Source: Sclerotinia nivalis (Eukaryota; Ascomycota; Leotiomycetes; Helotiales; Sclerotiniaceae). From it: 64,000 bases of DNA. Location: NCBI GenBank assembly GCA_029531795.1, contig JAPEIS010000010.1, forward strand, positions 1,736,001-1,800,000, in the 5' to 3' direction. The position numbers and the translations under genes were made by a program. Below, piece by piece: positions 1 through 64,000 of the stretch (position 1 is the stretch's first letter; each line of letters begins with the position of its first letter). A model generated the notes under the pieces. The model was not told where the DNA came from, ran no database searches, and worked only from the letters and a program-made list of their open reading frames with translations.

Positions 1-1048
1 ATAAATCCTGTTTTCTAGATATAACAATAACTCAAAAACGCGAATTCTTTAAAGAAAATAAAACAATTAATAAAATAGAATATATTCTAGATCAATTCAA
101 AGCATTTGTAAAACAATTCATTGTAATCTATAAGGAATATATAAATCGAAATAGATCAGACTTATTATAATATACGAAAAAACAAAAAGTATATATGAAT
201 ACAAAAAATATAAAGATATTTTGTAAAACAAAAAAACTCAACAATAAATAAATCAAATTATACAAAATAATAAAGATTTATTTATATACTTGCTTAATCG
301 AATTATTAGAAAATATACGAATTTTCCTGGTATTCCATCATTCATTGTTACAACTAGTATATCCAAAACCTTATTTCCCAGGATAGACTTTGATTAACGA
401 ATCAAAGTCGAAAACTATAAAGGATAGAATCCTCGAAAAAGAAGACGGAAAGAAAGAATTGATTCAGAAATGGGTATTTGAAGGTATACTTGATAATCAT
501 ATTGAAGATAATTATTATTATCAAATCAAATAGAGATACTATATATTAATCTGGCAATCAATATTAGATCTAAAAAGACAATAAGAAAACCCTAATCGAA
601 TACTATTGTTTATATCTCGAGAAACCTAAACTATTATTATAGATCTTGAATCACTCAGACGCAATAGTATTATTGCCAACTCCAGTTCCTATAAAGATTC
701 TACAATGATCAATAAGAAAGAAAGTACAGTTTGTTTGAATAGAAAAGTAGTATTTTAAATTTTAAAACGATCTTAAAATTTGAAGGATGATCTTACAACT
801 CAGGAATTTGGAGTGTTTAGATAAAACTTTATTTGAACAATTGTTTTACAAAAGGTTTTATTAGTAGTTTGAAGACAAATTAGGTTTTGAGAAAGGGGGT
901 ATTGTTATAGGTTTGTAATCCGTTTCTAGCTAGTCTGTATGAATACCTAAGACACCCATCCCCTATATAGTCGACGCTCTTCCTAGTATCTTCTTCCTCC
1001 TTCGTAGAATATTATTCTATTTTAAAACACCCTACTACCACTGTGATA
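1..1048 (+). mobile_element. Ty3/gypsy retrotransposon copy C, 3' end only
   Basis: This is the 3' end of a long-terminal-repeat retrotransposon that starts outside the window. It holds the end of the integrase region, a chromodomain-like stretch near 471-590 (conceptual WVFEGILDN, then YYYQIK-stop, then WQSILDLK), a purine-rich tract just before the LTR, and the LTR at 903-1048. It is the same family as elements A, B and D. The reading frame is full of TAA and TAG codons and the DNA is very AT-rich, as expected after RIP. It is inserted into element B, because sequence from 1049 continues as internal pol sequence, matching position 6947 onward of element A. Confidence 0.85.
903..1048 (+). 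repeat. 146-bp LTR (3' LTR of copy C)
   Basis: The repeat runs from TGTTAT to GTGATA and aligns over its full length with the other five LTRs. The least mutated termini in the window are TGTCAC and GTGACA (by comparison of copies), so these ends look like C-to-T changed versions of a 6-bp terminal inverted repeat. Confidence 0.9.
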
Positions 1049-1970
1049 ATTAATATCAATAATCGAAAACCTTTTTACAATTAAATAACTAAAAGAATTC
1101 AGAAAAGTTTTATAAATAACTATATAAGATTGCTGTATTTACAATAATAAAATCTATTATTATAAAAAACTATAGATTTCGTTTGATAATAAACTAAAGA
1201 TATAAATCTTATACAGAATACATTTATCGGACCCCACTGACTATTTTAGTCGTACGAAAATTATTGATTTGGTTTCCAAAAGCTATTAATAACTATAGAT
1301 GTATCAAGAAATAGATGTTTATATTTAAGCTTATGAATTCTATATTCGAATAAAATCCCCAAAGTCATCTTCCCCAGAGTTCCTGAAACCATTGTTTGTT
1401 CTTTTCCGATTGTAATCAGATATTTTGATCGATTATATTACATTTTTATCAAACTGCAAATATTACGATTCAATATACAAATATATATTAATGATTATTT
1501 ATAAATTAACAAAAATGAAGTATTTTATAAATACAAGATCTTTGATAACAAAAGAATTAATTAACGTTTTCATCAATCGTATTTATATATTATATAATCT
1601 ATTGGAAAATATTATTTCAGATCGAGGAATGCAATTTGTATCGGGATTCTGGATACAACTTTCTGAATAATTAAAAGTAGCCTTTAAACACAGCTCAATG
1701 TTTCATTTGCAAATAGATAATTAAATAAAACGAATCAATTCAATTCTAGAATAATATTTATATATATTTATAAACTTTTATCAAAATAATTAGATAGAAT
1801 AATTATCTCTAATAGAATTTGCTTTAAACAATTTAATTTCTGAAATAACAAATTGTTCGTTATTCTTTACGAATTATAATTTTAATCTACAATTGAATAT
1901 AGAATTTAGTAAATCTTGTTTTTTAAATATAATAATAACTCAAAAACGCGAATTCTTTAAAGGAAATAAG
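1049..1970 (+). mobile_element. Ty3/gypsy copy B, integrase segment (left half)
   Basis: This is an internal pol segment left of the insertion of element A. At 1425-1670 an open stretch retains integrase core features: a YDSIYKYILMIIYKLTKM-like strand, then SDRGMQFVS, the second acidic region of the retroviral integrase fold. Before that, a zinc-binding-like region (IHLS...TIDLV) is degraded. The segment stops at 1970 with ATAAG, the target-site duplication of element A, and continues at 8847. Confidence 0.85.
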
Positions 1971-2116
1971 TGTCACGGGTTCGTAACCCGTTCCTAGCTA
2001 GTCTGCATGGCTGCCTAAGGCACCCATCCCCTATATAGTCGGCGCTCTTCCTAGCACCTTCTTCCTTCTTCGTAGAATATTATTATATCTTAAAGTACTT
2101 TACCATTATTGTAATA
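1971..2116 (+). repeat. 146-bp 5' LTR of element A
   Basis: This is the least altered LTR copy at its start (TGTCACGGGTTCGTAACCCG), giving the family terminus. It contains a C-rich stretch and a TATATAG motif. It ends in GTAATA where GTGACA is the inferred original. Confidence 0.92.
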
Positions 2117-5100
2117 ATATATTCTACCCTTTATAAAGACTCTGCTGTTGAATAGGAAAGACAGCCCAGTTTTGCCAAATAATCAATTTCACTAAATACT
2201 CGGAAACTTCGATTATCAATATATCGATAAATAATAAACAACACTTTAATTCGATTTCAATCCAGATCCAGATCCAGACCCAGATTCAGATCCAGATTTA
2301 GATTCAGACTCAGACTTCGATTTAACTAGTACTATATCGTTATATATTCGAAATCAAAGATCCTACAATTATATCCCAGTTTTTAAGATTGTTTTAAATA
2401 ATCTATTATTATGTTGAATACTATTCAATCAATTCTATCAGAATTATCGATACCCTTAGTCCGATCAAAAACAATGTCCGAATTTCGAAAGTATATTAAA
2501 TCTGTTTTCTTTAATTATTAATAGCTTGTATATGAGCTCTTCAATATTGGAAATAGAAATCTTAAAGATCCAATTTCTGTTTTCGATATGTTTATTAATA
2601 TACAGAACTTTGAAACTATTGTATATATATAACATTTGTTTAATTTCATAGAACGGATGCTAACTCAAGTAGAGTAATATCGATAAGAAATATATATATT
2701 ACAAAGAGATCTGTAATTAAACAATACAGCTAATACGAGATTAATGATTCAGAACTTTGCTTTTCGGAAACAATTTGATCAATTATCTATCGGTGCAAAC
2801 CCTATTGTATCAATTTATCGATTACGATAAACTACGAAGAATTCTGAATTGTTCAAAGGTAAAAAAACAGGTTTTTTGATTCGATAAAGCAAATACGAAA
2901 ATTAGAAAATAAGTTTATATATTTATTGGAAAAACGATCTTACAGTTTTTGATATAGAATAAAAGAAATTATTATATATGATTTCGCTTTTGGAAGAAAT
3001 AGTTCGATAAGAAAGACGAAAGAATATTGAAGGAATCATAAATGATATATCGGAATTTATTATTGCAGATGCATTCCTGAAGAAACTTGATGGTCTTTAT
3101 ATTTCAATTGATGTTGAATGTGAGGTAGCAATCAAATTCGATAAACTCAAAATGGGTGAAAAAACTCTATTTCCCTTTTTTTATTCACAATTGGAATATT
3201 TGGGTATATTTAGTGGAAAGACTTTTCGAGAAATGGTTTTTGCAATGAAACAAAAAATTATTGATGAATTGAAAGTATTAATAAAAGACGACTCAAATCC
3301 TTGCGAACTCATTGATATTGAAGGATAAAGAAAGAAGTTTCAAATATAAAATCAAAACTATTGGGATAACGAATATTACAATACAAATTCTTCGAGATTT
3401 AGTTCAATTTATATTTAACGATAAGTATTGTTAACATTTTATATTCAAGACGATTTTATGGATTTCGATACAATCAGAATTTCAAAACAAATACAAAAAG
3501 AGTACGAATATCTTCATGATCTATATCATTTTTGTAAACAATCTGAGTATCGAATTGTAGATTGTAAAGTAAAGAAACAAGTTAATATTATAAGAAATGT
3601 AAATGGATATAAAGGTATTTCTTGTGGAAGTAGTTATTTAAGAAATAATCATCAATTATATCAAAATCAATAATACCGTTCGAGTAATTCAATCAATCGA
3701 AATAGTTATCAATAAAGAGAATATCAAGTACAATTTCAAGTTTAACAATATTGTTCTTTTAATTCAATTGATTGTGGAAATTTTCAACAAGGTAATTATC
3801 AAGGTTATAATAATTACCAATAACAATACTTTAATACATTCATCGAATTTGTTGAAGAAGAAGTATTAATATTATTAGAAAATATATCAAATATACCTCT
3901 TTGCAATATAGTATTATTATTATCTATATCTATTCAAAAGCACTCAGGAAAAGTTTAACCTTTGTAATAAATCGTTTGTAAAGGTTATCAAAGGATACAG
4001 AATAAATACAATGAGTAATAACTAATAAAGAACTTTTATAATTCAATTTTATAAATAGCAAATCTTTATTTGTTCAAATTATTATATTTTCAATATACTC
4101 CTTTTTTTTCAATGTGATCAGTTTGATTGATAATAAATGTTCAAAAAAGGTATTCGTTGATTGTTCTTTTGTTGATCGAAACAATATCCCAATTCGACTT
4201 TTATTATATCGTTACGAACTCTGTTTAACAGATGGAAATATTATAGATATCATTATTGATTATTTCGTAATGAATATAGCAATAGAATAATATAAAGAAA
4301 TATAATTATTTTTTGTTACAAAACTTTCCAAAAAAACTCTAGTTATTTTCGGGTTATTATAATTATAATATTATAATCTATATATAAATTAATAGAATAT
4401 AATTTTCTTTTTCAATTTTCAATATTATATAATACATTGTTACTTTTATAGTATATTCAATTCAATACAAATATCAACAATCTCTTTGTTAATATATACA
4501 AACCAAATATATAAAAGTAATATATCTACAAAACTATTTATCGATAAAATCCTTAATATATTATCTCTAATTAAAACTTTCCTTTTTAGTACAAAAAAGA
4601 ATCCTTTTTGATATTTATTATTATTTATCAAAGATGAAAACGAAAACGATGAAATATATATTCAAAATTTTAAAACAGTTTTAAAAAAACTATCAGAGTA
4701 AAACTATAATAAATCAGTTTCTATAAACAAAGATTATAAATCGATAAAAGATTTTAGAATTGATTTGCAAATCGATAAAACCTTGATATTCAGTATAAAT
4801 TATTATTGTATAAGAATTTGTAATAAGGGAGTATTATCTCAAATACAAATGATATCGAATCGATGTTCTATTCAGTATAAACTTATACAAAAGATTGCTA
4901 AACAATGTTGATCGAAATCAATACCAAAGAATGAACTTTTATTATCGTTATCAATTCTAATCCCAAAAAAGCAGATCGAGATTATTTTCAATACAAAATC
5001 AGATTTAGATAATATCTATTGATTACAAACTATTAGTTTTATATTTTTTTGTTAATAGGATAAAGTAAAGGTTATATATTTTATATAAAAGGAATTAGAT

Positions 5101-5499
5101 CGAGCAAAAGAGATTATTCGACAAAAACACTTATATAAAGCAATAATGGTTCCAATTCTTCAGGAACAAAACTTCAAGGATATATTATATAGAAAAGACA
5201 ATATCGTTAATACATTAGTCAAAGTATTTTCGAAATTTTATGATTTTGTTTATCATTGCTATCAATCAGAATATTTTTGAAAAATAACAAAAATAGATAT
5301 CGAGAAATTCTTTAATAACAAATCACTATTTAGTAATAACGAGATTAGAGAAAAGCTCTCTTTGTAGCTTCAAGATAAGCTACCTATTTTTCTATTTTGT
5401 TATATAAATACACTTCCTTTATATCAAATACAGGATTACAAAATAAAGTTAATATTTGGAAAAGAACCTTTATATTTCAAAAATCGCCTTTTATTCCTT

Positions 5500-7912
5500 T
5501 TCAAATTAAAGGTAATTCGAAAATGGATCGACGATAATCTTATCAAAGGTTTCATTCGGGAATCAAGATTACGAAGTGCAGCTCTATTATTTCTAATAGT
5601 CAAATCTAATAAAGAAATTTGTATCTGTTAGAATTATCGTAGTTTGAATAATGTTACTATTAAGAATCGATACTCTTTATTAATTGTTCGAGAAACTCTG
5701 GATGTTTTTTGCAATACAAAAATCTATACCAAATTAGATATTATTGTTGCTTTCAACAAACTTTGTATTGCAAAGGATAACAAATAGAAAACTGTTTTCA
5801 TTATTTGATTTGGATTATTCGAATTATTAGTTATACCTTTTAGTCTTTACAATGTATTAGTGTTATTTCAATACTATATTAATTATACTTTGTTTGATAA
5901 GTTGGATAAATACTGTATTATATATTTCGATAACGTTTTTATATATTCCGAAGATAAGAATCAATATCGAGAATATATTTACAATATAATCCAGAAACTA
6001 CAAGATGTTGGTTTACAAATCGATATTAATAAATACGAATTCGAAACAACTTTTATGAAATATTTAGGCTTTATGATTATAATCAAAAGTATAAAAATGA
6101 ATCAAGATAAAGTATTAGCTATTATCTTTTGGGTACAATTAGTATTTGTTAAAGATTTATAACGATTCTTCGGCTTTGTAAATTTTTATTATCGATTTAT
6201 AAAAGACTTTTCAAAGATCTATCGTTCTTTAAATGATCTTTTGCGAAAAGGAATAGATTGATAATGGAAGAACAATTATACAATAGTATTCGAGAATTTA
6301 AAGAAAGTATTTATAATAGCTTTGGTATTTGTTTATTTTAATTATAATAGAAAAACTGTATTGGAAATAGATGCTTCAGATTGGATTTCGGGAGGGGTAT
6401 TTTCTTAATACGATGATAACAATGTTTTATAATTAGTAGTATACTTTTCTTCGAAATATTCGGTTATTAAATGTAATTACAAGATTTATGATAAAAAGTT
6501 ATTAGCTATTATTAAATCAATAAAAAAATAGCGATCGGAATTATAAGAATCTTAATAGGAATTTGAAATCTTGATTGATCATAAGAATCTGGAATACTTT
6601 ACAATAACGAAAGTATTAAATCAATATCAAGTATGATGATTAGAATTCTTATTTCAATATAATTTCTGAATTGTTTATCGATTAGAAATCAAAGCAATTC
6701 GGCCAGATGCTTTGAGCTGTTAACGGGAGGATCGATTTGATAGTTTTAATCTCAACAACGAACGTTTAAAAAACCAAAAGTATATTGTTTTATTTATTGA
6801 TAGATTCGATATAGATTTATACAAAGAACTTATAAACAACCTTTCGTTAGCTGCAATAGATTGGATAATACTATTTGAAGATAAGCTTATCGATAAACTT
6901 ATTGATACAGTATACAATAGATCAAATATGGCCAAACAATTAATATCAACAATCGAAGATCCTTTTACAATTAAATAGCCAAAAGAATTCAGGAAAATCT
7001 TACGAATAGTTATACAGGATTGTTGTATTTATAATAATAAGATTTACTATCGTGAAAAACTATAAATTCCGTTTGATAATGAACTGAAGATACAAATTTT
7101 ATATAGAATACATTCGTCGAATTCCGTTGGTTACCCTGGTTGCACGAAGACTATTGATTTGGTTTTCAGAAACTATTGATAGTTACAGATGCATCAAAAA
7201 ATAAACGTTTATATTTAAACTTATAAACTCTATATTCGAACAAAATCCTTAAAATCATTTCTTCTAGGATTCCTAAAATCGTTGTTTATTCCTTTCCAAT
7301 TATGATTAGATATTTCAATCGATTATATTACACCTTTGCTAGATTATAAACATTACGATTCAATATACAAATATATATTAATAATTGTTTGTAGATTGAC
7401 AAAAATGAAACATTTTATAGATACAAGATCTTTAACAATAGAAGAATTGATTAATACTTTCATCAATTACATTTATATATTATATAATCTTCCGGAAAAT
7501 GTTATTTCAGATTGAGGAATGCAATTCGTATCAGAATTCTGAATATAGCTTTCTAAACGATTGAAAATAGCTCTTAAATACAGCTCAGTATTTCATTTGT
7601 AGATAGATAGTCAAACAAAACGAATCAATTTAATTCTAGAATAGTATTTATATATATTTATAAATTTTCATCAGGATGATTGGATAAAATGGTTATTGTT
7701 GATAGAATTTGTTTCAAACAATTTGGTTTCTGAAATAACAAGCTATTCGTTGTTCTTTGCGAATTATAATTTTAATTTACAATTGAATATAGAATCTAGT
7801 AAACTCTACCCTTCAGATATAACAATAATTCAAAAACGCGAATTCTTCAAAAGAAACAAAACAATCGATAGAATAGAATATATTTTGAATCAATTCAAAA
7901 TATTTGCGAAAT
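5500..7912 (+). pseudogene. pol remnant of element A: RT, RNase H, integrase
   Basis: Conceptual translation with stops shows Ty3/gypsy pol in order. The reverse transcriptase has NNVTIKNRYSLL, then IYTKLDIIVAFNK, then the catalytic-box region YFDNVFIYSED, where YxDD has become FDN (5860-6162). RNase H has LEIDASDWISGG near 6350-6400. Integrase has TKMKHFIDTRSL and VISD-stop-GMQFVS near 7390-7530. The C-terminal integrase part is open at 7696-7914. The catalytic YxDD is altered and stops recur every 30-100 residues, so this copy is not functional. Confidence 0.85.
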
Positions 7913-8700
7913 AATTTATTGCAATTTATAAAGAATATACAAATCGGAATAGATCAGATTTGCTACAATATACAAAAGAACAAAAAGTATATATGAATAC
8001 AAAAAATATAAAGATATTTTGTAAAGCAAAAAAACTCAATAATAAATGAATCGGATTATACAAAATAATAAAGATCTATCCGTATATTTATTTGATCGAG
8101 CTATTAGAAAATATACGAATTTTCTTAGTATTCTATTATTCATTGTTAAAACCAATATATCCAAAACCTTATTTCCCAGGACAAACTTTAATTAACGAAT
8201 CGGAATCGAAAACTACAAAGGATAGAATCCTCGAAAGAGAAAATAGAAAGAAAAAACCAATTCAAAAATAAGTATTTGAAAGTATACTTGATAATCACAA
8301 TGAAGATAATTATTATTATCAAATCAAATAAAGATACTATATATCAACTTAATAATCAATATTAAATCTAAAAGATAATAAGAAAACTCTAATCGACTAT
8401 CATTATTTACACCCCGAGAAACCTGAATCATTATTATAGATCTTAAATCATTCAGATACTATAATACTATTATCAACTTCAATTTCTATAAAGACTTTAT
8501 AATGATCAACAAAAAAGAAAGTATAGTTTATTTAAACAGGAAAATAATATCTCAAATTTTAAAATAATCTTAAAATTTGAAAGATGATATTACAACTCAG
8601 GAATTTGAGATGTTTGAACAAGATTTTGCTTGAACGATTGTTTTTCAAAAAGGTTTTATCAGTAATTTAAGAATAAACTAAATTTTGAGAAAGAAAATAC

Positions 8701-8846
8701 TATTACAGATTCGTAATCCATTCCTAGCTAGTCTATATAGCTATCTAAAGCACCCATCCTCTATATAATCGACACTCTTCCTAGCACCTTCTTCCTTCTT
8801 TATAGAATATCATTATATCTTAAAGCACCCTACCACCACCGTGATA
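8701..8846 (+). repeat. 146-bp 3' LTR of element A
   Basis: It runs from TATTAC to GTGATA and is preceded by the purine tract GAGAAAGAAAATAC. It pairs with the LTR at 1971-2116, and ATAAG follows directly. It has diverged from its partner mainly by C/T and G/A changes. Confidence 0.92.
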
Positions 8847-9835
8847 ATAAGATAATTGATAAAATAGAATATATTCTAAATCAATTCAGAGTATTTGCAA
8901 AATAATTTATTATAATCTACAAAAAATATACAAATCGAAATAGATCAAATTTATTATAATATATAAAAAACAAAAAGTATATATAAATACAAAAAATATA
9001 AAGATATCTTGTAAAGCAAAAAAACTCAATAATAAATAAATTGAATTATATAAAATAATAAAGGTTTATTTATATACTTATTTAATCGAATTATTAAAAA
9101 ATATATAAATCTTTCCAGTATTTTATTATTCGTTGTTAAAACTAGTATATTCAAAATCTTATTTTCCAGAACAAACTTTAATTAACGAATCGGAATCGAA
9201 AATTATAAGAAACAGAATCCTCGAAAAAAAAGATGAAGAAAAAGAATTAATTCAGAAATAAGTATTTGAAAGTATACTTGATAATTATAATAAAAATAAT
9301 TATCATTATCAAATCAAATAAAGATATTATATATCAATTTGGTAATCAATATTAGATCTAAAAGACAATAAGAAGATTTTAATCGAATACTATTGTTTAC
9401 ATTCCGAAAAACCTAGATCACTATTATAAATCTTGAATTACTCAAACGCTATAATATTATTGTCAATTCCAATTCCTATAAAGATTTTACAATAATTAAC
9501 AAAAAAGAAAGTATAATTTGCTTAAACAAGAAAATAATATTTTAAATTTTAAAACAGTCTTAAAATTTGAAGGGTGGTCTTACAATTCAGGAATTTGGGA
9601 TATCTAAATAAGGTTTTATTTGAACGATTGTTTTACAAAAGGTTTTATTAATAGTTTAAGAACAAATTAGACTTTGAGGAAAAAGATACTATTACAGATT
9701 CGTAATCCGTTCCTAGCTAGTTTATATAGATATCTAAAATACTTATCCTCTATATAATCGGCGCTTTTCCTAACACCTTCTTCCTTCTTCGTAGATTATC
9801 ATTATATCTTAAAGCACTCTATTATCATTGTAATA
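8847..9835 (+). mobile_element. Ty3/gypsy copy B, 3' part (right half)
   Basis: Sequence resumes the integrase tail exactly where 1970 left off: the ATAAG duplication, then ATAATTGATAAAATAGAATA, matching element C at 50-80. The chromodomain-like and 3' regions follow, ending in the LTR at 9690-9835. This shows A jumped into B. The interval 9836-9880 to the right is 45 bp of non-element DNA before element D. Confidence 0.88.
9690..9835 (+). repeat. 146-bp 3' LTR of copy B
   Basis: It runs from TATTAC to GTAATA, full length, with heavy C-to-T change. The 5' LTR of this copy is not in the window. Confidence 0.9.
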
Positions 9836-9880
9836 AAAGAGATCCGATCGAAAGAGAAATAAAAGTAAAGGTATATAATC

Positions 9881-10026
9881 TATTACGGTGGTGGTAGGAT
9901 GCTTTAAGATATAATGATATTCTACAAAAAAAAAAAAAAGTATTAGAAAGAGTATCGATTATATAAAAGATAGATACCTTAGATAGTTATATAAATTAAC
10001 TAGGAACGGATTACGAATCTGTAATA
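9881..10026 (-). repeat. 146-bp 3' LTR of element D
   Basis: Reverse-oriented LTR from TATTAC to GTAATA on the plus strand. It carries an A-homopolymer run (about 14 A) not seen in the other copies, and is preceded by TAATC. Confidence 0.9.
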
Positions 10027-10758
10027 GTATTTTCTTTCTCAAAATTTAGTTTGTTTTCAAACTATTAATAAAATCTTTTTGAAAAACAACTATTCAAGCA
10101 AAATCTTATCCAAATACTTCAAATTCCTGAATTATAAGATCACTTTTCAAATTTTAAGACTATTTTAAAATTTGAAATACTATTTTTTTGTTTAAGTAAA
10201 TTATATTTTTTTTTTTATTGATTATTGTAAAATCTTTGTAGAAGTTGAAACTGGTAATAATATTGTAGCATTTGAGTGATCCAAGATCTATGATAGTGAT
10301 TTAGGTTTCTTAGAGTATAAATAATAATAATCGATCAAAATCTTTTTATTGTTTTTTAGATCTAATATTGATTGCCAAATTGATATATAATATTTCTATT
10401 TGATTTGATAATGATAGTTATCTTTATTGTAATTATCAAGTATATCTTCAAATATTTATTTTTGAATTGGTTCTTTCTTTTCGTTTTCTTTTTCGAAGAT
10501 TCTATCTTTTGTAATTTTCGATTTCGATTCGTTAATTAAAGTTTATTCTGGAAAATGAAGTTTTGGATATACTGATTTTAACAATGAATAATGGAATACT
10601 AAGAAATTTCGTATATTTTCTGATAGTTCGATTAAGTAAATATACAAATAGATCTTTATTATTTTATATAATCCGATCTATTTATTGTTAAGCTTTTTTG
10701 TTTTGTAAAATATCTTTATATTTTTTGTATTTATATATACTTTTTGTTTTTTTGTATA

Positions 10759-13210
10759 TTACAATAAATCTGATCTATTCCGATTTGTATATTCCTTATA
10801 AATTGTAATAGATTGTTTCGCAAATACTTTGAGTTGATTTAGAATATGTTTTATTCTATCAATTATTCTATTTCTTTTAAAGAATTTGTGTTTTTGAATT
10901 ATTGTTATATTTAAAGAGCAGGGTTTATTAGATTCTATACTCAATTGTAAATTAAAATTGTAATTTACAAAAAACGATGAACAATCTGTTGTTTCAAAAA
11001 CCAAATTGTTTAAAGCAAATTTTGCTAATGGTAATTACTCTATTCAATCATTTTGATGAAAGTTTATAAATGTATACAAATATTGTTCTAGAATTGAATT
11101 GATTCGTTTTATTTGGCCATCTATTTGTAGATGAAACACTGAGTTGTATTTAAAGACTACTTTTAATTGTTCAGAAAGCTATATCCAGAATCCCGATACG
11201 AATTGTATTCCTCGATTTGAAATGACATTTTCCAAGAGACTATGTAATGTATAAATATAGTTGATAAAAGTATTAATCAATTCTTTTGTTATTAAAAATG
11301 TTTTATTTTTGTTAATCTACAAACAATTATTAATATATGTTTGTATATTGAATTATAATGTTTATAGTTTGGTAAAGGTGTAATGTAATCGATTGAAATA
11401 TCTGATTATGGTTAAAAAAAAACAAACAACAATTTTAGGAATTTTGGGGGGAATGACTTTAAAGATTTTGTTCGAATATAGAGTTCATAAACTTGAATAT
11501 AGACATCTATTTCTTGATGTATCTATAGCCACCAGTAACTTCTAAAGATCAAATCAATAATCTTCGTATAATTAGAATGATTAGTGAAGCCCAACGAATA
11601 TATTCTATATAAAATTTGTATCTTCAGTTTATTATCAAACGGAATCCATAGTTTTTTATGATAGTAGATCTTATTATTATAAATACAGCAATCCTGTATA
11701 GTTATTCGTAAGGTTTTCCTGAATTCTTTTGATCATTTGGTTGTAAAAAAGTCTTCGATTGCTGATATTAATTGTTTAGCCATATCTGATCTATTATATA
11801 CTGTATTAATAAATTCATCTATAGGCTTGTTTTCAAATGATATTGTTCAATTTGTTATAGCTAACGAAAGGTCGCTTATAAATTCTTTGTATAGATTTAT
11901 ATCAAATCTATTAATAAATAAAATAATGCGTTTTTGGTTTTTTAAATATTCATCATTGGAATCAGAGTTATCAAATCGATCCTTTTGTTGGTGGTTCAAA
12001 GCATTTGATCGAATTGCTTTGGTTTTTGATCGATAAACAATACGGAAGTTATATTGAGATAAAAACTCTAATTATTATATTTGATATTGATTTAATACTT
12101 TCATCGTTGTAAAGTATTCCAGATTCTTGTGATCGGTCAAAATTTCGAATTCCTGTTGAGATCCTTGTAATTCTGATCGTTATTCCTTTATTGATTTAAT
12201 AATAATTAATAGTTTTTTATCATAAATTTTATAATTACATTCAACAGTCGAATATTTCGAAGAAAAGTATACTACTGATTATAAAACGTTATTATCATTA
12301 TACTAAAAAAGTACCCTTTCCGAAATTCAATCCGAAGTATCTGTTTCCAATACAGTTTTCCTATTGTGGTTAAAATAGACAAATACTAAAACTGTTATAA
12401 ATATTTTCTTTAGGTTCTCGAATACTATTATATAATCATTCTTCTATTACCAATTTATTCCTTTCCGCAAAAGGTTATTTAAAGGATGGCAGATCTTTGA
12501 AAAGTCTTTTATAAATCGACGATAAAAATTCGCGAAGCTGAGGAATCGTTGTAAATCTTTAATAGATGTTGGTTGTACCTAAAAAATAATAATTGATATT
12601 TTATTTTGATTCATTTTTATATCTTCGGTTGTAATTATAAGACCTAAGTATTTTATAGAAGTTGTTTCGAATTCGTATTTATTAATATTGATTTGTAAGC
12701 CAGCATCTTACAGTTTCTGGACTATATTGTAAATATATTCTCGATATTGATTCTTATTTTCGAAGTATATAAAAACATTATCGAGATATACAATACAGTA
12801 TTTATCCAGTTCGTCAAACAAAATGTAATTAATGTAATATTGGTATAACATTAGTACATTACAAAGACCAAAAAGCATAATTAGTGATTTAAATAATCCA
12901 AATCGAATAATGAAAGCGGTTTTCCATTCGTCACTCTCTGTAATACGAAGTTTGTTGAAAATAACAATAATATCTAATTTGGTATAGATTTTTGTATTAC
13001 AAAGAGTATCCAGAGTTTTTCGAACAATTAGTAAAGAGTATCGGTTTTTAATAGTAACATTGTTCAAATCACGATAATCCTGATAGATACGAACCCCTTC
13101 ATCAAATTTGGTTGTTAGGAGTAATAAAGCTACATTTCGTGATTTTGATTCCCGAATGAAATTTTTGGTAAGGTTGTCGTCGATTCATTTTCGAATTATC
13201 TTTAATTCGA
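10759..13210 (-). pseudogene. pol remnant of element D: RT and integrase
   Basis: The best-preserved RT piece is open at 12708-13067. It has NNVTIKNRYSLL, IYTKLDIIVIFNKLRI, then ESDEWKTAFIIRFGLF, FGLCNV and YLDNVFIYFEN, which is the usual gypsy order. The catalytic YLDD reads YLDN. An upstream part (RESKSRNVALLLL region) and the integrase tail (10759-11004) are also readable. Stops between these pieces, usually TAA, TAG or TGA in place of Gln, Trp or Arg, rule out a functional polyprotein. Confidence 0.85.
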
Positions 13211-16200
13211 AAGGAAATAAAAAATGATTTTTGAAATATAAAGATTCTTTTTTAGGTATTAATTCTATCTTGTGATCCTATACCCGATGTGGAGGAAGTG
13301 TATTTGTATAACAAAATAGAAAAACAGGTAATTTATCTTGAAATTATAAAAAAAGTTTTTCCTTGATCTTGTTATCATTGAATGATGATTTACCATTGAG
13401 GAATTTCTCGATATTTATTTTTGTTATTTTCCGAAAATATTCTAGTTGATAGCAATAATAAACAAAATTATAAAACTTTAGAAATACTTTGATTAATATA
13501 TCAACAATATTGTCTTTTCTATATAATATATCCTTGAAGTTTTATTTCTAAAAAGCTAAGATCATTATTATTTTATATAAGCGTTCTTATCAAATAATCT
13601 TTTTTACTCGATCTAATTCCTTCTATATAAGATATATAACCTTTATTTTATCCTATTAACAAAAAAATATAAAACTAGTAATTTATAATCAATAGATATT
13701 ATCTAAATCTAATTTTATATTAAAAGTGATTTCGATCTGTTTTTTTGGGATTAGGATTGATAACAATAATAAGGGTTTATTTTTTGATATTAACTTCAGC
13801 CAACATTGTCCAGCGATTTTTTGTATCAATTTATACTAAATAAAACATCGGTTTGGTATCATTTGTACTTGAAATAATACTCCTTTATTGCAAATTCTTA
13901 TACAATAATGATTTACACCGGATATCAAGATCTTATCGATTTCAGAGTCTTCCATCGATTTATAACCTTCATCTATAAAAACTAATTCATTATAATCTTA
14001 CTCCAATAGCTTTTTTAAGATTGTCTTAAAATTTTGAATGTATATTTCATCATCTTCGTTTTCATCTTCGATAAATAATGATAAATATCAAAAAAAAATC
14101 TTCTTTACATTAAAAAAAAAAGTTTTAATTGGAGATAATACATTAAGGATTTTATTGATAGATAATTTTGTAGATATACTATTTTTGTATATTTAGTTTA
14201 TATATATTAGCGAAGGGATTGTTAATACTTGTATTGGATCGAATATACTGTAAGGGTAATAATGTATTATATAATATTGAGAGTTGAAAGAGAGAATTAT
14301 ATCCTATCAATTTATATATAGATTATGATATTGTAATTATAATAATCCGAAAATAATTAGAATTTCTTTGAAAAGTTGTGTAACGAAGAATAACTATATT
14401 TCTTTATATTATCCCATTGCTATATTTATTACAAAATAATCAATAATAATATCTGTAGTGTTTTTATCTACCAAACGGAGTTCGTAACAATATAATAAGG
14501 GTCGAATTGGAATATTATTTCGATTAACAAAAAAACAATCAACGAATGCTTTTTCTAAATATCCGCTATCAATCAAACTAATCATATTGAAGGAAAAAGA
14601 ATGCATTGGAAATATAATAATTTGAACAAATAAAGATTTGCTATCTATAGAATTGAGTTATAAAGGTTCTTTACTAATTATTACTTATCATATCTATTCT
14701 GTATCCCTTAATAATTCTTGCGAATGACTTATCGCAAAGATTAAACTTTTCCCAAATACTCTTGAATAAATATAAATAACAATGATACTATATTACAAAA
14801 AAATATATTTGATATACTTTCTGATAATACTAATATTTCTTCTTCAACAAACCCGGTGAATATATTAAAATGTTGTTGTTAATGATTATTATAACCTTAA
14901 TAATTATTTCATTAGAAACTTCTATGATCAATTAAATTAAAAGGGCGGTATTGTTGAATTTGAAACTATACTTGATATTCTCCTCGTTAGTAGCCACCTT
15001 GATTGATTAAACTACTCAAATAATATTATTGATTTTGATATAATTGATAATTACTTTTCAAATAACTACTTCTATAGAAAATACCTTTATATCCGCTTAC
15101 ATTTCTTATAGTATCAGTTTATTTCTTTGCTTCATAATCTACAATTCGATACCCAGATTATTTATAAAAATAATATAGATTATAAAGGTATTCGTACTCT
15201 CTTTGTATTTATTTTGGGGTTCTAATTGTATCGAAGTTTATAAGATCGCCTTAAATATAAAATACTAATAATACTTGTTGTTGAATATAAGTTGAACTAG
15301 ATCTCGAAGAATTTATATTATAATACTCATTATTCCAATAGTTTTGGTTTTATACTTGAAACTTCTTTCTTCATTTTTCAGTATCAATAAGTTCGCAGGG
15401 ATTTGAATTGCCTTTTATTAATACCTTCAATTCGTCGATAACTTTTTGTTTCATTGCAAAAACCATTTCTCGGAGAATCTTTTCATTAAATGTACCCAAA
15501 TATTCCAACTATGAATAAAAAAAAGGAAATAGGGTTTTTTCGTCCATTTTGAATTTATTGAATTTGATTATTACCTTATATTCAACATCAATTGAAATAT
15601 AAAAACTATTGAATTTCTTCAAGAATACATTTGTAATAATAAATTCCAATATATCATCTATAATTCCTTCAATATCCTTTCGTCTTTTTTATCGAATTGT
15701 TCTTTTCAAAAGCGAAACTATATATAACAATTTTTTTTATTCTGTATCGAAAATTGCAAGATTGTTTTTCCAACAGATATATAAACCCATCTTTCAATCT
15801 TCATATTCGTTTTGTCAAATCAAAAGGTTTGTTTTTTTATCTTTAAACAGTTCAAGATTTTTCGTAGTTTGTTATAATCGATAAATTGATATAGCAAAGT
15901 TTACGCCAATAGATGATTAATCAAGTTGTTTCTGAAAATCAAAGTTCTGAATCATTAATCTCATATTAACTGTATTGCTTAATTACAGATCTCCTTATAA
16001 TATATATATTTTTTATCAATATTGTTCTGTTTGAATTAGTATCCGTTCTATGAAACTAAACAAATATTATATATATACAACAATTTCAGGATTTTGTATA
16101 TTGATAAACATATTGGAAACAGAAATTGAATCTTTAAGGTCTCTATCTCCAACACTAAAAAGCTCATATACAAACCATTAATAATTAAAGAAAACAAACT

Positions 16201-16554
16201 TAATATACTCTCGGAGTTCAAACATTGTCTTTGATCGGATTGAAGGTATCGATGATTCTGGTAGGGTTGATTGAATAGTATCCGATATAATGATAGATTA
16301 TTTAAGATAATCTTTAATTTCGAATATATAACGACATAATACTAATTAAATCGAGGTTTGGATCTAAATCTGAATCTAGATCTGAATCTGAATCTGGATC
16401 TGAATCTGAACTGGAATCGAATTAAAACATTGTTTATTGTTTATCGACGTATTAATAATCGAAGTTTCCGAGTATTTTGTGAAATTGATTATTTGGCAAA
16501 ACTGGACTATCTTTCCTGTTCAACAATAGAGTCTTTATGAAGGGTAGAATATAC

Positions 16555-16700
16555 TATCACAATAGTGGTAGGGTGCTTTAAGATATGATGATATTCTACG
16601 AAGAAGGAAGAAGGTGCTAGGAAGAGCGCCGACTATATGGGGGATGGGTGCCTTAGGCAGCCATGCAGACTAGCTAGGAACGGGTTACGAACCCGTGACA
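16555..16700 (-). repeat. 146-bp 5' LTR of element D
   Basis: It runs from TATCAC to GTGACA on the plus strand. Its outer part is the most GC-rich of all copies (CGGGTTACGAACCCGTGACA), and TAATC follows directly. Confidence 0.92.
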
Positions 16701-17302
16701 TAATCTTTATTCGATTGATAATCTTTACTTTTATAGTATTTCATTATTGAAGGATTTATAAAAATAAATAATAAAGTTATAATATAGAAAACAAAGAAAT
16801 CGATTATTCTATAATATTTATAGTTTTGAACAAAAGAAAGAAGTATATTATAATTTAAACAAATAAATAAATAATGCGATTTATTAATAAACAATATATT
16901 TACAATCGGAGTAACTATTCTAATCTGTAGGATAGTTAAGTTCCTCGATGATAAGATATATAGGATTTCGGGGATGTAGAGATCGGATAGTTATCATTTG
17001 AAGAATAATATATATATAGTTTTCTTTTGTTAATATCAAAGATATCGCCTTGGAAATACATTTCATATAAATAGGATTATATAAAACGAAGGGTGTATAA
17101 AGGAAGAAGGTACTAAAACAGACTGGAAGTCTATTCCAGGATTAGATTAGCTATAATATGAACCAGAGGATCTTCGATCCCTGGTGATGTTCCGATTAGA
17201 GGTGCTAGCGTTCTGTAGGGGATATATAAACAATCCTTCGGGCTATATAATACGAAATCAATGAAATCAATTCTTCTCCTTTTTGTAATAAGCTCTGTGA
17301 TT
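16701..17302 (+). other. AT-rich non-coding junction with a possible second-family LTR
   Basis: No gene is seen. The left part is AT-rich. From about 17187 to 17308 the DNA reads like an LTR of another retroelement: it starts TGTTCCGATT, has the box GATATATAAAC, then AATCAATGAAATCAATTCTT, and ends near CATCACA. The match to MFS coding sequence stops exactly there. No target duplication was found, so the LTR call is weak. Confidence 0.35.
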
Positions 17303-18681
17303 CATCACACCTTGGAAATATATAGCAAGGTAGTAAGGTGTTATCACATTGTTTGCAAACAGGAAGAAAATGTTAAACGCAGCCGAATAAACCACACCTT
17401 TTTTGACCATTTGAAAAGGAATCATCGCAGAGTCTCCTTTTTTGTACTCCCATATCAAGAAAAGAGCCAGATTAGCAGCGGATCCGCAGAAGAGACCAAT
17501 GATTGTGGCACAGCCCCAGGGATACGTTGAACCACCCCATTCAAGAGCCAGAAGAAACATGGTCATGGTTGGGGCGAAAAGCAGGCAACCTGCGAGATCT
17601 AGTTCATGGAAGAGAGAGGTGAAGGTCGTGCGCTCAGCCTTCCGAACCCGAATATTGGGCACAGTTACCCAAAGTAAAATAGCTATTGCAATCCCACCGA
17701 TTGGAAGGTTGATGTAGAAACCTAGTTTTGATCTTAGCCATTGTCAACGGTCTTGCCAGGGATGCAAAGGTTACTCCATCTCCATGTTGTATATTCTGTA
17801 AATACGCCACCAATTAACGGGCCCAATACAACGCCTAATTGACCAACTGCAAGAGTCAGAGTTGTACCTAGTGAGGGTGTAAATAAACAGACTTGATCCT
17901 GTAATACCAAAGTACACTGTAATTTGAACGATTAGTAGGGATCGAGTGGAACTTGGATGCGTGCCAGAACATACAAGCTCTTTTCTCAAGAGGCACAGAG
18001 GCGGAGACTATTGTAAGCGCCCCATTTCCTACTCCGGCACTACCCATGCCGGCAATAGCTCTCCCTACTATCAACATGCTAGAGGAAGTTGCAAGAGCGC
18101 ATATTAAGGATCCGAATTCAAAGAGGGCAAGAAAGGTTATGTAGGTGTACTGCAGTGTTGTTAACCTCCTAATCGAGAAAGGTTCGGGACTCGCAGCAGC
18201 AACTGACTTTCAAACTGAAATGAGCATATAACTTGCCCGTTATAGGTTGAAGAGCAGAGCCAGTCAAATGGTAGTAGGAGGACAGTTAACGTTCTACGAG
18301 ATTGAGTCACCTGGTCAACAAATAAGCGCTTTCATACCACCCAACATCCTGGAGAGAATGAAACTCGCTTGTAATCTTAGGAATTGCCTTCCCAAAAAGT
18401 CAGCATTACGGAAGCTTTGGATATCGGAATTCATTTACCGTGGATACTATGGACGTGTCGAGCGTTATGAGAAAAGCAGTCAGGGTTACTGCTGATGTAA
18501 TTGCAGCCAATCGAATTCCGGTTACGTATTGTAGACCACTTCTATCGTTCGAATGGGACTCAATTGGACGGTGACCATCAGTTTGAATGTTTTCTAGCTC
18601 TTGCACAACAACATTTTTGCTAAGCAAAGCAGGTCGATTGTCCGGTGCGCCATCTGCAGTTTCAGTGAGTGGTTTCCCCAT
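17303..18681 (-). pseudogene. Truncated DHA2-type MFS transporter pseudogene
   Basis: A drug-efflux-type major facilitator begins at ATG 18681 (MGKPLTETADG...) with TM1 around RLAAITSAVTLTAFLI and the motif TLDTSIVST. Inferred exons: 18681-18439, 18387-18311, 18259-18208, 18149-17975, 17916-17893, 17867-17775 and 17721-about 17303. They give family motifs: [60 protein letters not shown]. Three lesions are visible. The acceptor before 18259 reads GG instead of AG. The intron 17868-17892 is only 25 nt. The coding match ends at YYLAIYFQGV, about 360 of an expected 530-580 residues, at the AT-rich retroelement border. Base composition is normal, so decay came by truncation rather than heavy RIP. 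Confidence 0.8.
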
Positions 18682-21600
18682 ACTTGCTTATTGTAGCGAG
18701 TCGTCAGCGTGATTGTTTGGCATGAAGGAAGTCAAGTGCTTCAGTAGTTAACAGAGTCGGCGGGGTTGCCAAGACCCTTTTAAAAGTCACAGCACGCAAC
18801 ATGCCGCCACCAATAAATAATTCCCCAACTGTTGGCATACTGTGCCGCTTTATCCTACTCTCCTCCCGTTGACTAAATGCTATTTAGTGGGGATTTATCG
18901 ATAGAATAACAAGAAAAACTACCAAGTAAATTTTGATGATCTTCTGTGTGGCAAGGGTCCCCATGATACCCTTTCCTAGATCAATTAGAGCAAAATCTGG
19001 GAGTTTAGCCATTCCTAAAATACCAATCTACGTAATGTGAATCCGGCCCACTAAATAACATTCACTAAAGAGCCCGAAGCCCCATAAAATATCCAAAAGA
19101 GGAAGGGAAAAGATAAGAAATTCTGAAAAGCTCGGAACATTATTCTTCTCTTTCGTGAATGAAGGTTAAGTAATGTAAATACCTATAGTAATGTATCGGC
19201 GTCAAACAAAGAGAAACTCATGATATTCTATGTAGTAAAAGTCTTGTTAAGATACTATGAAAAACCCAAGATGGTACAACCATTCCGTGATCGATTTCTG
19301 AGTCGATTACGTGTAATTCACTCATCAATTTTCACTCATGACAAAAATGCACAATGAGAATTTCAAGAACTTTCAAGCTCAAAGCGATTCCGATGTTGAG
19401 AGGGAGATCCTGCTAGATCCATTATCTGTTGTTATAAATCGGGTTGGAAATCAGAATCCCGTTTACATATGGAAAACACTTTACTCATATAGAGTGTAAA
19501 GATCTACAGGTCTTGGCGGACGTTGTTAGGTTTTGGCGGGCATTGCGGCTCAAAAGCTTAATCGTGCGTTTACTGTAAAGAACCAGTACTAGCAAGATCT
19601 ACAGCACCTTACTGTAGAGAACCAGTGGCAAGGGGCATTTACCACTATCAGCTGGATACTCGAGTACACAGCGAGACATGTAGAAACCAATAGTCTCCCT
19701 GAAAGGTCGAGACTCGCCGTGTTGACAGATTGTTAATAATTATTTATTTATTCGTAGGTGTGGCGGTATCTTGTTCCTATAATGCTCTTCTGGAAATAGG
19801 AATATTTGTATGTTCTTGCCAGAGCCTTGATTATGCAAGAAGTAATCGAAAAGGTATTTGCAAGGTCAACAGTGCGAAGTTGCAGCCACTAAAGTTTGTC
19901 ACCAGGGATTATTTCGAGCTAGGGGGTTGTTTGATATTGTTATATTGACACTTTCTCGAAGTCTCAAGAGTCAAAAAGGATTTGGCGCGTGGGGTGGAAA
20001 GAACTCGCTTGCCAGTGAAGAAACTGCTTATGGCCTTCTAACCCTGAGGCCATATATGCCCGTGTCAACAGTGGTCGCAATTCACATCAAATTAGCAATT
20101 GACATAGGCCGAAAAGTCTTTGCTATCTCAAGGTCAATATTGGATGGAGATAGAATGCTTGTGGATTTAGAAGGTCAAATATGGCTCTCAAATCAGCACA
20201 CTCAACTATTGCTTGGCTGCCTTGAACCAGTGTAAAGCAAAGTCTCCGTAAAGTCAAAATATTCACTCCCACTTTACACTTAACAATAAGGCATAACAAA
20301 CGTTTCTGGTTTCTATTCTCGTGTTCCGGTTTTCTGCCAACGAACCCGCTTGTAGAATAGAAGCCTAGCTTGTCGAGAGTTAATCATCCCCTTCCAAAGC
20401 TACAGAGATTCAGACTTGAGATCTTCCCGCGAACAAACATGGCGGAAGATAAATACCTGGAATGTATCCCTTGAATCTGGACCATGACTAACAGTCTCTC
20501 ACAGAAGGATGGTCTTGAAAAAGATATACTATGAGAAATTATGGTTGTTGCCATGCTTCACTATCAAATAGATTGGTACATGGAAGGATTTGGAAAGTAT
20601 CTTACCAGTGATTTAGATTCTGTTATATGCCTCATACGTCGTCTGTGTTGAAAATCCAACGCTACCACGGAGGCCAGCTTTCCCAAGCACCAGAAAGACA
20701 CTTGTCTTCAAAGTTATGAAAAAGAGAACGACATCGTCATTTAAATCCGTGATAACCAGAATGACAGTATTCACAATTGTGAAAATCACGAGAACGATCG
20801 ATCGTGGTGTTCAATATGAAAAGCAACAGAATCGCAATTGTACTCTTGAAGCTGCTGCTCTCTTCCAGGTTGCAGGGATAGCGACCGCCAATATTGCGAC
20901 AGTGAATGGAGTAGGGCAGATAGATGAAGGCACTCAAAAGGTTGAAAGATACCTGGACGAAAATGGTAATGAAAATGAAAAGCACCAGAATGAAAATGAC
21001 ATAAAAGATGAAAAGCAGCTGAGCAAATTCACCACGCACGCAAAAGGATAAAATGTACTAGAACGACAACAGAACCTCAACTAGTTTTGCTGTGCCAACA
21101 AGTCTCGTTGAAGGGAAAACAATCCCGAGCCATTTCATCAACTTCATTGTACAATATCCTAAAGTAACATCTTAAGCTTCATCGCCCTATATATGCACAA
21201 AGGCTTTGTTCGACACAAGATGGATGTTTCTTCTTGCTCGTGCCACACAGGAAGAAGATAGGTAAATCCCAATTGCGATGCCCGCGTCAGGCCATCTCCA
21301 CTATACATATGCATGGGCACAATTGTTTAGACAAATGCTCGTACCTCCTACTATCATTGGATCCTCAATGATCCAGCTGATCGATATCATGCCAGTTGTC
21401 CGTACTCATTATGTATGTTTCTATTGCCTCAATGGGTGTCCATTGAGGATTACTATGGTAGGATACAAACAAGTAGGACACTCGTACGGTGATTAGGGTT
21501 ATTATTGTGGCAGATGCTTCGTGCATTTGAAATCATCTATCGTACGTGTCATTCATTGGATCCGGTTAACCTTATTGACTGGACTGTCGCGTGACTTTGT

Positions 21601-22061
21601 GTTGTTGATGCCTGATACTTCAGGAATTAAAAGATTTCTCTTGCCGTACACCTCAACCACTTTCATTAAATTTATTTATCTATTGACCCCATTCTCTTTA
21701 CAGCTCGTGTATCTTCTCTTCTGTTCCCTTTCTATCAACAATAAAAGCTCAACCATAAACAAATTCTTCTCATATTAGGTTCAAACAATATCAAAAGCTT
21801 AGACAAATTACTTCAAGTCTTTGCAGTTGACTCCATACTTTTTTCCTGCAACATCCCTAAATACCCATTTTGATTTCGACTTCTTCATCTCGATATTTCG
21901 CGCATTGTTATGACATCCATTTCCGTAATCTTGTTTCCCTAGTGATCAAGGTTCATCGACTTCATCCGAGAGGGCGCGACAATCATTGTAATCATTGATT
22001 CTCGGTCCTGTCAGCCACCAAGTCGCGTCATTCAAACACTGATATCAGCCGTACCATCGCG
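18682..22061. other. Intergenic, no convincing gene
   Basis: Short ORFs occur but none has a recognisable domain. At 20737-21147 the minus strand has one frame with a single in-frame TAG (MKLMKWLGIVFPSTRLVG, then a frame with a strongly hydrophobic FIFYVIFILVLFIF segment). It could be a decayed small membrane protein. The ORF at 19858-20235 (+) has no support beyond being open. Around 19570-19640 there is an imperfect direct repeat (CTGTAAAGAACCAGTACTAG and CTGTAGAGAACCAGTGGCAAG). The last 300 bases, rich in CTTC and TCGAC, are the likely promoter and 5' leader of the nucleoporin. Confidence 0.5.
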
Positions 22062-25000
22062 ATGGATTCGCCGAAACAAGCAAATGCTGCTCAGCTGGCA
22101 GCCCGCAGTATCAAAGCAAAACCTAAAGGCAGGTTGAATAACCAGAAAGGTGGCTTCGCGCCCGTGCAAAATAACAACCCTAATAATAATGCTGCCGTTG
22201 GTGGAGGAGGTGGCGGCGGTCTGTTCGGTGGAAGTATATCTGCTCCTGGTTCATTCAACTTCGCAGCACCATCCGGAACACCAACTTTCACTCCTTCATT
22301 TGGAAACTCAACATCCAATCCATTCGCTGCGCCCACCAACGAAGACCCCCGTGCAGATACTACAGGTGAAGAAGCTTTGCGAAAGGAAAAGGTGTTCACC
22401 AGTGGATTCAGATCGGGTGGTGGAAATGAAGAGGCCTTGTTTGCTGCTCATTCCCCATACCATCATAATCAACAACCGTCAAATACTTTAGACGCCTCGA
22501 ATAATACACAACCACCAAGTCTTTTCGGCGCAGGAAACGCGATACAGCCAAATGGAGGTGGATTACAATTTGGATCGTCAACATCGCAGAATCAAACAGG
22601 AAATTCTATATTTGGTGGCTTCAGTTTTCCACCTACATCACAAGCAACAAACAACAGTAGTAATTCTTCATTTGCCTTCGGTTCCTCGTCACAAACCCCA
22701 ATGAACACTAGCACTCCAGCTTTCAATTTTGGTGCGACGAATTCTGGTCAGGCAGAAAATTCTCTGGGTTTTGGCGCAAATTCACCTTCGAAAGCGCAAA
22801 ATCCTCTCACCTTTGAAAATAAAAAAGCAAGTAATTTTAATTGCGACCCTTCTTCGTCTTTTTCCGTTCTTGATAATTGCAGTTTCGACCCTGCCCCTTC
22901 TTCTGTTCCTGTTAATTCCAATTTCTCTTGTTCAACAACTTTCCCTACTAATCATTTCGACAATCCAACCTTTGATCAACAGTTCTTCCACACAAACGAA
23001 GATATTACAAACATGTTTGGAGACTACAAAGTTGAATATCCCGGAGATGCTGGGCAAGCGCCAGCACAAAGTTCCCAAATTCAGTACCCAATAGGTCAAT
23101 TAGGATTGGCCGCCAATATGAGCTATCCTGAAGGTCTACCAGCTACAACAGCAACTAGCTCCATCTTTGGCAACACACCTTTGCTAGCGGCCCATCGTGC
23201 TAACCCATTTCATTTTGTACAGGACGATTCAATTACCTCTTTTGGACAGAACCATACCAATAGCTCATTCGGACAGAATAATACCAGCAATTCCTTTGGT
23301 GCTCAAAATAACTCTTTTGGCGGTTCCTTTGGTGGCTCCTTTGGGAACCAAGCCAACACGAGCTTTGCTGGTCTCAATTCTACCAATGTTGCCCCGGAAA
23401 ACTCCCAGAACCTGTTCGGCAACATGACCGCAGCGACACCTGCTCCACCTTCCTCGAGTGTTTTCACCTCGTCCTTCCCCGCAACCACATCTGCTCCAAG
23501 CACCACGAACATGTTTGGAAGTGCCGCTTCTTCATTCCCTACTACATCTGCACCAAGCACTACAAATTTGTTTGGCAATGTTAATTCATCATTCCCTCCT
23601 GCTACTGCTTCAACCACTCCACTTTTTGGTGCTGCTAAGCCTGTCGAATCTACTACACCTGCTATGAATGCCCCACTTTTTGGTGGCCTTAATAAGCCTG
23701 CCGATTCAACTCCATCTGCTCCAAGTACTTCATTCTTCGGTGGTTTCAAGCCTACCGAATCGACTCCTTCTGCTGCAAGCACTTCATTTTTTGGTGGTCT
23801 CAAGCCTGTCGAGCCGACGCCATCCGCTTCAGGCAATCCACTTTTTGGTGGTTCCAAGCCTACTGACCCAACTCCAGCTTCTTCAAGCACATCAAATATA
23901 TTCGCCAAACCCTCATCCGCACCTACTCCTGCATCAACTTTCACCGGCTTCAGCAAACCGGCAGAATCAACTGCAGATCTCTTTAACCATAACAATCAGA
24001 GCAATGGCCAAAGCAATAACTTGTTTGGATCAAAATCTGCAGAAGAGCCAAAGGACAAGCAAACTCTTAATCTTTTCAACAAACCCGTCGGGCAACAACA
24101 CTCTGAGCAAAATGCAATGGACAACACGACGGAAAAGACTCCAGCAAAGACCCCAAATGCTCTTTTCGCAGGCTTTGGTAAGGCAAATCCCTCGGCAGAA
24201 CATCAGCTCGGCGGTGCGGCCAAGGAACAATCTGTAAGTCACTTTTCCGACTCCTCAATTGACGACAGGAAGAATGCTAATCTTTCAAAGTTCGCTGCTG
24301 CTCCATCCAACGGCCAAGCTGCGTCTTCATTCAAGATTCGTGGTAGTGCTGAGGCGTCCGGTTTGAATAATGCTTCTTCTATTTTCAAACCAGTCGATCC
24401 TTCTGCAGACGCAGCACATCACCTGCCAAACAACGCGCTTGGTAGCTTTCCTTCTCAAACACAAGACACCCAAGCCTTGAACGGATCACCAAATAACGCT
24501 TCTGTTTGCAACTCGCTCGCTCTGAGTGCTCCTACAAATGCATCCTCGCAGCCTCCACCTCTTGATAATAAAGCACTTGCTCCTGGTAGATTGTCCGATT
24601 TTGAGTTTCAAGTTTCTGAACCTACGGACTTGGAGATGGAGAGAAATATGCCTCCTAACTTTGATACAGTGCAAAGAAACGAATTCAAGGCACTTTGGCG
24701 TATCGCATCTGTGCAAAGAGCAATGGCAGCCTACTTCCATCATCTACCACCTGGCGCGGACCCATCAAGGGGACTGGCATGGATGGAGGCTAAAAAGAAA
24801 GAGATTCTCGCAGAACATAAGATTGATTACATTTCAAACAAGCGAGGCAGAGCACAAGCTGGTCTTGAGAACGACGAGAACCAAGAAAACATGAGTCCTC
24901 AGAAGCGAATCAGACAAGACAAAGAACGCCCACATCGTGTTCCGAGCCCTGAAAAGCGCTCGCGAAGTACTCGGAGCCCTGATAAACGCCCACGTGCGAC

Positions 25001-27389
25001 AAATGAGTTTGAGTCTGAGCTCAATGGAAACTCGGTGCTAAAAGCACCAAAACTTCAGCCTGGTCGTTCGTCCAGCCGAAGTAAATCACCTTCCAGAAGC
25101 GCGGCTTCAGAACCAACTTCAAATAAGAAGAGAAAGAATGAGACTCAACTGGAATCGGGTGATGGTGAGAGTGGTGGACATAAGAAGAGAAAGCCTGAGC
25201 AGCCAAGTCAAAACGAAGTAGCTGAAAGTGGTAGCAGCAAGAAGAGAAAGCCTGAGCTTTATTTGACTCAAAATGATCCTGAAGGAATTGAAGATGGCAA
25301 GAACAGCAACAAGAGAACAGTTAATGGTTCTAGTTCAAGCACTTCTAACATGTTCAAGAATATTTTGGACAGCCCAGAGAGAAAGACCCGGGCATTGCCT
25401 GGAGCTGCTAAGGAAGCCGTGTCTGTTCCAGCAGAGGCACCTATTGCCAATCCATTTGGAAATCTGGCAGGTGCTTCTCCCATCAAATCTAATACCGCCA
25501 CAACCTCTACTACACCCAGCAAACCTCCAGCCTTCAAATTTACACCTACCTCCACAACACCTACTACCTCACCAACCAAACCACCCATCTTTACTAGTAC
25601 TAGCGGTATTAAGCCGCCTGCCTTTTCAAGTGCTCCTACTGGTGGCATTAAACCACCTACCTTTTCAAGTGGTCCTACTGGTGGCATTAAACCACCTACC
25701 TTTTCAAGTGCTCCTACTGGTGGCATTAAACCACCTACCTTTTCAAGTGCTCCTACTGGTGGCATTAAACCACCTACCTTCGCTGGTGCTCCTACTGGTG
25801 GTGTTAAGCCACCAACTTTCGGAAGCGGGCCTGTCAACTTCATGGCCCAATTTGGTCAAAAAGCGGCTGCAAGTGCAGAAGATAATGAGAAGTTGTTAAT
25901 GCAAAAAGCTAAAGACGCCGATTTCGATTCCGAGGATGATGATGAGGCTGAATGGGAGGCCAATTACAAAAAGAAGAGGGCTGCGGAGCTTAAAGAATTG
26001 GAGGAGCTTGCAAAGAGCAAGGCTCCTAATTTCCTCGTCAAATCCACTGGAACTACAAAATCCACCGAAGCAAAAGAAACTGCAAAGCCAACAGCTACAA
26101 ATATCTTTGCACCAGTCGCCACTACTACTTCTACGCCATTGTTCGGACAAGCTAAACCTACTACCGGAGCTGCTGAGAGTATCTTCAGTTCAGCAAACGC
26201 CTCAGGAACATCCACTCCCAACTTGTTCTCTGGCACTGGATCCGTCCTTGGTGGTGCTGCAAAGACATCTTCATTTGCTGGCAACCCCTTTGCACATCTT
26301 TCCGATGCGGACTCAAATAATCAAAATGGAGATGATGAAAGTTCTGATGACGGTTCTGACGGCGTGAGTGAAAAGAAGGATCCAAGCTATAAACCAAATA
26401 CAAGCAATGGCACTTTAAGTACACCTAGTACCCCCGTTGACGAGTCTGGTTCTAGCATTGCCTCCAAAAAAGCAGTTAATGAGCCACCAAAGCTAAATTT
26501 GTTCGGTTCAACTGCTAGCTCTGGCGCAACTACGCCCACTCCTAGTGCTGGTGGGAGTCTTCTCAGCCGTATGACTAGAGATCCTATGCCAGAGGAGAAC
26601 GAGAACTCAGCACCAAAGCCATCCACGAATATGTTCGGTAGCTCTTTCGGGGCAACTTCTGGTACTCCAGCAGATAAAACTTGGAAGCCAGATACACCAA
26701 TTAAATTTGGTAGTGCTGCCCCTTCTGCCCCAACATTTAACTTTACTGCTTCTACTCCAACAAAGCCGGTAAGCAGCCCACTTGGCGGATTGTTTGGTAA
26801 TTCTGGAGCATCGACTTCTGCTCTCTCAAATGGACCTACCACTACTACAGGATTTCAGTTTGGTGGTCCTCCGTCTGCTACATCTTCTCTCTTCCCTTCC
26901 GTGGCAGCTTCCGCAGATACTTCTCGAGCTACTTCACCCGGTGCAACCACCGATGGTGCCACTGATGCCGATGACAATGACCCCGAAAAGGTCCATGCTC
27001 AGGTAAACCTTTTGGAATCTAATCCAGGCGAGGAAAATGAGGATGTCATCCACTCTGTTCGGACTAGGGCTTTGAAGTTCACTCCAAGGGAGGAGGGTGA
27101 CGAGAAATCTCCATGGGACACTAAAGGCGTTGGGCCATTGAAGGTACTTCGTCACAAAGAAACGAAGGCTACTCGAATTCTTTTGCGAAGTGATCCATCT
27201 GGATCTATTATACTCAATAAATCACTTCTTTCGCAGGTCAAATATGAGGCTAGCGGTAAGACTATCAAGCTTATGACGGTCGGTGATGATGGGAAGGGTT
27301 TGCAAACTTGGGTTCTTCAACTAAAGGGAAATGAATTGGCGGAAGAGTTGGCCAAGTGTTTGGAGGATAACAAGGTCAACAACAATTGA
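22062..27389 (+). CDS. FG-repeat nucleoporin with C-terminal Ran-binding domain (Nup2/Nup61-like)
   Basis: A single 1775-residue intronless ORF. Residues 1-35 are basic (KAKPKGRLNNQKGG), and about 40-830 is a Ser/Thr/Asn-rich domain with many FG-type repeats (LFG, FGG, SFG, FFGG), the phase that karyopherins cross. Residues about 840-920 form a folded, acidic-then-helical segment (FEFQVSEPTDLEMERNMPPN). About 930-1110 is a basic region with repeated KKRK clusters. Residues 1182-1260 hold a 13-residue tandem repeat. About 1272-1325 is acidic then helical (DSEDDDEAEWE). From about 1640 to the end is a RanBP1-type domain (VHAQVNLLESNPGEENE, FTPREEGDEKSPWDTKGVGP, LLRSD). This layout fits Nup2/Nup61 proteins of the nuclear basket, but it is much longer than yeast Nup2 (720 aa). 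The ATG in context ATCGCGATGG is the first in frame. Confidence 0.93.
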   Translation: MDSPKQANAAQLAARSIKAKPKGRLNNQKGGFAPVQNNNPNNNAAVGGGGGGGLFGGSISAPGSFNFAAPSGTPTFTPSFGNSTSNPFAAPTNEDPRADTTGEEALRKEKVFTSGFRSGGGNEEALFAAHSPYHHNQQPSNTLDASNNTQPPSLFGAGNAIQPNGGGLQFGSSTSQNQTGNSIFGGFSFPPTSQATNNSSNSSFAFGSSSQTPMNTSTPAFNFGATNSGQAENSLGFGANSPSKAQNPLTFENKKASNFNCDPSSSFSVLDNCSFDPAPSSVPVNSNFSCSTTFPTNHFDNPTFDQQFFHTNEDITNMFGDYKVEYPGDAGQAPAQSSQIQYPIGQLGLAANMSYPEGLPATTATSSIFGNTPLLAAHRANPFHFVQDDSITSFGQNHTNSSFGQNNTSNSFGAQNNSFGGSFGGSFGNQANTSFAGLNSTNVAPENSQNLFGNMTAATPAPPSSSVFTSSFPATTSAPSTTNMFGSAASSFPTTSAPSTTNLFGNVNSSFPPATASTTPLFGAAKPVESTTPAMNAPLFGGLNKPADSTPSAPSTSFFGGFKPTESTPSAASTSFFGGLKPVEPTPSASGNPLFGGSKPTDPTPASSSTSNIFAKPSSAPTPASTFTGFSKPAESTADLFNHNNQSNGQSNNLFGSKSAEEPKDKQTLNLFNKPVGQQHSEQNAMDNTTEKTPAKTPNALFAGFGKANPSAEHQLGGAAKEQSVSHFSDSSIDDRKNANLSKFAAAPSNGQAASSFKIRGSAEASGLNNASSIFKPVDPSADAAHHLPNNALGSFPSQTQDTQALNGSPNNASVCNSLALSAPTNASSQPPPLDNKALAPGRLSDFEFQVSEPTDLEMERNMPPNFDTVQRNEFKALWRIASVQRAMAAYFHHLPPGADPSRGLAWMEAKKKEILAEHKIDYISNKRGRAQAGLENDENQENMSPQKRIRQDKERPHRVPSPEKRSRSTRSPDKRPRATNEFESELNGNSVLKAPKLQPGRSSSRSKSPSRSAASEPTSNKKRKNETQLESGDGESGGHKKRKPEQPSQNEVAESGSSKKRKPELYLTQNDPEGIEDGKNSNKRTVNGSSSSTSNMFKNILDSPERKTRALPGAAKEAVSVPAEAPIANPFGNLAGASPIKSNTATTSTTPSKPPAFKFTPTSTTPTTSPTKPPIFTSTSGIKPPAFSSAPTGGIKPPTFSSGPTGGIKPPTFSSAPTGGIKPPTFSSAPTGGIKPPTFAGAPTGGVKPPTFGSGPVNFMAQFGQKAAASAEDNEKLLMQKAKDADFDSEDDDEAEWEANYKKKRAAELKELEELAKSKAPNFLVKSTGTTKSTEAKETAKPTATNIFAPVATTTSTPLFGQAKPTTGAAESIFSSANASGTSTPNLFSGTGSVLGGAAKTSSFAGNPFAHLSDADSNNQNGDDESSDDGSDGVSEKKDPSYKPNTSNGTLSTPSTPVDESGSSIASKKAVNEPPKLNLFGSTASSGATTPTPSAGGSLLSRMTRDPMPEENENSAPKPSTNMFGSSFGATSGTPADKTWKPDTPIKFGSAAPSAPTFNFTASTPTKPVSSPLGGLFGNSGASTSALSNGPTTTTGFQFGGPPSATSSLFPSVAASADTSRATSPGATTDGATDADDNDPEKVHAQVNLLESNPGEENEDVIHSVRTRALKFTPREEGDEKSPWDTKGVGPLKVLRHKETKATRILLRSDPSGSIILNKSLLSQVKYEASGKTIKLMTVGDDGKGLQTWVLQLKGNELAEELAKCLEDNKVNNN
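25595..25830 (+). repeat. 39-bp coding minisatellite in the nucleoporin
   Basis: About six tandem copies of a 39-bp unit encode GGIKPPTFSSAPT. Three central copies are almost identical at DNA level (the GGTGGCATTAAACCACCTAC core), while the outer copies have drifted (GIKPPAFSS, GGVKPPTFGS). The unit length is a multiple of three, so copy changes keep the frame. Confidence 0.9.
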
Positions 27390-30300
27390 TGATCAACTCA
27401 TTTCACCTTATATCACACTTTTTTCAGCAAGAAATGATGGCATGTTCATGGAAATAAGTTTGGCGTTTGCGTTGCATAGCGTGGACTGGGAAAAAGAAGT
27501 TTACGATTGTTTTTGTATTGCGATTTTGCTTTTGCTATTTTTCACTTTCTCAATATTGATGGAAAGGAAGGGGAGGAGTATTTGTAGGCATATTATTCAT
27601 TGGCACCGGCCTCTTCGAGTTGCTTTGCACATTTTGTCGATTGATAACATCACTTTGTGGGTGGGGAACTACGACTGTGGGATTTTGATCAGGGTTGTAC
27701 AATGGGCTGTGACCCCTTCTCTCATCAAAGTCTCATGGGGCATATAGAACCTTGATATTGATGGAATTGTCGTTTTGGAACTGGAATTTGGCCGGAAGCG
27801 ATTGTAAATAGCATCGGGGAAATACTTCAGTACATTGATATGAGTACTTAATGAAACGTTAAAAATTACTTCTTTCATGCATTCGCTGGTGATGATGTAA
27901 TTGCAATCCGTTACTGACTTGTGAGTATAGGTATGTGGCTGTTGGTGAGCTTCTCTCCTTTCCTTTAAGACCTGGAGAAAATACTAACAAATGTTGCCCG
28001 TGGAACAGACTGTTGGTATCAACTTGGTGGTGTTGAAGCGTAAATTACTTTATCCTATTTGTATTGATGATTGTTCTTGATTGATTCTATTCTATATTGA
28101 AAGCCAGAACTTATGAATAAGAGCTTCGAGGCCTAGCGCCTCGCTAGCTAGTACAGCTCCCTTCATGGTCACATGATCAATGTCCCGATAGTTATGTTTC
28201 CACCGAGACTCTTCTCTTTTTTTCAGATCTCTATTTCTGAAAGAATTTCATTCCCCAGGTGTTGACATGAGCAACAAGGAAAGTCCAAAAGGTTCGCCGG
28301 CGATGACGAAGTTTAAATCATTATATCAATACCACAACTCTTTAAATTAAGTTAAGTGGGGTCAGGCCACGTGCGGTACGGTACACAAACTTGCTCATAG
28401 TCCTCCCCGTCCGATCAAACCAATCTTCCCAGTATTTCTGACAAGCTATTACCTCCTCCTTCCTTGGAAATGCATGATTTCCACCGTGTAGGACAATTGT
28501 TGCATTGTGGCTTGTTTCGTGGACCCAAAGTTGGTGCATGCGCATCGACATCGTCGTTTGCTCCATGCGTAGAAATTTCTCGAAATCTCGCGAAAGATGT
28601 TCCACCTGTCCCCACATCACGAGCTTCATGTGTTTTGTTCGACGATGATGACTATATCTCTTCCTATATATACAACGACATGGATCGCCTGAATTATAAT
28701 ATGGTATTGATCGGCAAACAAGTTTTTGATTTAGTTTAGGCAGATTTAAGGTTTTTGCGACCCTGATTGATCATTTTTTTGTTGATGGTAATCTTATGTT
28801 ATTTTTGGAAGAGGTAATTTTATATTATTATTATTATCATCATTTATATGCTGTTTTCGTTTATACCCTTACATTGTTATATTTGTTGAATAGCGGATAC
28901 ATTTTTCGAGGATTCAACAATGTCTTCTGCACCTTCGGATCTCTCGCTCAGCCCAGATCAAAGATACGATAATGATCAGATGATCATGGCTTGGATAGCT
29001 GCTTTGGTAGCAGAGGGATGTCCTCCTTTTGCAGTGACTTTCAAGACAAACTCTTCCCCATGCGACCCAACTTCTACAGATTGCAAACCATCATAGTTGT
29101 AGAGGTTTACTTGTATGGAAATATTTCATCGGGTGTTTGAGTTAAGGTTGTACTATCACGGCAATTTTGCTTAGGTTATGGAATGGGAGCCGTTGTCGTG
29201 ACTTTCTCGATCAGTTCTTGACAACGCCTGGTTACAAGTATCGCAGATTCTCTTCGTGCTTTCAGATCTAGAGGGTTTTTATGCAGGGCAACAAGGCCGA
29301 TCTGTTGTGCGCTTCTTTTTCTCCTATTATCTCGGCTCTGGCGTACGCGGCTCAGCACTGCATCAATTTGGGTAGCACCAACGCAACATTCGTTAAGTCT
29401 TGTGATTGATATACCCCTGTTCTCAGCTTCTGCATTTTGGAAGAGGGATTTTTGCACGGACTATCGCTTCTCATTGCTTTACTACTACTCGAAAATCAAC
29501 AAATGGAGGAGTGGAGAAGGACTGAGGATCTCGAGCTCAGACTGATTTCTCGGTACTATTAATGTTGAGCGTGGAGGGCTAAAATGATCACGAAGCTCAT
29601 AATACGATTTATGGGGCTGAACGGAAAAGGCTTGATAAGTATGTCACTTCGGATAGTTATATATGAGCCATAATTACTAAAGAACATCAGTAGGGCATTT
29701 GGATCTCACTCCGTCGAGATCGAAGATGATGTGGATCGTCATTTGGAGGGACTGCAGGAACTCCCGACTTATGTCCTTCCAAGCACTCTCGAGAAACAAG
29801 ATAAGCTTTCAAACTGGTGTATATGGGTTCTTTACTCTTTCGGGAATAACCTTCTCTGTTATGAGTATGGATGGATCTCTGCTCATTTCCTTATCCTAGC
29901 AACGCAACTGGAAAATATGTTCTTTTAATGATGGATATAGAATACTTCGACGAGGAAATATCAAAAAGTAGGATTTCCTGATATTGCAATTTGTGTTTTT
30001 GTCTATGTACTTACTCTAGTACACATAATATCTCTTAATACAAGGAAATATAATCAAATGTTTACCTACCCGCATCTACTCGAGAAAAGAAGAAATACTT
30101 GATCCAGATATATCCATGTGATGAGGTGGCTCGATTTCGCTATGTGTATTTTTAGCTGGGAAATCGGACGCTTTCCTGAACTGCTAAATACGTATAGGGC
30201 TATTTATGATGTGTAATGGATATCATTTTTGTATTTTATTGCACTTACTGTGAATTCTAGTCCTTGGCTGTGATCATAATCGTACTGATATGCAATTCCG

Positions 30301-31071
30301 ACTCGTTATATCTCTTCACATCGCTGCTCATCACCATCAATACCCAATAGTCAATATTAATAAATTATATGTCCGGCTTTCCATGAAAGGAAATCTTGAA
30401 GTCAGTCTGTCTCATGACAATGGGTGGTTAGAGCTGCGCATAGTTATATATAGTCGATTATATGCGAGTATATTGGCCATGGAGATATTCATATGTGGAG
30501 GATTTACAGATACATAATATCAAATGCTGCGGCATTTATGGGTCTAGGTGAAAATGTACTGGGCTTGGGCATGGGCACTACTTGTAGTATTATGGAGCTC
30601 CCTTCAAGGTATTTTACAGAGATTGATTTCTGCACACTGGACAAGTTTTATCTTAGGTTCATGTCTAGTCTTGCTGTAGTAAAGTAAAGTCATTTCAGGT
30701 TACGGTAACACATACTCGAATTTCATTACAGCTGTTGTCTCTGGAAAGATGCTAGAGTGCTCTGAATGGTGAGAAATTATGAAGATGAATGATTATTGGT
30801 GTTGTGGTTGATATATATGTATAGATTAGACCAAGTGGGCAATTTGGCGAACAGCAATAGATGAGATTTGCTGATAAATATATTAATTTGTTGTTCGAGT
30901 ACATGGAATACGTTGTTGTGATTTCAGCCATTTATGTAGAAGGTAGTGAGTTCTCAAGCAATATTTCAATCGATCGGCTTATACACATGTCCAATCGTTA
31001 CTTCAATGTAAGACTCCTTTTTGTTTACCGTCATGCGCCGTGTACCACAAGTATTCCATCATTCCTCAAAC
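27390..31071. other. Intergenic with unassigned short ORFs
   Basis: The first 500 bases are probable 3' UTR of the nucleoporin gene. Unrecognised ORFs: 28342-28629 (-, 95 aa, WGQVEHLSRDFEKFL); 28920-29096 (+, 58 aa, MSSAPSDLSLSPDQRYDNDQ, ATG to TAG); 29176-29457 (-, 93 aa, basic helical RRKRSAQQIGLVALHKNPLD); and 29699-29928 (+, up to 83 aa open from an upstream TAA). None shows a known motif or paired splice signals, and they could be fragments of a decayed gene. From 29930 to 31070 nothing is seen except AT-rich sequence and a pyrimidine-rich stretch (31080-31190) within the next gene's intron. Confidence 0.45.
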
Positions 31072-31648
31072 CTAAGCACCTTTCTATTCACACACACATA
31101 ACATTAGCCAACATTCCCATTCCAATTCTCATCATATTCACGCATCCTCCTCCTCCTCCTTTCCTTCCCCTTCCCGCTCCTCATCAAGAAAACAAAAAGA
31201 AACAACTCACCCCACCCCTCTCATCCTCCATCCCAATAATGGGACCCTGCTTCGCCGCCTTCGGAAACTCCACTTTCACCTTCTTCTTCGCCTCCTTCGC
31301 TTGATCCACCGGTTGCCCCTCTAGCCCCGCACTCCCACTATCCCCTTTCGCTTTTTCCTGTTTCGCTTTCTGCGACTCGTCGTGTTCGACTTGGTATTTT
31401 TCCGTGGGCTGGTCTGTGCCTGCGTTTTCGGAGGGAGGGGTTCCGGGCCATGGCGTGTGGTAGTGGGTGCTGGTTGAGAAGGAGCGGGGACGTGGGGGTG
31501 CGGGAGTTTGGGAGGATTGGGTGGCTTGGTGTTGTGGTTGTGGTTGGTGGGTTGGGGAGGGCATGCGGAAGAATTGGAGATGGAGACGGGGATTGGGGGT
31601 TAGGTGGTGGATGCGGGAGTAGGGGGAGGTGGATAGGGCTGGGGCCAT
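31072..31648 (-). CDS. Small conserved-looking predicted mitochondrial protein
   Basis: A two-exon gene of 149 residues. Exon 1 is 31648-31211 from ATG (MAPALSTSPYSRIHH). Exon 2 is only 12 nt (31083-31072) and adds Lys-Gly-Ala-stop. The intron has donor GTGAGT, branch-like GCTAATG and acceptor AATAG. The N-terminus is Ser/Pro/His/Arg-rich and lacks acids, with RSFSTSTHYHTPWPG near residue 57, a typical mitochondrial presequence end in fungi. The C-terminal half is charged (KAKQEKAKGDSG, QAKEAKKKVKVEFPKA) and ends IIGMEDERGGKGA. I know no assigned function for this type. An in-frame ATG at 31714 would add 22 residues; I prefer 31648 because it leaves a presequence-like start. Confidence 0.6.
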
Positions 31649-32470
31649 GGTTTTGGATGTTGGTTGGGTAGGAGTTTGAATGTTTGATAGGTGTGATGAG
31701 ATAGATGGTGACAAAGTGTTGAAAACTAGGATTAATGAATTGGGGTGTATATGTCAATATATGTGTCTTTAGATATGAAATGATTGATAGTTGTAAAAGT
31801 ATTAAAGAATTGCAGAGTAAAAAGTAGGATAGAAAACAAGAAAAGAAAAATATGACTGTGCGAGAAATAGGTAGCGAGAAAGAGATATGTAATAGCTCTG
31901 GAAGCTTAGATCAAGAGTTCTTCCCCTTAGCTAATCGTTCATTTATGCATTAGTGGCTACTTGGCACCGGTAATGGAGACGTCAACTAGTATTCGATGGC
32001 GTCACAACTTTAGGGGGATCTACAACGTGGGGTACTGCTAGTCCTCGTTTTAGCGATGAACTGTGGCGAGTGCGGCTGATGATTTAATTCGGGTATTTCA
32101 AGATTGTGGTATTGTTAGTGGCTGAGTATTGGGAAATATAATTAAGTTGGTTAGACAGGATGGCTACTTGTTGGCAATGCTAGAATATATCGTGGAAAAA
32201 GACCATTGACAGGATTCGCTTTTGCCGAGATGAGTGGATATCACAGTAAGGGGGTGTGGTGTAAAAGCTGACCGCAATGATCAGTGATATATGCAAGGGA
32301 TGAAAGAGAAATGGGGTGCACGTGTTGACCAGAAATGACTCGAGTAAATTCCCAATATATTTAAGGTTTTTCATAATACCTCACGAACGCCATTTGCTAT
32401 GCTGATTCCTTCTTCCTAGAACGCCAGACCCGTACCGTACATACATTTTGAGATGAAAGTTGTGAGCTTT
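31649..32470. other. Intergenic
   Basis: Holds the probable promoter of the minus-strand gene to the left and the 3' UTR of the GTPase gene to the right. Open frames here have no features of genes. Confidence 0.5.
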
Positions 32471-33980
32471 TCATGCTCTGCCGACTCTGAAGGAAAGGAT
32501 CTGATAATCATTAGTATCAATTTTTGAATGTAAAAAGAAAGGAAAGGTATACGCACATCATTATGACCAACGGAAACAATCGCATCTTCCGAAACTCTCA
32601 CTCCACCAGCTCCTTCGACATAAGCTAAAGGAGCATCTCCCATAACTTTCCTTGCACACTCCGCGACTGTAGTGTTTTTCTTAACCAAAACACAATCTCT
32701 AAACACCTTTTCACTTCCAGAACCACCAGTTCCTGCTATTAGACTTCCTACGTTCCTTACAGGAAATACTGGTACTAAACCTAGTAATTCTGCTGCTCGA
32801 GAAAGAACTTGTACTACTCCCGTACTTCCAAATCTGTAAAGAACCATGTCCTTTAGATTCTCAATTCTCGTTTTAAGCTTCTCGTCCAATTCTTTCAGGC
32901 CTCCACCAGTTTCATCACCGTCGGCAATTAGATCATCCCTCGTATCCACAAACTCACTTCCCTCCGTATACCTCACAAAGCCCTGTTTAGCCAACCTCCT
33001 CAAGAAAACCTCCGAAACAGCACTGCACAACACAATACTCTTCGGATCCTGCATCTTTGCGATCTTGCTAATATTCTTATCCGCATCCGCATGATCGATC
33101 TTATTAAGTGCAATGACCGTCGGGAATTTCTCATCCGTAAAAGCATTCACCACCAAATCAATCGTCTCATCAGACCAATGTTCCAATGGTTCCTTCAACC
33201 CCAATTTATCCAACGTCCTCGCAACCACCGAACTTGTACTTCCATATCCGGAAAACTGCCCCTGTAATGTCTCGACAGCCGTAGCTTTCACAGCTACATG
33301 CCTCCGTTTTACCGATCCCCATTTCTGCATCAAGTTTCCTCGAATCCATGCTACAATCTCCGAACGCAACCACACGATATCATAACTAGGATCATAACCT
33401 CTCGTTGCTTTGCCTTCTGCATCAGTAGTACCACTTACGTCGACGACGTGGATGAGTGCATCTGCATGGCGTAAATCGTCGAGAAACTTATTTCCAAGAC
33501 CTTTTCCTTCATGGGCGCCAGGAACGAGACCGGCTACATCGAGGAGTTCGATGGGAACGGAGCGACGCCCGTCCATACAGGAACCATAGTTGGGTTTGCA
33601 GCGCGATTGAAGATTATAGCGGGCGCAGGCACAGTCGATTTGAAGGTAGCCAATTGCACGTTGAGGGTCGATGGTTGTGAATCTGGAAATGGCTCAGTAT
33701 TTTGTCTTCTTGCTTTACTTTTGTGCGATTTCCACAGCTTTCTATTCGTAATCCTGGGTATGTGTGCATATGATTCATGGAGTGAGTGCTTACGGAAAAT
33801 TGCCTATATGAAAGAGAGGATGTAAGTAAATGGAGGGGTAATTTGAGGTCAGATGGAATAGCATGGAGAATAATATATTTACGCACCAACTTTCGACGAA
33901 GCATCAGTAAGACTATTTAGAGTTGTACTTTTACCTGAAGAGGGCTTGCCTACGAGGCCGATCAGAGGATCTCGTGGCAT
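32471..33980 (-). CDS. Ygr210c-type (YchF/OBG-related) GTPase with a 10-nt micro-exon
   Basis: Four exons: 33980-33887, 33803-33794 (10 nt), 33682-32557 and 32500-32471, giving 419 residues (yeast YGR210C is of similar length). G1 is GKPSSGKST at 11-19, followed by SKVGNFPFTTIDP (switch region), G3 DVAG at 83-86, and G4 NKID at about 228-231. The end [15 protein letters not shown] is the TGS-domain tail. All introns have good ends (GTGCGT/ATAG, GTAAGC/CCAG, GTGCGT with CTAATG/ATCAG). The micro-exon GCAATTTTCC supplies most of Gly-Asn-Phe-Pro; without it the frame breaks. Yeast YGR210C is a poorly characterised cytosolic P-loop GTPase of the Obg/YchF group, related to ribosome-associated factors. 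Stop TGA follows Arg-Ala. Confidence 0.93.
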
Positions 33981-36048
33981 ATCGTGCGATGGTTAGAGAG
34001 ATGTGTTGAAGAGGATGATCTTGCATAAACATAAAATTTGTGTAGGCGCGGGGTTGATACCTGAGGCACAAAAATGGCAAACTATCATTAAAGTGGAAGT
34101 CTTAGGATCATTGTCAGTCAGCTCTCAAAAACATATGCATATATCTGGGATCAATAGACTTTTTGCTTATTATTTGCTCAAATTACCCAATGGCAAATTT
34201 TTACAGATTCAATAAGTATTCGTGTCTAGCAATCTACACTTAGAAAGTAATTGCCCTTTAGGCCGTCAACGAGTTACACTTTTGGCATTTTGAAAATTGG
34301 ATGTTTTTTGAGTAGGCCTATGAGGTCAGCTAGAGTTTGGATGAACATGTGAGAATTCAGATCTGATGTTCAATAAGTCTATATTATTGTTCCACGGAGC
34401 GTGAGTTGGATGGACAGGGACACGCTTATTGTCTACCCTCTCATTGACCTAGTGCGATCCCCAACCCATATATCTTCTATGATCCCCAGCACTGACATCT
34501 GACATCGGTATGCAGTTCTGCCTGGAAAATCCAACCCCAGTTTGTAGCTATTCTCTCATAAGGAGCTTTGCTCAAATCGTGATGTTCAGCCAATTGTTGT
34601 TCTTCTTGACGTGCAATTAGGCTCTGAGGTACCACCTTCTGCAACGCTTTCTTATATCAACGCTGACCTGGTAACTCTCCATCTTTTCCATTTTGAAGCG
34701 AACAAAGCTTTATTTCTGTTCAAGAAATCAAGCTTCGGCAGATGGAAACCCACGTCCGTGTGCAAAATACCGTCTCGCCTTAAGACTACTTGTCCCTAAG
34801 CTGGAAACTAGTCCCAGTACCCGAACTCCATAAACGCACTCGCGCATACACATCTAGACAGTCGAGGTCTTTCTAGGATGGCAACGATGTTAACATTCGT
34901 CGTGGTCATGGGTGAAAGTATTTTTAAGAGTGTGTAGGTATCTAAGCCACATTGATTGTGAATATCCTTTCCAACATCTTTCATCAAACTCACCTTGACT
35001 CGTGTAGCCTTGCAATGAATGCACCAGAACGTGTTTTGCCAAGAAAGATGTTCTTTGCAGTGCACAACCACAAAGCCCCAACCTCGTCATTTCTGAGTGG
35101 CTTTGAATCGAAGAACCCGGGAATTAGAATGGTGAGGTAATCACAAGATAAAGTCGATAACCTCGTAGCTGAAATCATCGAATGTTGTTGCACATTCTTT
35201 TGCCGTGTGGGCGGCTTAGCAAAGTGCAAATTAAAGAGAGAGACGAATGAGATTTAGAATATTGAATCACATGAAGAAATGTCCCCGAAACGCCACAACA
35301 CCGCCACACTCATCGATCCCCGCAAAAGAAAGTGAAAAAGTGAAAACCAATCGGAGAGAGTCAAATTTCCGTCTTCACGGCAATTGTCATGATGCTACCC
35401 TAAATAAATTGTTGAATCGTCTCAAAATCGAGAAGAAAATACAAAAGAAGGAAATCGATTCGCTGATTCACCAATTGTAATAATATGCAGGTTCATAGAT
35501 ATGCACTGAATCACTGATATCCAATGATTCAAATTTTGATTTTCTATAAGCAGGATTGGCTGGTAAATTATCCCCTGTGATGTTCTATGGCTGAAAAAGC
35601 AGGTGAAGAGAAGGAAAAAAAGATGGTTATGACGTAATGTGGTTAACAATTTACTGACCAGAGCGGTTTGGTCTTTCTGGCTCTTTCATTTCTTGGTTGG
35701 GCCACACTTCACCACAATTACAATTCCAAAGTGATCTAATCTATTTTCAGTTATTGCCAAGTATTTCTTGCAGGTTAATAACAGGTGAAATAATGATAAG
35801 CTTGGCTAGATTGGTGACGTTGTACCTCCGACTCAAGCAAATCGGGAAGTCGTACCATTCAAATTCCCGGTTCCGAAAAGTCCTACTCATACATAAAGGT
35901 CCACCTTCCCATTAGTTACTTTGCAAACAGACATTCCAACCTTCTCTACAACAGAACAAAGAACTCTCTGCTTTTTAAAGATATCCATCCATCGGTATAC
36001 ACATCAACTTTTTAATTCGATACCTTTTTACCAATCAAATCCAACATC
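33981..36048. other. Intergenic between divergent GTPase and PMP3 genes
   Basis: No gene recognised. ORFs such as 35247-35480 (+, 77 aa, basic) and those around 34800-35230 overlap on both strands and lack motifs. The last 150 bases, with TCCATCCATCG and pyrimidine-rich runs, are probably the PMP3 5' leader. Confidence 0.5.
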
Positions 36049-36387
36049 ATGCCTTTCACAGCAAGGTAAGAATCATTCTCTCAGTTACTTTTCGGCTCTG
36101 TCGGATATCATACCACACTCCCCTCAGATCATTTCAAAAAAGAATTAAAATACTGACATTTCATGATAGCGATATCTGCAAGATCATTCTCGCCATCATT
36201 CTACCACCTCTTGGTGTATTCCTTGAGAGAGGATGCGGTGCCGATTTGCTCATTAACAGTAAGGCTATCCATATACTATTTTCTTGGTATACGCTCAAAA
36301 ATACTAACACGGCTCATAGTCCTTCTCACCATCCTTGGATATATTCCCGGTATTATCCACGCATTATATATCATTCTAAAGTATTAA
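36049..36387 (+). CDS. pmp3: PMP3-family plasma-membrane proteolipid
   Basis: Three exons (36049-36065, 36170-36258, 36320-36387) encode 57 residues: MPFTASDICKIILAII, then LPPLGVFLERGCGADLLINI, then LLTILGYIPGIIHALYIILK-Tyr. Two hydrophobic segments flank the family signature PPLGVFLERGCG. PMP3 (yeast 55 aa) is a small plasma-membrane protein affecting membrane potential and cation/salt tolerance. Exon 1 carries only six codons, so the gene is easily missed by ORF calling. Introns have GTAAGA and GTAAGG donors and TAG acceptors, both phase-consistent. Confidence 0.95.
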
Positions 36388-37340
36388 GCTTCACTTCACG
36401 ATAACGCCTTTCCTCAACTCAACAACGAACAATAAATCTTTACTCTCCTCCGACCAAAGATACCCCAATCTATCTTCCCACCTCTTTCCACACCTTCTCG
36501 AAATCAGATGTTGCCCTCACGGTTCATGCTCAGACATATTTGATGAATAATTAATCTCTTGGCATCGGAAATTTCGGCTGCAGAATATTTCTCGGCTTGA
36601 AAATATGATGGCTTGGGAGTTTGGACATGGGGCATGCGTGGGCATGAATCATTTGGGATGGTCATAATTTTCTGATTATACTCTTCTTTTGCGCATTTCA
36701 TAAAATTGGGGTTTTAATGGAATGGGGGGTTTTTTTTTCATTGGGTCTTCTGGCAGCATGTCTACGGACTTGCGGTGCAATACGGGTTTTGCGGGTGAAT
36801 TGTACAGAGGGATCGATGGATGGGATAATATACTGAATTTAAAACCGATTACAATTTTTCAAAATATCCAGGAATATTTATGTCGTGATCGATGCGTGCT
36901 GTGTTGTGGACTTGTCGTATTTTGTGTATCTTACGATCGCCAAGTAAAGAAAGAAAGAACATACAGCAATGGGTGGAACATTTTGTCTTACCCTCACCGA
37001 CTTGGAGAGCTGGAAGTTTTATTGTAGTAACGCTTGACCAACTCCATTCTACAAGTAGATGGATTTGACTGTTCATGGATTCTCACTCATGCTCCGATCC
37101 CGAGTGATAAACTTCCGGTCCTCTCCACTTCAGCCCTTTGATTAGATGCCTCCTTTGTGAGGCAAGAACTAAAGGCTGGCTTGTCCATATTTAGCTTAGC
37201 TCATTAACATTTAGCGATCCAAACTCTTGGCAACCCACAGAGAAAAATTTACTTTTCAAACTTCCTACTTCAATCATCAACAACACTCAATTCGGCGTAG
37301 GATAACCATTTCTTTGCGACCTCATCCAAAATCAAACAAA
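36388..37340. other. Intergenic upstream of the eL22 gene
   Basis: Contains the PMP3 3' UTR and the promoter of the ribosomal protein gene. A T-run (GGTTTTTTTTTC) lies near 36727. Overlapping short ORFs on both strands have no motifs. Confidence 0.5.
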
Positions 37341-37879
37341 ATGCCTCCAAAAGTACGTCCATGAATAAGAACCGCTTTGCTGTTGGCCTGCTTTCTTTTG
37401 GAGAGTTATGGCGTGATACAGTAGGCTAACTTATTATTTTTTATCGAATAGGCCAACAAGAAGGGACCCTCTGTCAAGAGAAAGTTCGTTATCGACTGCA
37501 AGCAACCTGCCAATGACAAGATCTTCGATACCGCTGCTTTCGAGAAGTTCCTTCAAGACAACCTTAAGGTTGATGGATTGAAGGGTAACTTCGGTGACAA
37601 GGTCAATGTTACCAAGGATGGAGAGAGCATTAAGGTCGAGACCTCTGTTAACTCTGGTCATTACCTCAAGTACTTGTATGTTTTCCCCAGGCAATTGTTC
37701 TTACTGAATTGTGGTTTTTGAATTACCTGCTAATGTGCCATTGCAATAATAGGACCAAGAAGTTCCTCAAGAAGAACCAATTGAGAGATTGGCTTCGTGT
37801 GGTTTCTACCTCCAAGGGCGTCTACGAATTGAGATTCTTCAACGTTGTTGGTGATGATGCTGAGGAGGATGATGAATAG
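37341..37879 (+). CDS. rpl22: 60S ribosomal protein eL22
   Basis: Exons 37341-37352 (four codons), 37452-37675 and 37753-37879 give 120 residues: [20 protein letters not shown], then [76 protein letters not shown]. This is a full-length eL22, a peripheral protein of the large subunit near the exit tunnel, with the usual acidic tail. A tiny first exon followed by an intron right after the start is common for fungal ribosomal protein genes. Codons are the most biased of the window (AAG, GTC, ACC), as expected for high expression. Confidence 0.97.
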
Positions 37880-39794
37880 ATGGTTACATATTACATCTAG
37901 GATTAAGAAATGATACCATGATGACTGGGCTACGGACTAGAATATCATGAGGAGGGTTGGGATTTAGCAGTGGTGGAAATAATCAATGCTATATTACTGC
38001 TCTCTCAAATTGTTTTACTCTGGATATTGATTTGTGATTGCGCTATGGAATTATTTGCTTGTAATTTGAGAGTTGCTGTGCTCATTGACTGTATGATCGC
38101 AATTTTAGCATGGCTGCGAAGCAATGTTATCCATTTCTTCGCCATATCCCTCTCTTCAAATACCTCTTGACCCTTCAACCATTAAGACCCATGGAAAGTT
38201 CCATTCCCATACTCTATACTACAAAATCAAAAGCAAGGCGCCCTAACAATTAAAGGAGGTACCCTTCATGCTCGCCAACAAATACTCTACTTCATCAACC
38301 AAGAAGGAAGAAGGAAGAAAGTTATTTACTTCTCCCTCTACCAAATACTGCATTGTTCTCTAGCTTACAGTTCAATCAAACGAGATCATACTGAGCCTTT
38401 ACTATTGTTGGAGATGAAGAAGAATTCTTGTTTGTTATGCTATAACTAGCTACTACAGCTACTACAGCTACTACAGCTACTACAGCTACTTATTAAGCGG
38501 ACGGAAGATATCTTGGTATGGAATGGTTGGAGAGATATCTATCATAGTACCGGTATGCAATTGAACATACAGTCTAGAACTTAATTAGATTTATATGGGT
38601 ACACATTTATCTTCAGATTGGGCTGGTTAATGCATGCCTATACCGGATTAATGATGAATAGATAGGTAGGTACACTCGGGATATTTATATTATTTGTGGA
38701 GTAATTAAGATTTGTTGGATTTATTGGACTTGGCGGATTTGGGGGTATATTACCCGTGTATGTAATGTTTAGTAAGAGTAGTTTTAGGCTTGAAGTTTGG
38801 GAGGTAGATTAATTTATTGGAAGGAACTGCGCGGTGTTATGTTGTATATCGTCGATATACATTATTGATATAGTATTTATTTTGTTGTTGAATGTGTTTC
38901 TTAAGGTAGGGTAGGGGTTTTCCGGGATTGGGGGGATTTGGGGGATTTGGGGGATTAAACTTGTGTCATGATGGATATGGTCAGTGTTTGCCAAAGTACA
39001 TACTTGAATGGAAGGAGGGTAGTTATTTTGGTGATTGTGATGGGAAGCACTTTGTTAGGGTATTGGAGGGAAGCAGTAAGTGTTGAGTGGTGGAATGTGC
39101 TGTGGGTATGGTTGGATATGGATATGGATGATGATAGTTTGGCTTGAGGAGAATTGCTTGGTCTTTTGAGGGATAGTGTATGACAATAAATCATGCGACA
39201 TATCCAGACGATGCATACATACTTGAGCACAAGTAATGCTAGAAGCAACTACCTCAGTCCCTACGCAAGAGAATTGCGAATGGTTACGTGCTGTGCTCCT
39301 AAGTGAAATGGGTGAAGCTATTTTCGATTGTGCTCGGAGGTTTATGATGATTGAAGACTTGAAAGAGTTGTGAGTTCATGCCCTTTCATGTACTCGAAGT
39401 ATTCATAGAGTTCAGCTGCGCATTCCTTAGATGCTCACTCTTCTCGAATGCACCGTTCTGTCTGATCCTCAAAGCTCCTCCCATCCATTTTCCATCTACT
39501 CTTTGGTTTTATCACTCGTTGAATAGTAAATCCTTTCCCATGATCTCTCCGTCAGAGCCGGAATAATGTAACGTCTCAGCAATGGTGACTCGGTAGCTGT
39601 TTCAAAAAAAGAAAATTGGCTCAAAACTTCTCCCTATAATTCTAGTTATTTCACTAATGTCCCTCTTTTCCCCAACAGGCCTTCAAGCAAATAAATTCCA
39701 TGCTTACAAAAAAGCTTTTAAATATCAATTATGATTTACTCATAGTCCAAATAACTTTTAATTGCATGCTAGGTATTCAGCATAGCACAAGAAC
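37880..39794. other. Intergenic with simple repeats
   Basis: No gene seen. Simple repeats are a 9-bp unit ACTACAGCT, about 4.5 copies at 38450-38490, and GGGGGATTT, three copies near 38931-38956. The ORFs at 38809-39248 are open because of low complexity. Confidence 0.5.
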
Positions 39795-40440
39795 AGCATC
39801 GAAGAGTTTGCCATCTCCAAAGCCATCGTCTTCCCCGCCCAACCTCCTTCCAGCTCCATCCACAACCACAGCACCTCCTAATTCATATGCAGGCAAAGTA
39901 ACACCAACGTCTATAATGATTCCCGTACCCGTCACATAAATAGCAGAAGAACTACACAAAAAACACAATCACACCCGCGATTTTCTCCGGCTCAGCTATT
40001 CATTTCACCAGCACCAATTCACGCACCATCTCCATCACACTTGGATTTCTTCTAGCTTCCTCTCCGGCCATCGGTGTACGAATCCAGGTTTGACATACAG
40101 CGTTAACGAATTCCATCGGCCGCATGATCCGATGCAGAAGAGGAACATCTGGTATTGTTAGTTAATTATACCACATCTTGCCAATTTTACATCACCACCA
40201 CAGGGAGTGGAATCAAAGACATATCAGCCATCTTAGTAATACCCATATATAACCGCATGTTTAGATACCGTAACGCCATTTCACAGTAAGCCCGTATAGA
40301 CATTCGCAGAACCAATATTCAAAATGATCCCGCGACTAATATCAAATATCTCGCTTACCACTTCTGCTTTATTTTTCGAGATACTTGGGCTAGTATCGCG
40401 TTGGTTTCGGAGCGGAAAATAGAGTATTAGTCCTTGGAAT
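39795..40440 (-). pseudogene. Short-chain dehydrogenase/reductase pseudogene
   Basis: Reading from 40440 leftward gives SDR pieces in order: GIILNIGSANVYTG (the usual VNIGS strand, 40288-40330), then a broken SKHAV catalytic-helix region, GITKMAD in another frame, and an intron-like piece (GTAAAAT...CTAACAATACCAG). Then come MEFVNAVCQTWIRTPM, a frame with VLVK-stop-IAEPEKIAGVI (TGA where Arg is usual), and finally the C-terminal YVTGTGIIIDVGVTLPAYEL in a further frame. At least two frameshifts and several stops are present, and the N-terminal TGxxxGxG nucleotide-binding motif is not found. The gene is dead. It was probably an NAD(P)-dependent oxidoreductase of unknown substrate. Confidence 0.8.
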
Positions 40441-42501
40441 TAACAATCAGCGCGTTTTCGAGATTGGGGATGGAGGATGGATGATGGATGATAATGCGAA
40501 GGGACTTGGGCTTGATGGTCGACTTGGTGATTGGAGGTTAGTTAGTTAGTTGTTAATATCATGTCATATGATTTTCCTACTTTTTCCATGTAGTAGTAGT
40601 TTATACATGGGAAAGAGGATAATCTCAAATTTAAGTTACCACAGCTCCATTAACCGACGTCTAAATTCTTTGATGGTGATGTCGATCATTTCCTGAATAC
40701 TTTTGCCATTCGTAACGTTGATTCTTACAACTGAGGAGCGGGAATTGGGATCTGTGGCATGTTTTTTTGAGCTTCAGTGCTTTTTAACTATTTTCTGGGG
40801 TTGATGTCCGCGAAGAGTATAGCTATAGCTATAGCTCCTGCTTCTACAAAATAGTATGAGGCTTGTTGTCTGATATCTCCTCTTGTCTATGGAGATGGAA
40901 GTTCAAAGTTAGCTACTTGTGTATAGTATGTAAATGGTATGTGGGAGCTGGAGAACCCACACGGTAATGAGAACTACACACTAGACCGTCAATTGTATTT
41001 TCCGTCATGATTTGGATGGATGAAAGTAGGTATGGTATGTAAAAAAGGAGCTTGATGCGACAAGGACTGGATATTTGTGACTGTAATGCGAATTTGTGTT
41101 TTAAGAAGTGAGTTTGTGAGGTGCTGTCGCAACAGTTGGATATCCGGACTGCGGTCTGAAGGATGAATCGGGTATACATATACGAATCTATTTCATTGAC
41201 AGTAGACCGTGAAATTACACCGTAGTGATGGAAGCAAGGACCAGCATAGATTTTATTTTTATTAGGTAAGTTCGTATCATTTTGTAATCTTACTACCTTG
41301 AGCGAAAGTATCCTTGGGATTATGTTGAGTTAAGTTTCTGTAGCTCGGGAAATATACATTCTATATATCAATGATAATGACAAGACTTAACAATACAACT
41401 CGATGATGAGATTTGATGATAAAAATCCGTGATAAAACTCAACAATGGGATCAAGAATAGAGTTGGAGCGCAAATAAATATATATATAAAGTAAAGCAAA
41501 CAGGATAACCCCCTTTAATCTTTTTCATCCTGAGACGGGTAAGCGAGGGGATAGTTCTAAGTGAAGGAAGGGTAAGATAAAGATGATGAATTTCCGTAAG
41601 ATTATACTGAGAGCATTTATCAGTAGATTAACAAAATATACCTCTATTAAATACCCAAAGTTATCTACTCGTATATACATATAATATTTCTATTAGGATT
41701 CAAAATAACTTACTAATAAAACTCGACATAGAACTACTCAGAGGAATCTTCTATGATGGCCGGGCTCAAACTACCAAATTCCTTTATTAAAATCCATCAA
41801 AATCAAAACTTAACAAATTTGAAATTCGATAAAAAATTCGAATCTCCAAAATCCTATAGTAATTTTGATAAGATCATTTGCGTTTGCACGGCCCTTAGTT
41901 CTACCAAAACTCGCCTGAGTATATATATTGTTTAAAATATCATATCTAATATCTGATAACCTCAATTCTGTACTATAAATAAGATAAGAACGCCACAACC
42001 CTATATTACCCGTCCCTCAATCAACATTCATTCATTCATTCTAAAACCACATTTCATTTCCCCAAATCCCGAGCAGAAACAATCGCGCACGAAGAGAAAG
42101 AAATTTCCTCGTGAACAAAATCGTGGGCGCATGGATGCACAGCGCACGCGCTCCCCCAGATTTCCCCGAAGGGGAATTAGCGCTGTTTCAAGCGAACCTC
42201 GGTCATTATCACATGCTCCAAAGGCGAATGGAACTTCGGATCTTTAGTTGTTTGCGGTCGGTCTTGAGCTAAGATCTTACACTTATATATGTATCTAACT
42301 TCTGGTACCTACCTACCTACCTACTTGAAGTATTTGAATTCGATTACTTACAATTTTTGGGAACGATACGATATTACGGTTGCAATTATTGTTCCGCGAG
42401 AAGATCAAATATCATTCATTTGATAGATACATACTACTGCGCATCGTCGAATTAAATCAAATAAACCAAAGCCTTTATTTAACCTCTCATTAATCCTAAT
42501 C
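40441..42501. other. Intergenic
   Basis: No gene seen. It includes GTTAGTTAGTTAGTTG at 40541-40555, AT-rich stretches (41380-42000), a GC-richer patch at 42110-42240 containing GAAGGGGAATTAGCGC, and a CTAC tetranucleotide repeat near 42308-42325. The right end is the promoter and leader of the SCP2 gene, with repeated ATTC (TTCATTCATTCATTC). Confidence 0.5.
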
Positions 42502-43004
42502 ATGTCTCTTAAAAACGGTAAGCTCCCCATCCCATCCCATCCCATACCCAAACAAACAAACAAACAGTCCCCTCCCAACCATCCCAACCATCCATCCAAC
42601 CACCCCTACTAACCCCCCCCACCCATGCAGACGCATTCCCCTCCTCCACAGCCTTCGACGCCATCTCCGCCTCCCTCGAAAACTCCCCCAGCGACCGCGC
42701 CGACGCCATAAAACAAGGCAACGCAGTTTTCGCCTTCGTGCTGAAAAACTCCGCCGGCGAAACAGCATCCTGGCACATCGATCTCAAGCACGAAGGCAAA
42801 GTGGGGACCGGGCTAGGGGAAAAGCCCACCGTGACGCTGAGTTTGAGCGATGAGGATTTTGGGAAATTGGTCAATGGCAAGGCGAATGCGCAGAGACTTT
42901 TTATGGGTGGGAAGTTGAAGGTTAAGGGGGATGTCATGAAGGCGACGAAGATGGAACCGATTTTGAAGAAGGCGCAGGCGGGTGCGGTCAAGGCGAAGTT
43001 GTAG
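42502..43004 (+). CDS. SCP2 sterol-carrier-domain protein, peroxisomal (Pox18-like)
   Basis: Exon 1 (42502-42517, MSLKN plus one base) and exon 2 (42631-43004) give 129 residues. The body is one SCP2 fold: DAFPSSTAFDAISASLE, then NAVFAFVLKNSAGETASWHI, then PTVTLSLSDEDFGKLVNGKA, and AQRLFMGGKLKVKGDVMKAT. The last three residues are Ala-Lys-Leu, a good type 1 peroxisomal targeting signal. Such stand-alone SCP2 proteins (yeast-type Pox18, oleate-induced) bind lipids or acyl-CoA in peroxisomes. The intron holds short CCCATCC and AAACAAAC repeats. It converges on the Cat8/FacB-like gene 640 bp away. Confidence 0.93.
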
Positions 43005-43645
43005 TTGTAGATTGATGGTGGGTGGGGGAAATGTTGGTGGATGGGGGAGATGCGGTGGCGAGGAATGTGCTTGCTTTAGTTTGGTGTGCTTATATTGAGA
43101 GTTTGGGTCTACCTCCTGTAGATGTGAGTGGCGTTAAACCAGAAAATACGAGAATTGGGTTGAATAGGATAGTTTTGGGATTCGGTATTAAGATAGAGCG
43201 CGGGTCTCATGGATGAGAAGACTGATTAGTTCAACCGTATTTTATATCGTCAGAGATGGAAGAGAGATGCATTATTATTATTATTATTATTTTGCTTGTC
43301 CACTATTGTGCATGATACTTTCGGACTTGAGAAAACGGTATCGAAAGAAAGTAGATGAGACGAATCTTGCATGACTTGCTTTTAAAGTTTTCTTCTAAAA
43401 ATGTAAATACGTCAAACTAAAGTACGCTGGTTGATAACGAAGAGAATCCAAAGTACCACCATTCTAAGCCTAGCCTAACCCAGCCTAACCCAAGCTAGCC
43501 CGTACATACTGTCAAACTGTAACGATGCCCCTCCCACATATTTGAACGCCAATGTCCAACATATATGGGTATCCCCAAAGATACAAGCAATCCCAACCTA
43601 GCCTCTCCGATAACCCCGAGTGAACCAAATATGACGCCAAGAACA
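43005..43645. other. Convergent 3' region between SCP2 and Cat8/FacB genes
   Basis: Both 3' UTRs are expected here. An (ATT)n tract lies near 43271-43292, and an AGCCTAACCC-type repeat at 43468-43495. Confidence 0.5.
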
Positions 43646-46644
43646 TTAATAAAAATGAGGTGTATCCTCCATCATGTGACGTATATAATCATCACAAGGT
43701 TGTGTCTGGTCGGGTAAGAAGTGTACATTCCCACCCATTCCAAGATCACTATTGGATAGTTCCTCAGCGGAACTATGGCTCTCACCACTAAAACTAAATA
43801 CGCTCTGTGCAGGTCCAGAACCTGATGAGGAATCATGATGATTTGAAGAGGTCATGTCGTCCCACATCGAATATGACGACCAATCACCGTAAGGTGAATT
43901 CGAGCTAGCATTTTGATTTGTTTCCGGAAGACTAGGTGCTGGCCCACCATAAATTGCACTATGTATGTTGCTCTGACCATTTTCTAAAGAACCGAGTAGC
44001 AACCCCAAGCTGCTTAATTCATTTGATTGATTATCCGTCTTGGTGTACATAAAGTGAGCGTTGTGGGAACTTGCGCCTGGAGGGGCTGTACGTGATATTG
44101 TTGGTGAAGATTGTTGTGAAGAAATTGGTGTATTGCTCAATGATAAATAATCCAAATTTGGAGGTTTTGAGCCTGTGTTATATCGAGGTTTCGATAGCGA
44201 GGATAGTTGCGAAAGCGAGCTACGATTTCCGCGCTTGTTCATCGGGGAATCTTTTCTTGTTCCTTCGTAAGACGATCGAGCCGAAGATGTTTGATTTTGT
44301 GAAGTGTGATTGAAAATATTTGGCAACGTAGCTCGTCGAAGCTTCTCTTGTTGTGCTAATATGTCATTCTCGCTCATGCTGGCACTAATGTGCTTATATG
44401 GGTGTGGTTGGTTCTTCTTCCTTGGACCAAGAGACAAGGCTGTTGTTGGTTTCGTGACTTTTGGAGCAGACATGGCGGAAGCGGTGCGTAAAAATGCCGA
44501 CTTAGTTTTATCGTGCAGATTTTGGCTGTCTAAGTAATTTAAGGAGGAAGCGACTTTCTTAAGGTCGGCTGCACCAGAAGCATTGGTCTTTTCTAGGAAT
44601 CTGATAACAGTAATGACAAGCCGTTGACTCTCTTGCATCAACTTGCCTTCCTGTTTGAGATCAAGACCTTGATATAAAAGGCTGAGACCACACAGTGTAA
44701 GCATGGTGTTTCTGTTTAGGCAGAAAGAGAATGTCATATTTCTCTCTTCAAGAAGCTGCGTGATCTGTATAAGATGTTTGCTGGAATCGGCCAAGGAAAT
44801 GATAGATGGTGAAGCTTTAGTTCCAAGTGTGGAACCAACAGCAGGGCGGTGGATTAATGATCGAATATAATAATATGCAAGAGACTGTTGCTAGGTTAGA
44901 AACAAAACTAAAATCCAAACGCTATTGTTTGACTTACCAGTAAAGCTGATCGACTACCTGTGATATCTGTTGATGGCTTATCTTGCACAAATGTAAGCTT
45001 CAGATGAGTAGGTAGATTATCAGACCATTCGTTTAATTCCATCTCCAGGGCAAGAATTGACTGTAAGGATAAATCGTGAGTGGCGGCTGAGGGATAATTT
45101 TGCTCCAAGACTTTGGAAAGAATACGCGAGCATCGGAAAAGAGCCAGAGCGCTGGATATTCTGGTAGGCTCCCCTGGGAGCATGGATTCATAACCATTCT
45201 CGGTCACATGTTCATCATCTGCGTCTAAAGGATACTCGGCATAGATGTCATCTTCCTTCAGTAACTTGGGTAGGCCAACGAGGGAGGCAGAAAAGCTACA
45301 AAGGGTTAGCTTTACGATACAAGCGCCGGCATAGTTCTTACCAATCAACAGTATACAAAGTCCAAAAAATCCTCTTTCTCGCCTCAGTAGTCAGTGCATC
45401 AAAACAGAATCGCTTCTGACTTTGATGTAAACCAAGTCGATGAGAAAGCCCTACAGCAATTCCTTTGTAATGCTGTAAACGATCATAGTCCCCCTTTTGA
45501 ATGCAATAGATAAGGGCCAAAATCAGACATTGGAGTGTGGAAATCGTATTTTCCATCAATATAGAATCGAGAGCTGTACGCCATTGGCTTTCACACAATG
45601 ATATTTGTTCCTTATCAGGGCAATCGGCGGAGAGTCCAGCAATACCAAAGACAAGGTGTAATTGCGCCAATTTATGTTGATCTTTCATCTGTTCCGGATG
45701 TGATGAGTATTCTTCATATAGAGGCAAGAAGGTATGTTTACGTAGGACGGGAAATAATGGTGCCCATTCTTGGAAAAATACATGTACGCATTTGTCTGAG
45801 AATAGGCGTGGAGGCGCGCAATTTGGGGCCGGTGTGACCACGGGTGATGAGGTTGAGTCGTTTTGAGGGTTCAAAATGGCTTCCGTATTAAATCCTATGA
45901 TAGACTTGCCACTTTCTTGAAATCTACGCTTAAAGGAATCTAGAATATGTTAACGATGTTGATAAAATGTTTCTCATGACGTCTTACCAATATAAGCTCT
46001 ACCACTCGATGCTCCCATGAAATATGAGTCTGAAACACCACCTTCCAGCAAATGTGATGAAGCTTGGACCCTAAACGTATCTTCTTTTTGAGGTGATGAC
46101 TCTCTTCGACTTTCGGCAGGAGGTGAAGTCGACGTTGGTGAAGTCGACGTTGGTGAAGTCGACGTTGATGACATCGAAGGACCTCGATTTGAGTGCATCT
46201 TCGAAAGCATATCTAATTTCTCATCCTTCTCATCAAGTAAATCCTTCAAATCCCTGATCTCCGCCTCTAATGTACGAACTCTTTCCTCTAATGACTCAGT
46301 ACTGGAAGAACGGGGAGTCAGTAATTGCCTATAGCAGGAACATGTTCGGAGGAAAACCGAGAAACCGAAGCTATGACAGAACATAAACGCCAAATAAATA
46401 ATTGGACATCGTGGTGTTTGGGACGAAAGAGTCGTTATACTCACTATCCTCGAGGAAATGCTCGTCGACTCAATTTATCGCTCGTCTTACATTCGAATCC
46501 GACACCGGAGCATTGTGAACAACATGGTCGAATACCATCGCATCGTATCTTTTTGCTTCGACATCTATCGCAGGCTTGTGCAATGCGACTTTGTGAGCTC
46601 GACGACCCCACCTTAATCATCTTCATAGGTAAAATTCCAGGCAT
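43646..46644 (-). CDS. facB: Zn2Cys6 regulator of C2-carbon use, Cat8/FacB/acu-15 type
   Basis: Five exons (46644-46445, 46301-45988, 45939-45342, 45295-44938, 44890-43646) give 904 residues with consistent phases. The zinc cluster has Cys at 25, 28, 35, 42, 45 and 52 ([14 protein letters not shown]). The linker [18 protein letters not shown] and the coiled coil to about residue 95 are hallmarks of Cat8/FacB. A Ser/Thr/Pro repeat ([14 protein letters not shown]) follows. The fungal transcription-factor middle homology region lies in exons 3-4 ([40 protein letters not shown]). A Ser/Asn-rich C-terminal activation-type tail ends in MMEDTPHFY. By family, it activates acetyl-CoA synthetase, glyoxylate-cycle and gluconeogenesis genes on acetate or similar carbon. 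The start is the first ATG before the zinc cluster. Confidence 0.92.
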
Positions 46645-47027
46645 TTTGAATATAATTTGCCGTTTCCTTCTTCCAAAGTTGTATTGCTCAACGAGACGTA
46701 GAAAAATGTGAACTGCGTCTTCGAGAAGATATTTCCGTCTTGTTTCGGCGACGCCGTTCTGTTCAACGTTTGATGTCTTTCTTCAGCTTATCTTGATTTG
46801 CGATCGCGAATCAATTCATCTGTGTAACAACACTGATTGGTTTGGTGATGAGCTATATCACATTAATTGATAAGAGCTGATTGATTTGCCAATGGTGAAT
46901 GGAGTGGAGATTGTGGAGAATGCTGGGCGTGTGTGATGTGCCAATGTTCTATGTCGTTTAGATGAAGAAATATTCGCTCGGATAATGAGGAAGAGGGTTT
47001 CGTGGGTGAAGGGGTTGCATATAACGG

Positions 47028-47085
47028 TTGTGTGTTGTGTGTGTGTGTATGTGTGTGTATGTGTGTGTATGTGTGTGCGAGTGAA
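47028..47085. repeat. (GT)n-rich microsatellite
   Basis: GTGTGTGTGTATGTGTGTGT-type repeat in the promoter/leader of the Cat8/FacB-like gene. It produces a false His/Thr-rich ORF on the minus strand. Confidence 0.9.
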
Positions 47086-47545
47086 GGCAAGTGAAATGGC
47101 GGAATCCTTATAGCAAATAGGCGTGGAGATGGGGTCTGGGCCAAGGTATATCATCGGCAGCCGTTACATGATTGATTCTTCCAGCCAATTACAACTGACT
47201 CTATTGGATGTCGAATGAGGATGATTGGAGGGTAAAATGAAAGCTTAGCTTAGCTAGCTTAGCTGGCTCATCCATAAATCCCACGGAACAAAAACTCTCA
47301 CACTACGGAATTCAAAGAACCTTTTTTAGTGGGGATGATCTGAAGGGAGCACGCACGGTACCTACAGCTTGAACAGATTAGACAGATTAGACGATTTGCT
47401 CATCTTGGCCTATAACCAAAGTGGCCAAACGAGCATGGTCGTTTCCTTGGAGCTGGGAAGATAGATCAATCTTTGGGATATCTCAGTCTTGCATGATTTC
47501 TTTTACCCGAATTATAACATTTTATATTGTACATTTATACATTCA

Positions 47546-47671
47546 TACATTATACATTATATATTATACATTATACATTATACATTATACATTATACATT
47601 ATACATTATACATTATACATTATACATTATACATTATACATTATACATTATACATTATACATTATACATTT
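47546..47671. repeat. (TACATTA)n heptamer tandem repeat
   Basis: About 17 near-perfect copies of the 7-bp unit TACATTA. Because 7 is not a multiple of 3, all three plus-strand frames read the same heptapeptide (YTLYIIH) and stay open, which explains the overlapping false ORFs at 47421-47886. Confidence 0.95.
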
Positions 47672-49041
47672 TATATTATATTATACTTTACAATCTTGAA
47701 ATCTTTCCACAGATATCAATCAACATTTCAGTTCACAACAACCTGTATATCATCAAAGCTCACTCTTTTTGTCGATCATTGCGCTATCATGGCTGTAAGC
47801 CAGGTAGCCACTTTTTAAACTCAATCTCAACCGGCTCGTCAACAAAATGCATACCGGCCGGAGATAAGAAAAGTATTCGACTTTGAACTTCGAATCAGCA
47901 CGGAATAAAATGTAGAAATGATCAATTTCCAAGACTACTTAAGGATAGGTAGACGGTTACCCCAGGAAAAGTTACTCATTTAAGGTTAGCGTTATCGCTT
48001 TTCCACTCTTTCTCGTAATTTTTCTTCCAAGACCAGTTAGGTCTTACTCACCAATACAACCTCAATGTTAAATGCTCAGATTTCGGGCCTCTTTCATCTT
48101 ATATATTGAATATCAAGAGAAGCGGCGGATTTTTCCTTGACATAAGAATAAGAAATATTATAACATAGGACTATTAATGTATTTCTTCATAAATTTTAAT
48201 CAGGCTAATTGCTTCGCAACTCAAAAGCTCCGAAGATTTGTCACTTAACTGACAGACAGTGGAGCAACATCATGTGAACAATTTGACCCTTCATCTGAAG
48301 TTAAACCTTCGCTTTGATAGCTTCCATGGAAAGATTATGTGATGTCCGAATCCTTGGGAACATCATTCAAGTAAGTATGGGACTGGCTGTAAATGGTTAA
48401 ACAATCGGCAGGCTGAATGCACATACACGCTTATGGCGCCCTAGATAGTTTTATGTGGCACTGTACAAGTACTGGTATGGCTCTAATGATTATACAAGGG
48501 CTGCATATGTTTTCTTCATGGACTATTCATGCTGCCCAGTGGATGTGAGATGCCAGCGCGAAATTGAGTTTTCATTGAATGTTCCCGCAGTTGATGGTCA
48601 AGGCTCTGACTCGCGTTCATGTTGCTTTCGCTCGGCGATGGGCGGAATTTATTGCGCATAATACTCCACTAGTATTGCTGACTAGTACAGTGCAGAGTAG
48701 TATTTAAGCCCAAGTCAACTTGTGCTTGTCAATTAAAGTTTGGGAATTCTTCTCTGATGATTGGTACAAAGTGTGGTGTCTTCTCCGTATTTTAAACTTT
48801 CTAGGGTACTCATACACATGAATATTTGACCTGCCGGTATATTAATCCTTACGCACGTTTCATTCCTCTTAATATTACGCTCCACAAAGTTGGTGACAAC
48901 TAATCATATTTCCATATGATAGAAAACGCCTTATCTTATGTTTTATACTGAGACTAACGGTTCGTATCTTCGGGATAATTCTTAAGCGTACTAGGGAACT
49001 TGTATTTTCCGGAACAATATTGCACCTGCATTTGAACTACT

Positions 49042-50824
49042 TCAACTGAAATCGTCCTCTTCGTTGCTTTCAGGGCCGAGATCATCACTATCGACATGCA
49101 CTGATTGCAGAAGTTGAGAAAAACCAGTGATTTTGGATAGCTCCGATATCTGAGTATTGTTAGTGATAAACGAGATATCCGAAGAATATAACAAACTTGT
49201 TCAATGACAGACCCATAAGCCACCTCTAGCACGTCAGCCTCTATCCGTTTCAATTCCAATACATTGCGTCGAGTGTCCGGGTCGATCATCTCATCCCTCA
49301 AAGATCCCACCGTCTGTTCGCTTGCATGAAGACGCTCTAATTGCAGCTGAACCCTATCTCGAATTAATTCTGTAGCTCGAAGCTTGAAAACGTCCTCCAG
49401 TCTGTGATCACTGATCAATGTCTCAAATTGATCGGTAGATTCTGTGACATCTATTCCTTGCCAGAAAACTTTCAATGAATGCTCGCCATCAACGTTTTGC
49501 ACAGTTTTGAACTCCAAGCCGTCTTCCTCGTTCAAGCAAGCAAAGTAAATGAATGGGCAATCCCATGAAGTTTGCCCATCCGAATGGCCTATGATACGAA
49601 CGGATGGGCGTTTTTGAAATGCAGCAACTTTTGCTGTGCGCAAAGGGTCAGTCGCCATTGGCTCCACTTCTAATATTAATGATGCAAATGGAATTTCTTC
49701 ATCGATAAAACCATAATTGAAGAGATTCTCGGCATCACTTCTGGCTCCATAATTAATGGTAACTTCGCTTCCTGCGTCCAATTGTATACCCTGCTCAAGA
49801 ACAAGTATGGCATTGCCATTCGATGCCTGTCTCCAGAATGCGGTGTGTTGCAATGAATGATTGGCCATATCAAGAACAGGCACCATCACGTCGCCAGCAT
49901 TTCCAAGTACTAAGGACCTTGATCTGTACCAAGCATCGAGTCGCACCCAGTCTGACAGTAGTAATGGCTGAAATGGTCCACCCTCTTCCCACCAGCACGA
50001 GTGACACCAAGATATTTGAATGGTCTTCTCACGCAGATCTTCAAATTCTCGTGATAGTATAACCATTTTGTTGATGACAGAATTCTGAGCGAACAATCAG
50101 CAAGTATTATAGCGGCAACTGTTGTTTCTTTCCACCATACTTCTAAAGACGTTCCCCTTAAAAGCATTCTCTCTTCGTCATTCCACATCGTAGGTAATGG
50201 AACCTTCTCCGGTAAAAACCTTACATACTCTGACCACGGATTCTTCACCCCAATGTTATAGACTCTTTCTGATTGTGATGCTGCCGTGGACAAAATACAC
50301 TCTTGTTCCAAACGGTCACAGTTGTGGCATTTGCCACTCTCACTTTCTTCAAATCCGGAACAGTCCAACTATGAAGTGGGTCAGCATGGCTTCAATTAAC
50401 TTACAGCACGACCATATCTCAAACGAATTTTCAACGTTACCTGTTGTCGATAACAAGATGTGCATATTACAGTCGTATTGTTCCTTGCAATAGTGATCTG
50501 CAGCAACAAAAATAACATCACGTCTCCTCTAATCGACTTTCCCCCTACCAACTCTCTTAACTGTTTGAAATGGTGATCTACCATCTCCATTTCCAATAGA
50601 AAGTCTTTACCCAGTACAAGGTCACAAGGGATGTCTAGTAAGGTGGGAATATCGCACGTATTCACTGAGCTCAGTGCTCGTGTAGTAGTGATGCCATTTT
50701 GAGGACTGACATTGTCTCCATGAAGACATATTTCCGATGAGGAAACAGCAGTGTCGAGGAATTCTACATTGTTCAATCTGCACCAGGCAGGTAGAGAAGA
50801 AAGAGGAAGAGGTGTAATGCGCAT
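49042..50824 (-). CDS. SET-domain protein, probable lysine methyltransferase
   Basis: Four exons (50824-50441, 50368-50141, 50084-49197, 49149-49042), all phase 0, give 535 residues. The N-terminus MRITPLPLSSLPAWCRLNNV resembles the start of Rubisco-LSMT/SETD6-like SET proteins. IPCDLVLGKDFLLEM and LFLLLQIT follow. A Cys-rich piece (CTSCYRQQ, CHNCDRLEQEC) straddles exons 1-2. The SET core motifs are VLDMANHS (about 274-281), INYG (about 314-317) and NYGF (about 327-330), the cofactor and lysine-channel residues. A helical C-terminal domain follows (QLQLERLHASEQTVGSLRDE). The last intron has donor GTTTGT and branch ACTAAC. Substrate unknown; ribosomal or other non-histone proteins are typical for the class. 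Confidence 0.88.
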
Positions 50825-53437
50825 TTTGTCGAGTGTGTATGTAAGATAATGTAATTTGTACAGTAGTGAATTTATTTGGTGTTTGATTGTTTGTCCGTTT
50901 GAAATTGTATGTAAATTGATTTATGTAGGAATGAAGGAAGTGGTTTGAAGTTTGTTTACAGTATTTTCAATATCAAAATGTTCCTGCCGCCAAACTACTT
51001 CCTCGAATCACTGTTCACCGCTTTATGGCAGAAATAATTACTGCCAAAAGGCGGTGGAACTACATAACTGAGTTGTTTTGTTTGCGCGTCTGAAAAGTTG
51101 TCAGGTAAAATTCGAAATTGAGCTTTTTTGCTTTCCTTTCCATTTGAGACAAATTCAATCGACTGAGAATAGAAACGCTTTCAGACTTTTCCTTGCGGTA
51201 GACATGCCTCACCGAAACGAAAATTATTGAAGCTATATGGACTATCAACTACAACACGAAAGGCTTCTGATGAAACTCTCTAATGTGTTGGACGAAGGAT
51301 TTGAACATGAATTTGGACAAGAATTTGGTATTGGGACGATTTGCGCCTAATGCCCTGTGATATGCAGATTCGAAATCACAGGTCGAGTTCTCCCACCTAT
51401 TGTAAGGTTGACGTTCCACGGAGTAATCGCAACCAAAGTTATTGCGGACACTGCAGGTTATTGAAGATAGTCCAACATTTGACACCCTTCTTAACGATCT
51501 CGAAATGGTAGAAAAGTCATTCACGGATTGAGCTTGAAATATTGTACGTCGGTTTATTCGACCTCATGGTACTATCTCCTTGCCCTCCATCGTATCTCGA
51601 GAACAGAGAAGTTTCATCGCCATCTGCACCAGCTTAAGATTTTCCGGGTAGTTTCCTGAAGGTAAGGTTTTGGGGTGAAACTACTGCCGATGACATTCAG
51701 TACTGTACCTCGAAATACACAATCATAGGGTTTACTCATCCCTGGTCTACACGGCTTTCCCCTGTGGGATCCGTACCAAAATCCTTCCTACCATCCCTTC
51801 AGATGCTCCCATCATGTCTCCACCTTGGTATTAGACCGATTTCATTCATTCCTGCCCATTCACAACATCCAAACATAAATCAACATCTCTCTCTAGCAAA
51901 GAAGTATCTAAGATTCCATCAAAAGTTCCAGATAGCTCAAGTTCAATTATCCAACGCTTGCACTCCGAAAAAGAAAGAAATGGTTTTATTCTTCAGGAAT
52001 GTGTACGTTTACTATCTTTCTCGTCCTGGACTGACCCATACTACGGCAATCGCGCTCTATATTTTGAATACCTCACGCACAGCGGTATATCATCTCCCTC
52101 CTTTCCGTCTCAAGTTATTGTTCGATCTTTTCTTATTCCTGTAGTCTTTTATTTCATCCCATTACATCGTACTTTCCTCGTTCCTTTTCTCCCCAAGCCA
52201 ACTCAGCCCCATCTATAACTTTGCGCACTTCAACTCCTCCCTCCACAGCAAACGCAAGCTAGTTCTGGTTTTCCCAAAGGAGAGCAACTCGCTCAGCTCC
52301 TCAAAACGATGGCCGTCTTTCCTTTCAAAGGGTTTGCTTCTCGCTAGAGCTTCTCATTAAAGTTTTACCTCCTATATCCTTCGCGATTCCAATCGAGGTG
52401 CGGATGCCTAGCATAAACAAGGAATCATGAATTAGATCGAAGTAAATCGAATACAAACAATTTCATACATGTATTCGGGAATATTTTACTTCCAAGTTCT
52501 TCTTAGTAAGTACAATTATAGTGTTTTTGTGAGGAAGTTATGAGGTTCGACCGTTCAAGAGTGGAATGAGTAAATCTATAGCTATTTCTTGATACCCCAT
52601 TCAATCTCTCATCCCATCCTCTCAACCCATCCATCCCACCCATCATCCAATCTAACCCTCCTTCCAAATCCCAATATCAATAATTCCTCATCCCCCATCT
52701 CTGCACTCCCTATAAAAAACACACAACCACCTCCATTCCCCAAAATCAAGCAGAGAAAATACCATGGAAGAATCAGAAACAAAGTACGAGGCAATTGAGG
52801 ACTTTCTATAGAATGATATTGGTGGGAAAGAAGTGCGGAGGACATGGAGAGCGTATCTGGGCGAGAAAATAACACGGGATGAGGTAGCCGCACTTTGCTC
52901 AACATGGAAGTGAAGTAGAGAGATACAAATGTAGTAATACATCTAGAGCTTGCCTTCTACCTCAAGCATCGTTCTCGAGTTCTAGAAAAATACAACTTCA
53001 TACCTCCAGAAGCAAGAAAGATCCTGCGTACCATAAACCCAAGCACACAACAATCGATGAACAATAATAACATGGAGAAGAATTGAATAAAACACATCAG
53101 AATAAACATCAAAATGAGAGTCAGACGAGAAGACGAGATGGCACAATGAAATAAGACTAGATATGAATCTCAAAACAAAGGTTGAATCTATCCATTTATT
53201 CTCCACAGACAAATATCCAACTCACAGACAAACCCATCTCGAAATCCTGCTAATCTCCCACTTCACTCCAAAATCCCCTCTTCCCCACACCCGACAGAGA
53301 AGAGAAATAAAAAGCCCTCGCCTTCCCAACAAACTCAAACTCAAACTCAAACTCAAACCCAAGCCAAGTTAGCCAACATCCATCAGCACCTATAAACCCT
53401 TCATCTCCCACCATAACCTCAAGCACCAAGCCAAGCA
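50825..53437. other. Intergenic, no convincing gene
   Basis: Two adjacent minus frames (51060-51248 and 51249-51524, 62 and 91 codons) could be one small gene or relic, but no motif is seen. At 52764-52913 (+) an ATG frame reads MEESETKYEAIEDFL, then in-frame TAG at 52809, then NDIGGKEVRRTWRAYLGEK to TGA. This is a possible decayed 50-residue helical ORF. A hexamer repeat AAACTC lies at about 53333-53358. ORFs at 51764-52218 are pyrimidine-rich leader-like sequence. Confidence 0.45.
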
Positions 53438-53628
53438 ATGGCACAAGCAACACCATTTACAAACTTAAGTTCCAAAAGCTCGACAGTAAGTCTAGCACGC
53501 TGTATCTTATCTTTCGCTGTACTTGGCTCGTGTGTTTATGTTTATCTGCATTGCAGTATCAAGGACATGCAGAGAGGGAAAATCATGAGATGTTGTGGGG
53601 GATAAATGGTAGTGGAAAGGGGATGTAG
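53438..53628 (+). CDS. Putative 39-residue protein from a spliced micro-gene
   Basis: Exon 1 (53438-53485, MAQATPFTNLSSKSST) and exon 2 (53557-53628, YQGHAERENHEMLWGINGSG to GKGM-stop) join in frame through a 71-nt intron with donor GTAAGT and acceptor TTGCAG. The start lies in the favourable context AAGCAATGG. No family is recognised. Support is the clean intron and a sensible soluble composition; random splicing of a 120-nt ORF cannot be excluded. Confidence 0.35.
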
Positions 53629-54015
53629 GGTGAAGTATCTAGAAGAAGATGAGGTGGTTGTGGAAAGATAGATGGATGGAAAGGTAGAATGAGATAGAAA
53701 TGGGATTTGATTATGTATGAATGCTTATTTAACCATTTGTAATGTCTAATGAATGGCGTACTGAGCATTGGAAACACATGTGAATCACTCGAGGTGCATG
53801 CAACGACAACTACCAAAGTCGAACTCACACTGATCAAGCCAGATCTCCCGCTAAGAAGACTTCAAACTTCAAACTTCCATATCTTTTCTATTCCATACGC
53901 CCATGTAAATGCGACGAGATCCAAAACCTCTCTATACATCATCTATATTCCAAGCGCCACGCCTATCCATAGGTACCATATTAAACTATACACGCACCAC
54001 TTCAGCGCTCACCCT

Positions 54016-54853
54016 TTACTCCAACTCAATTCTCTTTCCTCTCACACCAGCAAAACCTCCCACAAACTTCCCAACCACATATCCCCCAAACGCACCCGTA
54101 ATAACCGTAACCGGCCATTTCTGCCATTCCCTATCCCAATCCAGCGGGATGGGTACAGCGCCCAACCAAGCACCTAATGCACATCCTACTGCTGCACCAA
54201 ACACTTCGTCAACTGGCGCATATAACGATGCTATTTCAAGCCATCTAACAGAATCCACGCCATGGATATAGAAGAGGGGAAAAAGTGCGAGGAGAGAGAT
54301 ATGCGCCGAGGAAAGAAGTGTATGTTCCATATGTGTGGTAAAAGGAGCGCCGAAGAGGATTTGGAGGGCGGTGATGGCGGGGACGGTAGTGGCTGTTAGG
54401 ATGAGGGCGAATATAGTTGTCTATTAGAGAGAAGTATTAGCAGCAATTCATTCACATCTATTGAAAGATACCGCGCATGGGAGTAGATATTCAAATGAAA
54501 GAACATACAAATATTTTATGATTAACCTCTCCACCCTCCACACCCTTCCTCTTCTCCCCCGGCTTCAATTTCTTCGCCATATTTGACCCAGCAGCTGGTA
54601 AACATGTTACCGCATAAACTACCTGCAATAAAGCGACAGGTAATAACGAATGCAAAAGTGTGTGTACTGGATCTGCGACTAATGCAGAAAATCGAAAATA
54701 ATACGCCGATAGAAGGATAGCTGGCTGGACGTGAGTGACAATACGGGCCATGTTGGAAGGAAGGAATTCGATGGGAAATGATTTGGGTTTGGAGGAGGTA
54801 TCTCCAGACACTGGGCTAATTCCGGACATGGTGATGGGATCGATCAATGGCAT
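54016..54853 (-). CDS. gpi11: GPI11/PIG-F, GPI-anchor ethanolamine-phosphate transfer partner
   Basis: Exons 54853-54509 and 54420-54016 give 249 residues. It is a multi-pass ER membrane protein: RIVTHVQPAILLSAYYFRFS, LLPVALLQVVYAVTCLP, TTIFALILTATTVPAITALQ, ILFGAPFTTHMEHTLLSSAH, ISLLALFPLFYIHGVD, WPVTVITGAFGGYVVGKF. The GAP...T...HT motif and the C-terminal GCALGAWLGAVPIPLDWDR-Trp are typical of PIG-F/Gpi11. By family it partners Gpi13 and Gpi7, which add phosphoethanolamine to GPI mannoses in the ER. The intron has donor GTATGT, a CTAATACTT branch region and acceptor AATAG. The in-frame Met 9 (MSGIS) could be the true start. Confidence 0.93.
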
Positions 54854-55274
54854 TTTTTTTTGGTGTTGTCAATTAAAAGATGCAGATTGTGAGCTTCGTG
54901 TTTTAGAGCTCCGTCACTTAGCGTCGGCATTTTTCGGCAAGAGTGCCGATGAAGTTTTAATATTGATAAAATGGAAGTGTTATGAAGCAGTTTTGGGAAC
55001 ATCATTGTGAGGATATGTATGATTTGTTCAAATGTGTTTTGTCATTTTGAAGCCATATACCATGCAATATTAAACAACCCTTTACCTTTTTGCCATAGCT
55101 CTTAATATTTGTAAAAGCGTCCAGCTCCCTTTTCATGACATCACACAATCCCCCAAGTAATACTTCAGCACTTCTTTCTGCCCTTAAACGTAGATCTAGA
55201 CCAGGTCTAGCTTAATAACAGCTTCTACTCATGATATCGAAGTACCTTCCAGCAATATTTCAACCCGCCAGCCC

Positions 55275-56154
55275 TCAAGATGTAGATTCGGGTCTAGCCA
55301 CCAAGTTTCTCAGTGAAAGATCATACACAATATCCTCAATCTTTTTCACATTATATTTGATACCATCACTTCTTCTCCTCAAAACATCATTCTTCAAATT
55401 CAAGATTTGGAATCCTGCATGTAAATCCTTAACGAATTGACTGATTTGTAGAGGTCTCTGGTAATCTCCAAGAGTAACGGAATTGATAGCTAGTCGTGAA
55501 AGCTCTTCGATCAAGGAGATGAGGGAGAGGAGGTATTCTTCGATGCTGATGTGGAAAGCGTCTCGGTCTTTGAGATTGACTGGGACTGTTGTATTGTTAG
55601 CTGTGCCATTCGCAGAGAAGATATGTGCCAAGTAATTACCTTGAAGAATCTCTCCTACTTCCTCAATTGTGAGAAGTCTTCCCGATTCCACGGGCTTTCC
55701 GTCCTTGGTCAATCCACCAAGCCATCCGCAGAGGAGAATGGCAAAGATCACATTCTGTACATCTCTTGTCCAACTTCCATTATATCTATACCCGTTAGCC
55801 AGGCATATCATCGTAAAACCCCGAGCGCATACTTGTAATATGGATGATTCGAAGCAACGCTTGCAAGCTTTTGAATACTCTCAGCTTCCTCTTTTATAGC
55901 TTTCTCTGCAGATTCAAGAACTGGCTGCACTATGAAATATTAGACGGCGAAATCTAGAAAGCAGCCCTGGAAGACTCACAGTGAGAAGCTGGTGTTGAAT
56001 GCGCTCGAGATAAAACTGATTGGGCATTTCTACATTGCCTCTCCAATGTCTGCAGAATAACTTTGATTTGATCTCTTACTTCGGCATCTTCATCAATCTT
56101 GGTTTGTAGATCTTCAAAGATCTTTGGGTCTACCATTCCATTGAGGTCCGACAT
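55275..56154 (-). CDS. tsn1: Translin (single-stranded nucleic-acid binding protein)
   Basis: Exons 56154-55980, 55929-55833, 55785-55640 and 55585-55275 give 242 residues. It has MVDPKIFEDLQTKIDEDAEV, the helical QPVLESAEKAIKEEAESIQK, NGSWTRDVQNVIFAI, then ILQ-VPVNLKDRDAFHISIEEY, SLISLIEELSRLAINSVTLG, QFVKDLHAGFQILNLKNDVL and RRSDGIKYNVKKIEDIVYDL, all aligning with translin. It forms octamers and, with TRAX, the C3PO endoribonuclease that acts on small-RNA and tRNA processing intermediates. The third intron (54 nt, 55639-55586) is a multiple of three with no stop. Retention would insert 18 residues before VPVNL; family alignment and the GTAATT/GCTAACA/ACAG signals favour splicing. The start is MSDLNG. 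Confidence 0.93.
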
Positions 56155-56614
56155 TTTGCTTGAAAGTTTTGGAGGGGTACGGAGATATTGTGGTGGGGTT
56201 TTACTTTGTGGGTTTGCTTTGAAGAATAAATTTTGAATCACATAAACAAAATATTTCACGACCAATCTGAAGATTATAATTCACGACCGCGTTTTGGTAT
56301 CAACCTCGCGCATGTGGTTATCAATGCATATTAATAGGAAGGTTCAAAATCGCGTTTTAGGATGATTTGTAGTGTCGGTATCACAGTAAAATTCATATAG
56401 CTCTCTAGTATAGATAGAATACAAGATCCCCCTAGATATTTCAATTTTCACCCGATAATTTCTAGCCAAATCCAGATACCGCGCGAACAAACCTCTCCAT
56501 TCATGAAATCCACCAAAGCCATCCGAAACATGTCAACTTCAAACCAATTCCATAGCTCACAAACCAAAAACCAAGGACTCTTCTTCACAATCCAGGCAAG
56601 CCCAGAATTTGCAA
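56155..56614. other. Intergenic between translin and U2 genes
   Basis: Translin promoter and the region downstream of U2. No gene seen. Confidence 0.5.
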
Positions 56615-56889
56615 TGAAAAGAAGTTGTTCGCTTCACCTGGAGGCAGTGTAATACCAGGGAAACTGTGGGAATGATCATGCGCGAGCACAGCGGACCATC
56701 CCCGAAAGACAAAAATAAGTATAATCAATGTGACCGTCTGTGACGATCTTTCAGAGATTAAACTGAAAAGAACAGATACTACACTTGATCTAAGCCTGTA
56801 AGAGAAACCATTGTTAGCAAAGAATCAAAAGATGAAGAGAAAGGAGAGGAAGAATGTAGGGGGTATCTTACCAATAGGCAAAGAGAGCT
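56615..56889 (-). ncRNA. U2 spliceosomal snRNA with a spliceosomal intron
   Basis: On the minus strand, 56795 leftward reads GCTTAGATCAAGTGTAGTAT and on through CTGTTCTTTTCAGTTTAATC, i.e. U2 with the branch-site pairing GUAGUA at 56782-56777. An Sm-type site (AUUUUUG, 56708-56718) and a 3' stem-loop CUGGUAUUACACUGCCUCCA near 56632-56660 follow. The expected 5' end is not adjacent. Upstream comes an intron of 76 nt (56871-56796) with donor GTAAGA, branch TTGCTAACA and acceptor TTACAG. The missing piece AGCTCTCTTTGCCTATTG follows at 56889-56872. Joining them restores GCC-UAUU-GGC, stem-loop I. Mature length would be about 200 nt. The exact 5' and 3' ends are estimated. Confidence 0.9.
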
Positions 56890-56920
56890 ACTTTTTCAAA
56901 ATATCGGGAGGGAAGAGAAT

Positions 56921-56929
56921 CTTATATAG
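56921..56929 (-). promoter_or_regulatory. TATA box of the U2 snRNA gene
   Basis: CTATATAAG on the minus strand, about 32-40 nt upstream of the predicted U2 5' end. The surrounding 30 nt (CCAAATATC, TATATAAG, ATTCTCTTCCCTC) are exactly repeated at 59887-59916 (+), marking a conserved promoter segment. Confidence 0.7.
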
Positions 56930-57135
56930 ATATTTGGGAGTGGCCTGTGCGCGCTAGGAAAGAGGCCAGTTAGTGCAAACATGTTTGACCAAGTGACAAA
57001 CGTGGCAAACTGCTTTGACCGTACCTACTCCGTAGTTCTCGCGCTTACTCCGTAAAAAAGAAAAAAAAAGTTCTTTCAGTCAACTTAGGTAATCACCATC
57101 TCCACCCAAGGCTCCACTCTGTACTTTGTGCATCG

Positions 57136-57216
57136 GGGAAATTGTGCTTAGGAGGAAATTGTGCTCAAGGGAATTGTGCTCAAGGGAATTGTGCTCTAGG
57201 GAATTGTGCTCAAGGA
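57136..57216. repeat. 15-bp tandem repeat upstream of U2
   Basis: Five copies of GGAATTGTGCTCAAG, the first two with one extra A. They lie about 250 bp upstream of the U2 start on the U2 promoter side. Confidence 0.9.
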
Positions 57217-57636
57217 AATTTCTACATGGAAATTATACACCTTCATATTTACTTATTTTACTTTTCACCAGACTAACCAGACTACCATATCATGGTTGAT
57301 CAATAGTCTTAAGTGTTCTACACTATCTTGATATATATCTAGAGAAACACGAATGCGCATCCAAAGTCAGATGGTGTACAAGATGATTATTGCATGCACA
57401 TATTTCTCAGCGTTGGGGGGATTTGGTAATTTAATTACCGGTTCTATCTTTGCATTATCATCTGATCAAGTTTTCAAGAGTTTAGTAGGCTTCGAGCCTC
57501 GAGTATACAAATTTCACCACTGGAATTCAACAATGCTTCGTTTGAGGCCGCCATGATTGGAAAGAAGGTCGGGGACAAATACTAGTGATCACTGTCCCTA
57601 TCCTACTCCCAAACTTCGTCCCCAATAAAAGCCTGG

Positions 57637-57917
57637 TCAAACGAAGGGCCAGACATATGTGCTTTTAAGTGGCATTTCGTCCATGAGACTGTCCTTCTCC
57701 GACTCCGCATACGACATGTCGTTAATCGCACTGATTGTTGTCTCATTTCCCTGTACATATTGCTAGAAGTGGATGTTGTTAGAGTCAATATCTGAATTTC
57801 TGACCTTACTTCATGTCCTATATGGCTGCCGTGGCAACCTTTTTTGAACCTTTCGTGCTTTCGTTCTCTTCTTTTTTTCACTATCCGATTCTTTCTTATC
57901 CTACGTGTGAAATGCAT
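57637..57917 (-). CDS. Hypothetical basic small protein, two exons
   Basis: Exon 57917-57810 (MHFTRRIRKNRIVKKRRERK, then ERFKKGCHGSHIGHE) splices through a 47-nt intron (donor GTAAGG, branch CTCTAACA, acceptor TTCTAG) to 57762-57637 (QYVQGNETTISAINDMSYAE to YVWPFV-stop). Further codons upstream to about 58110 (RGKSQMQFLEWTLRPDITSR) may belong to the same gene through another intron, so the 5' end is uncertain. No family is recognised. Confidence 0.35.
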
Positions 57918-58553
57918 TAGTGTCTGTTGTCACGTTACTTGGAGAGTTCTCAAGGTTTTTGTCAAATTGGGTTTCCGCTTCCTTGATGTGATATCAGGGC
58001 GTAACGTCCATTCGAGGAACTGCATTTGTGATTTTCCTCTTGGACCAGTGCCAAACCTCAACATCAAACATTTTTCTATAATGAATGCTTCCAGTTGGAG
58101 TGTTAAGTGTGCTGATAAGTGAAGCTGGTACTAGATAAGTATAACAGATTCTCGTTCTTGTTTATAATATACTTTCAATATTCAAGTAAAAGTGAATTTC
58201 GAAGCTTGCAGGTCGCAATTAATCTATTCCTTTTTGAGTTTCTTCTATCAAATTTTTTCTATTCTACACAAACAAACATTGATTCAGAAGTTCGATCTGA
58301 TCTCAATTTGCAGAGACCAGTCACTCATTCTTCATTGGTTCACGCCTGGAAGATAGATTCTCTAACAATCCAAACGTTTCCCCTCACCTGTCAAAATCCG
58401 AAACTGGAAAAAAAGGTTCGTCAATGATCCAGACTTCACTTTTTCTATAGTATACATCTTTTGTATCCCATGTGCCTGGTAACATGTTGCTGGTGCTATG
58501 CTTTCTTGAGGATTCGAAATCCGAGTTTTGGATCTTCTTCACATGTTGTGTGT

Positions 58554-59058
58554 TTACTGAATACTAATTTCCGAGACCATGATAGGCAAGATGAATGTGG
58601 AAACCCCGTTATTGTTCGGTCTGCATCCAAGCTTGTGGACAGTCAGCAACTGTTGTCGTACTTGTTGCAATTGTAACTGTAATGCATTGTTTTGTTCGGC
58701 TCCGGCCATTATTGCTTCCTGTAACTCTTGTCGTGATGGTTGTTGCAATTGTACCTGTAAAGCATTGATTTGGCCGGCTGTGGGCTCATCTCTTGCAAAA
58801 TCTGCCTGGGAAATGTTAACTTCAATTTCAGTGGCCATAAGGATAAGGGCAGGTCTTAAATCTACTCACAATTGCTCGTGGTGCCGCATCTCTAGCATTT
58901 GCAGCCATTGCTTCTCCAACATTCGCAGCGGCTGCTTGATCAGCGCGTCTAGCTCCAGAGGCCGCTCTCCATATATACCCTCTTTCCCGAAATCTTTCGG
59001 TGATTGCATCGACTTCCTCTTGTGTTATCTTTCGTGGTAGATCTTCTAGCCTCGACAT
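58554..59058 (-). CDS. Hypothetical Gln-rich coiled-coil protein
   Basis: Exons 59058-58870 and 58805-58554 give 146 residues, with donor GTGAGT, a GTTAAC branch-like site and acceptor CCCAG. MSRLEDLPRKITQEEVDAIT and an Ala-rich helix (RRADQAAAANVGEAMAANAR) precede repeated Gln-rich helical stretches (QINALQVQLQQPSRQELQEA, NNALQLQLQQVRQQLLTV). The tandem ALQ-QLQQ pattern suggests a coiled coil. No domain recognised. It is head-to-head with another coiled-coil ORF at 59141-59422. Confidence 0.55.
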
Positions 59059-59140
59059 GATATCCCATTTTCTCTCCGATGATCTGACTGGCTCGATAAT
59101 GTAATTATCACGAATTAGTTTCTGGATCGCGATTCGTAAG

Positions 59141-59422
59141 GTGCAGGAAGCGTCAAATCATAGAGTACAGCACGATGAGTTGCGACGCCGCATTTTAGAA
59201 TTGGAGGAGACTGTCACTAGGCAAGGAGCGCATCGCGATAGATTGATTGCATTGAGAAGACAAGACGTGCCGGAAGCGGCAAAACTTAGAAGACAAAATG
59301 ATTATTTACGACGTCGCAATTTTGAATTGGATCAGACTGTCATTAGGCAAGGGGTTCAACTACGAGGGTTCATTCGAGAGAGAGAACAATTGTTGAATAG
59401 ATTGTTAATCGGACCTGATTAG
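59141..59422 (+). CDS. Coiled-coil ORF, 5' end undefined
   Basis: An open frame of 93 codons ends at TAG 59420-59422 and contains no ATG; the upstream frame is closed by TAA about 36 nt before. It is an internal duplication: HDELRRRILELEETVTRQGA and NDYLRRRNFELDQTVIRQGV are about 48 residues apart. The heptad-like Leu/Arg/Glu pattern indicates a coiled coil. It is probably a downstream exon or a relic of a gene whose first exon is lost or unrecognised. Confidence 0.35.
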   Translation: MQEASNHRVQHDELRRRILELEETVTRQGAHRDRLIALRRQDVPEAAKLRRQNDYLRRRNFELDQTVIRQGVQLRGFIREREQLLNRLLIGPD

Positions 59423-59858
59423 CTTTACGTAGCCGATGATATGAGGATATGTGAAATCTTACGGCGTGGAGGGAATAGGTATCATGCCTAGGTGGAAGCA
59501 TGACTTGACTCAATGGGTGGAAGATCGGCGATTCGGTAAATTGAAGGAAGGCGAAATTCGAGGACAATAATGAAGGAGAGACATTTTCACACAAGGATGG
59601 ATCGGCAGTGCAATAAATCAATGGGTAGTAATCAGTCGGCTAATTTAGCTGAGCTTGCAATTTTATCAAAAATTGCTTTCATTGTTAATCAAGAACCCAT
59701 CGCAAATTGTACGATCCGATTCCAGTACCGAAAGGACTTGAACTTTTCTCGTTGTTCTTCATGCTTCGTATTCAATTATCCACTCAACTACACCCAAAAC
59801 TACATCCTATCCGATACTCTTCTCTGTAAGCATCAAGTCCAATTGGAAAATATCAATG

Positions 59859-59957
59859 TCCTTTTCCTAGCATGCATACGCTACTTCCAAATATCTATAT
59901 AAGATTCTCTTCCCTCTCAATATTCTATTCTTTTTTTTCTTTAGCTCTCTTTGCCTA
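59859..59957 (+). pseudogene. Truncated copy of the U2 promoter and first exon
   Basis: This stretch repeats the U2 upstream region in opposite orientation. CCTTTTCCTAGCATGCATAC corresponds to CTCTTTCCTAGCGCGCACAG. Then 30 identical nt around TATATAAGATTCTCTTCCCTC follow, and TAGCTCTCTTTGCCTA, identical to the U2 first exon. Homology stops three bases before the U2 intron donor. Most differences are C/T or G/A. No U2 body follows, so it cannot make U2. Confidence 0.75.
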
Positions 59958-60025
59958 AATTCGTCGTGTGAAAAAAACTTCAAATTCACTGCCCAAAAAA
60001 AAACGTCGCTAGAAGTCATAAAGTA

Positions 60026-60308
60026 CTTCTGTACCCGTATATTATGTCAAATCCATAATACACGATTATATTAGTCGTATATTACGAATTTTTATGAATT
60101 TTTATTATTATTAAAAAAAATTCGAATATAGGTTTCAGACCGGACCCTCTTCACTTTTGCTGTATATCATACATGATCTTCTGTATGATTTAAGAGTTCA
60201 GGTTTGTAACAATTTCTTCGATTTGAGCGGTCAAATTCGTCGTATTTATAGACAAGTAAAATCCGTATTTGATGATCTAATTTTAGTTATAATATACGGG
60301 TGAGAAAG
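60026..60308. mobile_element. MITE-like element with TA target duplication
   Basis: A 283-bp AT-rich element is bounded by TA on both sides (60024-60025 and 60309-60310) with inverted ends. The left end is CTTCTGTACCCGTATATTAT. The right end in reverse complement is CTTTCTCACCCGTATATTAT, 16 of 20 matching with an unbroken 13-bp core. TA duplications are typical of Tc1/mariner-derived elements. No transposase is encoded. Confidence 0.65.
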
Positions 60309-60832
60309 TACCTTAGAAAAGAATAATTAGTCCAGAGTTGCAGAGTCAAGTGATTATCAAATGTAAATAGTAAAGTCTTGTGATATATATACAGCGTTAC
60401 TATCACCGCAAAACTTAAGACAATATTAATTCGCTTCCCACTTCTAATCTTATTCCCAAATAAAATTCTCCAACAAGATCAATCAATGAGAATTTAAAGA
60501 AGATGAAAAACTCGCTTCAGTGATTTACCTCTATTTTGCTCTTTTCAGTATCGATATTATTTTCAAGTATTTCAAATAGTAGTAATTCACTTCCCACATT
60601 CACTTTCCACACTCCCTTCCCGCATTTCTTTCCTGTATATATACCCAACAAGGTCTTGAAACTAATACTCAACACCGAGGCCCTATATTCTCAGAATCGC
60701 CTATTTTCCGTAGATTGGTGGACCGTTTTCTGAGATGATAAGGCTCGGTCATGGAGGTGTCCGCAGTACAGTCAACAATGAGAAACTTTCGTTTTTCTAA
60801 TTTCGGAAAAAGATTCGAAGATTGAGGTTGTT
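60309..60832. other. Intergenic downstream of the NLR gene
   Basis: No gene seen. Pyrimidine-rich stretches and a short motif-free ORF (60536-60733, +). Confidence 0.5.
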
Positions 60833-63800
60833 CTAGGTAGCAGTCGGACCAGATTGCGTAGGTTGCGTAGGTTGCATAGGCTGCGTAAGTTGTGATCCCG
60901 AAGCCTTCGCCATTCCTGGATGGGTAGACTTTTCATGTCTATCACGATCCCACCTCCTCACAAAGGCCATTGGACAACCAGGAGATCCGCACTTAAATGG
61001 TCTTTCATTACTGTGCGTTCGTTGGTGTATCCTTAAACCGGATGATCTTGTGAATGAGCTTGGGCATTGATTACATTGATGCTTCATTGGTTCTTTCTTG
61101 ATCCTTGGAAACTTTCCTCCGATAGCTGCTGGATCCGGATGGTATAATGTCATGTGTTTTTTGAGTTCCTTTTCTGTGCTGAAGCCTAGATATATTCGTG
61201 GGCAATTGCCCTTCAGATCTGTGCAACAGAATGGTTTCTCGTGACGCTGCACATGCTTATCGCGAGTAGATTTGTCAGAAAACCCTTCATGGAAGTAAAA
61301 ACATGCGTGACGGGGACATTTGATCCATTTAGATCCATAATATGTATTCAAGCTCTGCCTTTTCATAGCTTTCAAGGTTTTTGACGCGTCTAGGTCTTCT
61401 AGATAAGCTCGTACTTCATGCAGGATTATCCCCAACTCCTTTGGTGTGGTAATTTCATCCTGAGAAGCTCGAACTTTTCTTGTCTGACTCAATAACAAAA
61501 GAAATATATCGAACTGATCAGAGCCACGGAGATGATTACATCGTTCTTCGAAGGTCGATGGGACATCTTCCCGTTTCATATCGTCGACTCCGTAAACTTC
61601 ATAAAAATCGTTGATTGCAGAACCAAGCTCCGAATGTGCTGAATTCTCTAAATCAGTGGGCAAAAGAAACTGAACCATAGAGTCTAAGTGATCAATCCAA
61701 TGCACGAGTGCATATTCTTGGAATGCGTAATGTCCATTGTCGACGTAAGTGTGTATTTGGTCATCTGGCGTGGTTGGGTCGAAGCATTTGAATAACAAGT
61801 AACGAAGACACAAATATGTCAATTTGCGTTCTTCTGAGGCCACATGGACATGGCCATTCTGAGTCAGGTACCTTCAAGTTATCTCATAAACATGCGTCTT
61901 GATGCTTAGAATTGATGAATACATTGCAGATTTAATAACATGGGTTTTACTCACGATTTTGCTGTGACATGCACAAGTTGCACTCGATCTCCGGGAAGTA
62001 CTTCAACAAGAGAGCCGCAGATATCAGCAACATGGGTTCGTAGTCTTCGACCTATAATGACAGTTCAAGTGTCAGCCATTGCCATTCACAACAGCGCTCG
62101 TTTTTTCCCCACTGATGACGCGCAATACCCTTCAACGAGCATTCAACATCCAACGCACCATCAAAATTGAATTCTTCATTCACAATATCGATAGCTACTG
62201 CTCCTTGAATCTCATGCCATCTCATCGGTCGCTTGGCACATGTTATCCAGCCTAATAGTTTCTCCGCTGTCCTTCGCTCGGAATCATTAGGATTCTGGTA
62301 AATCCGAGTTGCAATTCTCAAATATCTAAGATCATTAGCTTGGTGAAATTTATGTTGGTTTGAAGCTTACGCTTGTTCAAAGCCCGCTGGAAATGTTCCA
62401 GGTTGAAGTTCCTCGAAGAGATTGTCACGGGTTGTTTGGCCGTAGAGATTTGTTAGGACCAACTTTGCATATAAGAACATACCTATCCTAGTCAGTTTTA
62501 CAAGATAGTATAATTAGACAATGTAAACTTTCCTTCTGCTCCCTCAGATACAGCTGAAACAATATATACCTTCGTTCCATCGGGTATTTCGAATTTCTGC
62601 TGAATCTTCTCCGACCAGACTGAGGTATAACTTTCAATATCAGATTTATTGCAAGTACTTGACAGTCGTAGCTCTGAGCCTTGCCGAAGAAGCCTTTTGA
62701 TATCGGGTTCATTTTGACTGACGAACAGGGCACGTAAGCTTCCCGGACGGTTGCTATTGGCATTATCGATAATTGAACCAAGTGACGAGAGTAAGAGCTT
62801 CCGCTGTGCCAATTCGCATTCGTCCACGCCATCGATAATCAAACATGTGTTCTTTGCTATTGTTCCAAAGCAGACCTCGAGCAGCTTCGTACACAAGTCA
62901 TTTGATACCAACGAAACAGAATTACTGAGGATACATTCCTCGTACAGATACGGGAGGAGGACTTCATTATCCTTCAAAAGTTGAGTAATAATAGAGCAGG
63001 AAATAGCGACGAATGTATTTCTCTGGAAATCTCCGTGCTTACAATAGAAGTATATTGTTGACACCGAGCTATCCTTCTCGCATTTCTCAATGATCACAGA
63101 GGTTAGTATTGTTTTGCCTGATGGTGGGTCAGCTCGATTAACAGGGAAAATTTTAAAATGATAGTAATGATGGCACACCTGCTCCTGGAATCCCATTCAT
63201 CCATAAGATTGGTATAGTTGATTGCCTAAGATCAAGCCACGATTTCATTCTGCTTTCATGCAAGATCCAATTTCCGGAGGCAGGGTAATCGGAGCGCATT
63301 GCTGCGGCGCTCTCTTGATCGAGTTTTGAATTTGTGGCGGCAAGCCAATTCAGTAATGCAAGACGTCGGCTTCTGTGCCTTTCCTCTTCAACTTTTTTGA
63401 ACGAATCCCTGAAGCCGGCCTGGTCAATTTGATATTGCTGAATGTGTAAAACCGATGCTTGGCTTTCGACCAACTCTTTGTGCTGCTTGAGCCCTTTTAA
63501 AATATGTTCGAATCTACTGTTGAAGTCTTTCCAGGTTGCCCTAAATAACCGTTTCCACGCTTAAACATAAGCTCAGAACAGGCAATAACGGAATAGGAGA
63601 ATACATACTCGGTTTGCTGAAAATCCTCAGCGCAGCTCGATGGAATTCGAGAACATCCTCATAGATCATGGCGGCAACACGAATCATGTCTTGATTGCTT
63701 CTGAAAAGATCGATGTATTTGCTGAGAAGTGGTATGTTCTCCGCGAGCTGCTGATACGCGTCCAGGAGTGTGTCGAACGACTCTGCCCAAGAACTTGCAA

Positions 63801-64000
63801 CCTATGACATTTCAGAGATGGCTTCATATGTTGAGATCACATGTACATATACTGACTTGTAGACAAAATTTCATCGGGCCCCACACAAAACAAAGGATTG
63901 AAGAAGTATTGAGAAATACCTCTATGATCTTCTCGTACTGCTCAAAAGCCTCTAAGAAAGCTTTCACACGAGGTAGATTCATCATGCTCTTGCGACGGCT
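60833..64000 (-). CDS. NLR-type STAND protein: DUF7708-like, NACHT, C2H2 fingers (5' partial)
   Basis: At least eight exons: 64000(open)-63857, 63801-63609, 63559-63179, 63117-62529, 62487-62371, 62316-62129, 62051-61955 and 61871-60833. Phases are consistent and give 915 residues in the window. The N-terminal part (CFVWGPMKFCLQVASSWAES, NIPLLSKYIDLF, AMIYEDVLEFHRAALRIF, LFRATWKDFN) matches the helical domain of fungal NLR-like proteins. NACHT has Walker A GIPGAGKT (split by an intron inside a Gly codon) and Walker B CLIIDGVDECE. A winged-helix-like segment (RIYQNPNDSERRTAEKLLGW, VEVLPGDRVQLVHVTAKSYL) follows. The C-terminus has about four C2H2 fingers (CPRHACFYF, CPRIYLGF, HQCNQCPSSFTRSSGLRIHQ, FKCGSPGC) and a TQPMQPTQPTQ tail. 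It has no ankyrin, TPR or WD repeats. By family it is a candidate for nucleotide-dependent self/non-self or stress signalling. Confidence 0.9.

Follow-up and report, generated by a model that had tools for sequence, protein, structure and literature searches.

The window, the whole 64,000-nt stretch of DNA under analysis, carries on its minus strand a U2 snRNA gene, here called U2_C10, which seems to have all its parts, the promoter and the 3′ signal included, and which, judged from its sequence, is an interrupted gene, with a predicted spliceosomal intron separating a short first exon from the U2 body (Table 1). Exon 2 contains the rest of stem-loop I, the branch-recognition sequence GTAGTA, stems IIa and IIb, the Sm site, and stems III and IV. 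The Rfam U2 model (RF00004) matched the unspliced locus contiguously from 56811 to 56623 at 132.1 bits, against a gathering score of 46 bits, and filled the 5′ end of U2 with gapped alignment to intron sequence, a warning for annotation in that a covariance model returned a full-length U2 match while reading an intron as part of the RNA. The insert contains a GT donor, a CTAAC-type branch site with its branch A 18 nt upstream of the intron's final base, and an AG acceptor at normal spacing, in agreement with the signals described for fungal U3 introns (PMC5832005). The exon 1 sequence GCTCTCTTTGCCTATTG has a single exact copy on the minus strand of the window; with up to two mismatches, the exon 1 motif was found three times in the window against 1.08 expected, and the only exact match was at 56872-56885.

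A translin gene lies downstream of U2_C10 on the same strand. A zinc-finger protein is encoded nearby, its closest named relatives coming from Stromatinia, Botrytis deweyae, Ciborinia, and Sclerotinia at 66-69% identity; the match to the Sclerotinia relative covers 64% of the query, and identity to the Botrytis sinoallii protein is 52%. This one protein places the genome, tentatively, among the Leotiomycetes, within or close to Sclerotiniaceae.

Table 1 Features of the U2 locus and of related loci in the genome
Feature	Position	Strand	Basis
Upstream promoter element TTTGCACTAACTG	56967..56979	-	Sequence and alignment of eight upstream regions
TATA box, TATATAA	56922..56928	-	Distances in eight upstream regions
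U2 exon 1, 17 nt	56872..56888	-	Sequence, shuffle test, model comparison
Predicted spliceosomal intron, 76 nt, GTAAGA...TTACAG	56796..56871	-	Sequence signals
Branch site TGCTAAC, branch A at 56814	56812..56818	-	Sequence position in intron
U2 exon 2	56623 (about)..56795	-	RF00004 match and folds
3′ hairpin with 1x1 A.A mismatch, likely RNase III processing/termination signal	56578..56621	-	Folds, covariation
Inverted partial copy of U2 promoter, 62 nt, 87% identical	59863-59924	+	DNA search, alignment
Inverted copy of first 16 nt, TAGCTCTCTTTGCCTA, 16/16 identical	59942-59957	+	DNA search, alignment
Dispersed repeat	about 60052-60316		
Uninterrupted second U2-type gene	C7:1793187-1793382 (L002 1501-1696)		RF00004 match
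Likely U6 intron, 53 nt	L011 1468-1520		Splice signals
Second U4 match (U4_C16)	L016 1501-1649		
3′ hairpin sites of other genes	L002 1713-1765; L012 1650-1691; L013 1449-1493; L015 1660-1701; L017 1788-1829		

Promoter and 3′ hairpin

Alignment of eight upstream regions revealed an element like TTTGCACTAACTG also upstream of U1_C1, U1_C5, and a second U2 gene on contig C7 (C7 U2, described below). The TATA box is located 40 nt 5′ of exon 1 in U2_C10, and the corresponding distances were 40 and 41 nt in the U3 genes, 46 nt in U4_C11, 48 nt in an inverted promoter fragment in the window, 52 and 53 nt in the U1 genes, and 68 nt in C7 U2. A shared snRNA promoter is apparent, consisting of a TTTGCACCAACTG-like element followed by a TATA box 40-53 nt 5′ of most genes (window 56922-56979 on the minus strand, L012, L013, and L002).

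The inverted fragment (59863..59957, plus strand) joins part of the U2 promoter to the first 16 nt of the gene through a diverged spacer, with the likeness stopping 3 nt short of the donor. Because these 16 nt are identical although the spacer preceding them has diverged, the fragment supports exon 1 as a part of the gene, while saying nothing on whether its source carried the intron. We rejected a full U2 copy behind the fragment, as U2 matched once in the window and the sequence there is a dispersed repeat. This repeat starts ~95 nt behind the fragment and has ten further matches of 71-88% identity on seven other contigs.

Behind the 3′ end of U2_C10 lies TTTTCATTG, followed 33 nt on (start to start) by TGAAGAAGA. 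Both halves were present behind six of the nine non-U6 genes examined, with a spacing of 33 nt in U2_C10, U1_C1, U4_C11, and U3_C9, 36 nt in U1_C5, and 44 nt in C7 U2, where each half contains one change. U3_C12 has the first half only, without a hairpin fold of this kind, and neither half was found at U5_C8 or U4_C16 among these nine genes. Each of the six sequences folds into a single long hairpin containing a 1x1 mismatch, which is G.G in C7 U2 and A.A in the other five, with z-scores against shuffled sequences ranging from −0.9 (U3_C9, 56/300 shuffles as good) to −3.2 (U1_C1). The four hairpins of equal length share 17 pairs, which are 97.1% paired and of which nine are changed on both sides; of five covariation measures, four were reached by 0/500 shuffles and the fifth by 9/500, and slid alignments reached at most 66.2% pairing, bearing in mind that the tested structure was derived from folds of the same sequences, which favours it. 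The six snRNA and U3 genes are followed by one motif, TTTTC[A/G]TTG...TGA[A/G]GAAGA, in which the 1x1 purine mismatch is fixed and the distal stem covaries. The shared hairpin is likely a signal for RNase III processing and for termination.

Evidence for an intron at the U2 break

Removal of the insert restores a conserved U2 RNA by consensus alignment, fold, and model comparison alike. Joining the exons rebuilds stem-loop I at −8.5 kcal/mol compared with −2.9 kcal/mol for the unjoined sequence, and raises the alignment score of the 5′ end to the Rfam U2 consensus from 77 to 91. The joined fold is not extreme among its shuffles (z −1.33, 22/200 folding equally well; unjoined z 0.89), but the 5′ stem-loop I that characterizes U2 (RF00004) is obtained, in both the fold and the models, only after joining.

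We looked for the 5′ end itself in the 300 nt preceding exon 2, using a 15-nt consensus of the fungal U2 5′ end. This region contains a match with one mismatch, with a GT immediately after it and an AG at the junction. An equally good match anywhere in the region occurred in 1/20,000 dinucleotide shuffles (6/20,000 in a similar test), and one followed by GT in 0/20,000; under looser limits, with both GT and AG, matches with up to two mismatches were seen in 4/20,000 shuffles and with up to four mismatches in 93/20,000. By contrast, the splice-signal pattern alone is at chance level in the window, with three matches on the minus and two on the plus strand against a mean of 2.7 (20 shuffles, one strand), and we dropped it as evidence in its own right. 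The evidence for an intron is therefore the coincidence of these signals with the break point in U2.

These results also bear on where transcription begins. If it began in or just before the U2 body, the product would be a U2 without a canonical stem-loop I, and the upstream match would be a relic or a coincidence, a reading in favour of which stands the 132.1-bit Rfam match to the contiguous stretch. The distance from the TATA box to a start at exon 2 would be 133 nt, compared with 40-53 nt for the genes of U1, U3, and U4, and an upstream match with GT in the right place exceeds chance, making such a start very improbable.

To compare the two forms independently of the 15-nt consensus, we built models of the joined and unjoined 5′ domain, each from two identical rows, and ran them over six loci. 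Four of the loci came from public prokaryote genome contigs, in which four U2 stretches were found in three records, none of them fungal; scans of public viral contigs gave no U2. Since these U2 genes carry the CTAAGATC form and one of the loci (L004) also contains U1, 5S, and histone elements, the records are probably contaminating eukaryotic, probably animal, DNA, and we used them for reference only. The joined model scored 70.2 versus 47.7 bits at L004 (+22.5), 60.5 versus 34.7 bits at L007, which is cut at its 3′ side (+25.8), and 57.5 versus 42.8 bits at L005, whose 5′ cut falls inside stem-loop I. At L006, which belongs to the same record as L007 and where U2 begins after the modelled region, the two models were nearly equal (40.6 versus 38.5 bits), and the joined model gave a weak extra match of 21.6 bits. 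C7 U2 scored 32.8 bits with the joined and 24.3 bits with the unjoined model, and the window's own locus scored 82.9 and 116.3 bits, the unjoined form being higher here by construction. As the models differ in predicted structure too, the comparison supports the joined form without proving it.

An earlier note on this DNA had proposed an intron inside the U2 gene, with the missing 5′ end lying upstream across 76 nt, and this agrees with the splice signals, the fold, the models, and the shuffle test. The hairpin that it expected from joining does form, and the comparison of spliced and unspliced sequence by covariance-type models that it suggested favours the spliced form. It had placed the junction in the loop of stem-loop I, which needs correcting, since the junction falls in the 3′ strand, between its first and second base (GCC-UAUU-G/GC). 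It had also begun the gene at 56889; the locus is the same, and the sequence moves the start to 56888.

As to the kind of intron, U2 was the sole Rfam family to reach its gathering score in the window, with no match to a group I or II intron family, and GTAAGA and TGCTAAC are signals of the major type, while the U12-type donor and branch motifs are absent from the insert. At 76 nt the insert is also shorter than known introns of groups I and II. We found nothing in favour of such an intron, of a minor (U12-type) one, or of an insertion that stays in the RNA, and regard these alternatives as extremely unlikely. A point against the proposed intron is that the U2 donor can pair with U1 at only six of ten positions, compared with eight for the U6 donor and seven for the U3 donor. 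Complementarity in U2/U6 helix II was also considered and set aside as not discriminating, exon 1 offering a run of 8 pairs and the last 16 nt of the intron 11.

Other snRNA and U3 genes in the genome

A search of the assembly (50.3 Mb, 31 contigs; 46 of 1973 U2 candidates scored) identified an uninterrupted second U2-type gene on contig C7 at 76.6 bits (gathering score 46). A DNA search with the joined U2 gene matched only U2_C10 and the inverted fragment and missed C7 U2; since even this gene was missed and a part of the candidates was scored, further U2 copies are possible. C7 U2 shares CCCAAATATCTATATAA, the TATA promoter, and the upstream element with U2_C10, keeps GTAGTATCTGTTCT, and is followed by the 3′ hairpin. 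The gene is strongly diverged; its stems IIa/IIb and III/IV fold well (z −2.70 and −3.54) though their sequence is largely different from that in U2_C10, and in stem IIa, compared by eye, two pairs are changed on both sides, three are unchanged, and one is lost. A canonical stem-loop I was not recognisable in C7 U2, where the Rfam match starts 68 nt from the TATA box; a longer 5′ end, as the TATA distance implies, could adopt another fold, although a weak one (z −0.73). The canonical stem-loop I of this gene appears to have been lost or rebuilt.

C7 U2 is probably a diverged, active U2 variant, although it could also be a young pseudogene, and a dedicated role for a variant with a rebuilt 5′ end is conceivable. 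Its existence raises the question of which gene supplies the cell. That U2_C10 is silent or decaying and C7 U2 provides the U2 would fit the uninterrupted form of the latter, its score well above gathering, its promoter and 3′ hairpin, and its well-folding stems. U2_C10 is far more canonical (132.1 versus 76.6 bits), still combines its promoter and exon 1 with splice signals and a 3′ hairpin, and has the stem-loop I that C7 U2 does not recognisably show, so that we consider a silent U2_C10 very improbable.

The single U6 match in the genome (contig C1; 47 of 4675 candidates scored) also looks interrupted, on the basis of splice signals and of known U6 5′ ends. Here ...AACTAACGATTTCATAG precedes the U6 body, and ATCTTCGCCTTCGGGCATT, followed by GTAAGTAT, lies 53 nt upstream of it, giving a likely spliceosomal intron of that length. 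The predicted intron sits between the 5′ hairpin and TGGTCAATTTGAAACG. The joined 5′ end forms a small GCC-UUCG-GGC hairpin that is not better than its shuffles (119/200 as good). The clearest case is U3, where U3_C12 (L018) contains a 114-nt intron exactly where U3_C9 (L017) reads on.

For the two U1 genes, both slightly below the gathering score, the two U4 genes, and the one U5 gene, the matches span the whole models unbroken, though such a match may be aligned over a break, as it was in U2_C10. The second U4 match, U4_C16, scored 51.6 bits and shows no TATA promoter by eye and no 3′ hairpin, and is perhaps a pseudogene.

U2 maturation and comparison with known systems

Computation shows the layout of the gene, its refolded stem-loop I, its promoter and 3′ hairpin, and additional introns of this type elsewhere in the genome. 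We consider it highly probable that U2_C10 is the canonical U2 snRNA gene of this fungus and that an ordinary intron of the major spliceosome splits the 3′ strand of its stem-loop I. In the maturation path that we propose, RNA polymerase II would start ~40 nt past the TATA box, existing spliceosomes would excise the 76-nt intron via TGCTAAC and TACAG, and an RNase III would cut the 3′ hairpin, releasing a mature U2 of ~190 nt that regains stem-loop I; the order of these steps is likewise conjectural.

The branch point of a major-type intron is recognised by U2. An intron in the main U2 gene would therefore make the splicing machine dependent on its own activity for its supply. The earlier note had described a closed loop that could autoregulate U2 supply, and its premise stands, as a need for U2 in the splicing of its own precursor follows from U2 function. 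The loop itself is probably open, since the U2_C10 precursor could also be spliced with C7 U2, provided that this is made, or with inherited U2 particles. The note had also held that an intronless U2 gene elsewhere, with this locus silent, would refute its reading; such a gene does exist on C7, and nothing shows that U2_C10 is silent. One can imagine a starter pair, in which C7 U2, maturing without splicing, helps to splice the U2_C10 precursor, splicing capacity sets the supply of main U2 and U6, and C7 U2 is able to restart the system, but we regard this as unlikely. Since the only U6 gene found looks interrupted too, two catalytic-core RNAs would need splicing in this genome, and the uninterrupted second U2 makes it testable whether C7 U2 supports the splicing of U2_C10 and whether unspliced U2 builds up when splicing is limiting.

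The shared 3′ hairpin has a parallel in Schizosaccharomyces pombe, where U1, U2, U4, and U5 are described as having stable hairpins directly downstream, at which the RNase III Pac1 triggers termination (PMC8421224). U2_C10 resembles these genes in having a stable hairpin directly behind the mature snRNA, but differs in that six genes here (two U2, two U1, U4, and U3) share one sequence and structure motif, and cleavage is predicted.

Rhodotorula hasegawae is a basidiomycete and not an ascomycete, U6 is made by RNA polymerase III whereas U2 is made by RNA polymerase II, and U3, unlike U2, has no part in splicing. For R. hasegawae, Takahashi et al. (1993, Mol Cell Biol 13:5613; as cited in PMC2586383) reported that the U2 snRNA gene contains an mRNA-type intron, which, as far as that citation describes it, is as in U2_C10 a spliceosomal-type intron in a fungal U2 gene. 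The introns reported in fungal U6 genes (Tani and Ohshima 1989; Canzler et al.) are likewise mRNA-type introns in a spliceosomal RNA gene, to be removed by the machine that the RNA serves; this genome has a U6 candidate of that sort, and the difference from U2_C10 is that another RNA is concerned. In the survey of fungal U3 snoRNA genes (PMC5832005), 138/310 genes are given as interrupted, with 133/138 introns in the 5′ half of the 5′-most stem-loop, GT-AG and RCTRAC signals, and a mean length of 92 nt, and eight genomes, including those of Botrytis cinerea and Sclerotinia sclerotiorum, as having both interrupted and uninterrupted copies. According to the same source, U3 and U6 alone among small structured RNAs are known for frequent interruption.

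The earlier note knew of no such intron in this group, and we recognised no description of an ascomycete U2 intron among the papers listed from the open-licence literature, where many older papers are missing; the case is less exceptional than the note had supposed, given the apparent U6 and U3 introns of this genome and the fungal U2, U6, and U3 introns in print. The predicted U2 intron is of a kind already known from R. hasegawae, here in a relative of Botrytis and Sclerotinia, and the more interesting point is the occurrence of U2, U6, and U3 introns in one genome together with an uninterrupted U2 variant.
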